From a virus: DNA of 37,839 nt. The translations under genes and the position numbers were made by a program. Positions 1-37,839 of the stretch are shown one piece after another. The DNA lies in the IMG/VR virus record IMGVR_UViG_3300005613_000191, positions 1 to 37,839 of that record; one strand, 5' to 3'. Positions within the stretch are counted from its first letter, which is position 1, and the number at the start of each line of letters is the position of its first letter. The notes below the pieces were generated by a model, which saw nothing but the letters and a program-made list of their open reading frames with translations, was not told where the DNA came from and did no database searches.

Positions 1-1369
1 GTCGTCCATATTGAACAACTGTGTGAATATAGGCTGCTGTCCCATAGTGCCCATTGCGGCAATGCTCTCATACATCTTTTCGCGATTTTTGGTCAATGTT
101 TCGCTTAGGTCTTCTATGGCCTCATTTGCCGCGCCAATACTAAATCCACCCGCAAGGAACGTCGCAAACCATAATTTTGTTGCTTCGATGTTTCTCTTAA
201 TTGGTGACCAAGTTTCACCAATAGACCTATTTATAATTTCTTGACTTTCCTTGATTACGGCCGCTTGTCGCTGTTCTGTCGCAATCATCTTAGCCAAAGC
301 CTCATCAGTACGCCCAGTGGACGCGTATACGAGGTCTAAATCTTCTGCGAAGCCTTTTAACCCCTCTTCACTTGCGAGAGCCATAACAACTCTTAATGAC
401 CTCATGTTGCGAACCATAGTTGGCAATACAGCTAGTCCAAATTCTTTTACCGCTAATGAAAGGTCTTCTATAAATCCTTGAAGCCCGAAAACTCGTATTC
501 CAACTGCTGACATATCCACGCCAAATTTCTGCGCCGCTTCACTTGCCTGTTTCGTTGGAGATACAACATTCTGAATTGTAAGAGCAAGACCTCTTGAAGC
601 CATATCTACGTGGAGACCCATCCTTGTAACGGTGGCTAATGCAGCTGCTATCTCTTCAAATGCAACTCCTGCTGCCGCCGCAATTGGTGTGATGTATCCA
701 AGTGAACTCGCCAAGTCTTCAAATCTTAATTTACCACGAACAACTGTCTGGAAAAGTATATCACTAACATTAGCTGCTTGTTCAACAGATTTTCCATATG
801 AATTAATAATACTTGTAAGAACGTCCACAGATGTTTCAACAGTAGTAAGACCAGCTATTGAAGCTTTTGTTGCGGTATTAAGTAAATTTAATGATTTTTC
901 AACATCGACTGCCGCAGATAAAATTTGATAAAGACCACGACTCATGTCAACTGCAGATTGTCCATATTGAACAGATAATTGCTTGACACCTTCTGTTAAT
1001 TGGGCTAATGCCTGAAAAGATTCTCCGGTAAGAATAGTGGAAACTTCAGCCATTGAATTTTCGAACTTTCTCTGTTTTTCTACGCTCTCATCAATCCACT
1101 GGTTAAACTCTCTGAATGCACGTGATGCAAGTTGTATTGCAGCCTGTATTCCGATGAATCTCATTGCGGCACCGTTCAATGCTTTTGACATTCCACCGGC
1201 TTTTGAGTTAAATGTGGTCATGTCTCTAGTAACGTGCTTTACGCCATTTTGCCACTCTGTAGTGGTTTTTTTTACTCTTTGTAAATTATTGCCCACATAT
1301 GTTAATTCTTTTTTCATATTTCCTTCCATCGTCATGATGGTTCTAACATTGTGAGTTGTATTTGACATA
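1..1369 (-). CDS. tail tape measure protein, C-terminus cut by window edge
   Basis: An open frame starts at the ATG ending at 1369 and runs with no stop off the left edge, giving about 456 residues. The product resembles the conserved core of TP901-type tape measure proteins: a helical start, then a region rich in Ala, Ser and Gly that includes TPIAAAAGVAFEEIAAALA, ASRGLALTIQNVVSPT and QQPIFTQLFNMDD. Such proteins set tail length and pass into the host on DNA entry. It lies directly after the tail chaperone pair, the usual order in tailed viruses. The start is uncertain, since internal methionines follow within 20 codons. Full length cannot be judged. Confidence 0.85.
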
Positions 1370-1573
1370 TTAATACCTTGGTTTTCCCCTTGCTGCTATC
1401 ATATCTTTCTGGCTTTGGTAAAGTCCTTTCTGTACTACTGGTCCGCCAGATTGTTTTTGGTTTAATTTTGCACGTGTTATTAAAATAGTCAGGAAATCCC
1501 AATATGACATATCAAGAATTTCTTTATATCCGCCAACTGACATATAAAGTGCATTAAGATTATCTATAAACAA
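1370..1573 (-). CDS. tail assembly chaperone, downstream frame (probable -1 frameshift extension)
   Basis: This 67-codon frame ends just before the tape measure start. It has no ATG near its beginning; the nearest candidate is TTG at 1573, and no clear ribosome site precedes it. The frame is open back to 1636, overlapping the end of the upstream gene in the -1 register. That is the layout of lambda G/GT-type tail chaperones, where a fraction of ribosomes slip back one base and make a fused protein. The visible protein part includes SYWDFLTILITRAKLNQKQ. The role is inferred from position and frame geometry. Confidence 0.6.
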   Translation of the reverse strand: MFIDNLNALYMSVGGYKEILDMSYWDFLTILITRAKLNQKQSGGPVVQKGLYQSQKDMIAARGKPRY

Positions 1574-1593
1574 GTCAAGTCTTTCCCGATATC

Positions 1594-1908
1594 CTATTTT
1601 GACTTGGTTTTCTTGCCCTTCTCGCGAAAATATATATCACACTTTCCTTCTGTATAAATAGCGTTGAAAAGCTCAACAAGTACGGTGGGGTGAAGCTGCC
1701 TAATATTGTCTAATTCTAAATTTGGGTCAACTTCTTTCAATCCCTCATATATGCAGAGAAACTGGAATTCAATGTCCTTGTCACTTTCGCTCGTATTCTT
1801 TGGCAATTTATTTATTTTTTCCAAGACTGCCTTGTGCTTCATTACAGTCCAATTTTTAAGTTCAAACGGCTTTCCCTTATTTATAAATTTTAAAATTAAT
1901 TTAGTCAT
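1594..1908 (-). CDS. tail assembly chaperone, upstream frame (gpG-like position)
   Basis: The protein is 104 residues, starting at the ATG at 1908, which has a GAGGT ribosome site about 9 bases upstream; longer readings to 1953 would ignore that site. It is charged and helical, with a C-terminus rich in lysine (EKGKKTKSK). It sits between a tail terminator-like gene and the tape measure, and its last 43 bases overlap the next frame in the -1 register. The last sense codons before the stop read TCA-AAA-TAG, so tRNA-Lys could slip back onto A-AAA at the stop. The tail chaperone call comes from position, size and the frame overlap, not from recognised motifs. Confidence 0.6.
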   Translation of the reverse strand: MTKLILKFINKGKPFELKNWTVMKHKAVLEKINKLPKNTSESDKDIEFQFLCIYEGLKEVDPNLELDNIRQLHPTVLVELFNAIYTEGKCDIYFREKGKKTKSK

Positions 1909-1924
1909 TTTTCTACCTCTAATT

Positions 1925-2422
1925 TTATTCACAACAATCATAGTATAGCACATAAAGAGTTAATATATATTTAAATACTACTTGATGTGCCCTTGTTTCT
2001 CTGATATGCCTTATATCCTGTATATTAACAAATGTCGTATCTGCATCAAATGTACAATTTCTTTGATGAGTTCTTATTTGATTTTGTAGCTCATCCATTA
2101 CTTTTTTTCCAAAGCTTGTAGCATCAATTTTATCAGTATTTGCAAACTCTAGACTAATATCAATATACGCTTCCGCCTTTCTTGTTACTGCGCCAACATC
2201 ATGTGGCTCATATGTGCACATTGCCAAATCCATTTCTAAAAATGGCATTTCTTGTATTGATTCTGTTTTTACTTCTTCCGATACGAACATGGGCACTTTT
2301 ATGGTTTCGCCGTTAGCAGCAGAAATAGAAATATAATAATAATCACCTATATCTTCCGCCCAGCCACTTGTACAAATTGTAGAACGCACACTTTTTCTAG
2401 GGTCATGACTCGTAATTGCCAT
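1925..2422 (-). CDS. virion protein, tail terminator or tail completion candidate
   Basis: A 165-residue mixed alpha/beta protein starting MAITSHDPRKSVRS. The middle carries an amphipathic stretch followed by FANTDKIDATSFGKKVMDE, and the end is hydrophobic beta (VVFKYILTLYVLYYDCCE). In tailed viruses the gene between the head-tail connector and the tail chaperone often encodes the tail terminator, and the size fits. No family motif is recognised with certainty. Five cysteines, two adjacent at the C-terminus, match the cysteine-rich character of the neighbouring virion proteins. It abuts the upstream gene with a 2-base gap, suggesting co-translation. Confidence 0.45.
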   Translation of the reverse strand: MAITSHDPRKSVRSTICTSGWAEDIGDYYYISISAANGETIKVPMFVSEEVKTESIQEMPFLEMDLAMCTYEPHDVGAVTRKAEAYIDISLEFANTDKIDATSFGKKVMDELQNQIRTHQRNCTFDADTTFVNIQDIRHIRETRAHQVVFKYILTLYVLYYDCCE

Positions 2423-2424
2423 AA

Positions 2425-3411
2425 TTAATACACGCCTCCAACTTGCGGATTTCTTATTTTTTTGAGTATACGTCTATATTCTTTATACATTCTGGCAGGG
2501 TCAACATATTTAACATTCTGTGCAGCAACTAAATCAGCCGCTGTTGCCCGCTCTAATTCGCCAAACCTCAATAATACTTTATGGGCTGCAAGATAAGAAA
2601 CTGCTTGGTGCATAAGGTCTCTTGTCCATCCTCTACTTCTTGTCCAGTATTCGAGTTTTACCCATGCATATGCCGCCGGAATTGGAAGTACGCCATCATA
2701 TGTAAGTTTTAATTTTCCACAAACATCATCTAATACTTCAACATACCCATTATGACAATCACCGTCGCAGTCTTTCCATGTCATGAATACGTCACCTTGG
2801 CAATCAGTATCATCCCAACCTTCAACAGCACCATCATCATCGTGGTCTGCAAGATAACCTGCCTGTGTCCAGAAAGTAGTTGTAGTTCCATCAAATGTTG
2901 AACATACCATATTTCCACATCTACAATTTTCCATGCAACAATTACAACGTACTGGTTCATCAACATGATGTTCAAAAACAGTTTCTTTTACTTCATTATA
3001 AGCATTCCAAATTAATCCATTTATAGCTCTGTCACTAATTGATTTCTGTTCGCCAATTCCGGAAAGTTCCCTAACTTCCTTGTTGACATTCCATGGAAAT
3101 ACATAAAAAGAAAATGTTTTTTTCATTGTATAAGAACAGGTGGATATTTCTACGTCATACTTTCCATATAGAGCATCCGCATCAAGTGTATAATCATAAT
3201 AATATTCATATGCTACGTCTTTGCTCATCAATGCGCCATCTACAACATTAAAACCGCAAGGGTCTGTAATAGTAATTAGTACAGAAGATGGGTCACTTTT
3301 TTCCGAAGTTAATGCGTCTCTAATTGTTACATAACAGAGATAATCATCTCCTCTTTCGTATATCCCTGATTCATTAAATTCTGTAATTGTATAACGATTT
3401 ATATTAATCAC
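2425..3411 (-). CDS. virion connector-like protein with Ig-like N-terminus and cysteine cluster
   Basis: The product is 328 residues. The first 110 or so form a beta-sandwich-like segment (YLCYVTIRDALTSEKSDPSS, later GKYDVEISTCS), then a helical linker beginning VNKEVRELSGIGEQKSISD. A cluster of six cysteines in 14 residues follows (CNCCMENCRCGNMVC), then an acidic stretch with DHDDDGAVEGWDDTDC that could bind calcium. The C-terminus is helical. It has 13 cysteines in all. The start is unusual: GTG at 3411 lies inside the TAGGTGAT that ends the upstream gene, so the best ribosome site overlaps the start codon, and a start a few codons downstream is possible. The connector role is inferred from position. 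Confidence 0.45.
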   Translation of the reverse strand: MININRYTITEFNESGIYERGDDYLCYVTIRDALTSEKSDPSSVLITITDPCGFNVVDGALMSKDVAYEYYYDYTLDADALYGKYDVEISTCSYTMKKTFSFYVFPWNVNKEVRELSGIGEQKSISDRAINGLIWNAYNEVKETVFEHHVDEPVRCNCCMENCRCGNMVCSTFDGTTTTFWTQAGYLADHDDDGAVEGWDDTDCQGDVFMTWKDCDGDCHNGYVEVLDDVCGKLKLTYDGVLPIPAAYAWVKLEYWTRSRGWTRDLMHQAVSYLAAHKVLLRFGELERATAADLVAAQNVKYVDPARMYKEYRRILKKIRNPQVGGVY

Positions 3412-3588
3412 CTACTTTTTCTTTGGAGTGTATTTTTCTTTAAGTTGGTCTTCTCTAGTTTTATTTAGCTCTTGTTGTATGCGAGTTCTAAATAATCCAA
3501 GTATCATACCAACTTGTATTGGAACTTCTACTTTTTTAAGGACTATATCTAATGCTTGAAGTTCTTCATTTTTAATTTCTATTTTCAT
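3412..3588 (-). CDS. small hypothetical protein in the virion block
   Basis: A 58-residue frame, MKIEIKNEELQALDIVLKKV at its start, rich in Lys and Glu and predicted mostly helical. The ATG at 3588 follows a GGGGTGG ribosome-like site by about 5 bases. The stop overlaps the putative GTG start of the next gene (TAGGTG), so the two are probably translationally coupled. No family recognised. Confidence 0.7.
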   Translation of the reverse strand: MKIEIKNEELQALDIVLKKVEVPIQVGMILGLFRTRIQQELNKTREDQLKEKYTPKKK

Positions 3589-3598
3589 TCTTCCACCC

Positions 3599-4333
3599 CT
3601 ATTTCTCCCAATTGGGAAATTTCCATTTATATAATGCTAATGCGTGTTTATAAGCCTTAAATTCGCCCATCAGCTCATCCCAAGTTTTTTCTTTTACTTT
3701 AACACGGCCAAATCTAAATTGTACTATAAATGCGCCTTCAACTTTAATTCCTGTGAGCTCGTAAAACGCATACGCATACGCAGCTAATTGTAACCAGTAT
3801 TCTGGATATATTGTTCTACTTGTTTTCCAGTCGCCAATGACAAGGGACGATTTTAGGAATTTAGCTTTATGTCCCCTTACAAGAAATCTTATTGGGGTTA
3901 AGTAGTGTCCTATAAAATCTGCTGTTCCTGCATATCTATATTTATTGCTCCAAAGATGCTGCTCAAGTCCTTCCGCTATAAGCTCAGCCTCCTTGTTGAA
4001 TGTGGCAAAAAGTTTCATGTCAAGTTTTACTTCTTCACCAAACTCATCCTTAGGAAGTTTATTAAGGTATAGTGGTTTTTTCTTAAGTTTAAGTTCAATA
4101 AGTTTGTGAACTTTGGTACCTAGATTCTGCCTATTCTCAATTATCGCATCTGCTTTTTTTCTGCCAATTGACGCGAACCAACTTATGAGTCCTGGCTTAC
4201 CAATAATTGATAAGGACCTAGTTACGCGAATATATTTTTTTCCGTCAATATTGTATTCTTTGTTTGTGGAAGTGTAATCTTTTGGTTCTATAATTTTCCA
4301 TTGTTTATTTAAGATATAAACCACTCCATCCAT
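3599..4333 (-). CDS. PD-(D/E)XK nuclease, RecB/Cas4-like
   Basis: A 244-residue protein with the marks of the RecB-like PD-(D/E)XK nuclease fold: GTKVHKLIE near residue 92 (conserved His before the core), YRYAGTADFIG (residues about 133-143, the metal-binding Asp), LVIGDWKTSR (residues about 163-172, the D-x-K pair) and YPEYWLQLAAYAYAF (QxxxY motif). All core residues appear intact. Such enzymes cut or resect DNA in recombination and replication; no helicase partner is next to it. It is set among tail and connector genes rather than with replication genes, so it may act at packaging or head filling, or simply be misplaced. Exact substrate unknown. Confidence 0.8.
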   Translation of the reverse strand: MDGVVYILNKQWKIIEPKDYTSTNKEYNIDGKKYIRVTRSLSIIGKPGLISWFASIGRKKADAIIENRQNLGTKVHKLIELKLKKKPLYLNKLPKDEFGEEVKLDMKLFATFNKEAELIAEGLEQHLWSNKYRYAGTADFIGHYLTPIRFLVRGHKAKFLKSSLVIGDWKTSRTIYPEYWLQLAAYAYAFYELTGIKVEGAFIVQFRFGRVKVKEKTWDELMGEFKAYKHALALYKWKFPNWEK

Positions 4334-4437
4334 AATTCGCTTTGAGATTTTTTTTCGTATTCTTTTTTTTCTTTTTCTACGGTATCATCCAATTCAAGAA
4401 CGATACCAGTCTTTACTTCAATCAAAGTATGCTTCAT
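4309..4437 (-). CDS. small acidic/lysine-rich protein overlapping the nuclease gene
   Basis: A 42-residue frame beginning MKHTLIEVKTGIVLELDD and then a run of Glu and Lys. The ATG at 4437 is preceded by AGAGGTAG at a good distance. Its last 25 bases overlap the start of the nuclease gene in another frame, a coupling arrangement common in this genome. Function unknown. Confidence 0.6.
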   Translation of the reverse strand: MKHTLIEVKTGIVLELDDTVEKEKKEYEKKSQSELWMEWFIS

Positions 4438-4479
4438 ATTTTTCTACCTCTAAATTTTTAAACCTTATAACCACCATGA

Positions 4480-4522
4480 CGTGATTGATATAAAGAAATA
4501 AAGAAAGGGATTGTCCCAATCT
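4480..4522 (-). terminator. hairpin plus pyrimidine-rich tract after the tail tube gene
   Basis: Directly after the tail tube stop, the minus strand reads GATTG-GGA-CAATC (4509-4521), followed by CCTTTCTTTATTTCTTTATAT. A short GC-containing hairpin with a U-rich tail looks like an intrinsic terminator or a 3'-end stabiliser for the highly expressed tail tube and capsid messages. A TTTATATCA box within the tail could also act as a promoter for the genes downstream; this is less certain. Confidence 0.5.
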
Positions 4523-5464
4523 CTACGATGTTGGTACTGAACTGACTATGCCTGAACAGTCACTTGGTTTCGCTGTGAACGGTGCAGATTCCAACATTGC
4601 TTCCCCTGAAATATTCAGGTTGACTTCGCTGTTCTTCCATTCGCAGTTTGGCAAAGTTATCATTGGTGCATTAGAACCTAGTGCTCCCATTCTCACTTCA
4701 ATCGTAAAAGCGGTATTTGCAAGTACCTCTCCAAAGTGAAGAGCACCACCACCATCTAAGGTAATGTCACAAGTTCCCTCAATGTCGTATTTGCCTTCCA
4801 CCAAATAGGATTTAAGCAGCGCATCGTGGTCAGTGTATCCTTTCAGATTGTGGTTGAAAGTCAGGTTAATACTATTTGTAATGAATGCTATGTGGTCAGT
4901 ATTGACTACAAGTCCGTTAGTCTTTCTGATTTCTCCAGCTACGTTGAATTGCAGATACGGATAAGTCGATACAGTGCTACATTCGGGTTCTTCCCCAGTA
5001 CAAGTTGTGTCAGTCAAGATAGATTTACAAAGAAAATCAATTGTAACTTTGTAAGGCTCATTCTTAGCTCCAGCAATTGTCACTGTATTTGGTTTAGCCC
5101 CAAGAACATCATACCAACTAGAATTAATCCCAGTCAGACAGCTGTTTGCGGCGATACAAAATGAAAGTGATTGCAGAGTGCAACAGTTTCCTATCCTGTC
5201 TACGGTATCGTCTATCAAAGTATCACTAGTTTGTGGTATATACTCTAAATGAAGTGTTGGTTCGTTAGTCTGTTTCAGTAAGTGGCAAACCATTGGCGAA
5301 TCGATGCCGACAAGAGGCACATGTCTATCACCAGTTCCGACTCTAACGTCAAGAACTTTACATGATACGGGTAACGTAACAGCGGACTCTCCACTGCCAT
5401 ATGAATCTTCTACCCAATACCATATCTTGCCGCTAAATGGTATTCCAATATTTGTTACGGCCAT
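4523..5464 (-). CDS. putative tail tube (major tail) protein
   Basis: A 313-residue beta-rich protein that begins MAVTNIGIPFSGKIWYWVED, after a strong GGAGG ribosome site. It has the order expected of major tail proteins: a beta N-terminus, a central barrel-like region (VNTDHIAFITNSINLTFNHN) and a C-terminal region typical of tube subunits. It follows the capsid gene after a 48-base gap. It contains 12 cysteines, including a CC pair and a C-x5-C set (GNCCTLQSLSFC), which is unusual for a tube protein. The assignment rests on length, fold impression and position between the capsid and tail assembly genes. Confidence 0.6.
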   Translation of the reverse strand: MAVTNIGIPFSGKIWYWVEDSYGSGESAVTLPVSCKVLDVRVGTGDRHVPLVGIDSPMVCHLLKQTNEPTLHLEYIPQTSDTLIDDTVDRIGNCCTLQSLSFCIAANSCLTGINSSWYDVLGAKPNTVTIAGAKNEPYKVTIDFLCKSILTDTTCTGEEPECSTVSTYPYLQFNVAGEIRKTNGLVVNTDHIAFITNSINLTFNHNLKGYTDHDALLKSYLVEGKYDIEGTCDITLDGGGALHFGEVLANTAFTIEVRMGALGSNAPMITLPNCEWKNSEVNLNISGEAMLESAPFTAKPSDCSGIVSSVPTS

Positions 5465-5465
5465 A

Positions 5466-5512
5466 ATTTTTCCTCCAAAAATAAAAGAATAGGGATTTCT
5501 CCCAATTCAATT
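5466..5512 (-). promoter_or_regulatory. hairpin plus U-rich leader between capsid and tail tube genes
   Basis: On the minus strand the capsid stop is followed by GGGA-GAAA-TCCC (5492-5503, a GNRA-type loop), then TATTCTTTTATTTTT and GGAGG. This is the same design, hairpin then CCCTATTCTTTT-like tract then ribosome site, as the repeated leaders at 21021-21615 on the other strand. It may attenuate read-through or stabilise the capsid message end. Confidence 0.5.
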
Positions 5513-6772
5513 TTAAGCGTCTGGACTCTTAATGTGTGCAATTGCGTTTACGTCTAATGCTCCGTGGGCGAAATAACACCACATGGCGTAAGTCCAAGAA
5601 TTACAGTCGATATTTCTATCTTTCTCTAATGATGGACGTTTACCAAATGCAGCACCGTAAGCTCTACTAGAATCTACAATAACTGCAAATACTGTGTCTG
5701 TTGCGGTTGAACAACTTTGTGCTCCACAGTATTCGATAACCTTCAGGCCATTAAACCTTACAAGTTTTCCTTCACCATCAATCTTTATAACTTTTTCAGC
5801 CCATGCTTGTACGGCAGGAGTCTGCATATTTTTAAAGATTGAAGCAATTGTAGGTGATACAATCATCCAGTCTGGGTCATAAGGTGTGGTACCTTCTCTC
5901 ATTGCAGCAACAGTTGCATTGACTGCATTGTAAAGGTTAAGTAGGTCAGCATTTGTACAACAGTTACTACCATCAGTTGCGGCAGAAAGTGCAGCAGAAC
6001 AAGTTAATGTTGCAGCAAGGTCTGTACTAGTTCCAGCAGCGGCAGCTACAAGGCCAGCATAGATTGTTGCATCAAAGAACTCAGCCCAACGTTTTCCAAA
6101 AGCTTTCAGATATTCACGTCTGTAAATTTCTCCAGCATCGAAAACATCAAAGCTACAAACTTCAGTGACTTCACCATATTGTAGACAAGTTAAATTGTAT
6201 TCACTTAATGAAGCAGAAACACAACTTAGACATTCACAAGCAGTAGCTGCGGCAGGTGCGCCGAACTTACCAATTGTTCTTATTGTAATATTGAGTCCGT
6301 CTCCAGCTGAGATGTCAAGTCCTTTTACACAAACCTTAAATAGGTCTGCTTCACAGTACATAGACTGCCAAACAATGTTAGCATACGTCTCTGTTGGACT
6401 CCAAGCTGAAATATCGTTGTCACAACCAGAATTTGAATCGGTATATTCTTTGACTTCTCCACTGATGAAATTTTCATAAGGCGTAACTTTTCCACCAAAT
6501 GCTCTAAGATATTCATCAGCTGCAAATTCATGGGGTTCTCCATCTTCACCAATAGTTGTTTCTTTAGGAGGTATAATTTTACTCACTGGTGGATGAGCTT
6601 CTTTATACTCTTTCTCCCATTGCTCTTTTAATTTTTGCTCGTATTCCGTCTTTGCTTTTTCAGCTTCTCGAGCTTCAAAGTCTGCGGTTTCTTTCTTCAT
6701 TCGAGCGGTTTTCTTATTGAGTTCCTCAAGGTATTCTGCCTCAAGTTCCTCAATACTTTTGTCGTCTGTCAT
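5513..6772 (-). CDS. major capsid protein, HK97-fold type with N-terminal scaffold-like helix
   Basis: A 419-residue protein. Residues 1-75 form a highly charged coiled coil (KSIEELEAEYLEELNKKTAR and on), like the delta domain that scaffolds HK97-type capsids and is removed by the prohead protease. The remainder resembles capsid proteins of this fold, with an Ala-rich central region (GLVAAAAGTSTDLAATL), DPDWMIVSPTIASIFKN and a C-terminal VFAVIVDSSRAYGAAFGKRP region seen in many capsid proteins. It has 15 cysteines, including C-E-C-L-S-C, CC and C-x3-C groups. The gene follows the putative protease and precedes the tail tube, as expected. Its stop overlaps nothing; its start overlaps the end of the protease gene. 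Confidence 0.8.
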   Translation of the reverse strand: MTDDKSIEELEAEYLEELNKKTARMKKETADFEAREAEKAKTEYEQKLKEQWEKEYKEAHPPVSKIIPPKETTIGEDGEPHEFAADEYLRAFGGKVTPYENFISGEVKEYTDSNSGCDNDISAWSPTETYANIVWQSMYCEADLFKVCVKGLDISAGDGLNITIRTIGKFGAPAAATACECLSCVSASLSEYNLTCLQYGEVTEVCSFDVFDAGEIYRREYLKAFGKRWAEFFDATIYAGLVAAAAGTSTDLAATLTCSAALSAATDGSNCCTNADLLNLYNAVNATVAAMREGTTPYDPDWMIVSPTIASIFKNMQTPAVQAWAEKVIKIDGEGKLVRFNGLKVIEYCGAQSCSTATDTVFAVIVDSSRAYGAAFGKRPSLEKDRNIDCNSWTYAMWCYFAHGALDVNAIAHIKSPDA

Positions 6773-7536
6773 TAATTTTTTCCTCCAAATTTCTTAATTC
6801 GGTTTTCTAAATATGCGCGTCTTTTCGCATCTTTTTTATTCTCTATTAAATTTTCCTCAGTTGTATTATCTGTGTTAGTTGTGCAAGACCTACTTTCACA
6901 TTCTGAGTTATTTGTTGTTATTCCGCAACCCTGTTTGTCGTCGCAAAGACCTTTTAATACTGTAGATAATGCACGTGGTCTTACATCATAAATATAATCC
7001 ACCATATCATCCGCTTTATATCCATAATCTTCGTAGTTGCTTCCTTCTGGTAACGAACTAGCCTTTACTCGTTTCACTTTTCCCAAAAATGAAATTGATA
7101 CATTTGGCGTTAGTCCTGCATTATCACAAAGCTCAACAAATCCCTGCCAATCTCTACCATAGCGGGTATTAAGCGATGGATGAATGTCCATGGATAGCGA
7201 CTTTGACTCATGGTCGTATTGAACGTTGTCTTGCCAGCCTACAAAGTAGAGAATATTACTTTGAGCACTAAATCCCGTTCTAAAAGTCGTTCCCATGTGA
7301 TTAATGTCATGTAATGTGTTTTCCCACAGTGAAGCTGACCTTGCCAATTCCACAGCAGAAAAAAATTGTCCTCTCATAAACCTATCACCAATCATAGCAA
7401 TAGTTTTTCGTGTATTTGAGTCATTTTCTTTTGTTGAAGATGCAGATAATTCTTTTAATTTTTTATGCTCAACAACAGTATTAAGAGGTACTTCAAAATT
7501 AAATTCTATATATTTATCGTTCGGCATGTAATTCAC
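6772..7536 (-). CDS. putative prohead protease / capsid maturation protein
   Basis: A 254-residue protein between portal-side genes and the capsid gene, the usual place for the maturation protease. Residues about 45-160 carry IAMIGDRFMRGQFF, TLHDINHMGT, KSLSMDIHPS and LTPNVSISFLGKV; the His and Ser of the last two are in the relative order of HK97-type serine proteases (H then VS-x-G). The C-terminus has a cysteine set (C-x5-C and C-x3-C) and a basic tail (AKRRAYLENRIKKF). If a protease, it would cleave the helical N-terminus of the capsid protein. The family match is by impression, so this is a candidate only. Confidence 0.5.
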   Translation of the reverse strand: MNYMPNDKYIEFNFEVPLNTVVEHKKLKELSASSTKENDSNTRKTIAMIGDRFMRGQFFSAVELARSASLWENTLHDINHMGTTFRTGFSAQSNILYFVGWQDNVQYDHESKSLSMDIHPSLNTRYGRDWQGFVELCDNAGLTPNVSISFLGKVKRVKASSLPEGSNYEDYGYKADDMVDYIYDVRPRALSTVLKGLCDDKQGCGITTNNSECESRSCTTNTDNTTEENLIENKKDAKRRAYLENRIKKFGGKN

Positions 7537-8025
7537 CTATAATTTTTTAAGTTTCTTTTTTTGTTCTGATGGCACAAATATATTTTCGTCAAATGATTTC
7601 ATATATTGTGGTATTCTTTTTTCTTTTCTTAATTTTGCAGTTCTAACTTTAGAATCATGCCATAAATTAACATTCCATTCACTTGGGTCTTTGACATATG
7701 GTTTTATCCACGTTCTAATTTCAGTTGCACGCTGAAGTACTTGGTCTAGTAACCAAAAGAATACATCTCTGTAAGCAGTATCTCTATACATAATCCATAG
7801 GAAAAATTCTCCTAAGTCTTTTACTACTTTTGATTGGTAAGGTTCTTTTATTACTTTTCCTGCATAGGTAAGCATTTGTGCAAATAAATAAATTGCTGGA
7901 TTTCCACTATTAGTTACATCATTATGAATGGCGGGTGCAGTAGCTTCTTTACCAAGTTTTTTTCTTAATAGCCATACACCAGCTCGAACGTATTTTTTTG
8001 ATTTATCAGCGGAAAGAATATCCAT
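7537..8025 (-). CDS. hypothetical protein of the head gene block
   Basis: A 162-residue, mostly helical and basic protein starting MDILSADKSKKYVRAGVWLL. The centre is aromatic (FFLWIMYRDTAYRDVFFWLL) and the end is lysine-rich. It lies between the putative protease and a coiled-coil protein and ends directly before the protease start, so it belongs to the head operon. No family recognised; a head-tail joining or minor capsid role is possible. Confidence 0.6.
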   Translation of the reverse strand: MDILSADKSKKYVRAGVWLLRKKLGKEATAPAIHNDVTNSGNPAIYLFAQMLTYAGKVIKEPYQSKVVKDLGEFFLWIMYRDTAYRDVFFWLLDQVLQRATEIRTWIKPYVKDPSEWNVNLWHDSKVRTAKLRKEKRIPQYMKSFDENIFVPSEQKKKLKKL

Positions 8026-8029
8026 ATTA

Positions 8030-8662
8030 TCACTTGGTCTTATTTTTCTTATCCGCTAATTTCATTGCTTCTTTAAATGCTGCTTGAACTTCAGGTTTTT
8101 GCATATCTTTGGCGTCAGCTTTGAAAAGTTCATCGTATTCTTTTTCCGTGAGTTTCTTTTCATCTTCTGTTAATGTTGCACCACGAGGTCTAAATTCTTT
8201 CATTTTATATTGGGCATATCTACTTTCTGCAAATGTTAATAACCGTAGACCCGCTTCAACATACATATCTCGTCTTGCATTTACCTGTTGTTTAACCGCT
8301 GCTACACTATTTGTAATGGTTTTAATTTGGTCATCAAGTGCTCTCAATACTTTTTTCTTGTCATCTTCTGCGTAATACATATCTGAAGTAAGTTGTATTT
8401 GTATGGGTAATTTAATATCGCCTTTTTGTATTTTTTTTCTTCGTGCAACTAAATTTATTCTAATAAATTCATATTGTTCATACTGCTTTTTTAGTTTTGC
8501 ATATTGATTACTGAGTTCCACAAGTTCATTAAAAACGATTGTTTCGTTTTGGTATAATGGAACTGCATTTTCTCTATTTGCTTCTTTTTCACCAACCTTA
8601 GATGATACCGGGCCGATTTTCGGTATTTTATTTGCTCTTTTTCTACTATTTCCTTTTGCCAT
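8030..8662 (-). CDS. coiled-coil hypothetical protein of the head gene block
   Basis: A 210-residue charged protein with a disordered basic start (MAKGNSRKRANKIPKI) and long helices, for example LVELSNQYAKLKKQYEQYEF and a second helix at residues about 105-140. The C-terminus is Lys/Glu-rich. It could be a scaffold or a minor head protein on the grounds of composition and position. There is no recognised motif. The ribosome site AGGTAG lies 5-10 bases before the ATG. Confidence 0.6.
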   Translation of the reverse strand: MAKGNSRKRANKIPKIGPVSSKVGEKEANRENAVPLYQNETIVFNELVELSNQYAKLKKQYEQYEFIRINLVARRKKIQKGDIKLPIQIQLTSDMYYAEDDKKKVLRALDDQIKTITNSVAAVKQQVNARRDMYVEAGLRLLTFAESRYAQYKMKEFRPRGATLTEDEKKLTEKEYDELFKADAKDMQKPEVQAAFKEAMKLADKKNKTK

Positions 8663-8673
8663 TGTTTTCTACC

Positions 8674-9060
8674 TCATTTTATACCATATGTTTCTTTAAA
8701 TAATTTAGGTAATCTCTTTAATCCCCGCCAAACTGCGGGCCTCATAAATGGCCTATATCCACCTTTGTAATAAATTGGGTTTTCTTCATCCCCAACTGGA
8801 ACTACATTGTGATTCATTGGGCCGAACTCATTCCACACCGCATAATGCGCCGTTACTCCAAGTTCATAATTTAATTTACCAAGACGCCTCATATAAATTG
8901 TCTGTCTCATATGACCTGTATCTACTGGACATAATCTTTTAGCCTCTCTCTTCATCCACAGAACGAGGTCATGTTGAAGTTTTTGTTGTTTCTTGGTGTC
9001 AGCTAAAGATTTAACATCTTTTATTAAAGCGTCCAAACCATAAATTTCAATTCTTATCAT
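8674..9060 (-). CDS. HK97 gp10-like head-tail connector / tail component
   Basis: A 128-residue protein with the pattern of HK97 gp10-like proteins: an N-terminal helix, then KREAKRLCPVDTGHMRQTI (residues about 37-55), AHYAVWNEFG (residues about 71-80) and RPFMRPA near the C-terminus. Members of this family join the head-tail interface or the neck. The gene overlaps the end of the portal gene by 14 bases. The P-V-D-T-G and Y-A-x-x-x-E-F-G motifs are the strongest evidence. Confidence 0.8.
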   Translation of the reverse strand: MIRIEIYGLDALIKDVKSLADTKKQQKLQHDLVLWMKREAKRLCPVDTGHMRQTIYMRRLGKLNYELGVTAHYAVWNEFGPMNHNVVPVGDEENPIYYKGGYRPFMRPAVWRGLKRLPKLFKETYGIK

Positions 9061-10585
9061 TTTGCTCGTTTAGAATTTCTTTTCCTAGTTCTTTTTCTTC
9101 TTTAGCTTTTTTCCTAACCATCGCTTCTCTTGCATCTTTGCATCGTTGAATCATTTGTCTCTCTTCTTCGCCAAGTGCACCACCGACTATATTATAAGTA
9201 TATTTTTTCTTAAGCCTTTGAGCGTCTGCTTCTTTTGCTTCTTTTCCCTTAAGTTCTCTAATTGGCGGTTTTTTAATCGGATTTTTTGGCCCAGGATTTG
9301 GTCCATCTGGAATACCTGGTTGAGGAGTTATAGGTTGTTCAATTTTCTTAGTAGGGTCAAGTTCTATTTGCCCTTTGTTAATTATCATTCTACCCTCTTC
9401 TAAATCTATAAGGCCACTGCTTTTACCATTAGTCGCAGCATTAATTTTAATTTCTAATAATTTTGCTTCCGCCATTTCATCAATGTAAATTGGATTCCAC
9501 ACGATGCGATATTTCCATTGTTTACCATTTGCTTTTAATATTCTAGAATATAAATTAGTAATAAGAGGTGTCATTTCCAATTCTTGGTCGTCGCTAACAT
9601 CTCTATAATAATCTGCAAATCCTATTTCAGCCCCTGTTACACGACCCATTTGAATACCAGTAAGAACATGAGTTGGCATATTTAATGCAGCAGCGATATT
9701 AAGTACTACATAATCATAAAATGGTTTTGGGTCAATTGCAGTTGGATTGTGCATAGTCATTTTTAAATCTTGGTCATGTATCCAAGTACCTGGATGCTTT
9801 GCAGCGAGTTTTTCATAAAACTCTCTTTCTGGGTCTTCCATATCCATTATTTCCAAATCTTGTATACCGTGACTAAACCAAGCAAGAATATGTCCTGCCG
9901 CAATATCGATATTTTTCTTACTAAACATTGTCCAGCGAAGTAAATCAATTGTTGACACACCAAGATTATGACCTGGAATTAAATTCGCGGGTACCCATTG
10001 TATTCTGTCTGGGTGATAATACCGCTCGTTCATATCTTTATCAAAATAATGATAATGTAAAATTCCTTTTTTCTTGTATTCATCATTAAAATATTTAAGG
10101 TCCGTAATATATTCTGAATTTAAAACTTGCACGTTCCAAGGTTCTGCATTCTCTCTTGGTGGGTCTGACACTTTTCTATCATCATCATCTCTAAAATCAA
10201 TTAATAAAAAACCATTACCATAAATATGTGAAGCACGTCTTGCTTGAGTGAGTTTAGCTTTATAATTTGAACGCAATTCAAAATCATATAATAAATTTAA
10301 AGCAGACTGTGATGGTTTGCCCCTTCCTTTTATTGTCTCAAGAATAAACCATGCCCTAAAAGTATCTGCACATTTCTTATTGATACCCTTCATCAAAAGA
10401 GGAGATTCATTTGCTATTTCCCGGCGCCTTGCTGGATTTAAATTTTTATACCCTTGCTGAATATTTTCTTCAGCTTGATTACTTGGCATAATTTTTTTGG
10501 ACTTGATTGGTTTTTTTTCAGGTTTTGTCCTAGCCATATAATTAGTCCATATATCACTTGCGTAATCGCCTATCGTTTTAGACAT
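9047..10585 (-). CDS. portal protein
   Basis: A 512-residue protein directly downstream of the terminase with a one-base gap. It carries portal-like features: LLMKGINKKCADTFRAWF early on, SHIYGNGFLLIDF (residues about 122-134), WVPANLIPGHNLGVSTIDLL, ILAWFSHGIQDLEIMD, and NMPTHVLTGIQMGRVTGAEI with the following helix SDDQELEMTPLITNLYSRIL, typical of portals of the DUF1073/PBSX type. The C-terminal 100 residues are proline- and lysine-rich and probably disordered. It would form the ring through which DNA enters the head and bind the terminase. Confidence 0.85.
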   Translation of the reverse strand: MSKTIGDYASDIWTNYMARTKPEKKPIKSKKIMPSNQAEENIQQGYKNLNPARRREIANESPLLMKGINKKCADTFRAWFILETIKGRGKPSQSALNLLYDFELRSNYKAKLTQARRASHIYGNGFLLIDFRDDDDRKVSDPPRENAEPWNVQVLNSEYITDLKYFNDEYKKKGILHYHYFDKDMNERYYHPDRIQWVPANLIPGHNLGVSTIDLLRWTMFSKKNIDIAAGHILAWFSHGIQDLEIMDMEDPEREFYEKLAAKHPGTWIHDQDLKMTMHNPTAIDPKPFYDYVVLNIAAALNMPTHVLTGIQMGRVTGAEIGFADYYRDVSDDQELEMTPLITNLYSRILKANGKQWKYRIVWNPIYIDEMAEAKLLEIKINAATNGKSSGLIDLEEGRMIINKGQIELDPTKKIEQPITPQPGIPDGPNPGPKNPIKKPPIRELKGKEAKEADAQRLKKKYTYNIVGGALGEEERQMIQRCKDAREAMVRKKAKEEKELGKEILNEQNDKN

Positions 10586-10586
10586 T

Positions 10587-11912
10587 TTACATCTCCCAAA
10601 GAGCTTGTTTAACCCAACCTGCTAAAGATTTTGTTCTCCACAATTTAAATGAAAATAACGCATATCTTAATGCGTCACAAGAGTGGTCGTCTATTTTTAC
10701 TGGTTTTTCAGTAGGGTTATTATTTAACTTATCACGTTCATAATGATAAGATTGTAGTTCGCGAATTAAATTTCCGCAGAACTTATCAATTAATATTAAA
10801 TCTTTTTTTAATAATGATTTTATTTTTGCTATTCCAGGTTCAACTTTATTATTTCCAGCTTCTACTGGAAGTTTCAGTTGTTCACACTGGGTTATTAAAT
10901 CTAGTGCGGCCGGGTCAATAAATATTTTTCTGTAATGATATTTTTTATTATCTAGTCTTTTTATTTCTTTCGCCAAATCAGCACTTGTTGATGGAGCATA
11001 ATACTCATCAACTACAATTGCATGCTTGTCTTCAGTTACGCCAATAGTTAAAATACAAGATGGGTTCCTAGTACCAAAATCAACTCCAGCAATGTAATAT
11101 GATATATCAGAATTTTCTTTATAATTTCCCACATGTTTTTTAGGGTCAAAGTTTTTATATATCTGTCCAGCAAATGCGCCCCAATCTCCATCAAGAAATC
11201 GTTTTACCCAATCATCGTCGAAATTTTCTAATAATGATTTAATATAATTATTATAATCAGGTAATAACGCATTATCATATGTAGTTGTTTTTATTGCGGC
11301 ATATTGAGGATTTTTAGATAAAAAGAATCTTTTGAATATCCAATGCGCTTCACTACCTGGGTTAGTAGTAAGTATTCCAAATGGTTTTTTTAATACGTTT
11401 CCGCTTATACGACCTACGAGCTGAGTGAAAATCGTCTCATCAATGTCAATAGGCTCGTCTAAGCCAAAGAAATCTAGTGTATATCCTCTTAGCTTCAATT
11501 CGTCGTCACAGGCCTTAAAATGCACGAGAGAGCCATTATAGAACTCAGCGCGCATTTGTCCGGGGCTTGAAACGAATTTTTTTATTAATTTAATTGGTAC
11601 TCCGGCATCGTCCAGTGCTTTTTGATATAAGGTAGCTTCTTGTTTAAAAACTGTAAATACGACATCTCTCAATTGCGGATAAGTCAAAGAACCAAGCAAA
11701 CCAACGCAGCCGGGATTCTCTATGCACGTCCTAATCGCTATATTTGCTAAAAGTAAAGTTTTGCCTGCACGAAAAGCTCCTGAGTATAAAATGAACTTAG
11801 CTTTCTCCAACGCAGCAAATACTTCCATCTGCTTTGGCAGAAAACTCCTCTCGATATTAAGTATCTCTATATTAGAAATTGTACCCACCCTAACCGCGAC
11901 TTTGCGTGTCAC
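10587..11912 (-). CDS. terL: terminase large subunit (packaging ATPase-nuclease)
   Basis: A 441-residue protein with both terminase domains. ATPase: Walker A-like GAFRAGKTLLLANI (residues about 45-58), Walker B TLDFFGLDEP with the catalytic Glu, and a coupling-type motif LTTNPG. Nuclease (RNase H-like): AGVDFGTRNPSCIL, IFIDPAALDLI and DDHSCDALRYALFSF supply the three acidic sites. Length is normal. It cuts concatemers and pumps DNA into the prohead. A likely small subunit is encoded across the divergent region on the other strand, at 12860-13342, so the two halves would be under different promoters. The start overlaps the stop of the HNH gene. Confidence 0.93.
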   Translation of the reverse strand: MTRKVAVRVGTISNIEILNIERSFLPKQMEVFAALEKAKFILYSGAFRAGKTLLLANIAIRTCIENPGCVGLLGSLTYPQLRDVVFTVFKQEATLYQKALDDAGVPIKLIKKFVSSPGQMRAEFYNGSLVHFKACDDELKLRGYTLDFFGLDEPIDIDETIFTQLVGRISGNVLKKPFGILTTNPGSEAHWIFKRFFLSKNPQYAAIKTTTYDNALLPDYNNYIKSLLENFDDDWVKRFLDGDWGAFAGQIYKNFDPKKHVGNYKENSDISYYIAGVDFGTRNPSCILTIGVTEDKHAIVVDEYYAPSTSADLAKEIKRLDNKKYHYRKIFIDPAALDLITQCEQLKLPVEAGNNKVEPGIAKIKSLLKKDLILIDKFCGNLIRELQSYHYERDKLNNNPTEKPVKIDDHSCDALRYALFSFKLWRTKSLAGWVKQALWEM

Positions 11913-12256
11913 ACCTGCATTGTTTGAATAACTGACTCAATAAAATTTGTGCGAGAAAGTACATCTTTCATTTTAATGCGCCAGTCTATTAATGTCATAT
12001 CACTTTTCATTCTATTACAATATTTACAACACGGAACACAATTATTTACTGTGTATCCAATTTTTGAATTAATTCTATCTATTGTTCTAGATTTAGAGTC
12101 TGTTTCTAATTCACCACAATAAAGACACGCAGAATTTTTCAATCTTTTATACTCTTCAAAAGATAATTCAAATTTTTTACCACGTTCTTTAGCATGATGT
12201 TTTATTCTGCTAAAAGATATCCCCATAGGAGAATACCAATTTATTTTCTCGCACAT
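11909..12256 (-). CDS. HNH endonuclease next to the terminase
   Basis: A 115-residue protein: basic helix, then CLYCGE (first zinc pair), TIDRINSKIGYTVNNCVPCC (D-R-I and N of the HNH core) and CKYCNRMKSD (second zinc pair with following N). HNH proteins beside terminases can assist packaging-specific cleavage; others are homing enzymes. This is the first gene of the minus-strand block and overlaps terL by 4 bases, which favours a packaging role but does not prove it. Its ATG lies only about 30 bases from the end of element A. Confidence 0.85.
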   Translation of the reverse strand: MCEKINWYSPMGISFSRIKHHAKERGKKFELSFEEYKRLKNSACLYCGELETDSKSRTIDRINSKIGYTVNNCVPCCKYCNRMKSDMTLIDWRIKMKDVLSRTNFIESVIQTMQV

Positions 12257-12283
12257 ATAGTATCAATAAAGGCGCACCCAGGC

Positions 12284-12477
12284 TTTCCGTCAGCTTCCGT
12301 CAGCAACAATTCACCAATTCCTATCGAGAAATCTACGTTTCTTCATCACCGTCAACATATTGATATGTAGTTTATATGATATGTCTTCTCTTATATACAA
12401 AAAAGGCTGACGGAACTGACGGAATGTAGATTTCTATCGAGAAAACAGACAAAAATGTCTCGACGGAAGCTGACGGC
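12284..12477 (+). repeat. element A: inverted-repeat-bounded iteron region, candidate replication origin
   Basis: The element is bounded by a perfect 15-bp inverted repeat: CCGTCAGCTTCCGTC at 12287-12301 and its complement at 12462-12476. Iterons of GCTGACGGAA occur as tandem pairs: 12285-12304 (inverted), 12406-12424 (direct), and 12461-12477 (diverged). Two CTATCGAGAAA boxes lie at 12320-12331 and 12431-12444. The centre (12350-12371) holds the near-palindrome ACATATTGATATGT. The same boxes and the same 22-base centre recur, inverted, in element B (23747-24016). Iterons plus an AT-rich palindrome between divergent gene blocks is a typical origin layout; a shared operator is the alternative. 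Confidence 0.7.
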
Positions 12478-12513
12478 ACGATATTAAAGTAAGAAAATGG
12501 CTCCTGCAGAAAA

Positions 12514-12550
12514 CTATATAAAGCCCTTAGGCCTCTATACTATTAGAGGC
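12514..12550 (+). promoter_or_regulatory. TATA promoter with palindrome at the expected transcription start
   Basis: CTATATAAAG (12514-12523) is a strong archaeal-type TATA box. About 23 bases downstream is the palindrome GCCTCTA-TACTAT-TAGAGGC (12531-12550), so the start of transcription would fall inside it. The same palindrome at the same spacing occurs at 26725-26742, and a diverged one at 22504-22519. It should drive the rightward operon starting at 12559. Confidence 0.75.
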
Positions 12551-12558
12551 AAATTAAA

Positions 12559-12858
12559 ATGGACGATACAGGACTAGATGAAATCAACGAAATTTTTGCT
12601 ATAGATAATTATTTTGATTTAAATTTATTAATTTCTCGTGCGCAAAATAAATATATAGAAAGCAGGATTAAATGGATTTGGCGCAGAAAAATAATTCGGC
12701 TGCTAACGGCCACAAAGGTTGTCTTGATGTTCAGCGCCCCGGAGATAAGAATGGAATCAGGGGAGAATACCGCTTTTAAAATATATTTCAAACAAAAAGT
12801 AATGCTTGTCGGCAAATCCGAGCTTTGGGCCCATATTTTAATGAAGAGGAGAATTTAA
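12559..12858 (+). CDS. hypothetical protein, first gene of the rightward operon
   Basis: A 99-residue, basic protein starting MDDTGLDEINEIFAIDNYFD, with an aliphatic core (RRKIIRLLTATKVVLMFSAP). It is the first gene after the promoter at 12514 and ends just before the terminase-small-like gene. The leader between palindrome and ATG is only 8 bases with no strong ribosome site, so translation may be leaderless or near-leaderless. No family recognised. Confidence 0.65.
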   Translation: MDDTGLDEINEIFAIDNYFDLNLLISRAQNKYIESRIKWIWRRKIIRLLTATKVVLMFSAPEIRMESGENTAFKIYFKQKVMLVGKSELWAHILMKRRI

Positions 12859-12859
12859 T

Positions 12860-13342
12860 ATGGCCAAGCGGGGAAGGAAGAGTAATTCAAAAGCGAGGTA
12901 TAAGGCCGAGGCCGAGATTATCGCCAAGCACGGCACTATGTCTTCCAGAAAGATTGCGGAACTGCTAAAAAAGGATTACGGCATTGTAGTGACACATGCC
13001 ACCGTCAATGATGATTTAAAGCATGACCTTGACGTTCTGTCGGAGGCGGAATTGAAAAACAAAAAATCAAACATTCTTGGAACTATTGAGGAATTGGCTG
13101 AAATGGCCGAAAATATTGCAAGAACTGACGATAATAATAAAATTAGATTAACAGCAATAGATACATATACTAAAGTAGTAAAAACTCAGGCAGAAGTCTT
13201 AAGAAAGTTCGAAGAGGCTAAATTGGAAAAAGTAAAACAATTGAGACCTATTCATTATATTTTTATTGGCGAGCCTAAGGAGGCAGACCTAAGCAAGATT
13301 AAAAAAGAGGTAAAAGAGGATGGAAAAACAGGAACCGAATGA
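12860..13342 (+). CDS. putative terminase small subunit
   Basis: A 160-residue protein: basic start (MAKRGRKSNSKARYKAEAEI), helix-turn-helix region (residues about 20-55, MSSRKIAELLKKDYGIVVTH and following), an oligomerisation-type helix (NKIRLTAIDTYTKVVKTQAE), and a lysine/glutamate tail. This layout, DNA-binding helix-turn-helix followed by a coiled coil, is that of small terminase subunits, which recognise packaging sites as rings. It lies across the divergent region from terL on the opposite strand, which is unusual. The alternative is an early transcription regulator. The next gene overlaps its end by 23 bases. Confidence 0.55.
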   Translation: MAKRGRKSNSKARYKAEAEIIAKHGTMSSRKIAELLKKDYGIVVTHATVNDDLKHDLDVLSEAELKNKKSNILGTIEELAEMAENIARTDDNNKIRLTAIDTYTKVVKTQAEVLRKFEEAKLEKVKQLRPIHYIFIGEPKEADLSKIKKEVKEDGKTGTE

Positions 13343-13625
13343 AGAAGATAAACCTATCAAACTTACACCACCAGAGCCTTCTTTTGGAAAAAAACTTTGG
13401 CACGCACTGACTTGTTGGAGACCACTTACTAAATATGAAGGTGGAAAATATGCTTTAATGATTTTAAAATTATCAGAAGCTATTTTAAATCTGGAAAGAA
13501 TACAAAAAAAGCTGGTCAAAAATAATAATATAGTTTTACAGCAATTACAAGCTTATAAATTAACTGCTGTAATGAAAGAAGAAGAAGAAAAAAAGAGAAT
13601 AAAAGATGATAAAGCATTTCAATAG
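13320..13625 (+). CDS. hypothetical coiled-coil protein
   Basis: A 101-residue protein with a proline-rich start (PIKLTPPEPSFGKKLWHALT) and a charged helical C-terminus (KEEEEKKRIKDDKAFQ). Its ATG lies inside the preceding gene, after GAGG, so it is probably coupled. No family recognised. Confidence 0.6.
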   Translation: MEKQEPNEEDKPIKLTPPEPSFGKKLWHALTCWRPLTKYEGGKYALMILKLSEAILNLERIQKKLVKNNNIVLQQLQAYKLTAVMKEEEEKKRIKDDKAFQ

Positions 13626-13632
13626 GTGAATT

Positions 13633-14523
13633 ATGACAAAATTAATTCCGGATGAAATAATGAAATATTTTCAAGGCAATCCTGAAATAGGTAGAATTGA
13701 ATTAGCTAAGTTTGCAAAAATATCAGAGCATGACGCAAGATATTATTGCAGGCTTCATAAGTCTTTGCACAAAGAAGCTCGATTAATAGGTAAAGGAATT
13801 TTTGCAAGCGATTACCATTATCCACTGCATGACAAAGCTAGCCACAAGATTGTTCTTAAGGCAATAGAAATTGTAAAACCTAATCACTTCATATTTGGTG
13901 GAGACCAGTTGAATCTAGCTTGCATATCTCATCATAATAAAGGAAAGATAAAATTATTGGAAAATGAGAGAATATCAAAAGACTTTAAAGGGTTTCAAAA
14001 AGACATTCTTGATACAGTAGAGGCTGTCTTGCCGAAAAACTGCAAAAAATATTTCATGATTGGAAATCATGAATACTGGATTGACAGGCTAATAGAGGAT
14101 AATCCGCAATTAGAAGGGTTAATGGAGGTTGAAAATAATCTTAATCTGTCTAATTATAAAATAATCCCATTTAATGAGATACTTACAATAGGCGAAATGA
14201 ATTTTATTCACGGAATTTATGTTAACAAATACCATGCAGAAAAACATTCCCGCATATACCAAAAAATGTTATTCTATGGTCATTTGCACACTAATCAAGT
14301 ATATACTTCTATTGCTCCGGCCACTAGTCTTCCAAAACAGGCAGTTGGTGTAGGGTGTCTCTGTAATAAGAATCCAGAATATATGCGAAATAAACCTAAT
14401 GATTGGCTGCATCAGTTTTTAATTTGGTATATGTTTGATGATGGCACTTTTGTTTACCAGACCCCAATTATCATACACGGGAAAACGGTGATAAACGGTA
14501 AAGTAATAGATGGAAATAAATAA
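13633..14523 (+). CDS. calcineurin-like metallophosphoesterase with N-terminal helix-turn-helix
   Basis: A 296-residue protein. Residues 1-50 look like a small helix-turn-helix (IGRIELAKFAKISEHDARYY). The phosphoesterase domain then shows its metal ligands in order: SDYHYP (D-x-H, residues about 57-62), FGGDQLN (G-D-x-x-N, about 93-99), IGNHEYW (G-N-H-E, about 142-148), IHGIY (about 193-197) and GHLHTNQ (G-H-x-H, about 216-222). Such enzymes cleave phosphodiesters with two metal ions; in viruses they are tied to DNA processing, nucleotide turnover or RNA end repair. The HTH suggests a nucleic acid target. A clear AGGTGA ribosome site precedes the ATG. Confidence 0.85.
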   Translation: MTKLIPDEIMKYFQGNPEIGRIELAKFAKISEHDARYYCRLHKSLHKEARLIGKGIFASDYHYPLHDKASHKIVLKAIEIVKPNHFIFGGDQLNLACISHHNKGKIKLLENERISKDFKGFQKDILDTVEAVLPKNCKKYFMIGNHEYWIDRLIEDNPQLEGLMEVENNLNLSNYKIIPFNEILTIGEMNFIHGIYVNKYHAEKHSRIYQKMLFYGHLHTNQVYTSIAPATSLPKQAVGVGCLCNKNPEYMRNKPNDWLHQFLIWYMFDDGTFVYQTPIIIHGKTVINGKVIDGNK

Positions 14524-14971
14524 AATGGTTTCAAACGAAGCACAAAAAAGAGCTGCTAAAAAATGGCGAAAAAGAAATCCAAAAAAAGTTAAACAAATGA
14601 ATAAAAATTGGTATAAAAAATTTGATAATAAAAATAAACATATTTTAAAAACTAAAGAATGGCAGCAATCTGAAAAAGGAAAAGCTAGTGCCAGAAAGGC
14701 AACAATTAAATGGAAACAAAATAATAAAGAAAAAGTTAGAATATTTCGCAAAAAAACAAAAGCTCGCAGAAAAAGAAACTTTAATTGGATTCTTATGTTT
14801 CCGAATCCATTTGCAAATTCAGTTCTTATAGATTACCACCATATTACTGATGCTTATGTTGTTGCGATTCCAAGAGATTTACATCATTTATATTATGGAA
14901 AATATCATCGAGAAAAGACAATGGAAATAGTGAAGCAAATTTATTTAGGTGAATTAGATGGTAATAAGTAA
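14510..14971 (+). CDS. HNH-type endonuclease-like protein
   Basis: A 153-residue, very basic protein. Residues 1-90 are lysine-rich with a repeating KW/KK pattern (KKWRKRNPKKVKQMNKNWYK), probably binding DNA. The C-terminal part, IDYHHITDAYVVAIPRDLHH (residues about 104-123) followed by YYGKYHREKT, resembles the HNH-type active site of viral homing or repair nucleases, with the HH pair and a later His. No zinc pairs are seen. The start could be the ATG at 14525. It overlaps the phosphoesterase and the next gene, so it is embedded in the operon rather than free-standing. Confidence 0.6.
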   Translation: MEINKMVSNEAQKRAAKKWRKRNPKKVKQMNKNWYKKFDNKNKHILKTKEWQQSEKGKASARKATIKWKQNNKEKVRIFRKKTKARRKRNFNWILMFPNPFANSVLIDYHHITDAYVVAIPRDLHHLYYGKYHREKTMEIVKQIYLGELDGNK

Positions 14972-15239
14972 TCTTTTTCGAGAATGCAAAGACTGCGGTA
15001 AAGATATTTCTAATCTGCAACCACAATGTAAAAGATGCGCTAAATGCCAGAAAATTTATAGAAAAAACAGGAGTCATAACAAAAAATACTTGCGCGAAAA
15101 AAAGAATAAAAGAAAATATGGTGATTCAGAGGTATTTACGAAATTAGGTACAACCGACTTCAAATCTCATAGAAGAAAAAATTTTCAAAAAGAAATGGAA
15201 GAAATAGAAGAAGAAATGAAGAGGTTAAGATTAAGATGA
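14958..15239 (+). CDS. zinc-ribbon protein with C-terminal KRLRLR module
   Basis: A 93-residue protein with an N-terminal zinc ribbon (CKDCGKDI, then CKRCAKCQKIY), a basic linker, and the C-terminal segment LGTTDFKSHRRKNFQKEMEE ending KRLRLR. The same C-terminal pattern, G-x-[TS]-D-x3-H-R-x-K-N and KRLRLR, recurs in the product of 24244-24432. The start codon follows AGGTGA by 6 bases. Function is probably nucleic acid or protein binding near the primase, whose start overlaps its stop. Confidence 0.75.
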   Translation: MVISNLFRECKDCGKDISNLQPQCKRCAKCQKIYRKNRSHNKKYLREKKNKRKYGDSEVFTKLGTTDFKSHRRKNFQKEMEEIEEEMKRLRLR

Positions 15240-17365
15240 TTACGTTACCAAAAAAATTGCAGAATAAATCATTCAGGTTTATTAAAATCAGGCCTGGAAA
15301 TAAGGCACCATTAGAAGAAGATTGGCCAATGACTAATAATTATAAATATAATGACCCAGACTTTAATGAGTATCTCAAAACTGCTACCGCTTATGGAGTG
15401 GCCTGTGGATTTGGCAAGTTGGCGATTATAGACTGTGACAATAAGGATAGTGCGGAAAAGATAATGGCCGCATTGCCAGATACATTTACTGTATTATCAC
15501 CCGGGCATGAGAGTCCACATCTTTATTTTATAATAAAAGACTTAACAGAAAAAATAGTTATGACAGATGAGGTTGGCGTTCATCATGGGGAAGTTCAGTT
15601 TACTGGAGCTCAGGTGCTTGGTCCTAAAAGTTTGCATCCTAATAAGAAAAAATATGGTATTCTTAAAGACATACCAATTGAACATATTACCAAAAAAGAA
15701 TTATTAATTGCGATTGAACCTTTTATTAAACCGGCAAAGCCAAAAAAGAAAAAGTATCATTCTAACGAAATTGAAATGAATATTTCTCCAGTAGCTGCCA
15801 CAATCCATGGGCTTACTTTGAAAAATGGCGAGCTTGTGGGTCCTCATCCAATTCATGGAAGCACTGGCGGAACCAATTTTAGAATAAATGAAGATAAAAA
15901 CAATTGGTATTGCTTCAGATGTGGTCATGGAGGCGACGCGATAGATTTAATAGCTGTACTTGAAGGTTTAATAGAATGTGAACCAGGCCCAGACTGGGAT
16001 AATCATTTTTCAGGCAGTGCAGAGAACAAAGCGTTATTTAAACGGACACTTAAAATTGCGGAAGAGAAATACGGATATGTTAATCCACAAAAAGCTGCTA
16101 AGAAAAAACGGGCGGAACTCAATAGACCGTTGACTGATGAAGAAATAGTAGAACTTAAAAATCCTAAACTCATATTTAATCTTCTTAGAGAAATACAGAA
16201 AGAAGGGGTTGTAGGTGAAGAGAAAGCCATTCTTACTTTAATAAATAGGATTGCAATGAGATGTGTTCTTAATATCACCAAGACTAGTGGGAATATAATT
16301 GTCCTTGATGATACCGGTTTGGGGAAAGATAATATAACAGAAAAACTGTGCAAAATTATGCTAATTGAGGATAAAACACTGTTTGCTGCCACGTGCATAT
16401 CCGACAAAGTTCTTAATTATTGGCATCCCGGTACGCCTGACACCAGTTGGGACGGTCGTGTTATGTATCTTCAAGACCCAGAAGAAGATACCCTTAAAGG
16501 TCAGGCTTTCCGCGTAAGAGCCAGTGGAGACAATAAAAATGCCACCCTTGACACCGATAGAAACTTCAGATACATTAAGATTGTCGGAAAACCAATTTTA
16601 GTTATCACAAGTATGAAAGCAAGCGTTGATGTGGAACTGGTCAGAAGATGGGACGCGGTGCATTTGGATAACTCTCCAGAACTTACAAGAGCAATTGTCA
16701 CTCATCAACTGCAAATGGCAGTAACTGGTAAAAAAGATAACTACGCCAATGAAGTGTTAAGAAATGCAATTAGAAACTTACCACCAGTAAATGTCTTAAT
16801 TCCATATGCTCCGGAATTGTCTAGCTTAATTAATTCAAATGCCTCTTTAATGAGAACCATGACATTGAAACTATTGGACATAATAAATGCCAGCGCGGCT
16901 TTGCACCAATTTCAAAGAGAGAGAGATGATAATGGAAATGTCTTGGCCACTAAGGAAGATTTGGCGTATGCAATTTTCGTGGTTAATTATTGCGATGTTT
17001 TAACAGGTCAAACGTTAAACAGAAAGCAAGAAGCATTAATTGATTATGTTATGGGTAAGGGAAAGACAGTTTCATTTAAGCAGATTGTAGAAGACAATCC
17101 CGGAATGTCAGAAGCGTGGGTATACCGTCAAGAGCATGATTTGGTGGAAAGGCGGATTTTGCAAATGGTAAAAGAGTTTGACCCAGCCAGTGGAAGAAAC
17201 GTTAAATGTTTTAAGCCAGATACGTTTTATAATGTTCGTATTAATATTCCAAAAGAATTACCTGGTTATTTTTTCAATAGTCTAGAAGCGGATATAAATA
17301 AATCAAGAGCAAAGTATAATTTAAAACCTATAAAATTATTTGAGATAAAAAAAGGAAGTAATTAA
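15236..17365 (+). CDS. primase-polymerase fused to a helicase-like ATPase
   Basis: A 709-residue protein. N-terminal AEP/prim-pol domain (residues about 12-165): IIDCDNKD gives the catalytic D-x-D, SPHLYFII the conserved His strand, and GEVQFTGAQVLGPKSLHPN the loop typical of phage prim-pols. A zinc site follows (residues about 203-245): HPIH then CFRC and GHGGDAIDL, resembling the DnaG CHC2 finger but with His in place of the first Cys. Then an ATPase-like domain with IIVLDDTGLGKDN (unusual Walker A, GLGKD; residues about 356-368), VMYLQDPEED (Walker B-like) and GKPILVITSMK. The C-terminal 120 residues look like winged helix. It would prime and unwind viral DNA for the polymerase at 29478. 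Confidence 0.85.
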   Translation: MITLPKKLQNKSFRFIKIRPGNKAPLEEDWPMTNNYKYNDPDFNEYLKTATAYGVACGFGKLAIIDCDNKDSAEKIMAALPDTFTVLSPGHESPHLYFIIKDLTEKIVMTDEVGVHHGEVQFTGAQVLGPKSLHPNKKKYGILKDIPIEHITKKELLIAIEPFIKPAKPKKKKYHSNEIEMNISPVAATIHGLTLKNGELVGPHPIHGSTGGTNFRINEDKNNWYCFRCGHGGDAIDLIAVLEGLIECEPGPDWDNHFSGSAENKALFKRTLKIAEEKYGYVNPQKAAKKKRAELNRPLTDEEIVELKNPKLIFNLLREIQKEGVVGEEKAILTLINRIAMRCVLNITKTSGNIIVLDDTGLGKDNITEKLCKIMLIEDKTLFAATCISDKVLNYWHPGTPDTSWDGRVMYLQDPEEDTLKGQAFRVRASGDNKNATLDTDRNFRYIKIVGKPILVITSMKASVDVELVRRWDAVHLDNSPELTRAIVTHQLQMAVTGKKDNYANEVLRNAIRNLPPVNVLIPYAPELSSLINSNASLMRTMTLKLLDIINASAALHQFQRERDDNGNVLATKEDLAYAIFVVNYCDVLTGQTLNRKQEALIDYVMGKGKTVSFKQIVEDNPGMSEAWVYRQEHDLVERRILQMVKEFDPASGRNVKCFKPDTFYNVRINIPKELPGYFFNSLEADINKSRAKYNLKPIKLFEIKKGSN

Positions 17366-17366
17366 A

Positions 17367-17555
17367 ATGAAATATTGCGTATGTATGTATGACTTAAATG
17401 GCAAACTTCTAGCAACAAGAAAATATTCCTGCTTGGGCTGCGGATGGAGACATGCGCCAAAAACCACTCCAGCATGCCTTAGGAAAGCAAACGAAAAAGG
17501 GGAAATAGTTAGAAAGAACCCAAGATTCATTGCGATAGAGAAAAAGATAAAATGA
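17367..17555 (+). CDS. small cysteine-containing protein
   Basis: A 62-residue protein with YSCLGCGWRH and a later C (TTPACLRKANEK), which could make a partial zinc site with the C-x-C near the N-terminus (KYCVCMYD). Basic C-terminus. Its TGA overlaps the start of the next gene. No family recognised. Confidence 0.65.
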   Translation: MKYCVCMYDLNGKLLATRKYSCLGCGWRHAPKTTPACLRKANEKGEIVRKNPRFIAIEKKIK

Positions 17556-17806
17556 GATGTACAATGGGAATTAATGACGGATGCTCAGACATATATGTAT
17601 TTAACTTTGAATACAGAACTTTTAAAGTTGTGCTGAACTATACTAGAAAAATGTATACCGTTTATGCAAGGAATAACAGAATCCTTATAAGAATGCAAAA
17701 TGTGCCACCTTGGAAAATGAAAGAAGTAAGAGAAGAACTACAAAAATATATCGGAAAAAGCAAAAGACCACCAAAGGGACTTGGAGATGGCTTTATTTTA
17801 TGGTGA
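17552..17806 (+). CDS. hypothetical protein
   Basis: An 84-residue mixed protein (VFNFEYRTFKVVLNYTRKM, then a basic end, GKSKRPPKGLGDGFILW). Starts by overlapping the stop of the previous gene (ATGA). A later ATG at 17564 is possible. No family recognised. Confidence 0.6.
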   Translation: MRCTMGINDGCSDIYVFNFEYRTFKVVLNYTRKMYTVYARNNRILIRMQNVPPWKMKEVREELQKYIGKSKRPPKGLGDGFILW

Positions 17807-17814
17807 TATGCAAT

Positions 17815-17943
17815 ATGAACTGCGCAAGATGCGGAAAAGAAATATCAATACCACAATGGATGGTCGGAGTTTTTGTGGTATGTGAAGATTGTTATGAGAA
17901 GGCTAAAAAAGAATTGAAAGGTGAAGACTATGGGAAAATGTAG
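17815..17943 (+). CDS. small zinc-ribbon protein
   Basis: A 42-residue protein with MNCARCGKEI and VVCEDCYEKAKKEL, a four-cysteine zinc ribbon. The ATG at 17815 follows GGTGAT by 6 bases, which fixes this start; the upstream in-frame ATG at 17800 overlaps the previous gene and lacks such a site. The frame continues into the start of the next gene. Confidence 0.75.
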   Translation: MNCARCGKEISIPQWMVGVFVVCEDCYEKAKKELKGEDYGKM

Positions 17944-18202
17944 TAAATGTGGAAAAAAGATTGAGTACAATAATTATAAAGTCATAGACGGAATTGTCTA
18001 TTGCCCGAATTGTACACCAAAAGAACCCGTAGACCCGGAAGTGGTCAAGGCGGAACTAGAGGCAGAAGAACAGTTTGAGAAAACTATGGAAGGTCATGGC
18101 CAAACGGCTGACATGGCAATTATCGACGAGGCGCTAGATATACTTGCTAAAGAACCTAGTAAACCAAAAAAGAAACGCAGCAAAAAAGGGAAATCAGAAT
18201 GA
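17930..18202 (+). CDS. zinc-ribbon protein with acidic body and basic tail
   Basis: A 90-residue protein starting MGKCSKCGKKIEYNNYK with a second pair YCPNCTPKEP; an acidic helical centre follows, and the tail is KPKKKRSKKGKSE. The ATG at 17930 follows GGTGA (17920-17924), which decides against the GTG at 17921. Likely nucleic acid binding. Confidence 0.75.
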   Translation: MGKCSKCGKKIEYNNYKVIDGIVYCPNCTPKEPVDPEVVKAELEAEEQFEKTMEGHGQTADMAIIDEALDILAKEPSKPKKKRSKKGKSE

Positions 18203-18212
18203 GATTGGTGAA

Positions 18213-18305
18213 ATGATAAACGATGATGAACTAAATGAGTGTGTTGCCATAATTGAAGATACTATGGATTATTTATTTCCCGAAAGAAGTAGAGGTAAGA
18301 AATGA
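18213..18305 (+). CDS. very small acidic protein
   Basis: A 30-codon frame, MINDDELNECVAIIEDTMDY at its start. It has a GGTGA ribosome site 3-7 bases upstream and its TGA overlaps the next ATG, so it fits the tight gene packing here. Function unknown. Confidence 0.5.
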   Translation: MINDDELNECVAIIEDTMDYLFPERSRGKK

Positions 18306-18790
18306 AAACATTAAACGACCTGAAACTAAGCAAAAAGACTAAGCAGAAAGTTTATTCATGGCTTGGTGAGTGGCTCGATATGCTAATAAAGCAGGCTAAT
18401 GGAGAAGAAGGAAACGTTATACGCGCTGATTTCCCCAATGAGGATTTCTTCTTTTTCACAGCATGCAAGGATATACTGAACAAAGACCCTGAATGCAAGT
18501 CAAGCGAAACTAACCCCGCTATTATAGCTAGGAAAAGAAAGGTCATGATGCAGTTGCTTATCAAGACTCTCATGGGACAGAAGATTGGAAGAAAGTCACC
18601 ATGCAGTCATTGTGGGTATGAGGACAGACTTGTTTCGCATATGTATAATGGTCATTTCGTTTATTGCCCACATTGTGGGTATCTTGTAATTAATGGATAT
18701 TTACCAACTATGGAAGATAGTGTTAAGAATGTACTTGCAGTGCTGAAGGAAGAATTTAAAAAATACACCAAGGAGATGAATCTTAAATGA
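18302..18790 (+). CDS. zinc-ribbon protein
   Basis: A 162-residue protein. The first 90 residues are helical and basic; then SPCSHCGYEDRL and YCPHCGYLVING form a rubredoxin-like zinc ribbon with 17 residues between the pairs (residues about 99-127), and the C-terminus is helical. It may bind nucleic acid or act as a transcription factor-like adaptor. No precise family recognised. Overlaps both neighbours. Confidence 0.7.
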   Translation: MKTLNDLKLSKKTKQKVYSWLGEWLDMLIKQANGEEGNVIRADFPNEDFFFFTACKDILNKDPECKSSETNPAIIARKRKVMMQLLIKTLMGQKIGRKSPCSHCGYEDRLVSHMYNGHFVYCPHCGYLVINGYLPTMEDSVKNVLAVLKEEFKKYTKEMNLK

Positions 18791-19125
18791 AAATATGCAG
18801 AGTAGAGAAAAAGAAAGAAATAGTTGAAGTTGACTACGAAGTATGCGAAACTGGATATTGCTGCGAGAAGATGAGAGAGTACTTAGATATTACTAAATAT
18901 CATGGAAGAAAAAATCTATGGTATGACATTGATGCCGCAAGGTTTATAATAAGGGTCAAGAATAGATATGATGGATATAGTAGTGGTGATGATGATGAGC
19001 CGATTGACGAAGACTTATTGTTCTGCCCGTTCTGCGGAGAAAAACTGCAAGACCAAAAATCATCAGTACAAATAACAGACGAAAAGAAAAAACCAAGAAA
19101 GAAACTGCTGAGGCGGAAGAAATGA
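18787..19125 (+). CDS. zinc-binding protein
   Basis: A 112-residue protein with an N-terminal cysteine set (YEVCETGYCCEKMREYL), a mixed domain (AARFIIRVKNRYDGYSSG), and LLFCPFCGEKLQ near the C-terminus, where a C-x2-C pair and the N-terminal cysteines could complete a zinc site. The tail is lysine-rich. This CPFCGEKL ending is frequent in small phage proteins of unknown role. Confidence 0.7.
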   Translation: MKICRVEKKKEIVEVDYEVCETGYCCEKMREYLDITKYHGRKNLWYDIDAARFIIRVKNRYDGYSSGDDDEPIDEDLLFCPFCGEKLQDQKSSVQITDEKKKPRKKLLRRKK

Positions 19126-19325
19126 TTGGCGACACGATGTGCTACAAGAAATGTATAGACTGTCGACATGCGAATGTAAGCTATGACCGTGCAGGCGGGC
19201 TGTTCATCATTTGCTTAGTATCTGGCGACTATCTGGAAATACACGATTGTCCGGTCAAGTGCAGGCATGAAAATGAGAAGAGATGTGGAAGGCATGAAAA
19301 TCCCGAACACGAAAACATGTCCTGA
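19122..19325 (+). CDS. small cysteine/histidine-rich protein
   Basis: A 67-residue protein with eight Cys and several His (YKKCIDCRHANV, IICLVSGDYLEIHDCPVKCR, RCGRHENPEHEN), likely binding zinc. The start at 19122 overlaps the previous stop; ATG at 19137 is an alternative. It overlaps the next gene. Confidence 0.65.
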   Translation: MIGDTMCYKKCIDCRHANVSYDRAGGLFIICLVSGDYLEIHDCPVKCRHENEKRCGRHENPEHENMS

Positions 19326-19521
19326 ATGTGAATGCGGAAAACTTGTCATAGGGTGGCTGCAATACAATAACCCTCCAGCTAACATGCCAATGATTCTGCA
19401 AAGGGTAATGTATACCTGCACCAACTGCAAGCACACAGAGATATGGAAAGTCATATACAAACGCAAACCGTATATTGAAAACTGGCCTGACCTTTCTGTG
19501 CGGTTGGGGAAGAGAATATGA
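19294..19521 (+). CDS. zinc-ribbon protein
   Basis: A 75-residue protein from the ATG at 19294, chosen over 19267 because GGAAGG sits just upstream. It has TCPECECGKLVIGWLQ and YTCTNCKHTEIWKVIYK, a zinc ribbon of the transcription factor S or TFIIB-like layout. Basic C-terminus. Its stop overlaps the next start. Confidence 0.7.
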   Translation: MKIPNTKTCPECECGKLVIGWLQYNNPPANMPMILQRVMYTCTNCKHTEIWKVIYKRKPYIENWPDLSVRLGKRI

Positions 19522-19748
19522 AATGTAAAATCAGATTATCCACTATATTCGGGTACGGGTTCGGCATTGCCGCAGAGGTCGTGTTGGCGATAACTTTTCT
19601 CGCGGCCTACCTATCGCCAACCAAGTCAATCCCGGTCACGGTAAATACCTTTGGAGAGGCGAACGTGGAATGCGTGATTATTCCCCTAATGCTTGCGGTG
19701 TCAGTGGTCGGGTTCTGGAAGATGATTAGCAGCCTGAAGTCCGTATAA
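19518..19748 (+). CDS. small membrane protein, two helices
   Basis: A 76-residue protein with hydrophobic segments at residues about 10-30 (FGIAAEVVLAITFLAAYL) and 52-70 (VIIPLMLAVSVVGFWKMI). It is the last gene of this operon before the long noncoding region and is richer in GC than the flanking DNA. Role unknown. Confidence 0.65.
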   Translation: MKCKIRLSTIFGYGFGIAAEVVLAITFLAAYLSPTKSIPVTVNTFGEANVECVIIPLMLAVSVVGFWKMISSLKSV

Positions 19749-19773
19749 GGCGGAATCTACCTTTTTTTGATAA

Positions 19774-19895
19774 TTTTTACAGGAAATATTTTTTTCGCAT
19801 TAATTTTACAGTAAATCACTATCTTACAGGTTTTGGTGCAGTTTTTAGCTTTTTGTAAGGTATTGTTTACGGAACGGTTTTTACTATTTTTACAG
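19774..19895 (+). repeat. four TTTTACAG motifs in a T-rich stretch
   Basis: Copies at 19774-19782, 19804-19811, 19822-19829 (TCTTACAG) and 19887-19895. They follow the end of an operon by 26-150 bases and sit among T5-T7 runs, so the T-runs may act as archaeal terminators. The recurrence of the fixed ACAG end is not explained by poly-T alone. Confidence 0.5.
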
Positions 19896-20389
19896 TTTAA
19901 TCGTAACACATACCCGGCGATTACTTTTATTCGTGCGGGTTTATTTTAATGTTTATATATTAATGATTATATATTACCGGTTCTATAATAATGTCGCCCT
20001 ATCTGCCACGCGACCGCAAGCCGGCCCATGTTTTAATTCTTCTCCTTTTATATTATATATTATATATTATAACTATTATGTATTATGTATTATGTATTTC
20101 ATATCCTATAGTCATTAATATCTAATACCCTGAATATTAATTATTACTATTTATGAATTATATATTAATTGTAATATATAACATGTAATATGCGGAATTC
20201 CGTTTTTGAAATGGCCATTTGATATATAAAGTTTATTGGAATGTTATATATACTTTGAGCCGTAAGACACAAACTATTTTAACGAATATTAACTATAAGG
20301 CCATAATCAATATTTTTATTTGAGGTCTTAATTGATTTTAAAATGAGACAAGAATAATAATGCGCAATTATGTCGTTTTGACATTCTGG

Positions 20390-20429
20390 CACAGTAAAGC
20401 ATAGTGTGTCATAGTCTGACATAGTGTAC
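20390..20429 (+). repeat. four tandem 10-bp repeats (CATAGT array)
   Basis: CACAGTAAAG, CATAGTGTGT, CATAGTCTGA and CATAGTGTAC lie head to tail at exactly 10-bp steps, one helical turn. An inner inverted repeat TGTCA-TAGTC-TGACA (20408-20422) overlaps them. Such phasing puts every copy on one face of DNA, as for a cooperatively binding protein. Confidence 0.6.
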
Positions 20430-20622
20430 GATTATTATTTATTATTAATATATTATATGTATGATATATATTGTATGGTGTATAAAGTATTATGTCATAT
20501 TGTTATTATGCCATATTGACCATTCACCAACAGACTAATATATGGGATGCCGGATATAAATGAAATATGGCCGTTGTTATGCCGAATCGCAATAATGCCA
20601 AAATGACAGTTATCATAGAAAA

Positions 20623-20654
20623 GTATATAAAGGACGGATAACATATATATATGT
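20623..20654 (+). promoter_or_regulatory. TATA promoter with palindrome near the start
   Basis: GTATATAAAG (20623-20632) is followed about 20 bases on by the palindrome ACATATATATATGT (20641-20654), the same spacing class as the promoters at 12514, 22486 and 26707. It would start the leader RNA described next and the mini-gene array. Confidence 0.65.
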
Positions 20655-20880
20655 ATAAGAAAAACGAAATCAGGCCTTGTCCGGTTCGACTTTCTTATCT
20701 CAGTCGCAAAATCGTTTCGAAAATAATTTCGAATGCAGAATTTCAGTATTCTATTATTTCAATCATTTCGAAGTACAATTAAATTCAGAACAAGGCAGTA
20801 ATTTAATTTGAAATATATTTAATCACCTAAAATTAATTCTAATGACCGTCAAACGTTATTAGAATAAAGAAATAGAATGA
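20648..20880 (+). ncRNA. structured leader RNA (putative)
   Basis: About 230 noncoding bases lie between the promoter and the first small gene. Predicted pairings: a long-range stem GCCTTGT (20674-20680) with ACAAGGC (20790-20796); inside it, TTCGAA (20716-20721) with TTCGAA (20728-20733) and AGAAT (20737-20741) with ATTCT (20748-20752). A third TTCGAA is at 20767. Outside, an 11-bp stem ATTCTAATGAC (20836-20846) pairs with GTTATTAGAAT (20855-20865), one G-U. It could be a stand-alone RNA or a leader. The structures are by eye, without energy calculation. Confidence 0.5.
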
Positions 20881-20892
20881 TTGAGATTTTTA

Positions 20893-20909
20893 TCCGGTGC
20901 AACTCCGGA
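20893..20909 (+). promoter_or_regulatory. leader hairpin, conserved-loop family, copy 1
   Basis: TCCGG-TGCAACT-CCGGA followed by CTATTTTTTTC and then the ATG at 20921. Copies 2 and 3 (22006-22022 and 22550-22566) keep the loop TGCAAYT while the third stem pair changes from C-G to G-C to T-A. This copy lacks a Shine-Dalgarno site between hairpin and ATG. Confidence 0.7.
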
Positions 20910-20920
20910 CTATTTTTTTC

Positions 20921-21016
20921 ATGACACAAAGTGATTTGGCAATATTTATTATTTCATTTTATATTGGAGTTGTATATCCACTAATATTATATTTTGCTCT
21001 AATATTAATGAAATAA
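20921..21016 (+). CDS. mini membrane protein
   Basis: A 31-residue frame, MTQSDLAIFIISFYIGVVYP at its start, almost all one hydrophobic segment ending in a lysine. It starts 12 bases after hairpin copy 1 with no clear ribosome site. The reading is supported mainly by its place in the hairpin-led array and by composition. Function unknown. Confidence 0.55.
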   Translation: MTQSDLAIFIISFYIGVVYPLILYFALILMK

Positions 21017-21020
21017 AATT

Positions 21021-21062
21021 AGGAATCTTAGGGCTCATCCCCTATTATTCTTTTCAGGTGAT
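21021..21062 (+). repeat. 42-nt leader repeat R1
   Basis: First of four near-identical 42-base leaders. Each has AGGAAT[CT]TTAGGG, a hairpin TAGGG-loop-CCCTA (here 21029-21033 with 21040-21044, loop CTCATC), a TATTATTCTTTT tract and the ribosome site CAGGTGAT, followed by an ATG 4-6 bases later. Serves the gene at 21067. Confidence 0.85.
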
Positions 21063-21066
21063 ATAA

Positions 21067-21222
21067 ATGAATGCAAAAATATGGGATAAAATAAAAGAAA
21101 AATATATTGATGTCCGCAATGTTGAATTTATCTATCAATCTGATTGTGGATATTTTAAATTGGACAAAGCTAAATATAAAACTGATAGATATGTTTTGCA
21201 ATTCGTTCACCAATATAATTAA
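21067..21222 (+). CDS. mini protein of the hairpin-led array
   Basis: A 51-residue protein (starts MNAKIWDKIKEKYIDVRNVE), mixed charged and aromatic, with LQFVHQYN at the C-terminus. Ribosome site AGGTGAT at the end of R1. No family recognised. Confidence 0.7.
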   Translation: MNAKIWDKIKEKYIDVRNVEFIYQSDCGYFKLDKAKYKTDRYVLQFVHQYN

Positions 21223-21226
21223 AAAC

Positions 21227-21268
21227 AGGAATTTTAGGGGTCATTCCCTATTATTCTTTTCAGGTGAT
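21227..21268 (+). repeat. 42-nt leader repeat R2
   Basis: Same 42-base design as R1; stem TAGGG (21235-21239) with CCCTA (21246-21250) and loop GTCATT, then the U-rich tract and AGGTGAT. Serves the gene at 21274. Confidence 0.85.
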
Positions 21269-21273
21269 AAATA

Positions 21274-21399
21274 ATGACAGATATAAATAAATTATTAACT
21301 GGCAGTGAACATTTTGCTGAACAAGGGGCAATAATATTAATTAATTTAATATGTTCTATTTTAATAGTTGCTGGAATGTTGATTGACAGTTATATTTAA
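21274..21399 (+). CDS. mini membrane protein of the hairpin-led array
   Basis: A 41-residue protein with a polar start (MTDINKLLTGSEHFAEQ) and one hydrophobic helix (AIILINLICSILIVAGMLI). Good ribosome site at the end of R2. The single-helix layout is like that of small phage membrane or lysis regulators, but no family is recognised. Confidence 0.7.
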   Translation: MTDINKLLTGSEHFAEQGAIILINLICSILIVAGMLIDSYI

Positions 21400-21408
21400 A
21401 TAAAAATC

Positions 21409-21450
21409 AGGAATCTTAGGGCTCATCCCCTATTATTCTTTTCAGGTGAT
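21409..21450 (+). repeat. 42-nt leader repeat R3
   Basis: Same design; stem TAGGG (21417-21421) with CCCTA (21428-21432), loop CTCATC as in R1. Serves the gene at 21456. Confidence 0.85.
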
Positions 21451-21455
21451 AAATA

Positions 21456-21575
21456 ATGTCGTGTCAATTTTGTGGCAAAAAAACAGCAATTTATAAAACT
21501 ATTGTATTTGGAGTTGACATGGAAGTATGCGACAATTGTTATCATACTTTAAATCCAATAGAAACTCCATTTTAG
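21456..21575 (+). CDS. mini zinc-ribbon protein of the hairpin-led array
   Basis: A 39-residue protein with MSCQFCGKKTAIYK and VCDNCYHTLNP, a four-cysteine zinc ribbon like the first domain of small archaeal zinc proteins. Ribosome site at the end of R3; its TAG stop is part of the first bases of R4. Confidence 0.8.
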   Translation: MSCQFCGKKTAIYKTIVFGVDMEVCDNCYHTLNPIETPF

Positions 21576-21615
21576 GAATCTTAGGGGTCATTCCCTATTA
21601 TTCTTTTCAGGTGAT
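21574..21615 (+). repeat. 42-nt leader repeat R4
   Basis: Same design; stem TAGGG (21582-21586) with CCCTA (21593-21597), loop GTCATT as in R2. Its first two bases lie in the stop codon of the preceding gene. Serves the gene at 21620. Confidence 0.85.
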
Positions 21616-21619
21616 AAAT

Positions 21620-21997
21620 ATGAAATATGAAATAAAACAAAATGTAGAATTGGAAGCAAGTCAATTCGTAAGACTGTCAAAAGATATACAAATCGGAAAT
21701 AACTATTTGCAAGAAGGACAATATGTTTTGATTGACGAAGTTGCAAAACATAAAGTTATCTTTACTGAATTTTTTGTAATCGGTGGACAGCCAAAACTAA
21801 AATATGGCAAATATCAGCACCAAATCAATAATAGCCCGGCAGAACAAATACAATTTGAGGAATTTTTATCTTCAATTGTATATGTTTACGCACCAGAATT
21901 GATTGAAGCGAATATTCCACAAAAATACTGGTCAAAAGGCGATTTAATGCATTATATCTCGTTTCTTGAAGACCAAATATCAGATTTGGAGAATTAA
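21620..21997 (+). CDS. hypothetical protein of the hairpin-led array
   Basis: A 125-residue protein; start chosen at 21620 because it follows AGGTGAT of R4, not the upstream in-frame TTG-type starts that would read through R4. It begins MKYEIKQNVELEASQFVRLS, is mixed beta and helical, and ends acidic (HYISFLEDQISDLEN). No family recognised. Confidence 0.7.
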   Translation: MKYEIKQNVELEASQFVRLSKDIQIGNNYLQEGQYVLIDEVAKHKVIFTEFFVIGGQPKLKYGKYQHQINNSPAEQIQFEEFLSSIVYVYAPELIEANIPQKYWSKGDLMHYISFLEDQISDLEN

Positions 21998-22005
21998 GTC
22001 TTTTA

Positions 22006-22022
22006 TCGGGTGCAATTCCCGA
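22006..22022 (+). promoter_or_regulatory. leader hairpin, conserved-loop family, copy 2
   Basis: TCGGG-TGCAATT-CCCGA, then CCATTTTTATC and a strong AGGAGGT ribosome site (22034-22040) before the next gene. Third stem pair is G-C here. Confidence 0.75.
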
Positions 22023-22049
22023 CCATTTTTATCAGGAGGTAGATATGAA

Positions 22050-22160
22050 ATGATAATTGTAGGAAAAGTCAACACTACAGAAGAAGCAAAAGAAATAATC
22101 CTTGTCGCCAAAATATCTGCAATTGGACAGCGAGCCCAATTTCTAGGTAGGCAGGCATAA
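22050..22160 (+). CDS. mini protein after conserved-loop hairpin
   Basis: A 36-residue protein (MIIVGKVNTTEEAKEIILVA at the start). The ATG at 22050 is 9 bases after AGGAGGT. A two-codon frame ATG-AAA-TGA at 22045 sits between ribosome site and start and overlaps it (ATGA), so ribosomes would meet a minimal frame first; this could be regulatory or accidental. No family recognised. Confidence 0.6.
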   Translation: MIIVGKVNTTEEAKEIILVAKISAIGQRAQFLGRQA

Positions 22161-22161
22161 T

Positions 22162-22281
22162 ATGACCGACAAAATAGAGACTGTAGAAATTCTGTCAGAG
22201 TCAGACAGACGATTGAAAAGCAAAAAAGTCAAAAAATATATACATGATTTATATGAAAAATATTATGGTGACAATATATGA
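22162..22281 (+). CDS. small basic protein
   Basis: A 39-residue protein (MTDKIETVEILSESDRRLKS at its start) with a lysine-rich centre. GGTAGGCAG precedes the ATG and its stop overlaps the next start (ATGA). Function unknown. Confidence 0.55.
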   Translation: MTDKIETVEILSESDRRLKSKKVKKYIHDLYEKYYGDNI

Positions 22282-22463
22282 ACAAAAACGAGATAATAAT
22301 CACACAAAGTGAAATAACACTCAAAACGATAAATGGAGTTGACTTTGTTATAGGCAAACATTATTATGACATAGTTAAAAAAGCCATAGCAAAGTCAAAA
22401 TCACTCTATAAACAAGACAAGCACAATGTAATTCAATATGATTTGGACAGTTGGAACATTTGA
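22278..22463 (+). CDS. small hypothetical protein
   Basis: A 61-residue protein (MNKNEIIITQSEITLKTING at its start), mixed, ending before a promoter. No family recognised. It is the last gene read from the promoter at 20623 before the next TATA box. Confidence 0.6.
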   Translation: MNKNEIIITQSEITLKTINGVDFVIGKHYYDIVKKAIAKSKSLYKQDKHNVIQYDLDSWNI

Positions 22464-22485
22464 AATAAAATGGCAAGTAAAAAGA

Positions 22486-22519
22486 TTTATATAGCCTGTT
22501 GCCCTCTATATAAGCAGAG
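22486..22519 (+). promoter_or_regulatory. TATA promoter with diverged palindrome
   Basis: TTTATATAGCC (22486-22496) and, 22 bases downstream from box centre to centre, CTCTATATAAGCAGAG (22504-22519), flanked by CTGTTG and CAACAG which also pair. Aligns with the promoters at 12514 and 26707 through TATA, GCC and CCTCTATA. Confidence 0.7.
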
Positions 22520-22549
22520 ACAACAGAATTGGAGTATTTAAGGCTTTAA

Positions 22550-22566
22550 TCTGGTGCAATTCCAGA
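22550..22566 (+). promoter_or_regulatory. leader hairpin, conserved-loop family, copy 3
   Basis: TCTGG-TGCAATT-CCAGA, then CCTTTTTTATCA and GGAAGTGA before the ATG at 22593. The third stem pair is T-A here, completing a three-way covariation with copies 1 and 2. Confidence 0.75.
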
Positions 22567-22592
22567 CCTTTTTTATCACGGAAGTGAAATAT

Positions 22593-22964
22593 ATGACCAA
22601 AAAAACAACAAAAATAAATAAGAAAAATAAGACGCAAGTAAAGGAAACACCAACAGTGGCCGACAAAATAGCCGCTCCAGTGACCGAAAAAACCTGCCCA
22701 AAGTGTGGAAGAACATTGCCTGCTGCAAATTTTCCGCATGATTACCGCAGAAAAGATACTCTGTACATCTATTGCAGGGAATGTGAAGCAAAACGTCAAT
22801 ACGACAAACACACAAGAAATATAATTAAGAATGCAGAGGCAAACGGTTATACAGTTTTGAAAGTGACCAACGCCGCACCAACAATGCAAGTAGATGTCCT
22901 TAAAATCGATGTCAACCCAAACACCGGCAAAACCATTGAAACAGAACTAGCGCCAAGCGAATAA
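22593..22964 (+). CDS. zinc-ribbon protein, HNH-like or DNA-binding
   Basis: A 123-residue protein starting MTKKTTKINKKNKTQ; the track beginning upstream of 22593 would read through the hairpin. It carries CPKCGRTLPAANFPHDYRRK and YCRECEAKRQYDKHTR, the paired cysteines and R/K-rich loop common in phage zinc-finger nucleases and recombination endonuclease VII-like proteins, but the catalytic HNH residues are not clear. The C-terminus is acidic/Thr-rich. First gene of the promoter at 22486. Confidence 0.65.
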   Translation: MTKKTTKINKKNKTQVKETPTVADKIAAPVTEKTCPKCGRTLPAANFPHDYRRKDTLYIYCRECEAKRQYDKHTRNIIKNAEANGYTVLKVTNAAPTMQVDVLKIDVNPNTGKTIETELAPSE

Positions 22965-22986
22965 AACCATTAAGAGGCGAATTAAT

Positions 22987-23115
22987 ATGTGGTGCAGAAA
23001 ATGCAACAGATATATTAATGGTTTTAAGGCAAAAATAAAACATCAATGGGAACATGAGTGCAATGGATTTATTGATTGGTTCATAGTCCTATACGTAGGT
23101 GATAGAATTGAGTAG
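22987..23115 (+). CDS. mini zinc-finger protein
   Basis: A 42-residue protein, MWCRKCNRYINGFKAKIKHQ and then HECNGFIDW, with a CxxC, two His and a later Cys that could bind zinc. It follows GAGGCGAATTAAT and its end overlaps the next gene, whose ribosome site AGGTGAT is inside its last codons. Confidence 0.65.
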   Translation: MWCRKCNRYINGFKAKIKHQWEHECNGFIDWFIVLYVGDRIE

Positions 23116-23317
23116 TTACCATAGACACGTTCATTGCGGAGGAGACTTGTCTTTTCACCATAAAGAGGACAGGAAGACCTTCTTTTTATGCAACAAATGC
23201 GGCCAATTAGTCAATTGCGCATTGTGCCCAAGCTATAACCAGTATGTCCTTAGTGGCAGGGTAAGAGTCACAAGGGAAGAGTATACACGAATAAAAAGCG
23301 GAGTACGAACAAAATAG
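23108..23317 (+). CDS. zinc-binding protein with TTG start
   Basis: A 69-residue protein beginning SSYHRHVHCGGDLSFHH after the start codon. The likely start is TTG at 23108, 4 bases after AGGTGAT (23097-23103); the GTG at 23099 is inside that site. Cysteines and histidines (VHCGGD, FLCNKCGQLVNCALCPSY) suggest a zinc ribbon. It overlaps the upstream gene by 8 bases. Confidence 0.65.
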   Translation: MSSYHRHVHCGGDLSFHHKEDRKTFFLCNKCGQLVNCALCPSYNQYVLSGRVRVTREEYTRIKSGVRTK

Positions 23318-23328
23318 GAGGAAAAATT

Positions 23329-23508
23329 ATGAAAAAACCTATAATTGAACTTATTGGAAGTGACGGTAATGCCTTTGCTATAATGAGCAAGGTGCAAAGA
23401 ACTGCCAAAATGTATAACATGGATTGGGATAAAATACAGAAAGAAATGACTGAGGGAGACTATGCCCATCTTTTGTCAGTAGTCCACAAATATTTCGAGG
23501 TCATTTAA
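23329..23508 (+). CDS. small phage-type conserved protein
   Basis: A 59-residue protein: KKPIIELIGSDGNAFAIMSK at the start, YNMDWDKIQKEMTEGDYAHL and a final HKYFEVI. This pattern, an E-x-GSDGNAF-like start then GDY and a final HKYF, is familiar from small conserved phage proteins of unknown role. Strong AGGAGG ribosome site. Sits directly before the next gene with no gap. Confidence 0.75.
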   Translation: MKKPIIELIGSDGNAFAIMSKVQRTAKMYNMDWDKIQKEMTEGDYAHLLSVVHKYFEVI

Positions 23509-23703
23509 ATGTCTGAAAAAACTCAATTCACCAAGCAGAGTGAGCAGGTACTTGAGACTGGGACAAGCTCTGTACAGCTGACAAAAAATAGCAAGGGTGT
23601 AAACATAGGTGTAAAAGTGTACGACCAAGACCCGAAAACCGCGGCTAAGTTGGCTGAGCAGATATTCGACAAATTTGACAAGAAATACACCAAGCTGGAA
23701 TAA
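23509..23703 (+). CDS. small hypothetical protein
   Basis: A 64-residue protein starting MSEKTQFTKQSEQVLETGTS with a charged amphipathic C-terminus (KLAEQIFDKFDKKYTKLE). Starts at the base after the previous stop. No family recognised. It is the last gene before element B. Confidence 0.7.
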   Translation: MSEKTQFTKQSEQVLETGTSSVQLTKNSKGVNIGVKVYDQDPKTAAKLAEQIFDKFDKKYTKLE

Positions 23704-24041
23704 GCCTTGTTAAGCAACAAGCTTAAATATATATATTACACAAAGGCTCGCCGTCAGCTTTCTTCAGTCACTAAATATATACAAATATATATATACCTGT
23801 GTATATCCCCTATCGAGAAATTGAATTTCGCCAAAAGTTCTCTTCGTCAAAATCAGCCTTTTGTGTATGTATAAGAGAAAACAAGCCATATATACTACAT
23901 ATCAATATGTTGACGATGACGACGACAACTATTGATGAATTTGCTTTCTCGATAGGAAAGATATACAAATATATATATAAACGTAAATTTTGCCTTTGAC
24001 GAAAGCTGACGGCGAGTTTTTGGCCATTGGAGGAAAGAAAC
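23704..24041. other. intergenic region holding element B
   Basis: 338 bases without a credible gene. The first 40 bases hold CTTAAATATATATATTACA, a possible TATA box; the remainder is element B and a GGAGG ribosome site (24029-24033) for the next gene. A plus-strand frame at 23799-23999 is explained by the AT-rich element, not by a gene. Confidence 0.6.
23747..24016 (-). repeat. element B: inverted-repeat-bounded element related to element A
   Basis: The element is bounded by a perfect 16-bp inverted repeat, CTCGCCGTCAGCTTTC at 23747-23762 and its complement at 24001-24016. Inside, ATATACAAATATATATATA is present as two direct 19-bp copies (23777-23795 and 23961-23979), and CCTATCGAGAAA is inverted (23809-23820 and 23945-23956). 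The centre (23894-23915) matches 22 bases of element A in the opposite orientation; a second stretch (23853-23881) also matches A. No target-site duplication flanks it. Candidate second origin or paired control site. Confidence 0.7.
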
Positions 24042-24257
24042 ATGAAAATAGATTTGAAAGAATTAAATAAAGTAGACGCGAATATAGTCGCTGATGTGAT
24101 AGCATTGGCCAACAAAGTAATAAAATTAGATGAAAGACTGATAGCAGGTTCTGTCCAATCCGCAGTATTGGCGAAACTGTTCGCCGGCATATACAATCAC
24201 CCGACTAACAAAATGCCGTCCTGCGACAAGATGGTGATAACATATGAAACAAAATGA
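24042..24257 (+). CDS. small helical protein
   Basis: A 71-residue protein starting MKIDLKELNKVDANIVADVI after GGAGG (24029-24033); the TTG at 24027 is inside that site and is rejected. Helical, moderately acidic. First gene after element B. No family recognised. Confidence 0.65.
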   Translation: MKIDLKELNKVDANIVADVIALANKVIKLDERLIAGSVQSAVLAKLFAGIYNHPTNKMPSCDKMVITYETK

Positions 24258-24432
24258 AGAGGCAATAGAAATGGAAGAGGGAAGCGAGGCCTTCAATGCA
24301 ATAGGCAACAGCGACCTTGGCCCGCACCGGGCAAAGAACAGCCGGGAAGAGCACTTCAAGATAAGGAAAGAGCTGAAGAGATTGAGGCTGAGGCCGGGAA
24401 TGCGGTATGAGCCAGAGAGGTTGGACGAATGA
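24244..24432 (+). CDS. protein with C-terminal KRLRLR module
   Basis: A 62-residue protein. Its C-terminal segment GNSDLGPHRAKNSREEHFK followed by KELKRLRLRP matches the C-terminus of the zinc-ribbon protein at 14958-15239, but it lacks the zinc ribbon. GGTGAT lies 6 bases before the ATG, inside the preceding gene. Probably a partner- or nucleic acid-binding module. Confidence 0.65.
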   Translation: MKQNEEAIEMEEGSEAFNAIGNSDLGPHRAKNSREEHFKIRKELKRLRLRPGMRYEPERLDE

Positions 24433-24503
24433 ACGATGAGCAAGATGAATATGGAATAGATGATTATATTCATTTGTTAAAAAAGAAGGGGAAAGAAAAA
24501 TGA
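24429..24503 (+). CDS. very small acidic protein
   Basis: A 24-codon frame (MNDEQDEYGIDDYIHLLKKK and on) that bridges two genes by ATGA overlaps at both ends. Acidic first half, basic end. It may mainly serve to couple translation of the dUTPase-like gene. Confidence 0.4.
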   Translation: MNDEQDEYGIDDYIHLLKKKGKEK

Positions 24504-24994
24504 AATTGACTAAGAAACAAATAGAACAAATAATCGAGCTTGTGGAAGAAAGTTTGGATTATGAAGTAGAAGTAAATGGGCCTGGTGATTACGACATACA
24601 TGGATATGTGCCAACAAAAAACATTGATTACATATGGAGTGGGATGCAACAAATATTAAAAAATACCGGCCTTGAGGAATTGTTCGAGCTTCAGCGAGCG
24701 TTACAAAAAAAGATAGATTTCAGTAATATGCCGCTTATACAGTACATAAGACTGATGTTTATAGGTATTGTTACAGAGGCATGCGAGGCGATAGAACAGA
24801 CAGATTGGAAACCATGGAAGCAGAGTACGGGCGTTAATCCCGGACAAAGTAAGAACTTCAAGAAGGAGATAATAGACATATGGCATTTCCTTATCAATCT
24901 TACGATGGCCAGCGGAATGGACGCGGACAATGTACTGGAAATGTTCAGAGCTAAGAACAAAATCAACATAGAGAGGCAGGAAAGGAAGTATTGA
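24500..24994 (+). CDS. dimeric dUTPase-like NTP pyrophosphatase (all-alpha, MazG superfamily)
   Basis: A 164-residue protein. Residues 1-45 are an extension, then an all-alpha NTP pyrophosphatase pattern: GIVTEACEAIEQTDWKPWKQ (residues about 94-113, acidic metal ligands), FKKEIIDIWHFLINLT (residues about 124-139, E-x3-D) and MFRAKNKINIERQ (K-x2-N-x2-RQ near the end). Dimeric dUTPases hydrolyse dUTP to dUMP and pyrophosphate; the nearby ThyX would use dUMP. Related family members act on other dNTPs, so the substrate is inferred. Follows AAGGGGAAAG ribosome site. Confidence 0.75.
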   Translation: MKLTKKQIEQIIELVEESLDYEVEVNGPGDYDIHGYVPTKNIDYIWSGMQQILKNTGLEELFELQRALQKKIDFSNMPLIQYIRLMFIGIVTEACEAIEQTDWKPWKQSTGVNPGQSKNFKKEIIDIWHFLINLTMASGMDADNVLEMFRAKNKINIERQERKY

Positions 24995-25158
24995 TGTCAG
25001 GAAATATTGATAACGTTCGGCGTTTTAGGGACAAACTCGGGCAAGAGGCTGGCATCAATTGGGAAAAGGCCAAGCATGGATGGGTGCGATACTATGATGA
25101 TGGAATAGTGACGCTAGACCCTGAAGTGTTTTTTAGATATCAGAAAAAGGTGAAATAA
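24994..25158 (+). CDS. small hypothetical protein
   Basis: A 54-residue protein starting MSGNIDNVRRFRDKLGQEAG, with a WEKAKHGWVRYYDDGIVT stretch. Its ATG overlaps the previous stop, and its final codons hold the AAGGTGA site of the next gene. No family recognised. Confidence 0.6.
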   Translation: MSGNIDNVRRFRDKLGQEAGINWEKAKHGWVRYYDDGIVTLDPEVFFRYQKKVK

Positions 25159-25159
25159 A

Positions 25160-25414
25160 ATGAGTAAAAATAATTCAGAGATAAAAGAAAAGCCAAAACC
25201 AGAACCGGAGCCTTTGACATTCCGCAGGTTTGTGCGGCAAAGAGCAGGACTTCGCGCAGTTAAAGAAAGAAAACGCAAAGAAAAACATGCAATGAACAAA
25301 ATGCTGCATGCATCAAGAAAGGCAAAGAAGGCAATGAAAAAAATGGGAATATCCGACCAAATACAGAGAGGGCGGGATATAGCCAAAAGGTGGCAAGATG
25401 AACAACAAGACTAA
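25160..25414 (+). CDS. highly basic protein
   Basis: An 84-residue protein with KPEPEPLTFRRFVRQRAGLR and a lysine/arginine-rich body, possibly nucleic acid binding. Good ribosome site (AAGGTGA). Overlaps the next small frame. No family recognised. Confidence 0.65.
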   Translation: MSKNNSEIKEKPKPEPEPLTFRRFVRQRAGLRAVKERKRKEKHAMNKMLHASRKAKKAMKKMGISDQIQRGRDIAKRWQDEQQD

Positions 25415-25487
25415 AAGAACGGTAATAGTATGGAAACACGCGCACGATTTTGATATGTACAGCGAGCATCATTTGTTTGCAATGTAG
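25398..25487 (+). CDS. mini protein
   Basis: A 29-codon frame, MNNKTKRTVIVWKHAHDFDM at its start. The ATG is preceded by AAGGTGGCAAG. Overlaps the preceding gene by 17 bases. Support is modest. Confidence 0.4.
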   Translation: MNNKTKRTVIVWKHAHDFDMYSEHHLFAM

Positions 25488-25498
25488 GAGATGAATAA

Positions 25499-25621
25499 AT
25501 GAAAATACATAATACTTGTATATTTTGCAGGAAATACAACCCTATAAGACCATGTAAAGAATGTACGGGGTGGGTTGATTCGAGAAATGACTTTATAATT
25601 AGAAAGGTGAAAAAGGAATGA
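25499..25621 (+). CDS. mini zinc-finger protein
   Basis: A 40-residue protein with NTCIFCRKYN and RPCKECTGWVD, two C-x2-C pairs separated by 11 residues. GGAGATGA precedes the ATG and its TGA overlaps the ThyX start, so it is likely coupled to thyX. Confidence 0.65.
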   Translation: MKIHNTCIFCRKYNPIRPCKECTGWVDSRNDFIIRKVKKE

Positions 25622-26256
25622 ACATAACAATCGAATATTATCCAGAAAAATATCTCGAAATGATATATACTGCTGGAAGAAATTGCTATGGAACTAGGGA
25701 TGCTGGTAAATTAATAATGAAAGATTTAGAATCACAGCAAAAATTACAGAAGTTTACACGTATGTTGGTGAGACGCGGTCATGAATCAGTATTGGAGCAC
25801 ATCTGTGTTTCAGTGTACGCTAAGGACATGTCACGGTCATTCCTTGCACAGATTACGAGGCATAGGCTTGTGTCCTATTCTGTCAAGAGCCAGCACTATG
25901 TCAAGCACAATGATTTCAAATACAAAAACCTTGAGACTTATGGAGAAGAGAATCCATCGTATATGGAAACACTGTACAAAAATCTCATGCGCAAAATAGA
26001 TAATGTATACCAACAAATGATGGACTATGGTATACCAAATTATATAGCAAGAGAGGTTCTTCCAAATGCGTGCTTGACCGACATGTACATGACTGCAAAT
26101 GTCAGGGAATGGAGGCACATCATACGAATGAGGATAGGAAAGGAAAACACGCCGGAAATTAGGCAATTTGCGAGAACGCTGCTGAGGGAGCTTTACACGT
26201 TAATGCCGGAACTGTTCGAAGACCTGAGAGATGAGTATTTTAAAACAGGTGAATAA
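25618..26256 (+). CDS. thyX: flavin-dependent thymidylate synthase
   Basis: A 212-residue protein with the ThyX signature region QITRHRLVSYSVKSQHYV (residues about 80-97, matching RHRxxSx-S), GHESVLEH upstream (residues about 54-61), and VLPNACLTDMYMTANVREWR and MRIGKENTPEIRQFA later, the folate and FAD binding parts. It makes dTMP from dUMP using FAD and methylene-tetrahydrofolate, without dihydrofolate reductase. The R of the classic S-x-R-Y end is His here (SQHY), a change seen in viral versions and probably tolerated. It is separated from the dUTPase-like gene by small genes of the same operon. Confidence 0.93.
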   Translation: MNITIEYYPEKYLEMIYTAGRNCYGTRDAGKLIMKDLESQQKLQKFTRMLVRRGHESVLEHICVSVYAKDMSRSFLAQITRHRLVSYSVKSQHYVKHNDFKYKNLETYGEENPSYMETLYKNLMRKIDNVYQQMMDYGIPNYIAREVLPNACLTDMYMTANVREWRHIIRMRIGKENTPEIRQFARTLLRELYTLMPELFEDLRDEYFKTGE

Positions 26257-26430
26257 ATGAATGAAGAACGAATAGAAGAAATACTAGATTATATAAAAAT
26301 AGTTTATAATGACGATGGCGTTGCTGTATGGGATATTGTGGCTGCCAAATTCAGCGAAGAAGAGCTCATAGAATTATTGGACAGGGGTCTTATATATGAG
26401 CCTGTGCTGGGGTATATACAGGTGATTTAA
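26257..26430 (+). CDS. small winged-helix-like protein
   Basis: A 57-residue protein with an acidic helical start and the end LLDRGLIYEPVLGYIQVI. The last part resembles the wing of archaeal MCM C-terminal winged helices (G-x-IYEP-x2-G-x-I), so it may contact nucleic acid or another protein. This is a similarity of short motif only. Its TAA overlaps the next ATG. Confidence 0.55.
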   Translation: MNEERIEEILDYIKIVYNDDGVAVWDIVAAKFSEEELIELLDRGLIYEPVLGYIQVI

Positions 26431-26759
26431 TGAAAGGAGATAAATTGTATTGTATTGAATGCGGAAATTATAGTATTGATGTACAAAATTTCTATGACTC
26501 TAGAAACAATGGCAAACCTAAATATGATGCACCGAAAAAAGTACATTTTGTTTGGAACTGCCCATATTGTGGGTCTAACAAAATAATGAATGTCAATCAA
26601 ACAATGATAGATAACATTATAATAATAAACAAAAAAAAGAATAATTATAAAGGGTCTACATTGTATAAGAAATTCAAGAAGGATTGGCCTTTGCTCCAAC
26701 AGAAAACTTTAAATAGCCTATCGGCCTCTATACTATTAGAGGAGACTGACAATGACTAA
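26430..26759 (+). CDS. zinc-ribbon protein with a promoter inside its 3' end
   Basis: A 109-residue protein with YCIECGNYSID and NCPYCGSNKIM, a zinc ribbon with 40 residues between pairs, then a basic helix. The last 18 codons or so are encoded by the promoter/palindrome sequence 26707-26742 that serves the next gene, so the C-terminal residues (TLNSLSASILLEETDND) may be read from regulatory DNA. A shorter ancestral gene is possible. Confidence 0.6.
   Translation: MKGDKLYCIECGNYSIDVQNFYDSRNNGKPKYDAPKKVHFVWNCPYCGSNKIMNVNQTMIDNIIIINKKKNNYKGSTLYKKFKKDWPLLQQKTLNSLSASILLEETDND
26707..26742 (+). promoter_or_regulatory. TATA promoter with palindrome, within a coding region
   Basis: CTTTAAATA (26707-26715) and, at 22-base spacing, CCTCTATACTATTAGAGG (26725-26742), identical in its palindrome to the 12514 promoter. 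It lies within the end of the 26430 gene and just ahead of the 26752 gene, giving a second start for the metabolic operon. Confidence 0.7.
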
Positions 26760-27084
26760 ACAGGCAATAAAGTACGAGGACGGGAAGCTGCATATAGAGC
26801 TTGTTCCACCAGAGACAGACATAGCAATAGCAGAAGTTTTAGGTCTCATGAGTTATAAATTGAAAAAATACCCCGTGAACAATTGGCGGAAAGGGTTGCA
26901 ATACAGTAAATATTACGCTGCTCTTAGGAGACACTTGCTTGCATGGTGGATGATGGAAGATATTGACCCAGAATCTGGATTACCACATTTATGGCATGCT
27001 TTATGTAATCTTGCATTTTTATCTGCTCAAAATGACAACCCTAAAAAATACAAAAAATTCGATGATAGAGTTAAGATAAAATGA
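26752..27084 (+). CDS. DUF5664-type protein (dATP/dGTP diphosphohydrolase-like)
   Basis: A 110-residue protein: KYEDGKLHIELVPPETDIAI at the start, NNWRKGLQYSKYYAALRRHL in the centre, and DPESGLPHLWHALCNLAFLS at the end. This matches the phage family DUF5664, thought to hydrolyse dATP/dGTP or related nucleotides. It lies in the nucleotide cluster with ThyX and the dUTPase-like gene. GAGG precedes the ATG. The exact substrate is inferred only. Confidence 0.75.
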   Translation: MTKQAIKYEDGKLHIELVPPETDIAIAEVLGLMSYKLKKYPVNNWRKGLQYSKYYAALRRHLLAWWMMEDIDPESGLPHLWHALCNLAFLSAQNDNPKKYKKFDDRVKIK

Positions 27085-27401
27085 AATCAAGCAGTCAATA
27101 TAGTAAGGAATGGCGTGAAAAAAATCCCAAAAAATATAGACAATTAACAAAAGTACAACATTTAAAAGAAAGAAAAATATTACATAATCTTAAAATAAAT
27201 GGTTGTGCGATTTGTGGTTATAATAAATGTATAGAATGTTTAGAATTTCATCATGTTAATTCGCAAGAAAAATGTTTTTCTATTGTGGGTCAAAATATGG
27301 GTAGAAAAATTGTGGATTTAATAAATGAATTAAATAAATGTATATTATTATGCCCAAATTGTCATAAAGAAATACATTATAAAAGAAAGGAGACAAAATA
27401 A
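27081..27401 (+). CDS. HNH endonuclease, copy 1 of a pair
   Basis: A 106-residue protein with a basic start, KINGCAICGYNKCIECLEFH (residues about 39-58) giving a zinc pair and the HH of the site (FHHVN), and CILLCPNCHKEIHYKRK (second zinc pair and final His). All HNH residues appear present. It closely resembles the protein at 28117-28422. AT content is higher than in neighbours, suggesting a homing-type insertion between the DUF5664 gene and the next. Confidence 0.8.
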   Translation: MKSSSQYSKEWREKNPKKYRQLTKVQHLKERKILHNLKINGCAICGYNKCIECLEFHHVNSQEKCFSIVGQNMGRKIVDLINELNKCILLCPNCHKEIHYKRKETK

Positions 27402-27596
27402 ATGGCGAAATTCGGAAGAGAAGTAATGTTGACGGCGACAGAAGAGAACGCCTTCAGGACTACTAGATTTATGGTCACTGAATGTGACACGCAAAAAGAA
27501 GCTGACGATTTGGTCAGAGCATGGATAAAAGAATATCCAGAGCTCAAAAAAATAAAAGGAAACACACGAATACTTGAAAATACATTGGGGAAATAA
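27402..27596 (+). CDS. small hypothetical protein
   Basis: A 64-residue protein starting MAKFGREVMLTATEENAFRT, with a helical centre (QKEADDLVRAWIKEYPELKK). Strong GGAGACAAAATAA leader. No family recognised. Confidence 0.65.
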   Translation: MAKFGREVMLTATEENAFRTTRFMVTECDTQKEADDLVRAWIKEYPELKKIKGNTRILENTLGK

Positions 27597-27597
27597 A

Positions 27598-27813
27598 ATG
27601 GCAAAAGGAAATAATAAGGCGCGAAAGAAAAATTTTACTGACGAACTTAATAAAGGATTTAAAGACTATGAAGAGGTCTTTTACATGCTTATAGAGCAAT
27701 CTAATCAAATGGGCATGACGCTTTTAGTAAAAAGTGTTGAGTTATCAAAATCTATACTGCAAACATACAAGAAAGCGTGGATTCTAAAAGCGAAGGAAAA
27801 AGATGCCGAATAA
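27598..27813 (+). CDS. small helical protein before the resolvase
   Basis: A 71-residue protein (MAKGNNKARKKNFTDELNKG at the start), basic then helical, ending KAWILKAKEKDAE. The ATG at 27598 is preferred over the upstream frame start at 27574. Overlaps the resolvase start by 11 bases. No family recognised. Confidence 0.65.
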   Translation: MAKGNNKARKKNFTDELNKGFKDYEEVFYMLIEQSNQMGMTLLVKSVELSKSILQTYKKAWILKAKEKDAE

Positions 27814-28117
27814 AGGGTATCAAAAAGGCTATAGATTCGAACTTGAGGTAAAGAAGTATCTTGAAAGCAAAGGGTGTCTGGTGTTCCGTTCGGCTGGGTC
27901 ACATTCCCTTGTGGATTTGGTCGCGTTTTCTCCACAGTATAAGGTAGTATACTTTGTGCAGTGTAAATATGGAACCTCAAAGATGAACAAGCAGGACATA
28001 ATGAGACTCACAAGATTAGCCGACAAATTTAACACTATACCCGTATATTGCAGCAGAAAACCAACTGCGTCTATAGTACTTATGAATATGAATACGACTA
28101 CAGAGATTTGTTTATAA
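27803..28117 (+). CDS. Holliday junction resolvase, Hjc type
   Basis: A 104-residue protein of archaeal Hjc size: KGYRFELEVKKYLESKGCLV (residues about 8-27, with the conserved Glu), FRSAGSHSLVDLVAF (residues about 29-43, S-x-S-x-x-D) and VVYFVQCKYG (residues about 48-57, the Q-x-K metal/catalytic pair). Hjc is archaeal and archaeal-viral, so it is the clearest evidence for host domain. It would cut recombination or replication junctions in viral concatemers, cooperating with the terminase. Its last codon overlaps the next start (TAATG). Confidence 0.85.
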   Translation: MPNKGYQKGYRFELEVKKYLESKGCLVFRSAGSHSLVDLVAFSPQYKVVYFVQCKYGTSKMNKQDIMRLTRLADKFNTIPVYCSRKPTASIVLMNMNTTTEICL

Positions 28118-28422
28118 TGAATTACACGGAATATAAAAGACAATATATGAAAATTTGGAGAAAGAAAAATCCAAATTATCTTGATGATGAAAAACATATT
28201 TTACATCAATTAAAAATAAATGGATGTGCAATATGTGGTTATAATAAATGTGATTCTGCATTAGATTTTCATCATTCAAATCCAAAAAATAAAAAATATG
28301 GAATAAATCTCAGTAAAATGTATAAAAAAGATTTAGCGGATGAATTGAATAAGTGCATTTTATTATGCGCTAATTGTCATCGTGAAATAACATACAACTA
28401 CAAAAATTTTGTAGAAACCTAG
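28117..28422 (+). CDS. HNH endonuclease, copy 2 of a pair
   Basis: A 101-residue protein from the ATG at 28117; the longer frame at 28048 reads back into the resolvase. Zinc/HNH parts are KINGCAICGYNKCDSALDFH (residues about 28-47) followed by H-S-N and CILLCANCHREITYN near the C-terminus. Very similar to the 27081 gene in the core but diverged in the N-terminus and loop. It is a free-standing nuclease inserted after the resolvase. Confidence 0.8.
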   Translation: MNYTEYKRQYMKIWRKKNPNYLDDEKHILHQLKINGCAICGYNKCDSALDFHHSNPKNKKYGINLSKMYKKDLADELNKCILLCANCHREITYNYKNFVET

Positions 28423-28433
28423 GTGGAAAAACC

Positions 28434-28802
28434 ATGGCAGGATTTGTAAACCAACGAGCCGAAGACGAAGAAGTAGTTTTTGCTTGCTTCGGAACTTACG
28501 GCAGTAAAGGCAAGGACAAAGCGCTCCTTGTGAAAGAAGGCGAAACACTCGAGGGAGTCCTTACGGCAGTTAAGGAAAGCCCAACGTATAAGAAAATCTT
28601 CATGCTCAAAGTAAAGGGCGAAGATAAACCAGTCCTTATTCTTGGTAAAACCGATTTGGTTGACAAGATGGGATATGGAAATCTTATTACAGACCTAGTT
28701 GCGGAAGTAAACGACATTGTGCGTATTACGTTCGTCAACAAGACAAAGACCCAGAAAAAATACGACTGGTATAATTTCGAAGTCGCCATCAAAAAAGCTT
28801 AG
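28434..28802 (+). CDS. OB-fold-like DNA-binding protein (putative SSB)
   Basis: A 122-residue protein after a strong AGGTGG site. Beta-rich regions GETLEGVLTAVKESPTYKKI (residues about 35-54) and NDIVRITFVNKTKTQKKYDW followed by YNFEVAIKKA fit a single OB fold, as in viral ssDNA-binding proteins: the two K-rich loops and aromatic residues would contact DNA. It lies between the resolvase and the polymerase and is followed by a terminator-like hairpin, consistent with high expression. Family match is by pattern, so call it putative. Confidence 0.5.
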   Translation: MAGFVNQRAEDEEVVFACFGTYGSKGKDKALLVKEGETLEGVLTAVKESPTYKKIFMLKVKGEDKPVLILGKTDLVDKMGYGNLITDLVAEVNDIVRITFVNKTKTQKKYDWYNFEVAIKKA

Positions 28803-28806
28803 GATT

Positions 28807-28860
28807 ATGAGGGAATAAATCCCCTCATTTTCTTTTATTGTTCAGATGGGAATGCCCGTC
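28807..28860 (+). terminator. two hairpins after the SSB-like gene
   Basis: First hairpin: ATGAGGG (28807-28813) pairs with CCCTCAT (28822-28828), then TTTTCTTTTATTG, a good U-rich tail. Second: GATGGG-AATG-CCCGTC (28845-28860, one G-U pair). The first looks like a terminator or attenuator, built like the leaders at 21021; the second sits 25 bases before the next start codon. Confidence 0.6.
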
Positions 28861-28884
28861 TTGTAAATATGAAGGAGAATTAGA

Positions 28885-29481
28885 ATGAGAAAAGTATTTG
28901 ACCAAAGGCTGTTTTTGTTTTTAACAAGAGTGACCCAGAAATATTTGGCGATGTTAAAACTATATGAGGAAGTAAGGGCTAGCACTACATTCGCCAAGAA
29001 ACAGTTTGGAGACATGCCAATTACTGCGGTTGAGATAGGCACGCAGAGGGGCTCTAATGCAAGGAGTATTTGCAATAACCTTAATGTGGAAACAATTTAT
29101 TGCATTGACCCTTATGGTGAATATTCAGAGATTCGCCAAGGTAAAGAATACACGTTCAATTTTTTACCTTATTTAAAGATAGCAAAAAGCAGATTAAAAA
29201 AATACCCTGCTATATTTATAATAAAAGAATCACAAAAAGCTGCAAAATATATTCCAAATAATCTTGACTTTATTTATATTGATGGAAATCATGATTATGC
29301 TTATTGTTTAAATGACATAGAAAGATATTATAAAAAACTCAGACAAGGCGGTATTCTTGCTGGGCATGATTTCTGTGGGAATTTTAGAGAAGTCATTGAA
29401 GCAGTATATACCTTTCTTGCGGATAAACCACAATTAAAATTGCATACTAAACAATCAGATTGGTGGTTTATTAAACCATGA
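28885..29481 (+). CDS. class I SAM-dependent methyltransferase-like protein
   Basis: A 198-residue protein. Residues about 49-60 VEIGTQRGSNAR form the SAM-binding glycine loop, YCIDPYGEYSE follows (acidic end of the second strand), and DFIYIDGNHDYAYCL (residues about 130-144) and GGILAGHDF the later motifs, as in the Methyltransf_24/FkbM-like groups. These methylate small molecules or sugars as well as nucleic acids. It is beside the polymerase but glycan genes lie further on, so the substrate is open. Its stop overlaps the polymerase start. Confidence 0.75.
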   Translation: MRKVFDQRLFLFLTRVTQKYLAMLKLYEEVRASTTFAKKQFGDMPITAVEIGTQRGSNARSICNNLNVETIYCIDPYGEYSEIRQGKEYTFNFLPYLKIAKSRLKKYPAIFIIKESQKAAKYIPNNLDFIYIDGNHDYAYCLNDIERYYKKLRQGGILAGHDFCGNFREVIEAVYTFLADKPQLKLHTKQSDWWFIKP

Positions 29482-31226
29482 TACTAAATAAATATAGTCA
29501 AAAAATAATGGATGATGCGGCAGCGTCTACCAGAATAGCTATTGATACAGAAACAGAGAGCCTTGAGGACAAAACAATAGTTGGATTCTCATTCGCATAC
29601 GCCAAAGCAAACAAAGTTGTATCATGGTATGTCCCAATAAGGCATACTAAATTTGAAAACATGGAACTCGGCTTTGTGCAGGAGATATTGCGAAGATTGC
29701 TGAATCATCCTCAACTTATATTTCACAATTACGTTTTTGACGGAATGGTATTCAAGAAATTCGGTATGCCAGTTAAAACAGCTATAGTGCATGATACTAT
29801 GCTTATGGCGCATTTGCTTGATGAGAACGGAAGGCAGGGTCTTAAACCTTGCGTACTGAGATATTGCCACCACCGAATGACCTCATTTAAAGAGGTAGTT
29901 GGTTCTGGCAAAAGTAGAATATCATTTGCGGACGTTGACAAAGAGACCGCGGTCAAGTATGGTAGTGAAGATGCGGAATACACATATAAGCTATTTGAAG
30001 TCCTATATCCGCGACTAATGAAGGACAAGAATCTATACCGGATTTACGAGACCATTGAGAGGCCTCTTCTATTTGTGGTAGAAGACATGCAGATTAACGG
30101 CATAACTGTAGATAATGAGCAAATTTCTCGCATTCGCGAGGATTGTCAGAAACGTGTGTCAAACGCGCTTGAACGGATTGAGTATTTTATGCCTAGTGTG
30201 AATTTAAATAGCCCTAAACAGCTTCGCGAGTACTTTATTGATAAAAAGAAGTTAAAGCCACTAAAATTGAGCGCAAAAACACAAATGGGGTCGGTCGACA
30301 AAGAATTTTTAGAGCATTATGAAGAAGATAAAAGGTGTCCGGAAATTAAGGCACTGTTGGCGTACAGAAAATATAATAAAATATTGTCAACTTTTATACC
30401 CGCTCTTACACCGGAAAAAGGCAATAAAATATACGCACAGTTCCGGCAATCAGGCACGACTAGCGGCAGATTCAGTTCAAGTAATCCAAATATGCAGAAC
30501 ATTCCCAGAACGGATGATGAGTTCGACATTAGGGCGGCTATTATCGCGGATAAAAACCAAGTGCTTATTGGTGCTGATTATAGTCAAATTGAATTGCGAC
30601 TTGCGGCGCATTTCTCGCAGGAGCCGTCAATGCTCAAGGTCTATAAAGAGAATGGGGATATACACCAACAGACAGCTGATGCTTGTGGAAGTACTAGACA
30701 GCAAGCCAAAACTATTAATTTCGCTTTATTGTATGGAATTTATTTTAAGGCTTTGGCGAAACAGTTGAAGGTAGATGAAAGACAAGCATTGGAATACTTT
30801 AACCAATTCTGGAAAAACTATCCCAAATTGTTTAACTTCATAGAACAGTCAAAAAAAGATGCAATTGAGAACAGATATACTATGACTTTCTTTGGCAGAA
30901 AAAGACATTTGTCAGACGAGTTTGAAGACAAGGAAGAGTTTAAAAAAAGCGCGGAACTTAGAAGCCTGGTCAACGCAATTATACAAGGCACTGGCGCAGA
31001 CTTGATGAAATTGGCCATGTTGGAAATGTATCAAGACTTAAAAGACATTGGTGCCAGAATAGTTTTGACTGTTCATGATGAGTGCCTTATATCGTGTCCA
31101 AAAAACAAAGTAGGAGTCGCCATTTATATTATAACAGATTCAATGATTAAAGTGGGAAAAGACCTGACAGTTCCAATTGAGATAGACATTAAGTCGGGAG
31201 CAACTTGGAGTGAGTGTCATGGATAA
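29478..31226 (+). CDS. DNA polymerase, family A, with 3'-5' exonuclease
   Basis: A 582-residue protein. Exonuclease domain: RIAIDTETESL (residues about 15-25, D-x-E), LIFHNYVFDG (residues about 79-88) and YGSEDAEYTYK (residues about 155-165), so proofreading looks intact. Polymerase domain: motif A DYSQIELRLAAHF (residues about 363-375), motif B KTINFALLYG (residues about 414-423) and motif C LTVHDECLI (residues about 533-541). Size is that of compact phage polymerases, without the 5'-nuclease domain. In an archaeal virus a family A enzyme is notable, since cellular archaea use families B and D. Likely the viral replicase. Confidence 0.95.
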   Translation: MILNKYSQKIMDDAAASTRIAIDTETESLEDKTIVGFSFAYAKANKVVSWYVPIRHTKFENMELGFVQEILRRLLNHPQLIFHNYVFDGMVFKKFGMPVKTAIVHDTMLMAHLLDENGRQGLKPCVLRYCHHRMTSFKEVVGSGKSRISFADVDKETAVKYGSEDAEYTYKLFEVLYPRLMKDKNLYRIYETIERPLLFVVEDMQINGITVDNEQISRIREDCQKRVSNALERIEYFMPSVNLNSPKQLREYFIDKKKLKPLKLSAKTQMGSVDKEFLEHYEEDKRCPEIKALLAYRKYNKILSTFIPALTPEKGNKIYAQFRQSGTTSGRFSSSNPNMQNIPRTDDEFDIRAAIIADKNQVLIGADYSQIELRLAAHFSQEPSMLKVYKENGDIHQQTADACGSTRQQAKTINFALLYGIYFKALAKQLKVDERQALEYFNQFWKNYPKLFNFIEQSKKDAIENRYTMTFFGRKRHLSDEFEDKEEFKKSAELRSLVNAIIQGTGADLMKLAMLEMYQDLKDIGARIVLTVHDECLISCPKNKVGVAIYIITDSMIKVGKDLTVPIEIDIKSGATWSECHG

Positions 31227-31560
31227 TTATATATTGATGCTGATTGCGGATGCCTGCGGAGTGGTAGGAATGGGATTTTTCCTGATAGCAGAAATAAAGC
31301 AACTATGGAAAATATTGAAAACTAAAAAAATAACAGGAATAAGCAGAACCGCGTATAGAAGTAAATTGGCTGCAATAGGATTTACCAGTGTTACTTTAAT
31401 AATAACTAGTTTATATATGTCACTCGTGGTAATTTTGGCTGAGGGTATTATAGTTGCATGGGTTTTGGTTTTGATAAAAAAATATAAATTAAATAAAATT
31501 AAAACATCATTAGAAGAATTATGGGATAACAAAGAGGATGAAAAATGGAACAAGATATGA
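31219..31560 (+). CDS. PQ-loop/SemiSWEET-like small membrane protein
   Basis: A protein of 113 residues with three hydrophobic helices. The segment AEIKQLWKILKTKKITGISR (residues about 25-44) followed by the third helix resembles the PQ-loop repeat of SWEET-type sugar transporters (Q-x2-K-x3-TK-x2-GIS), though the Pro of the PQ pair is Lys (IKQ). The start at 31219 fits GGAGTGA (31207-31213) better than GTG at 31210. Function, sugar or small-solute passage, is inferred from a single repeat; it is followed by a deoxyribosyltransferase-like gene and a glycan cluster. Confidence 0.55.
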   Translation: MDNYILMLIADACGVVGMGFFLIAEIKQLWKILKTKKITGISRTAYRSKLAAIGFTSVTLIITSLYMSLVVILAEGIIVAWVLVLIKKYKLNKIKTSLEELWDNKEDEKWNKI

Positions 31561-32006
31561 AAACGTTTTATTTAGCTCATAATTTTGAAGGTCGTAAACA
31601 AGTAAGAAAATGGGAATTAAGAATAGAGGGGAAATACCGTATTAATTTGGATAATCCTTTCTATGATAATCAAGAAAGGGCTAAAGACATGCAAGTTATA
31701 GACTCGTTTAAAGACGGAAATAAAGAACAAAAGGAGTTCATGGCCACAAGGAACGTCAGCGATATAGTTGAGGACGACCTGGACAAAATAAGAAAAAGTG
31801 ACGGTATTATTGCGTTTGCGGAAGTAACGAGAATAGGCACGCCAATGGAAATATTTTTCGGCGGACGAATTTTAAGAATACCGGTTTATGTTATTACTAA
31901 AAAATATTCAAAACACCCGTGGATTGTTCAGCATGCTACAAAAATATTCAGCAGCAGAAAAGAATTTGAAAGGTTTGTCGAGAAAGAGATGGGAAGGAAA
32001 AAGTAA
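31545..32006 (+). CDS. nucleoside 2-deoxyribosyltransferase-like protein
   Basis: A 153-residue protein with TFYLAHNFEGRKQVRKWE at the start, LDNPFYDN, SDGIIAFAEVTRIGTPMEIF (residues about 85-104) and KHPWIVQHATKIF. The order YLA-x-F, D-x-I and GTPMEI is that of nucleoside 2-deoxyribosyltransferases and close relatives such as DUF4406, which exchange or remove bases from deoxynucleosides. With ThyX and the dUTPase-like gene it would tune nucleotide pools. The start could also be the ATG at 31557. Confidence 0.7.
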   Translation: MEQDMKTFYLAHNFEGRKQVRKWELRIEGKYRINLDNPFYDNQERAKDMQVIDSFKDGNKEQKEFMATRNVSDIVEDDLDKIRKSDGIIAFAEVTRIGTPMEIFFGGRILRIPVYVITKKYSKHPWIVQHATKIFSSRKEFERFVEKEMGRKK

Positions 32007-32272
32007 TGCCATATATAGCAAAAAATGACAGAGGCCAACTTGATTATGTAATCAAACAATTATTAGATTTCAACGGTGCTGAAATTTTTAAAGGGCGGTT
32101 TAATTATTTTATTCACAAGTTGGTTAAAGAGTACATAAAACGGTTTGGAGAGAATTACAATGCATATAAAGAGATTATTGGAGAACTGGAAGCCGCCAAA
32201 TTGGAAGTTGTTAGACGACTTGTTAATGAGTATGAAGACCACAAAATAAGGGAAAATGGAGATGTTGAATGA
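32006..32272 (+). CDS. DUF6899-like small protein
   Basis: An 88-residue protein that starts MPYIAKNDRGQLDYVIKQLL, has RFNYFIHKLVKEYIKRFG and YKEIIGELEAAKLEVVRRLV and ends YEDHKIRENGDVE. This order, MPYI start, LNY-x-I, G-x-LE-x-KLE and YED-x-KI-x-NGDV, is that of DUF6899, a family common in phages and archaeal viruses with unknown role. Its start overlaps the previous stop (TAATG). Confidence 0.8.
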   Translation: MPYIAKNDRGQLDYVIKQLLDFNGAEIFKGRFNYFIHKLVKEYIKRFGENYNAYKEIIGELEAAKLEVVRRLVNEYEDHKIRENGDVE

Positions 32273-32433
32273 ATATTGTGACAGATGATTTTATACAGAA
32301 ACATGGATGCAAAACTTCTAAACTTATATGTAAACACTTAAAAATTATAAGCATTAAAGACCTTGATGGGGAATACAGAAGATTTTATCATTGCGTTTGC
32401 AGTTGTTGCAGGATTATGGAGAGAAGAAAATGA
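32269..32433 (+). CDS. small cysteine/histidine-rich protein
   Basis: A 54-residue protein with HGCKTSKLICKHLKII and YHCVCSCCRIMERRK, several Cys and His that could bind zinc. It bridges the DUF6899 gene and the fusion gene by ATGA overlaps. No family recognised. Confidence 0.6.
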   Translation: MNIVTDDFIQKHGCKTSKLICKHLKIISIKDLDGEYRRFYHCVCSCCRIMERRK

Positions 32434-34364
32434 AATATATCGCGTGGACAAAAGATAGAAAGGCGCTAGAAAAAGCCTCATCAGGTGGGATATTTTACGA
32501 ACTAGCAAAACATTTCATAAACATAGGAGGCCTAGTGTGTGGGGTAACAATGGAAGGAACAGCTCCTCCAAAATTCTTAATGGCAGACAAGCTTAAAGAT
32601 GTCGAAAAAATGAGGGGTAGTAAATATTTATGGGCTAATCCAATTGAAATGTATCGACTTATAGCATATAACATTAAGACAGAAATGGACCATCCAATAT
32701 TATTTGTAGGACTTCCATGTCAAGTGATAGGATTAAAGCGGTATTTAAAAAATAGAAATCTAAATGATAAATGGATAACCTACATCTCTCTTCGTTGTCA
32801 TGGAGTAATTAAAAGAAAAATATTCTGGGATTACCTGAAATGGGTAGAATCTATAACTAAAATAAGAATAACTGGAATTAAATTTAGAGATAAGCGTGCT
32901 GGTTGGGAAAAAGGTGCGGGTCTAGGTATTACATATAACTATGGACAGTCGACTGCATTTTTTAGACCAAAACTTATAAAAGATTACATAAAACAACGCA
33001 ACGTACATACTATATGTAAAACTTGCACCAAGGATAGAAACGATTCTGACATTACTTTGGGAGACGCCTGGGGAGTTCATCCAGTATTAAAGAATAAGTA
33101 TGGCACAAGTGTGGTAGAAACGAATACGGCAAAGGGGCATCAGTTGTTTTCAGAGATTTCTAACAATTTAGAATGGCATTCTCTTTTCACAAAAATTAGT
33201 GCAAATCCCGACAAAATCGGGCTTCTCAAGGTAGCTGATATAAAGAATTTCGGCAATCTTATGCTATCTAGCAATTTTATAACCTATATGAAGGCCATTA
33301 ACAAAAACGCAAAATTCGTTTTTATAGAAGAAGATTCTGCACAAGATACAATAGAACTTGAAACAGGCGTAACTGATATTGAATACAGAAACATTAAGCA
33401 ATCGCCAATAGAATTTTTCAAACGCTTGGTGAATCCTGAATCGTCAAATATTGTGCAGACTTTTGCCGACTGCAAACATGTGGTCATATTAGGCGGTGAT
33501 TATTTAACGAACAAGTGGAAATATACGTCTTGGATAAGTAATCTTGTAATGTTGAATGCTCTGAACAAATGCGGAAAAGAAGTTCATATAATTAGCAATA
33601 CGGTAGGCGAGTTTCCATTATTGCTTAAACCATTTGTTAAATTTGTATTTAATAATTTTAAAACTATTTGGTGTCGAGATAGAGATAGTCAAAACAGATG
33701 TTGGCGCATAGGAATTAAAAATAATCTTTATTATGCTCCAGACTTAGCGTTTCTTCCCTTACATAATGAGCTCAAATATGACATATTAGAAAAACTCAAG
33801 AAAACATACTGCACAATTGTTATCTCTGGCCTATGGGGTCAATATGCACACACGTATAAAGAATATGTAAATGGTGTAAAATGTATTGCTAGAAAATTCT
33901 ATGACTTAACAGGAAAAGATATAATAATTTTATCTCATAGTAAATCACCGCCTGATGTACAATTAGCTAAAGACATAGTTAATAACGAAAAACATATGTC
34001 TACGCCCTCAGACCCGGAAAACGCGACACCAAGTAGTCTTAGAAATATAGTAGGAAACAGTTACCTTAATATATCTTTTCGTATGCACAGTGCAATAAGT
34101 AGTCTTACCAAAGGAGTTCCGGTCGTAGCTGTCGCATATAGTCATAAATACAAAGGAGTTATCGCGGATGGATTTGACTTGCCTGAATTAGTAGTGAACA
34201 AGCACAGCAGAAGAGACTGGAACTACTGTGTTCAGGAAACGATGGGTACGCTTTGGTATGTGTTGAAACACCGCGGAACGATTATACGGCAGATAAATAA
34301 AGCACACAATAAAGTAATTGACGCGATAAAACCAATGATTAAAATTATGGAGGATGAAAAATGA
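32430..34364 (+). CDS. FrhB/FdhB-type C-terminal domain fused to polysaccharide pyruvyl transferase
   Basis: A 644-residue protein from the ATG at 32430. N-terminal part (residues about 10-260): ASSGGIFYELAKHF, FVGLPCQVIGLKRYL, ICKTCTKDRNDSDITLGDAW, as in coenzyme F420 hydrogenase beta-subunit family domains, found also in polysaccharide modification proteins. C-terminal part (residues about 280-640): NFGNLMLSSNFITYMKA, VVILGGDYLTN, ISGLWGQYAH, ISFRMHSAISSL and PVVAVAYSHKYKG, as in pyruvyl transferases (WcaK/CsaB type). The fusion would add pyruvate ketals to a surface glycan; the FrhB-like part may be a redox or structural partner. Hydrogenase activity is not implied. Confidence 0.75.
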   Translation: MKYIAWTKDRKALEKASSGGIFYELAKHFINIGGLVCGVTMEGTAPPKFLMADKLKDVEKMRGSKYLWANPIEMYRLIAYNIKTEMDHPILFVGLPCQVIGLKRYLKNRNLNDKWITYISLRCHGVIKRKIFWDYLKWVESITKIRITGIKFRDKRAGWEKGAGLGITYNYGQSTAFFRPKLIKDYIKQRNVHTICKTCTKDRNDSDITLGDAWGVHPVLKNKYGTSVVETNTAKGHQLFSEISNNLEWHSLFTKISANPDKIGLLKVADIKNFGNLMLSSNFITYMKAINKNAKFVFIEEDSAQDTIELETGVTDIEYRNIKQSPIEFFKRLVNPESSNIVQTFADCKHVVILGGDYLTNKWKYTSWISNLVMLNALNKCGKEVHIISNTVGEFPLLLKPFVKFVFNNFKTIWCRDRDSQNRCWRIGIKNNLYYAPDLAFLPLHNELKYDILEKLKKTYCTIVISGLWGQYAHTYKEYVNGVKCIARKFYDLTGKDIIILSHSKSPPDVQLAKDIVNNEKHMSTPSDPENATPSSLRNIVGNSYLNISFRMHSAISSLTKGVPVVAVAYSHKYKGVIADGFDLPELVVNKHSRRDWNYCVQETMGTLWYVLKHRGTIIRQINKAHNKVIDAIKPMIKIMEDEK

Positions 34365-35239
34365 AAATATTATTTGTGCGCCATAAATATAACTCCACAT
34401 TTATAAAAAATGACTTGGAGATTTTACGTAAGCACTACAATGTAGAAGATTTCTATTACACTCCAGGAAAGACATTGCAGTTATTTAAGAAAATAAAAGA
34501 ATGCGATTTGATATACATTTGGTTTATATCATACCCAGCATATTTAGTAGGCCTTATAAATAAATTATATAAGAAACCAGTTATACTTATAGCAGGTGGA
34601 TATGGAGTACAAAGTGATGTTCTAAAAAAACATAGAATTTTTAAGCTCATGGTAAAATCAGCAATTAAAAATGCGTCAAGAATATTGGCTGTATCAGAAT
34701 TTACTAGGCAAGAAGTTTTTAATTTGTGTTTCTGGATTTGTCCAAAAGTAAATGTTGTTTATAATGGTGTAGATTTAAAACAATTTCATAATTATAAAAT
34801 AAGAGATAATGCCAGGCCTGTAGTTATAACAGTTGGGATAATAAATTCATGGGCCAGATATTATCTTAAAGGGATTGATAAGTTTATAGAATATGCAAGA
34901 CAAACACCGGACGCAGAATTTTATGTGATTGGAATGAGTGAACATATAGGAAATAAAATACAAGACCGGCCACTAAATGTGCATTTCTATCTTCCGGTAA
35001 CTCAACAAGAGTTAGTGTATTTCTACAATGCGGCAGATATGTATTGCCAGTTTTCAAAGTACGAATCATTTTGTCTTACGCTACTTGAGGCCTTGGCTTG
35101 TGGTTGCACAGTTTTGTTTACGCCAAAAACTGGAATGGACGAGATATTCAACAACAGAAATAACCTCTCTATGTTTAGCATAAAAAATAGGGAAAAAGAG
35201 TTAATAAAAATTCTAAACAACTACAGGAAATGGTATTAA
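34361..35239 (+). CDS. glycosyltransferase, GT4 family
   Basis: A 292-residue protein of GT-B type. SRILAVSEFTRQEVF (residues about 107-121), VVYNGVDLKQF (residues about 132-142) and KYESFCLTLLEALACGCTVL (residues about 234-253, with the E-x7-E motif) are characteristic of GT4 enzymes using nucleotide sugars. It has a GGAGG ribosome site and overlaps the previous stop. It would transfer a sugar in the surface-glycan module with its neighbours. Confidence 0.88.
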   Translation: MKILFVRHKYNSTFIKNDLEILRKHYNVEDFYYTPGKTLQLFKKIKECDLIYIWFISYPAYLVGLINKLYKKPVILIAGGYGVQSDVLKKHRIFKLMVKSAIKNASRILAVSEFTRQEVFNLCFWICPKVNVVYNGVDLKQFHNYKIRDNARPVVITVGIINSWARYYLKGIDKFIEYARQTPDAEFYVIGMSEHIGNKIQDRPLNVHFYLPVTQQELVYFYNAADMYCQFSKYESFCLTLLEALACGCTVLFTPKTGMDEIFNNRNNLSMFSIKNREKELIKILNNYRKWY

Positions 35240-36163
35240 ATGGAATTAGAAACAGAGTTCAGAAAAGGATGCAGTATTATAATTCCTACTTGGAATTGCG
35301 GATGTACTATGAAAATGTGTCTTGACAGTATTCGTAGAGCGTTTCCAGAAGATGTGCCATTAGAAGTTCGCATAATAGATAAAGGCAGCACAGACAATAC
35401 CATTAAAATTGTAAATGAATGGGCAAGAAATAATGAAGCAATACCAACATGGACTACAATTGAAACCAGACCACTTGGTGCTGCAAGAATGACCGGCATA
35501 AAAGGCGCAAAATATAGTACAATATTTTGGCTCGACTCAGACATTACTTTGCCCGAAAATTACATTGAAAACTTGTTCAAAATGGCAGATAAAGAATATC
35601 CAAAAGAATTTAAACCTATAGGTCAGATTCAAGGTACAATGACTGATACAGTTCCGCTTATCGCCAAATGGTGGGCAGGTTATGACGTATACCAAAGAAG
35701 GAAAAGTGGGCATAGTTATATCCTTGCAAAGTCTAATGCACCAACGGCTTGCTCTTTGTTGTTAAAATCAGCAACTGCTATGCCAGCGTCAAGAGAAAGA
35801 TATATGAATACACTGCATTCTACGGAAGACTCACTACTCGCCAAAACAATACAAGAAAAGGGATATGTTCAACTTATGTTTCCTATAAAAGTAGACCACA
35901 ATATAAAAGAAGTTGACTTGGCGGAAGGGTCTCATAAAATGGTTTGGTCCCTTGTTGGACTAAAGAATCGTGGTGACAATAAGATTCAAGCATTATGGCA
36001 TATGAAGTGGATTTGGCGTAATGGCTTCTTCGCGTTTATTGAGTATAAAACTTTGGATTTAATAGCTTATACAGTCTTCACACAACTCAATCTATTAAGA
36101 GCTTGTATTAAAGATAAGCAAATAATAAAACAGCGTAGATTAACTACTCTAAAGGATTGGTAA
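35240..36163 (+). CDS. glycosyltransferase, GT2 family
   Basis: A 307-residue protein of GT-A type. CSIIIPTWNCGCTMKMCLDS (residues about 11-30) and VRIIDKGSTDNTIKIV show the Rossmann-like N-terminus, and FWLDSDITLPENYIE (residues about 96-110) holds the D-S-D metal site. The C-terminal third is hydrophobic and basic, possibly membrane-associated. It starts at the base after the previous stop. It would add a sugar to a surface polymer or lipid carrier. Confidence 0.88.
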   Translation: MELETEFRKGCSIIIPTWNCGCTMKMCLDSIRRAFPEDVPLEVRIIDKGSTDNTIKIVNEWARNNEAIPTWTTIETRPLGAARMTGIKGAKYSTIFWLDSDITLPENYIENLFKMADKEYPKEFKPIGQIQGTMTDTVPLIAKWWAGYDVYQRRKSGHSYILAKSNAPTACSLLLKSATAMPASRERYMNTLHSTEDSLLAKTIQEKGYVQLMFPIKVDHNIKEVDLAEGSHKMVWSLVGLKNRGDNKIQALWHMKWIWRNGFFAFIEYKTLDLIAYTVFTQLNLLRACIKDKQIIKQRRLTTLKDW

Positions 36164-36165
36164 AA

Positions 36166-36291
36166 GTGTTTAGCGAGACTGCGACAGAGATAGTCAGGGG
36201 AAACGACCCATCGTGGTTTTATCTTGCTGTAATTCTGCTTGCGCTAGTATATCTTTTTGTATATATTAAAAACGCACTTCAAAAAAGTTAA
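36166..36291 (+). CDS. small membrane protein with GTG start
   Basis: A 41-residue frame with a polar start (MFSETATEIVRGNDPSWFY) and one strong hydrophobic helix (LAVILLALVYLFVYI), ending KNALQKS. GTG start 2 bases after the previous stop, no strong ribosome site, so expression would rely on coupling. Its 3' end overlaps the minus-strand gene at 36244-36351. Confidence 0.5.
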   Translation: MFSETATEIVRGNDPSWFYLAVILLALVYLFVYIKNALQKS

Positions 36292-36351
36292 CGCCGCGCC
36301 GGTAAACATTCCTACGATTCCGGATATAAACAGGATTTCTAAGTATGACAT
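36244..36351 (-). CDS. small membrane protein, convergent overlap with plus-strand gene
   Basis: A 35-residue protein (MSYLEILFISGIVGMFTGAA at the start) with one hydrophobic helix and a basic end (NIYKKIY). TTGGAGGAATC directly before the ATG is a strong ribosome site. It overlaps the last 48 bases of the plus-strand gene tail to tail. Possibly holin- or lysis-associated, by position beside similar genes. Confidence 0.65.
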   Translation of the reverse strand: MSYLEILFISGIVGMFTGAALTFLKCVFNIYKKIY

Positions 36352-36364
36352 GATTCCTCCAACG

Positions 36365-36413
36365 TTGAGAGCATAGGGCGGGCAAGAGGTAGAAAATCCG
36401 CCCTGTCTCTCAA
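36365..36413 (-). terminator. long hairpin between membrane genes
   Basis: TTGAGAG (36365-36371) pairs with CTCTCAA (36407-36413) and AGGGCGG (36375-36381) with CCGCCCT (36398-36404); 16-base loop, one 3/2 internal loop. It lies after the stop of the 36415 gene and ahead of the ribosome site of the 36351 gene on the minus strand. Likely a terminator or leader structure; much more GC than the flanks. Confidence 0.65.
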
Positions 36414-36414
36414 G

Positions 36415-36669
36415 CTATTTTAAATAAGGTAATATTAATTTTTCAAAAACAATTCGTATTGGTGTATCTCTTGTTATCGTATGCTCTATAGCATCATCCA
36501 AAGCAATAAGTATTCCTATCAGCATAAACAGATACCATATGAATTTGCACTTTTCTAGTTCGCCACTTTTTTTCATAAGATAATAATTGTACAATCCGAA
36601 TAGAAAAAGCGCGATACCGTAATATAAATGATGATTACGATACCATATAAACGGAACATGTGGTCGCAT
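36415..36669 (-). CDS. small membrane protein
   Basis: An 84-residue protein: polar, aromatic start (MRPHVPFIWYRNHHLYYG), two hydrophobic helices (IALFLFGLYNYYLM and FIWYLFMLIGILIALDD), then a charged end (EHTITRDTPIRIVFEKLI). Similar small proteins beside holin-like genes are common in tailed viruses. Starts at the base beside the stop of the previous gene (36670). Confidence 0.65.
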   Translation of the reverse strand: MRPHVPFIWYRNHHLYYGIALFLFGLYNYYLMKKSGELEKCKFIWYLFMLIGILIALDDAIEHTITRDTPIRIVFEKLILPYLK

Positions 36670-36846
36670 TTAGTTTTTCCAGATTATTTCTTCTTTGGTT
36701 ATTATTCTTAACAGCATGTTGATTCCAGCGAGTAATGCAACTTCGCCTTCTGGTGTTAGTATTAAACCATATTCTGCTCGTACTATTAATGCTCCTATTG
36801 CTATAAGATTAACCCATAGCGTTTTCGACAAATACCATTTTTTCAT
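36670..36846 (-). CDS. holin-like small membrane protein
   Basis: A 58-residue protein: KKWYLSKTLWVNLIAIGALI, then LTPEGEVALLAGINMLLRII and TKEEIIW. This KW-x-LSK-T-x-W-x-N start and ITKEEIxW end is common in small phage and archaeal-virus proteins thought to be holins. GGAGGT ribosome site. Role in lysis is inferred. Confidence 0.65.
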   Translation of the reverse strand: MKKWYLSKTLWVNLIAIGALIVRAEYGLILTPEGEVALLAGINMLLRIITKEEIIWKN

Positions 36847-36857
36847 ATTTTTACCTC

Positions 36858-37091
36858 CTATAATAAAATTGCTAAAGTTATGGCTATTGGCGTAAATACT
36901 ACCAACATTTTTATTTTTGTTTCCAACTTTAATATTCTATTGTCCTGGTCTACTTGTTTTCCAATAAGCCAGAGTAGCATTTCCTTGTTGCTTATTCTCA
37001 GGCTTGTATTTCCGTTCTTGCTTTTGAACTCTTTGCTTGTTATTTTAGCTTCTTTGATTATTTTTGCCAATGTGTCCATTTTATTTTTCAC
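36858..37091 (-). CDS. tail-anchored small protein
   Basis: A 77-residue protein with GTG start at 37091 (AGGGGGG upstream); the ATG at 37079 is the alternative. A charged coiled-coil body (KQVDQDNRILKLETKIK) ends in one hydrophobic helix (MLVVFTPIAITLAILL). Tail-anchored proteins of this size beside holins are typical of lysis cassettes. Confidence 0.6.
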   Translation of the reverse strand: MKNKMDTLAKIIKEAKITSKEFKSKNGNTSLRISNKEMLLWLIGKQVDQDNRILKLETKIKMLVVFTPIAITLAILL

Positions 37092-37103
37092 ATTTTTGCC
37101 CCC

Positions 37104-37331
37104 CTATTCGACGCTTTCAATTAAGTCCTCGTCTATCTCTGGTTCTGTTGCCTCTCTTGCAATAATTATCTTCCCAGTCTTATAGATGTTCTTTATCTGG
37201 TTCATTATCCATTTCTTGAAAAACTCTATATCAGTGAGTTCTTCATCTTCTTTTTCTCTTTGTACTGCTGCTAAAAAACCTAGCCTTAATTCTGGTACTT
37301 TTTTATCTGGTATTTTTATAGTTATATCCAT
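37104..37331 (-). CDS. small virion- or tail-associated protein
   Basis: A 75-residue protein starting MDITIKIPDKKVPELRLGFL, with LTDIEFFKKWIMNQIKNIYK and an acidic end. The pattern K-x-P-D-x3-P then FF-x-KW-x2-xQIK is familiar from small phage proteins in tail-gene neighbourhoods. GGAG precedes the ATG at 37331; the earlier start at 37352 is less likely. Confidence 0.7.
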   Translation of the reverse strand: MDITIKIPDKKVPELRLGFLAAVQREKEDEELTDIEFFKKWIMNQIKNIYKTGKIIIAREATEPEIDEDLIESVE

Positions 37332-37344
37332 ATTATTTTTCTCC

Positions 37345-37839
37345 TTATACAAAATCTATTTCGTGTTCCACACCTGCACCGTCTTGGAAATACAATTTAT
37401 TATCATTTTTACAATAAATTTTTCCATAATTAGTATCAGCAGTTGGTGTCGATGTTTCTTTAATACATAGTACCCCATCACCAAGTAAAGCCAAGTCAAA
37501 ATGAGCAGATAAAGCAGTTGAATCATTTATTTGTATATTTTCGTTACCACCGTCAAGATGGATTATCGGAAAAGAATCACTTGAATTTGCATAGATTGAC
37601 ATATCATAGTCAGCAGTTCCACCACCATATTGTTTTGTTAATCCAGCAGTATAATCCACTTGCCACATTTTCGTACTTTCGTTATATAATACAAATGCCT
37701 TTGTATTTGGCATACGAAAATGGCAATCATCTGCACCATTAAGTTTTATAAATGGGTAGGAATTAGAGGTATTTGCTTTAATTATTAAATCATCTCCAGA
37801 AACCGAACCACCTTCAAGAGTTGTTACATTAGCAGCATA
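37345..37839 (-). CDS. tail fibre-like protein, N-terminus cut by window edge
   Basis: The open frame enters from the right edge and its C-terminal 164 residues are seen. Repeating short beta units, LIIKANTSNSYPFIKLNGAD and DMSIYANSSDSFPIIHLDGG, resemble the stacked strands of trimeric fibres or spike shafts, and the end GKIYCKNDNKLYFQDGAGVE is the kind found at fibre C-termini. A host-binding or baseplate role is inferred. The repeats likely continue into the missing part. Confidence 0.7.
   Translation of the reverse strand, partial: YAANVTTLEGGSVSGDDLIIKANTSNSYPFIKLNGADDCHFRMPNTKAFVLYNESTKMWQVDYTAGLTKQYGGGTADYDMSIYANSSDSFPIIHLDGGNENIQINDSTALSAHFDLALLGDGVLCIKETSTPTADTNYGKIYCKNDNKLYFQDGAGVEHEIDFV

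Follow-up and report, generated by a model that had tools for sequence, protein, structure and literature searches.

Why do most genes in a compact array of very short viral genes begin behind the same kind of hairpin? We addressed this question in a window comprising the whole 37.8-kb virus record IMGVR_UViG_3300005613_000191, in which nine short plus-strand genes lie within 20.9–22.97 kb and a structured leader precedes seven of them (Table 1). Six of the seven leaders show the full order of hairpin, U-rich tract, Shine-Dalgarno (SD) site and ATG; the exception, B1, lacks an SD site and reads U7-C-AUG instead. An initial annotation of this region had described at least seven small genes in this fixed order, with the ribosome site missing only for the first, and every element was found as placed. 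Its further statement that almost every gene has a leader of its own holds for seven of the nine genes and fails for those at 22162 and 22278, which start 1 nt past the preceding stop codon or overlap it. Given the BRE/TATA promoters and SD sites, the host is probably an archaeon.

Table 1 Features of the mini-gene array and its upstream region (positions in the window; L025 denotes positions in the syntenic relative)
Feature	Position	Strand	Basis or remarks
BRE/TATA promoter of the array (AGAAAAGTATATAAAG)	20617..20632	+	11/13 versus archaeal BRE+TATA consensus; aligned and conserved in the relative as AGACAACTATATATAG
Hairpin TTCGAA-AATAAT-TTCGAA in the ~240-nt non-coding operon 5' leader	20716..20733	+	TTCCAA/TTGGAA in the relative; compensatory G-C to C-G change (two-genome alignment)
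Hairpin w0, end of the operon 5' leader, loop with GUCAAA	20836..20865	+	Fold −10.4 kcal/mol, z −5.2
Leader B1	20882..20920	+	Inner stem-loop 20893–20909, then CTATTTTTTTC; no SD site
Mini-gene 1, 31 aa, hydrophobic, one likely transmembrane segment	20921..21016	+	ORF
Leader A1	21021..21066	+	Family A pattern and covariance model
Mini-gene 2, 51 aa	21067..21222	+	ORF
Leader A2	21227..21273	+	Family A pattern and covariance model
Mini-gene 3, 41 aa, one likely transmembrane segment	21274..21399	+	ORF
Leader A3	21409..21455	+	Family A pattern and covariance model
Mini-gene 4, 39 aa, four-cysteine zinc-finger-like	21456..21575	+	Weak ClpX zinc-finger match, below cut-off
Leader A4, outer stem overlapped by the mini-gene 4 stop codon	21574..21619	+	Family A pattern and covariance model
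Gene 5, 125 aa	21620..21997	+	Conserved in the relative (L025 16388–16789, −), there with leader r1
Leader B2, AGGAGG SD site	21996..22044	+	Inner stem-loop 22006–22022
Gene 6, 36 aa (MIIVGKV...)	22050..22160	+	Conserved in the relative (L025 15696–15803, −), there with leader r4
Gene 7, 39 aa, no leader	22162..22281	+	ORF; begins 1 nt after the preceding stop
Gene 8, 61 aa, no leader	22278..22463	+	ORF; start overlaps the preceding stop
Second promoter, consensus BRE/TATA (AAAAAGATTTATATAG), upstream of leader B3	22479..22494	+	13/13
Leader B3	22540..22592	+	Inner stem-loop 22550–22566
Gene 9, 123 aa, zinc-finger protein	22593..22964	+	59% identity to the relative's protein (L025 14941–15312, −), there with leader r5

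Protein family searches returned no match for mini-genes 1 and 2. AlphaFold modeled the gene 5 product with low confidence (pLDDT 66), and the E value of the top PDB hit was 0.11; neither a function nor evidence of RNA binding could be derived. Among PHROG families, the gene 9 product matched endonuclease VII (7e-10) and Lar-like restriction alleviation (1e-8). From these matches, and from several products being either short and hydrophobic or similar to zinc fingers, we infer that the array may encode early host-takeover functions, and its genes are probably early viral genes.

The seven leaders comprise two families at levels far above chance, bearing out the earlier description of four near-identical copies and three of a second type. 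The four members of family A (A1–A4) are 82–92% identical to a reference copy over 60 nt, and their pattern AGGGNTCATNCCCTATTATTCTTTTCAGGTG matched four times, with 0.00 matches expected from shuffled sequences. The family B core TCNGGTGCAAYTCCNGA had three exact matches (20893, 22006 and 22550), where chance predicts 0.85 even with three mismatches allowed. A neutral scan for terminator-like sites, defined as a G+C-rich stem with a T-rich stretch directly after it, recovered the seven leader sites and nothing else across 20.4–23.2 kb, compared to 1.5 ± 1.5 sites in shuffled sequences.

To relate the leaders to other viruses, we searched with TerL and obtained a syntenic relative, IMGVR_UViG_3300035698_012380 (45.2 kb; TerL 77%, PolA 64%), and a 10.4-kb fragment that stops short of the array. 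Searches of viral contigs with TerL, PolA and the array proteins produced only this full relative and the array-less fragment, and a TerL search of genome contigs gave no relative. In the reversed relative, five structurally equivalent leaders (r1–r5) occupy the matching place (L025 14.9–17.0 kb, minus strand). The initial annotation had named an absence of conservation in relatives as one half of what would refute its reading, and this half fails, given the leaders of the syntenic relative and their strong covariation. They precede five of the seven array genes in the relative, or six when r0 is counted, the counterpart of w0 (loop GUCAUG; −10.8 kcal/mol, z −3.4); a leaderless 111-aa gene overlaps the preceding stop (TAATG). 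Three genes are common to both genomes, in the same order and each with a leader (A4/r1, B2/r4 and B3/r5): gene 5 (125 and 133 aa; 35% identity overall, higher at the C-terminus), gene 6 (36 and 35 aa; MIIVG...) and gene 9. The remaining array genes differ.

Leader identity follows the genome more closely than the gene. Pairwise values are 88–94% among A1–A4, 80% between B2 and B3, 54–62% between B1 and those two, and 79–93% among r1–r5, whereas leaders of orthologous genes across the two genomes share only 56–67%. Within each genome, then, leaders tend to evolve jointly, a pattern of concerted evolution as expected if they share a trans-acting factor or are homogenized by gene conversion.

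We then examined structure in an alignment of the 12 leaders from both genomes (A1–A4, B1–B3 and r1–r5). Their common fold consists of a 5-bp inner stem closing a 6- or 7-nt loop, N(U/G)CA(A)NN, followed by the U-rich tract and, except in B1, the SD site. We set the gaps in loops and bulges manually with the fold as guide, and pair counts thus lean towards that fold; on this basis, 98.3% of inner-stem cells are paired and four of the five pairs have changed on both sides. The inner-stem covariation score of 0.667 compares to 0.174 in shuffled alignments (none of 500 reached the observed value) and to at most 0.161 when the stem was slid. The strong covariation of the stem across 12 leaders and two genomes answers the proposal, made with the initial annotation, that hairpin conservation be checked with a covariance model. 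In family A and r1–r5, the inner stem sits on an outer helix of 6–8 bp, separated from it by a small 5' bulge or internal loop; this outer helix is weak in family B, with no clear one in B1–B3. The whole structure including the outer A/U helix scores 0.569 versus 0.241. Taken singly, the 12 leaders fold modestly better than shuffled sequences do (z −1.0 to −4.1), which makes covariation, not folding energy, the main evidence for structure. The loop C-A is invariant in 12/12 leaders while the stem drifts, as expected of a loop that is recognized. Judged by sequence comparison, the leaders are real RNA structures selected for stem pairing and loop sequence.

The position of the leaders was informative as well. 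From the end of the inner stem to the AUG, the distance is 22–23 nt in family A, 26–27 nt in B2 and B3 and 27–28 nt in r1–r5; 11 of the 12 leaders, thus, fall within 22–28 nt, and B1 has 11 nt. B3 lies 86 nt beyond the previous stop, behind its own promoter, and B1 has no upstream gene, placements indicating that the leader tracks the start codon that follows it rather than the stop that precedes it. The BRE/TATA site at 20617 precedes about 240 nt of non-coding sequence, conserved in the relative, and at the end of this operon 5' leader w0 and r0 both carry GUCA in the hairpin loop. No leader has a strong BRE/TATA site between its hairpin and its gene. The idea of a separate promoter for each gene was rejected, the only consensus site inside the array being that at 22479, before B3. 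The proposal that one promoter (at 20623) feeds the array was, as worded, not supported, given the 13/13 site just ahead of the last leader.

To evaluate specificity, we searched with covariance models and sequence patterns. Run on the 93 kb made up by both viruses plus the fragment, a model of all 12 leaders returned these leaders and nothing else; in 270 kb of distant loci, it gave no credible match. When built from the relative alone, the model ranked A4, A1 and A3 top in the window (E 0.09–0.39), and the model from the window alone ranked r2, r5 and r3 top in the relative (best E 0.003); apart from this best value, the cross-genome E values are weak (0.09–0.46). Degenerate leader patterns had no match beyond the relative, and a DNA search of a phage collection returned only weak matches of about 33–43 nt. 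Rfam gave 0 matches in the window at gathering score and, at E values up to 5, chance-level matches alone in the array and nothing for the relative. By these searches, the leader is a new, lineage-specific structured RNA element that occurs only in this array and belongs to a general kind already known.

We tentatively read the leaders as copies of one translation-initiation operator, set in a co-transcribed gene array and bound by a common factor, at a probability of roughly 45%. A trans-acting factor, for which an RNA-binding protein of the virus or host is the most likely candidate, would recognize the short stem and the N(U/G)CA(A)NN loop and, bound beside the SD site, would set the access of the 30S subunit. 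The mini-proteins would then be switched or dosed together as one set, and the leaderless genes, with starts hugging the preceding stop, would depend on translational coupling. A hairpin stands upstream of every independent ribosome-binding site in the array, and a conserved-loop hairpin lies beside the SD site of each gene that would be regulated, except that B1 has no such site. Counting for the operator are the covarying stem with its invariant loop C-A and likewise covarying outer helix, the near-fixed distance to the AUG of a leader that tracks the start codon, and the concerted change, restriction to the 12 copies and cross-genome model rankings.

Other observations count against an operator. 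B1 departs from the pattern in both its missing SD site and its 11-nt distance to the AUG. SD sites are not consistently sequestered (unpaired probability 0.23–0.62 over −14 to −5 in the 12 leaders), so that a switch acting in cis is not evident, and sequestration was rejected as inconsistent. Concerted evolution could arise from recent duplication or gene conversion without a trans-acting factor, and the U-rich sequence after every hairpin is not needed for translational control alone. Furthermore, the array is carried by only two genomes, cross-genome E values are mostly weak and the outer helix of family B is poor.

That U-rich sequence brings in the first choice of the initial annotation, an attenuator or terminator. 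Here, hairpin and U-tract would end a fraction of transcripts inside the operon, dose would fall stepwise and an antitermination factor would possibly relieve the effect. In Methanococcus maripaludis, aCPSF1-dependent termination at U-tracts inside operons is both common and functional (PMC10450193), and U4 tracts are the featured terminator motif (PMC8716108); all seven leader sites match the hairpin-plus-T scan, and the T runs of B1–B3 reach 7, 5 and 6, where a hairpin-type intrinsic terminator calls for at least 5 unpaired U after its stem. Archaeal terminators are, however, U-tracts that do not strictly require a hairpin (PMC8716108), and it is the helix and loop that are the conserved parts of the leaders. 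The tract after the hairpin is present as annotated but is mostly not free: in family A and r1–r5, it largely forms the 3' strand of the outer A/U helix, the longest T run is 4 and mostly base-paired, and in r5 a U-to-C change in the tract is matched by a G in its partner so that the pair is retained. B1, moreover, sits in the 5' leader with no gene ahead to terminate, and the leader distance is held to the start codon and not to the stop, as B3 illustrates. We consider termination an unlikely, although the next best, explanation.

Somewhat less likely still is a role as RNA-processing sites, in which a host or viral RNase would cut the hairpins and release monocistronic messages with short, SD-bearing leaders. 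The stacked architecture of family A and r1–r5 would suit such sites, and in r2–r5 the stop codon of the upstream gene lies within the outer stem, placing the element exactly between cistrons; a terminating ribosome would, in this arrangement, open the hairpin. One version invokes mimicry of a tRNA half, with the T-loop-like 7-nt loop of r2 and r5 and a stem stacked on a 7–8-bp outer helix resembling an acceptor/T-arm minihelix. Five 7-nt loops (B1–B3, r2 and r5) read U(U/G)CAA(U/C)(U/C), which we take to fit most T-loop consensus positions. The other 7 of the 12 loops, however, are 6 nt long and depart from a T-loop, B1–B3 combine the lack of a clear outer helix with a G at the second loop position, ARAGORN detected no tRNA and Rfam no gathering-level match. 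That the leaders are tRNA-half-like minihelices, cut by host tRNA-processing enzymes to punctuate a long viral message into mini-gene messages, is the least probable of the readings considered here; if true, it would represent a viral version of tRNA punctuation.

Leader homology could also serve recombination, with gene-plus-leader units gained, lost and shuffled as cassettes; this exchange would be the main reason why leader sequences are kept, with little regulatory role for the leaders themselves. Gene content differs between the two genomes around three conserved genes that keep their order, each extra gene not abutting its neighbor carries its own leader, leaders are homogenized within a genome, and a shuffling role has been ascribed to T4-type PeSLs (as cited in PMC4503421). 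Recombination alone, however, selects neither compensatory stem changes nor an invariant loop C-A nor a near-fixed AUG distance, and as a full account we regard it as improbable. Roles in recombination and regulation are compatible and can coexist.

Three further candidates were rejected. Pairing of the loop with the start codon is conceivable for the UCAU loops (family A, r3 and r4), which could pair with AUGA starts, but is not general as UCAA loops cannot. For an antisense partner, complements of the A tract with one mismatch occur only at 20347 and 26634 in the window, and the relative has none. A DNA operator or cruciform is at odds with freely varying stem sequences, with the same orientation of all copies and with the G-U pairs in the leader stems, which point to RNA and not to DNA.

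The initial annotation knew of no archaeal-virus system with this layout. Related systems exist, in HGTV-1 (PMC3950731) and of the SIRV2 type (PMC11065993); both act at the promoter level, and the RNA-level version is new. HGTV-1, a tailed virus of an archaeon, carries an inverted-repeat motif before most genes of one genome half, compared there to PeSLs (PMC3950731). Its sequence, which we checked, contains units of a T-rich stretch, an inverted repeat (CTCCTCGTGG...) and a GTATATAA TATA box roughly 55–90 nt before the gene. This is a promoter unit, whereas the array leaders have no TATA box between hairpin and gene and an SD site directly follows. T4-type PeSLs likewise are stem-loops between small variable-region genes with a proposed shuffling role but, as cited in PMC4503421, combine a terminator stem-loop with a promoter; the present array has one promoter plus one before the last leader, and its loop is conserved. 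With both systems, it shares the inverted repeat before most small variable-region genes (7/9 in the window, 5/7 in the relative) and not the promoter between stem-loop and gene. In SIRV2 and other archaeal viruses, a virus-specific motif is common to many small, fast-evolving early anti-defense genes (PMC11065993), but there it is BRE/TATA promoter DNA around single genes, and here transcribed RNA inside an operon. The internal operon termination sites (ioTTS) of Methanococcus are U-rich signals that set differing doses between genes of one archaeal operon (PMC10450193); they are described by their U-tracts, whereas the leaders conserve helix and loop, with a U run that is short or paired in most copies.

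Closest in placement are the SAS/ESAS elements of cluster K mycobacteriophages (PMC3203893), repeats that immediately precede the start codons of numerous small non-structural genes. They have subcluster-specific inverted-repeat consensus sequences, are kept by orthologous genes and are suspected to bind a trans-acting factor; the leaders resemble them in that numerous small genes carry a conserved element where the ribosome binds. For SAS/ESAS, changes in the repeat halves do not support pairing, and with little support for RNA hairpins, DNA-binding sites were favored (PMC3203893), in contrast to the strong pairing found here. The leaders further differ in having a short stem and loop, in being confined to one array and in reading differently from the 13-bp SAS GGGATAGGAGCCC.

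To date, repeated start-associated elements of viruses have been interpreted either as promoters or as DNA-binding units, and in the mycobacteriophage case RNA pairing could not be shown. In the two related viruses studied here, the leaders covary clearly, keep their loop C-A without exception and evolve in concert, which suggests that the probable host-takeover genes may, as an entire set, be subject to a single post-transcriptional control. In that case, the factor that binds the leaders would act as a regulator early in infection, and the leaders themselves could serve as bait for this factor and as a marker for such genes in other archaeal viruses.

A promoter unit in which a near-palindrome directly follows the BRE/TATA, with the layout TATA(A/T)AGCC-N4-GGCCTCTATA, gave three matches against 0.00 expected in a pattern search. 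It looks like a promoter-operator common to the copies. The pattern was not found, with up to three mismatches allowed, in L025, the array-bearing stretch of the relative.

Copies of the repeated promoter unit
Copy	Position	Strand	Composition
1 of 3	12508-12547	+	BRE/TATA + near-palindrome
2 of 3	22479-22518	+	BRE/TATA + near-palindrome
3 of 3	26701-26740	+	BRE/TATA + near-palindrome

Two-genome alignment showed that the non-coding operon 5' leader (20640-20880, ~240 nt) is kept in both viruses and includes at least one hairpin with a compensatory change. Within the array, an ATG better spaced from AGGAGG precedes gene 6 and opens a two-codon frame, ATG AAA TGA (22045-22053), absent in the relative; the TGA of this frame runs into the true start codon of gene 6 at 22050.

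Farther downstream, 32391-35239 encodes a large protein, probably of surface-polysaccharide type, followed by a glycosyltransferase-like protein, both well conserved in the relative (65-68%). By eye, the large protein comprises F420-hydrogenase beta-like and pyruvyl-transferase-like parts.

Directly 5' of the array promoter lies a long AT-rich stretch with few genes and short repeats (19.9-20.5 kb); a long stretch of the same character, AT-rich, gene-poor and with short repeats, sits directly 5' of the relative's array promoter (L025, 17.4-18.4 kb). In both viruses, this stretch is a candidate origin or control region.
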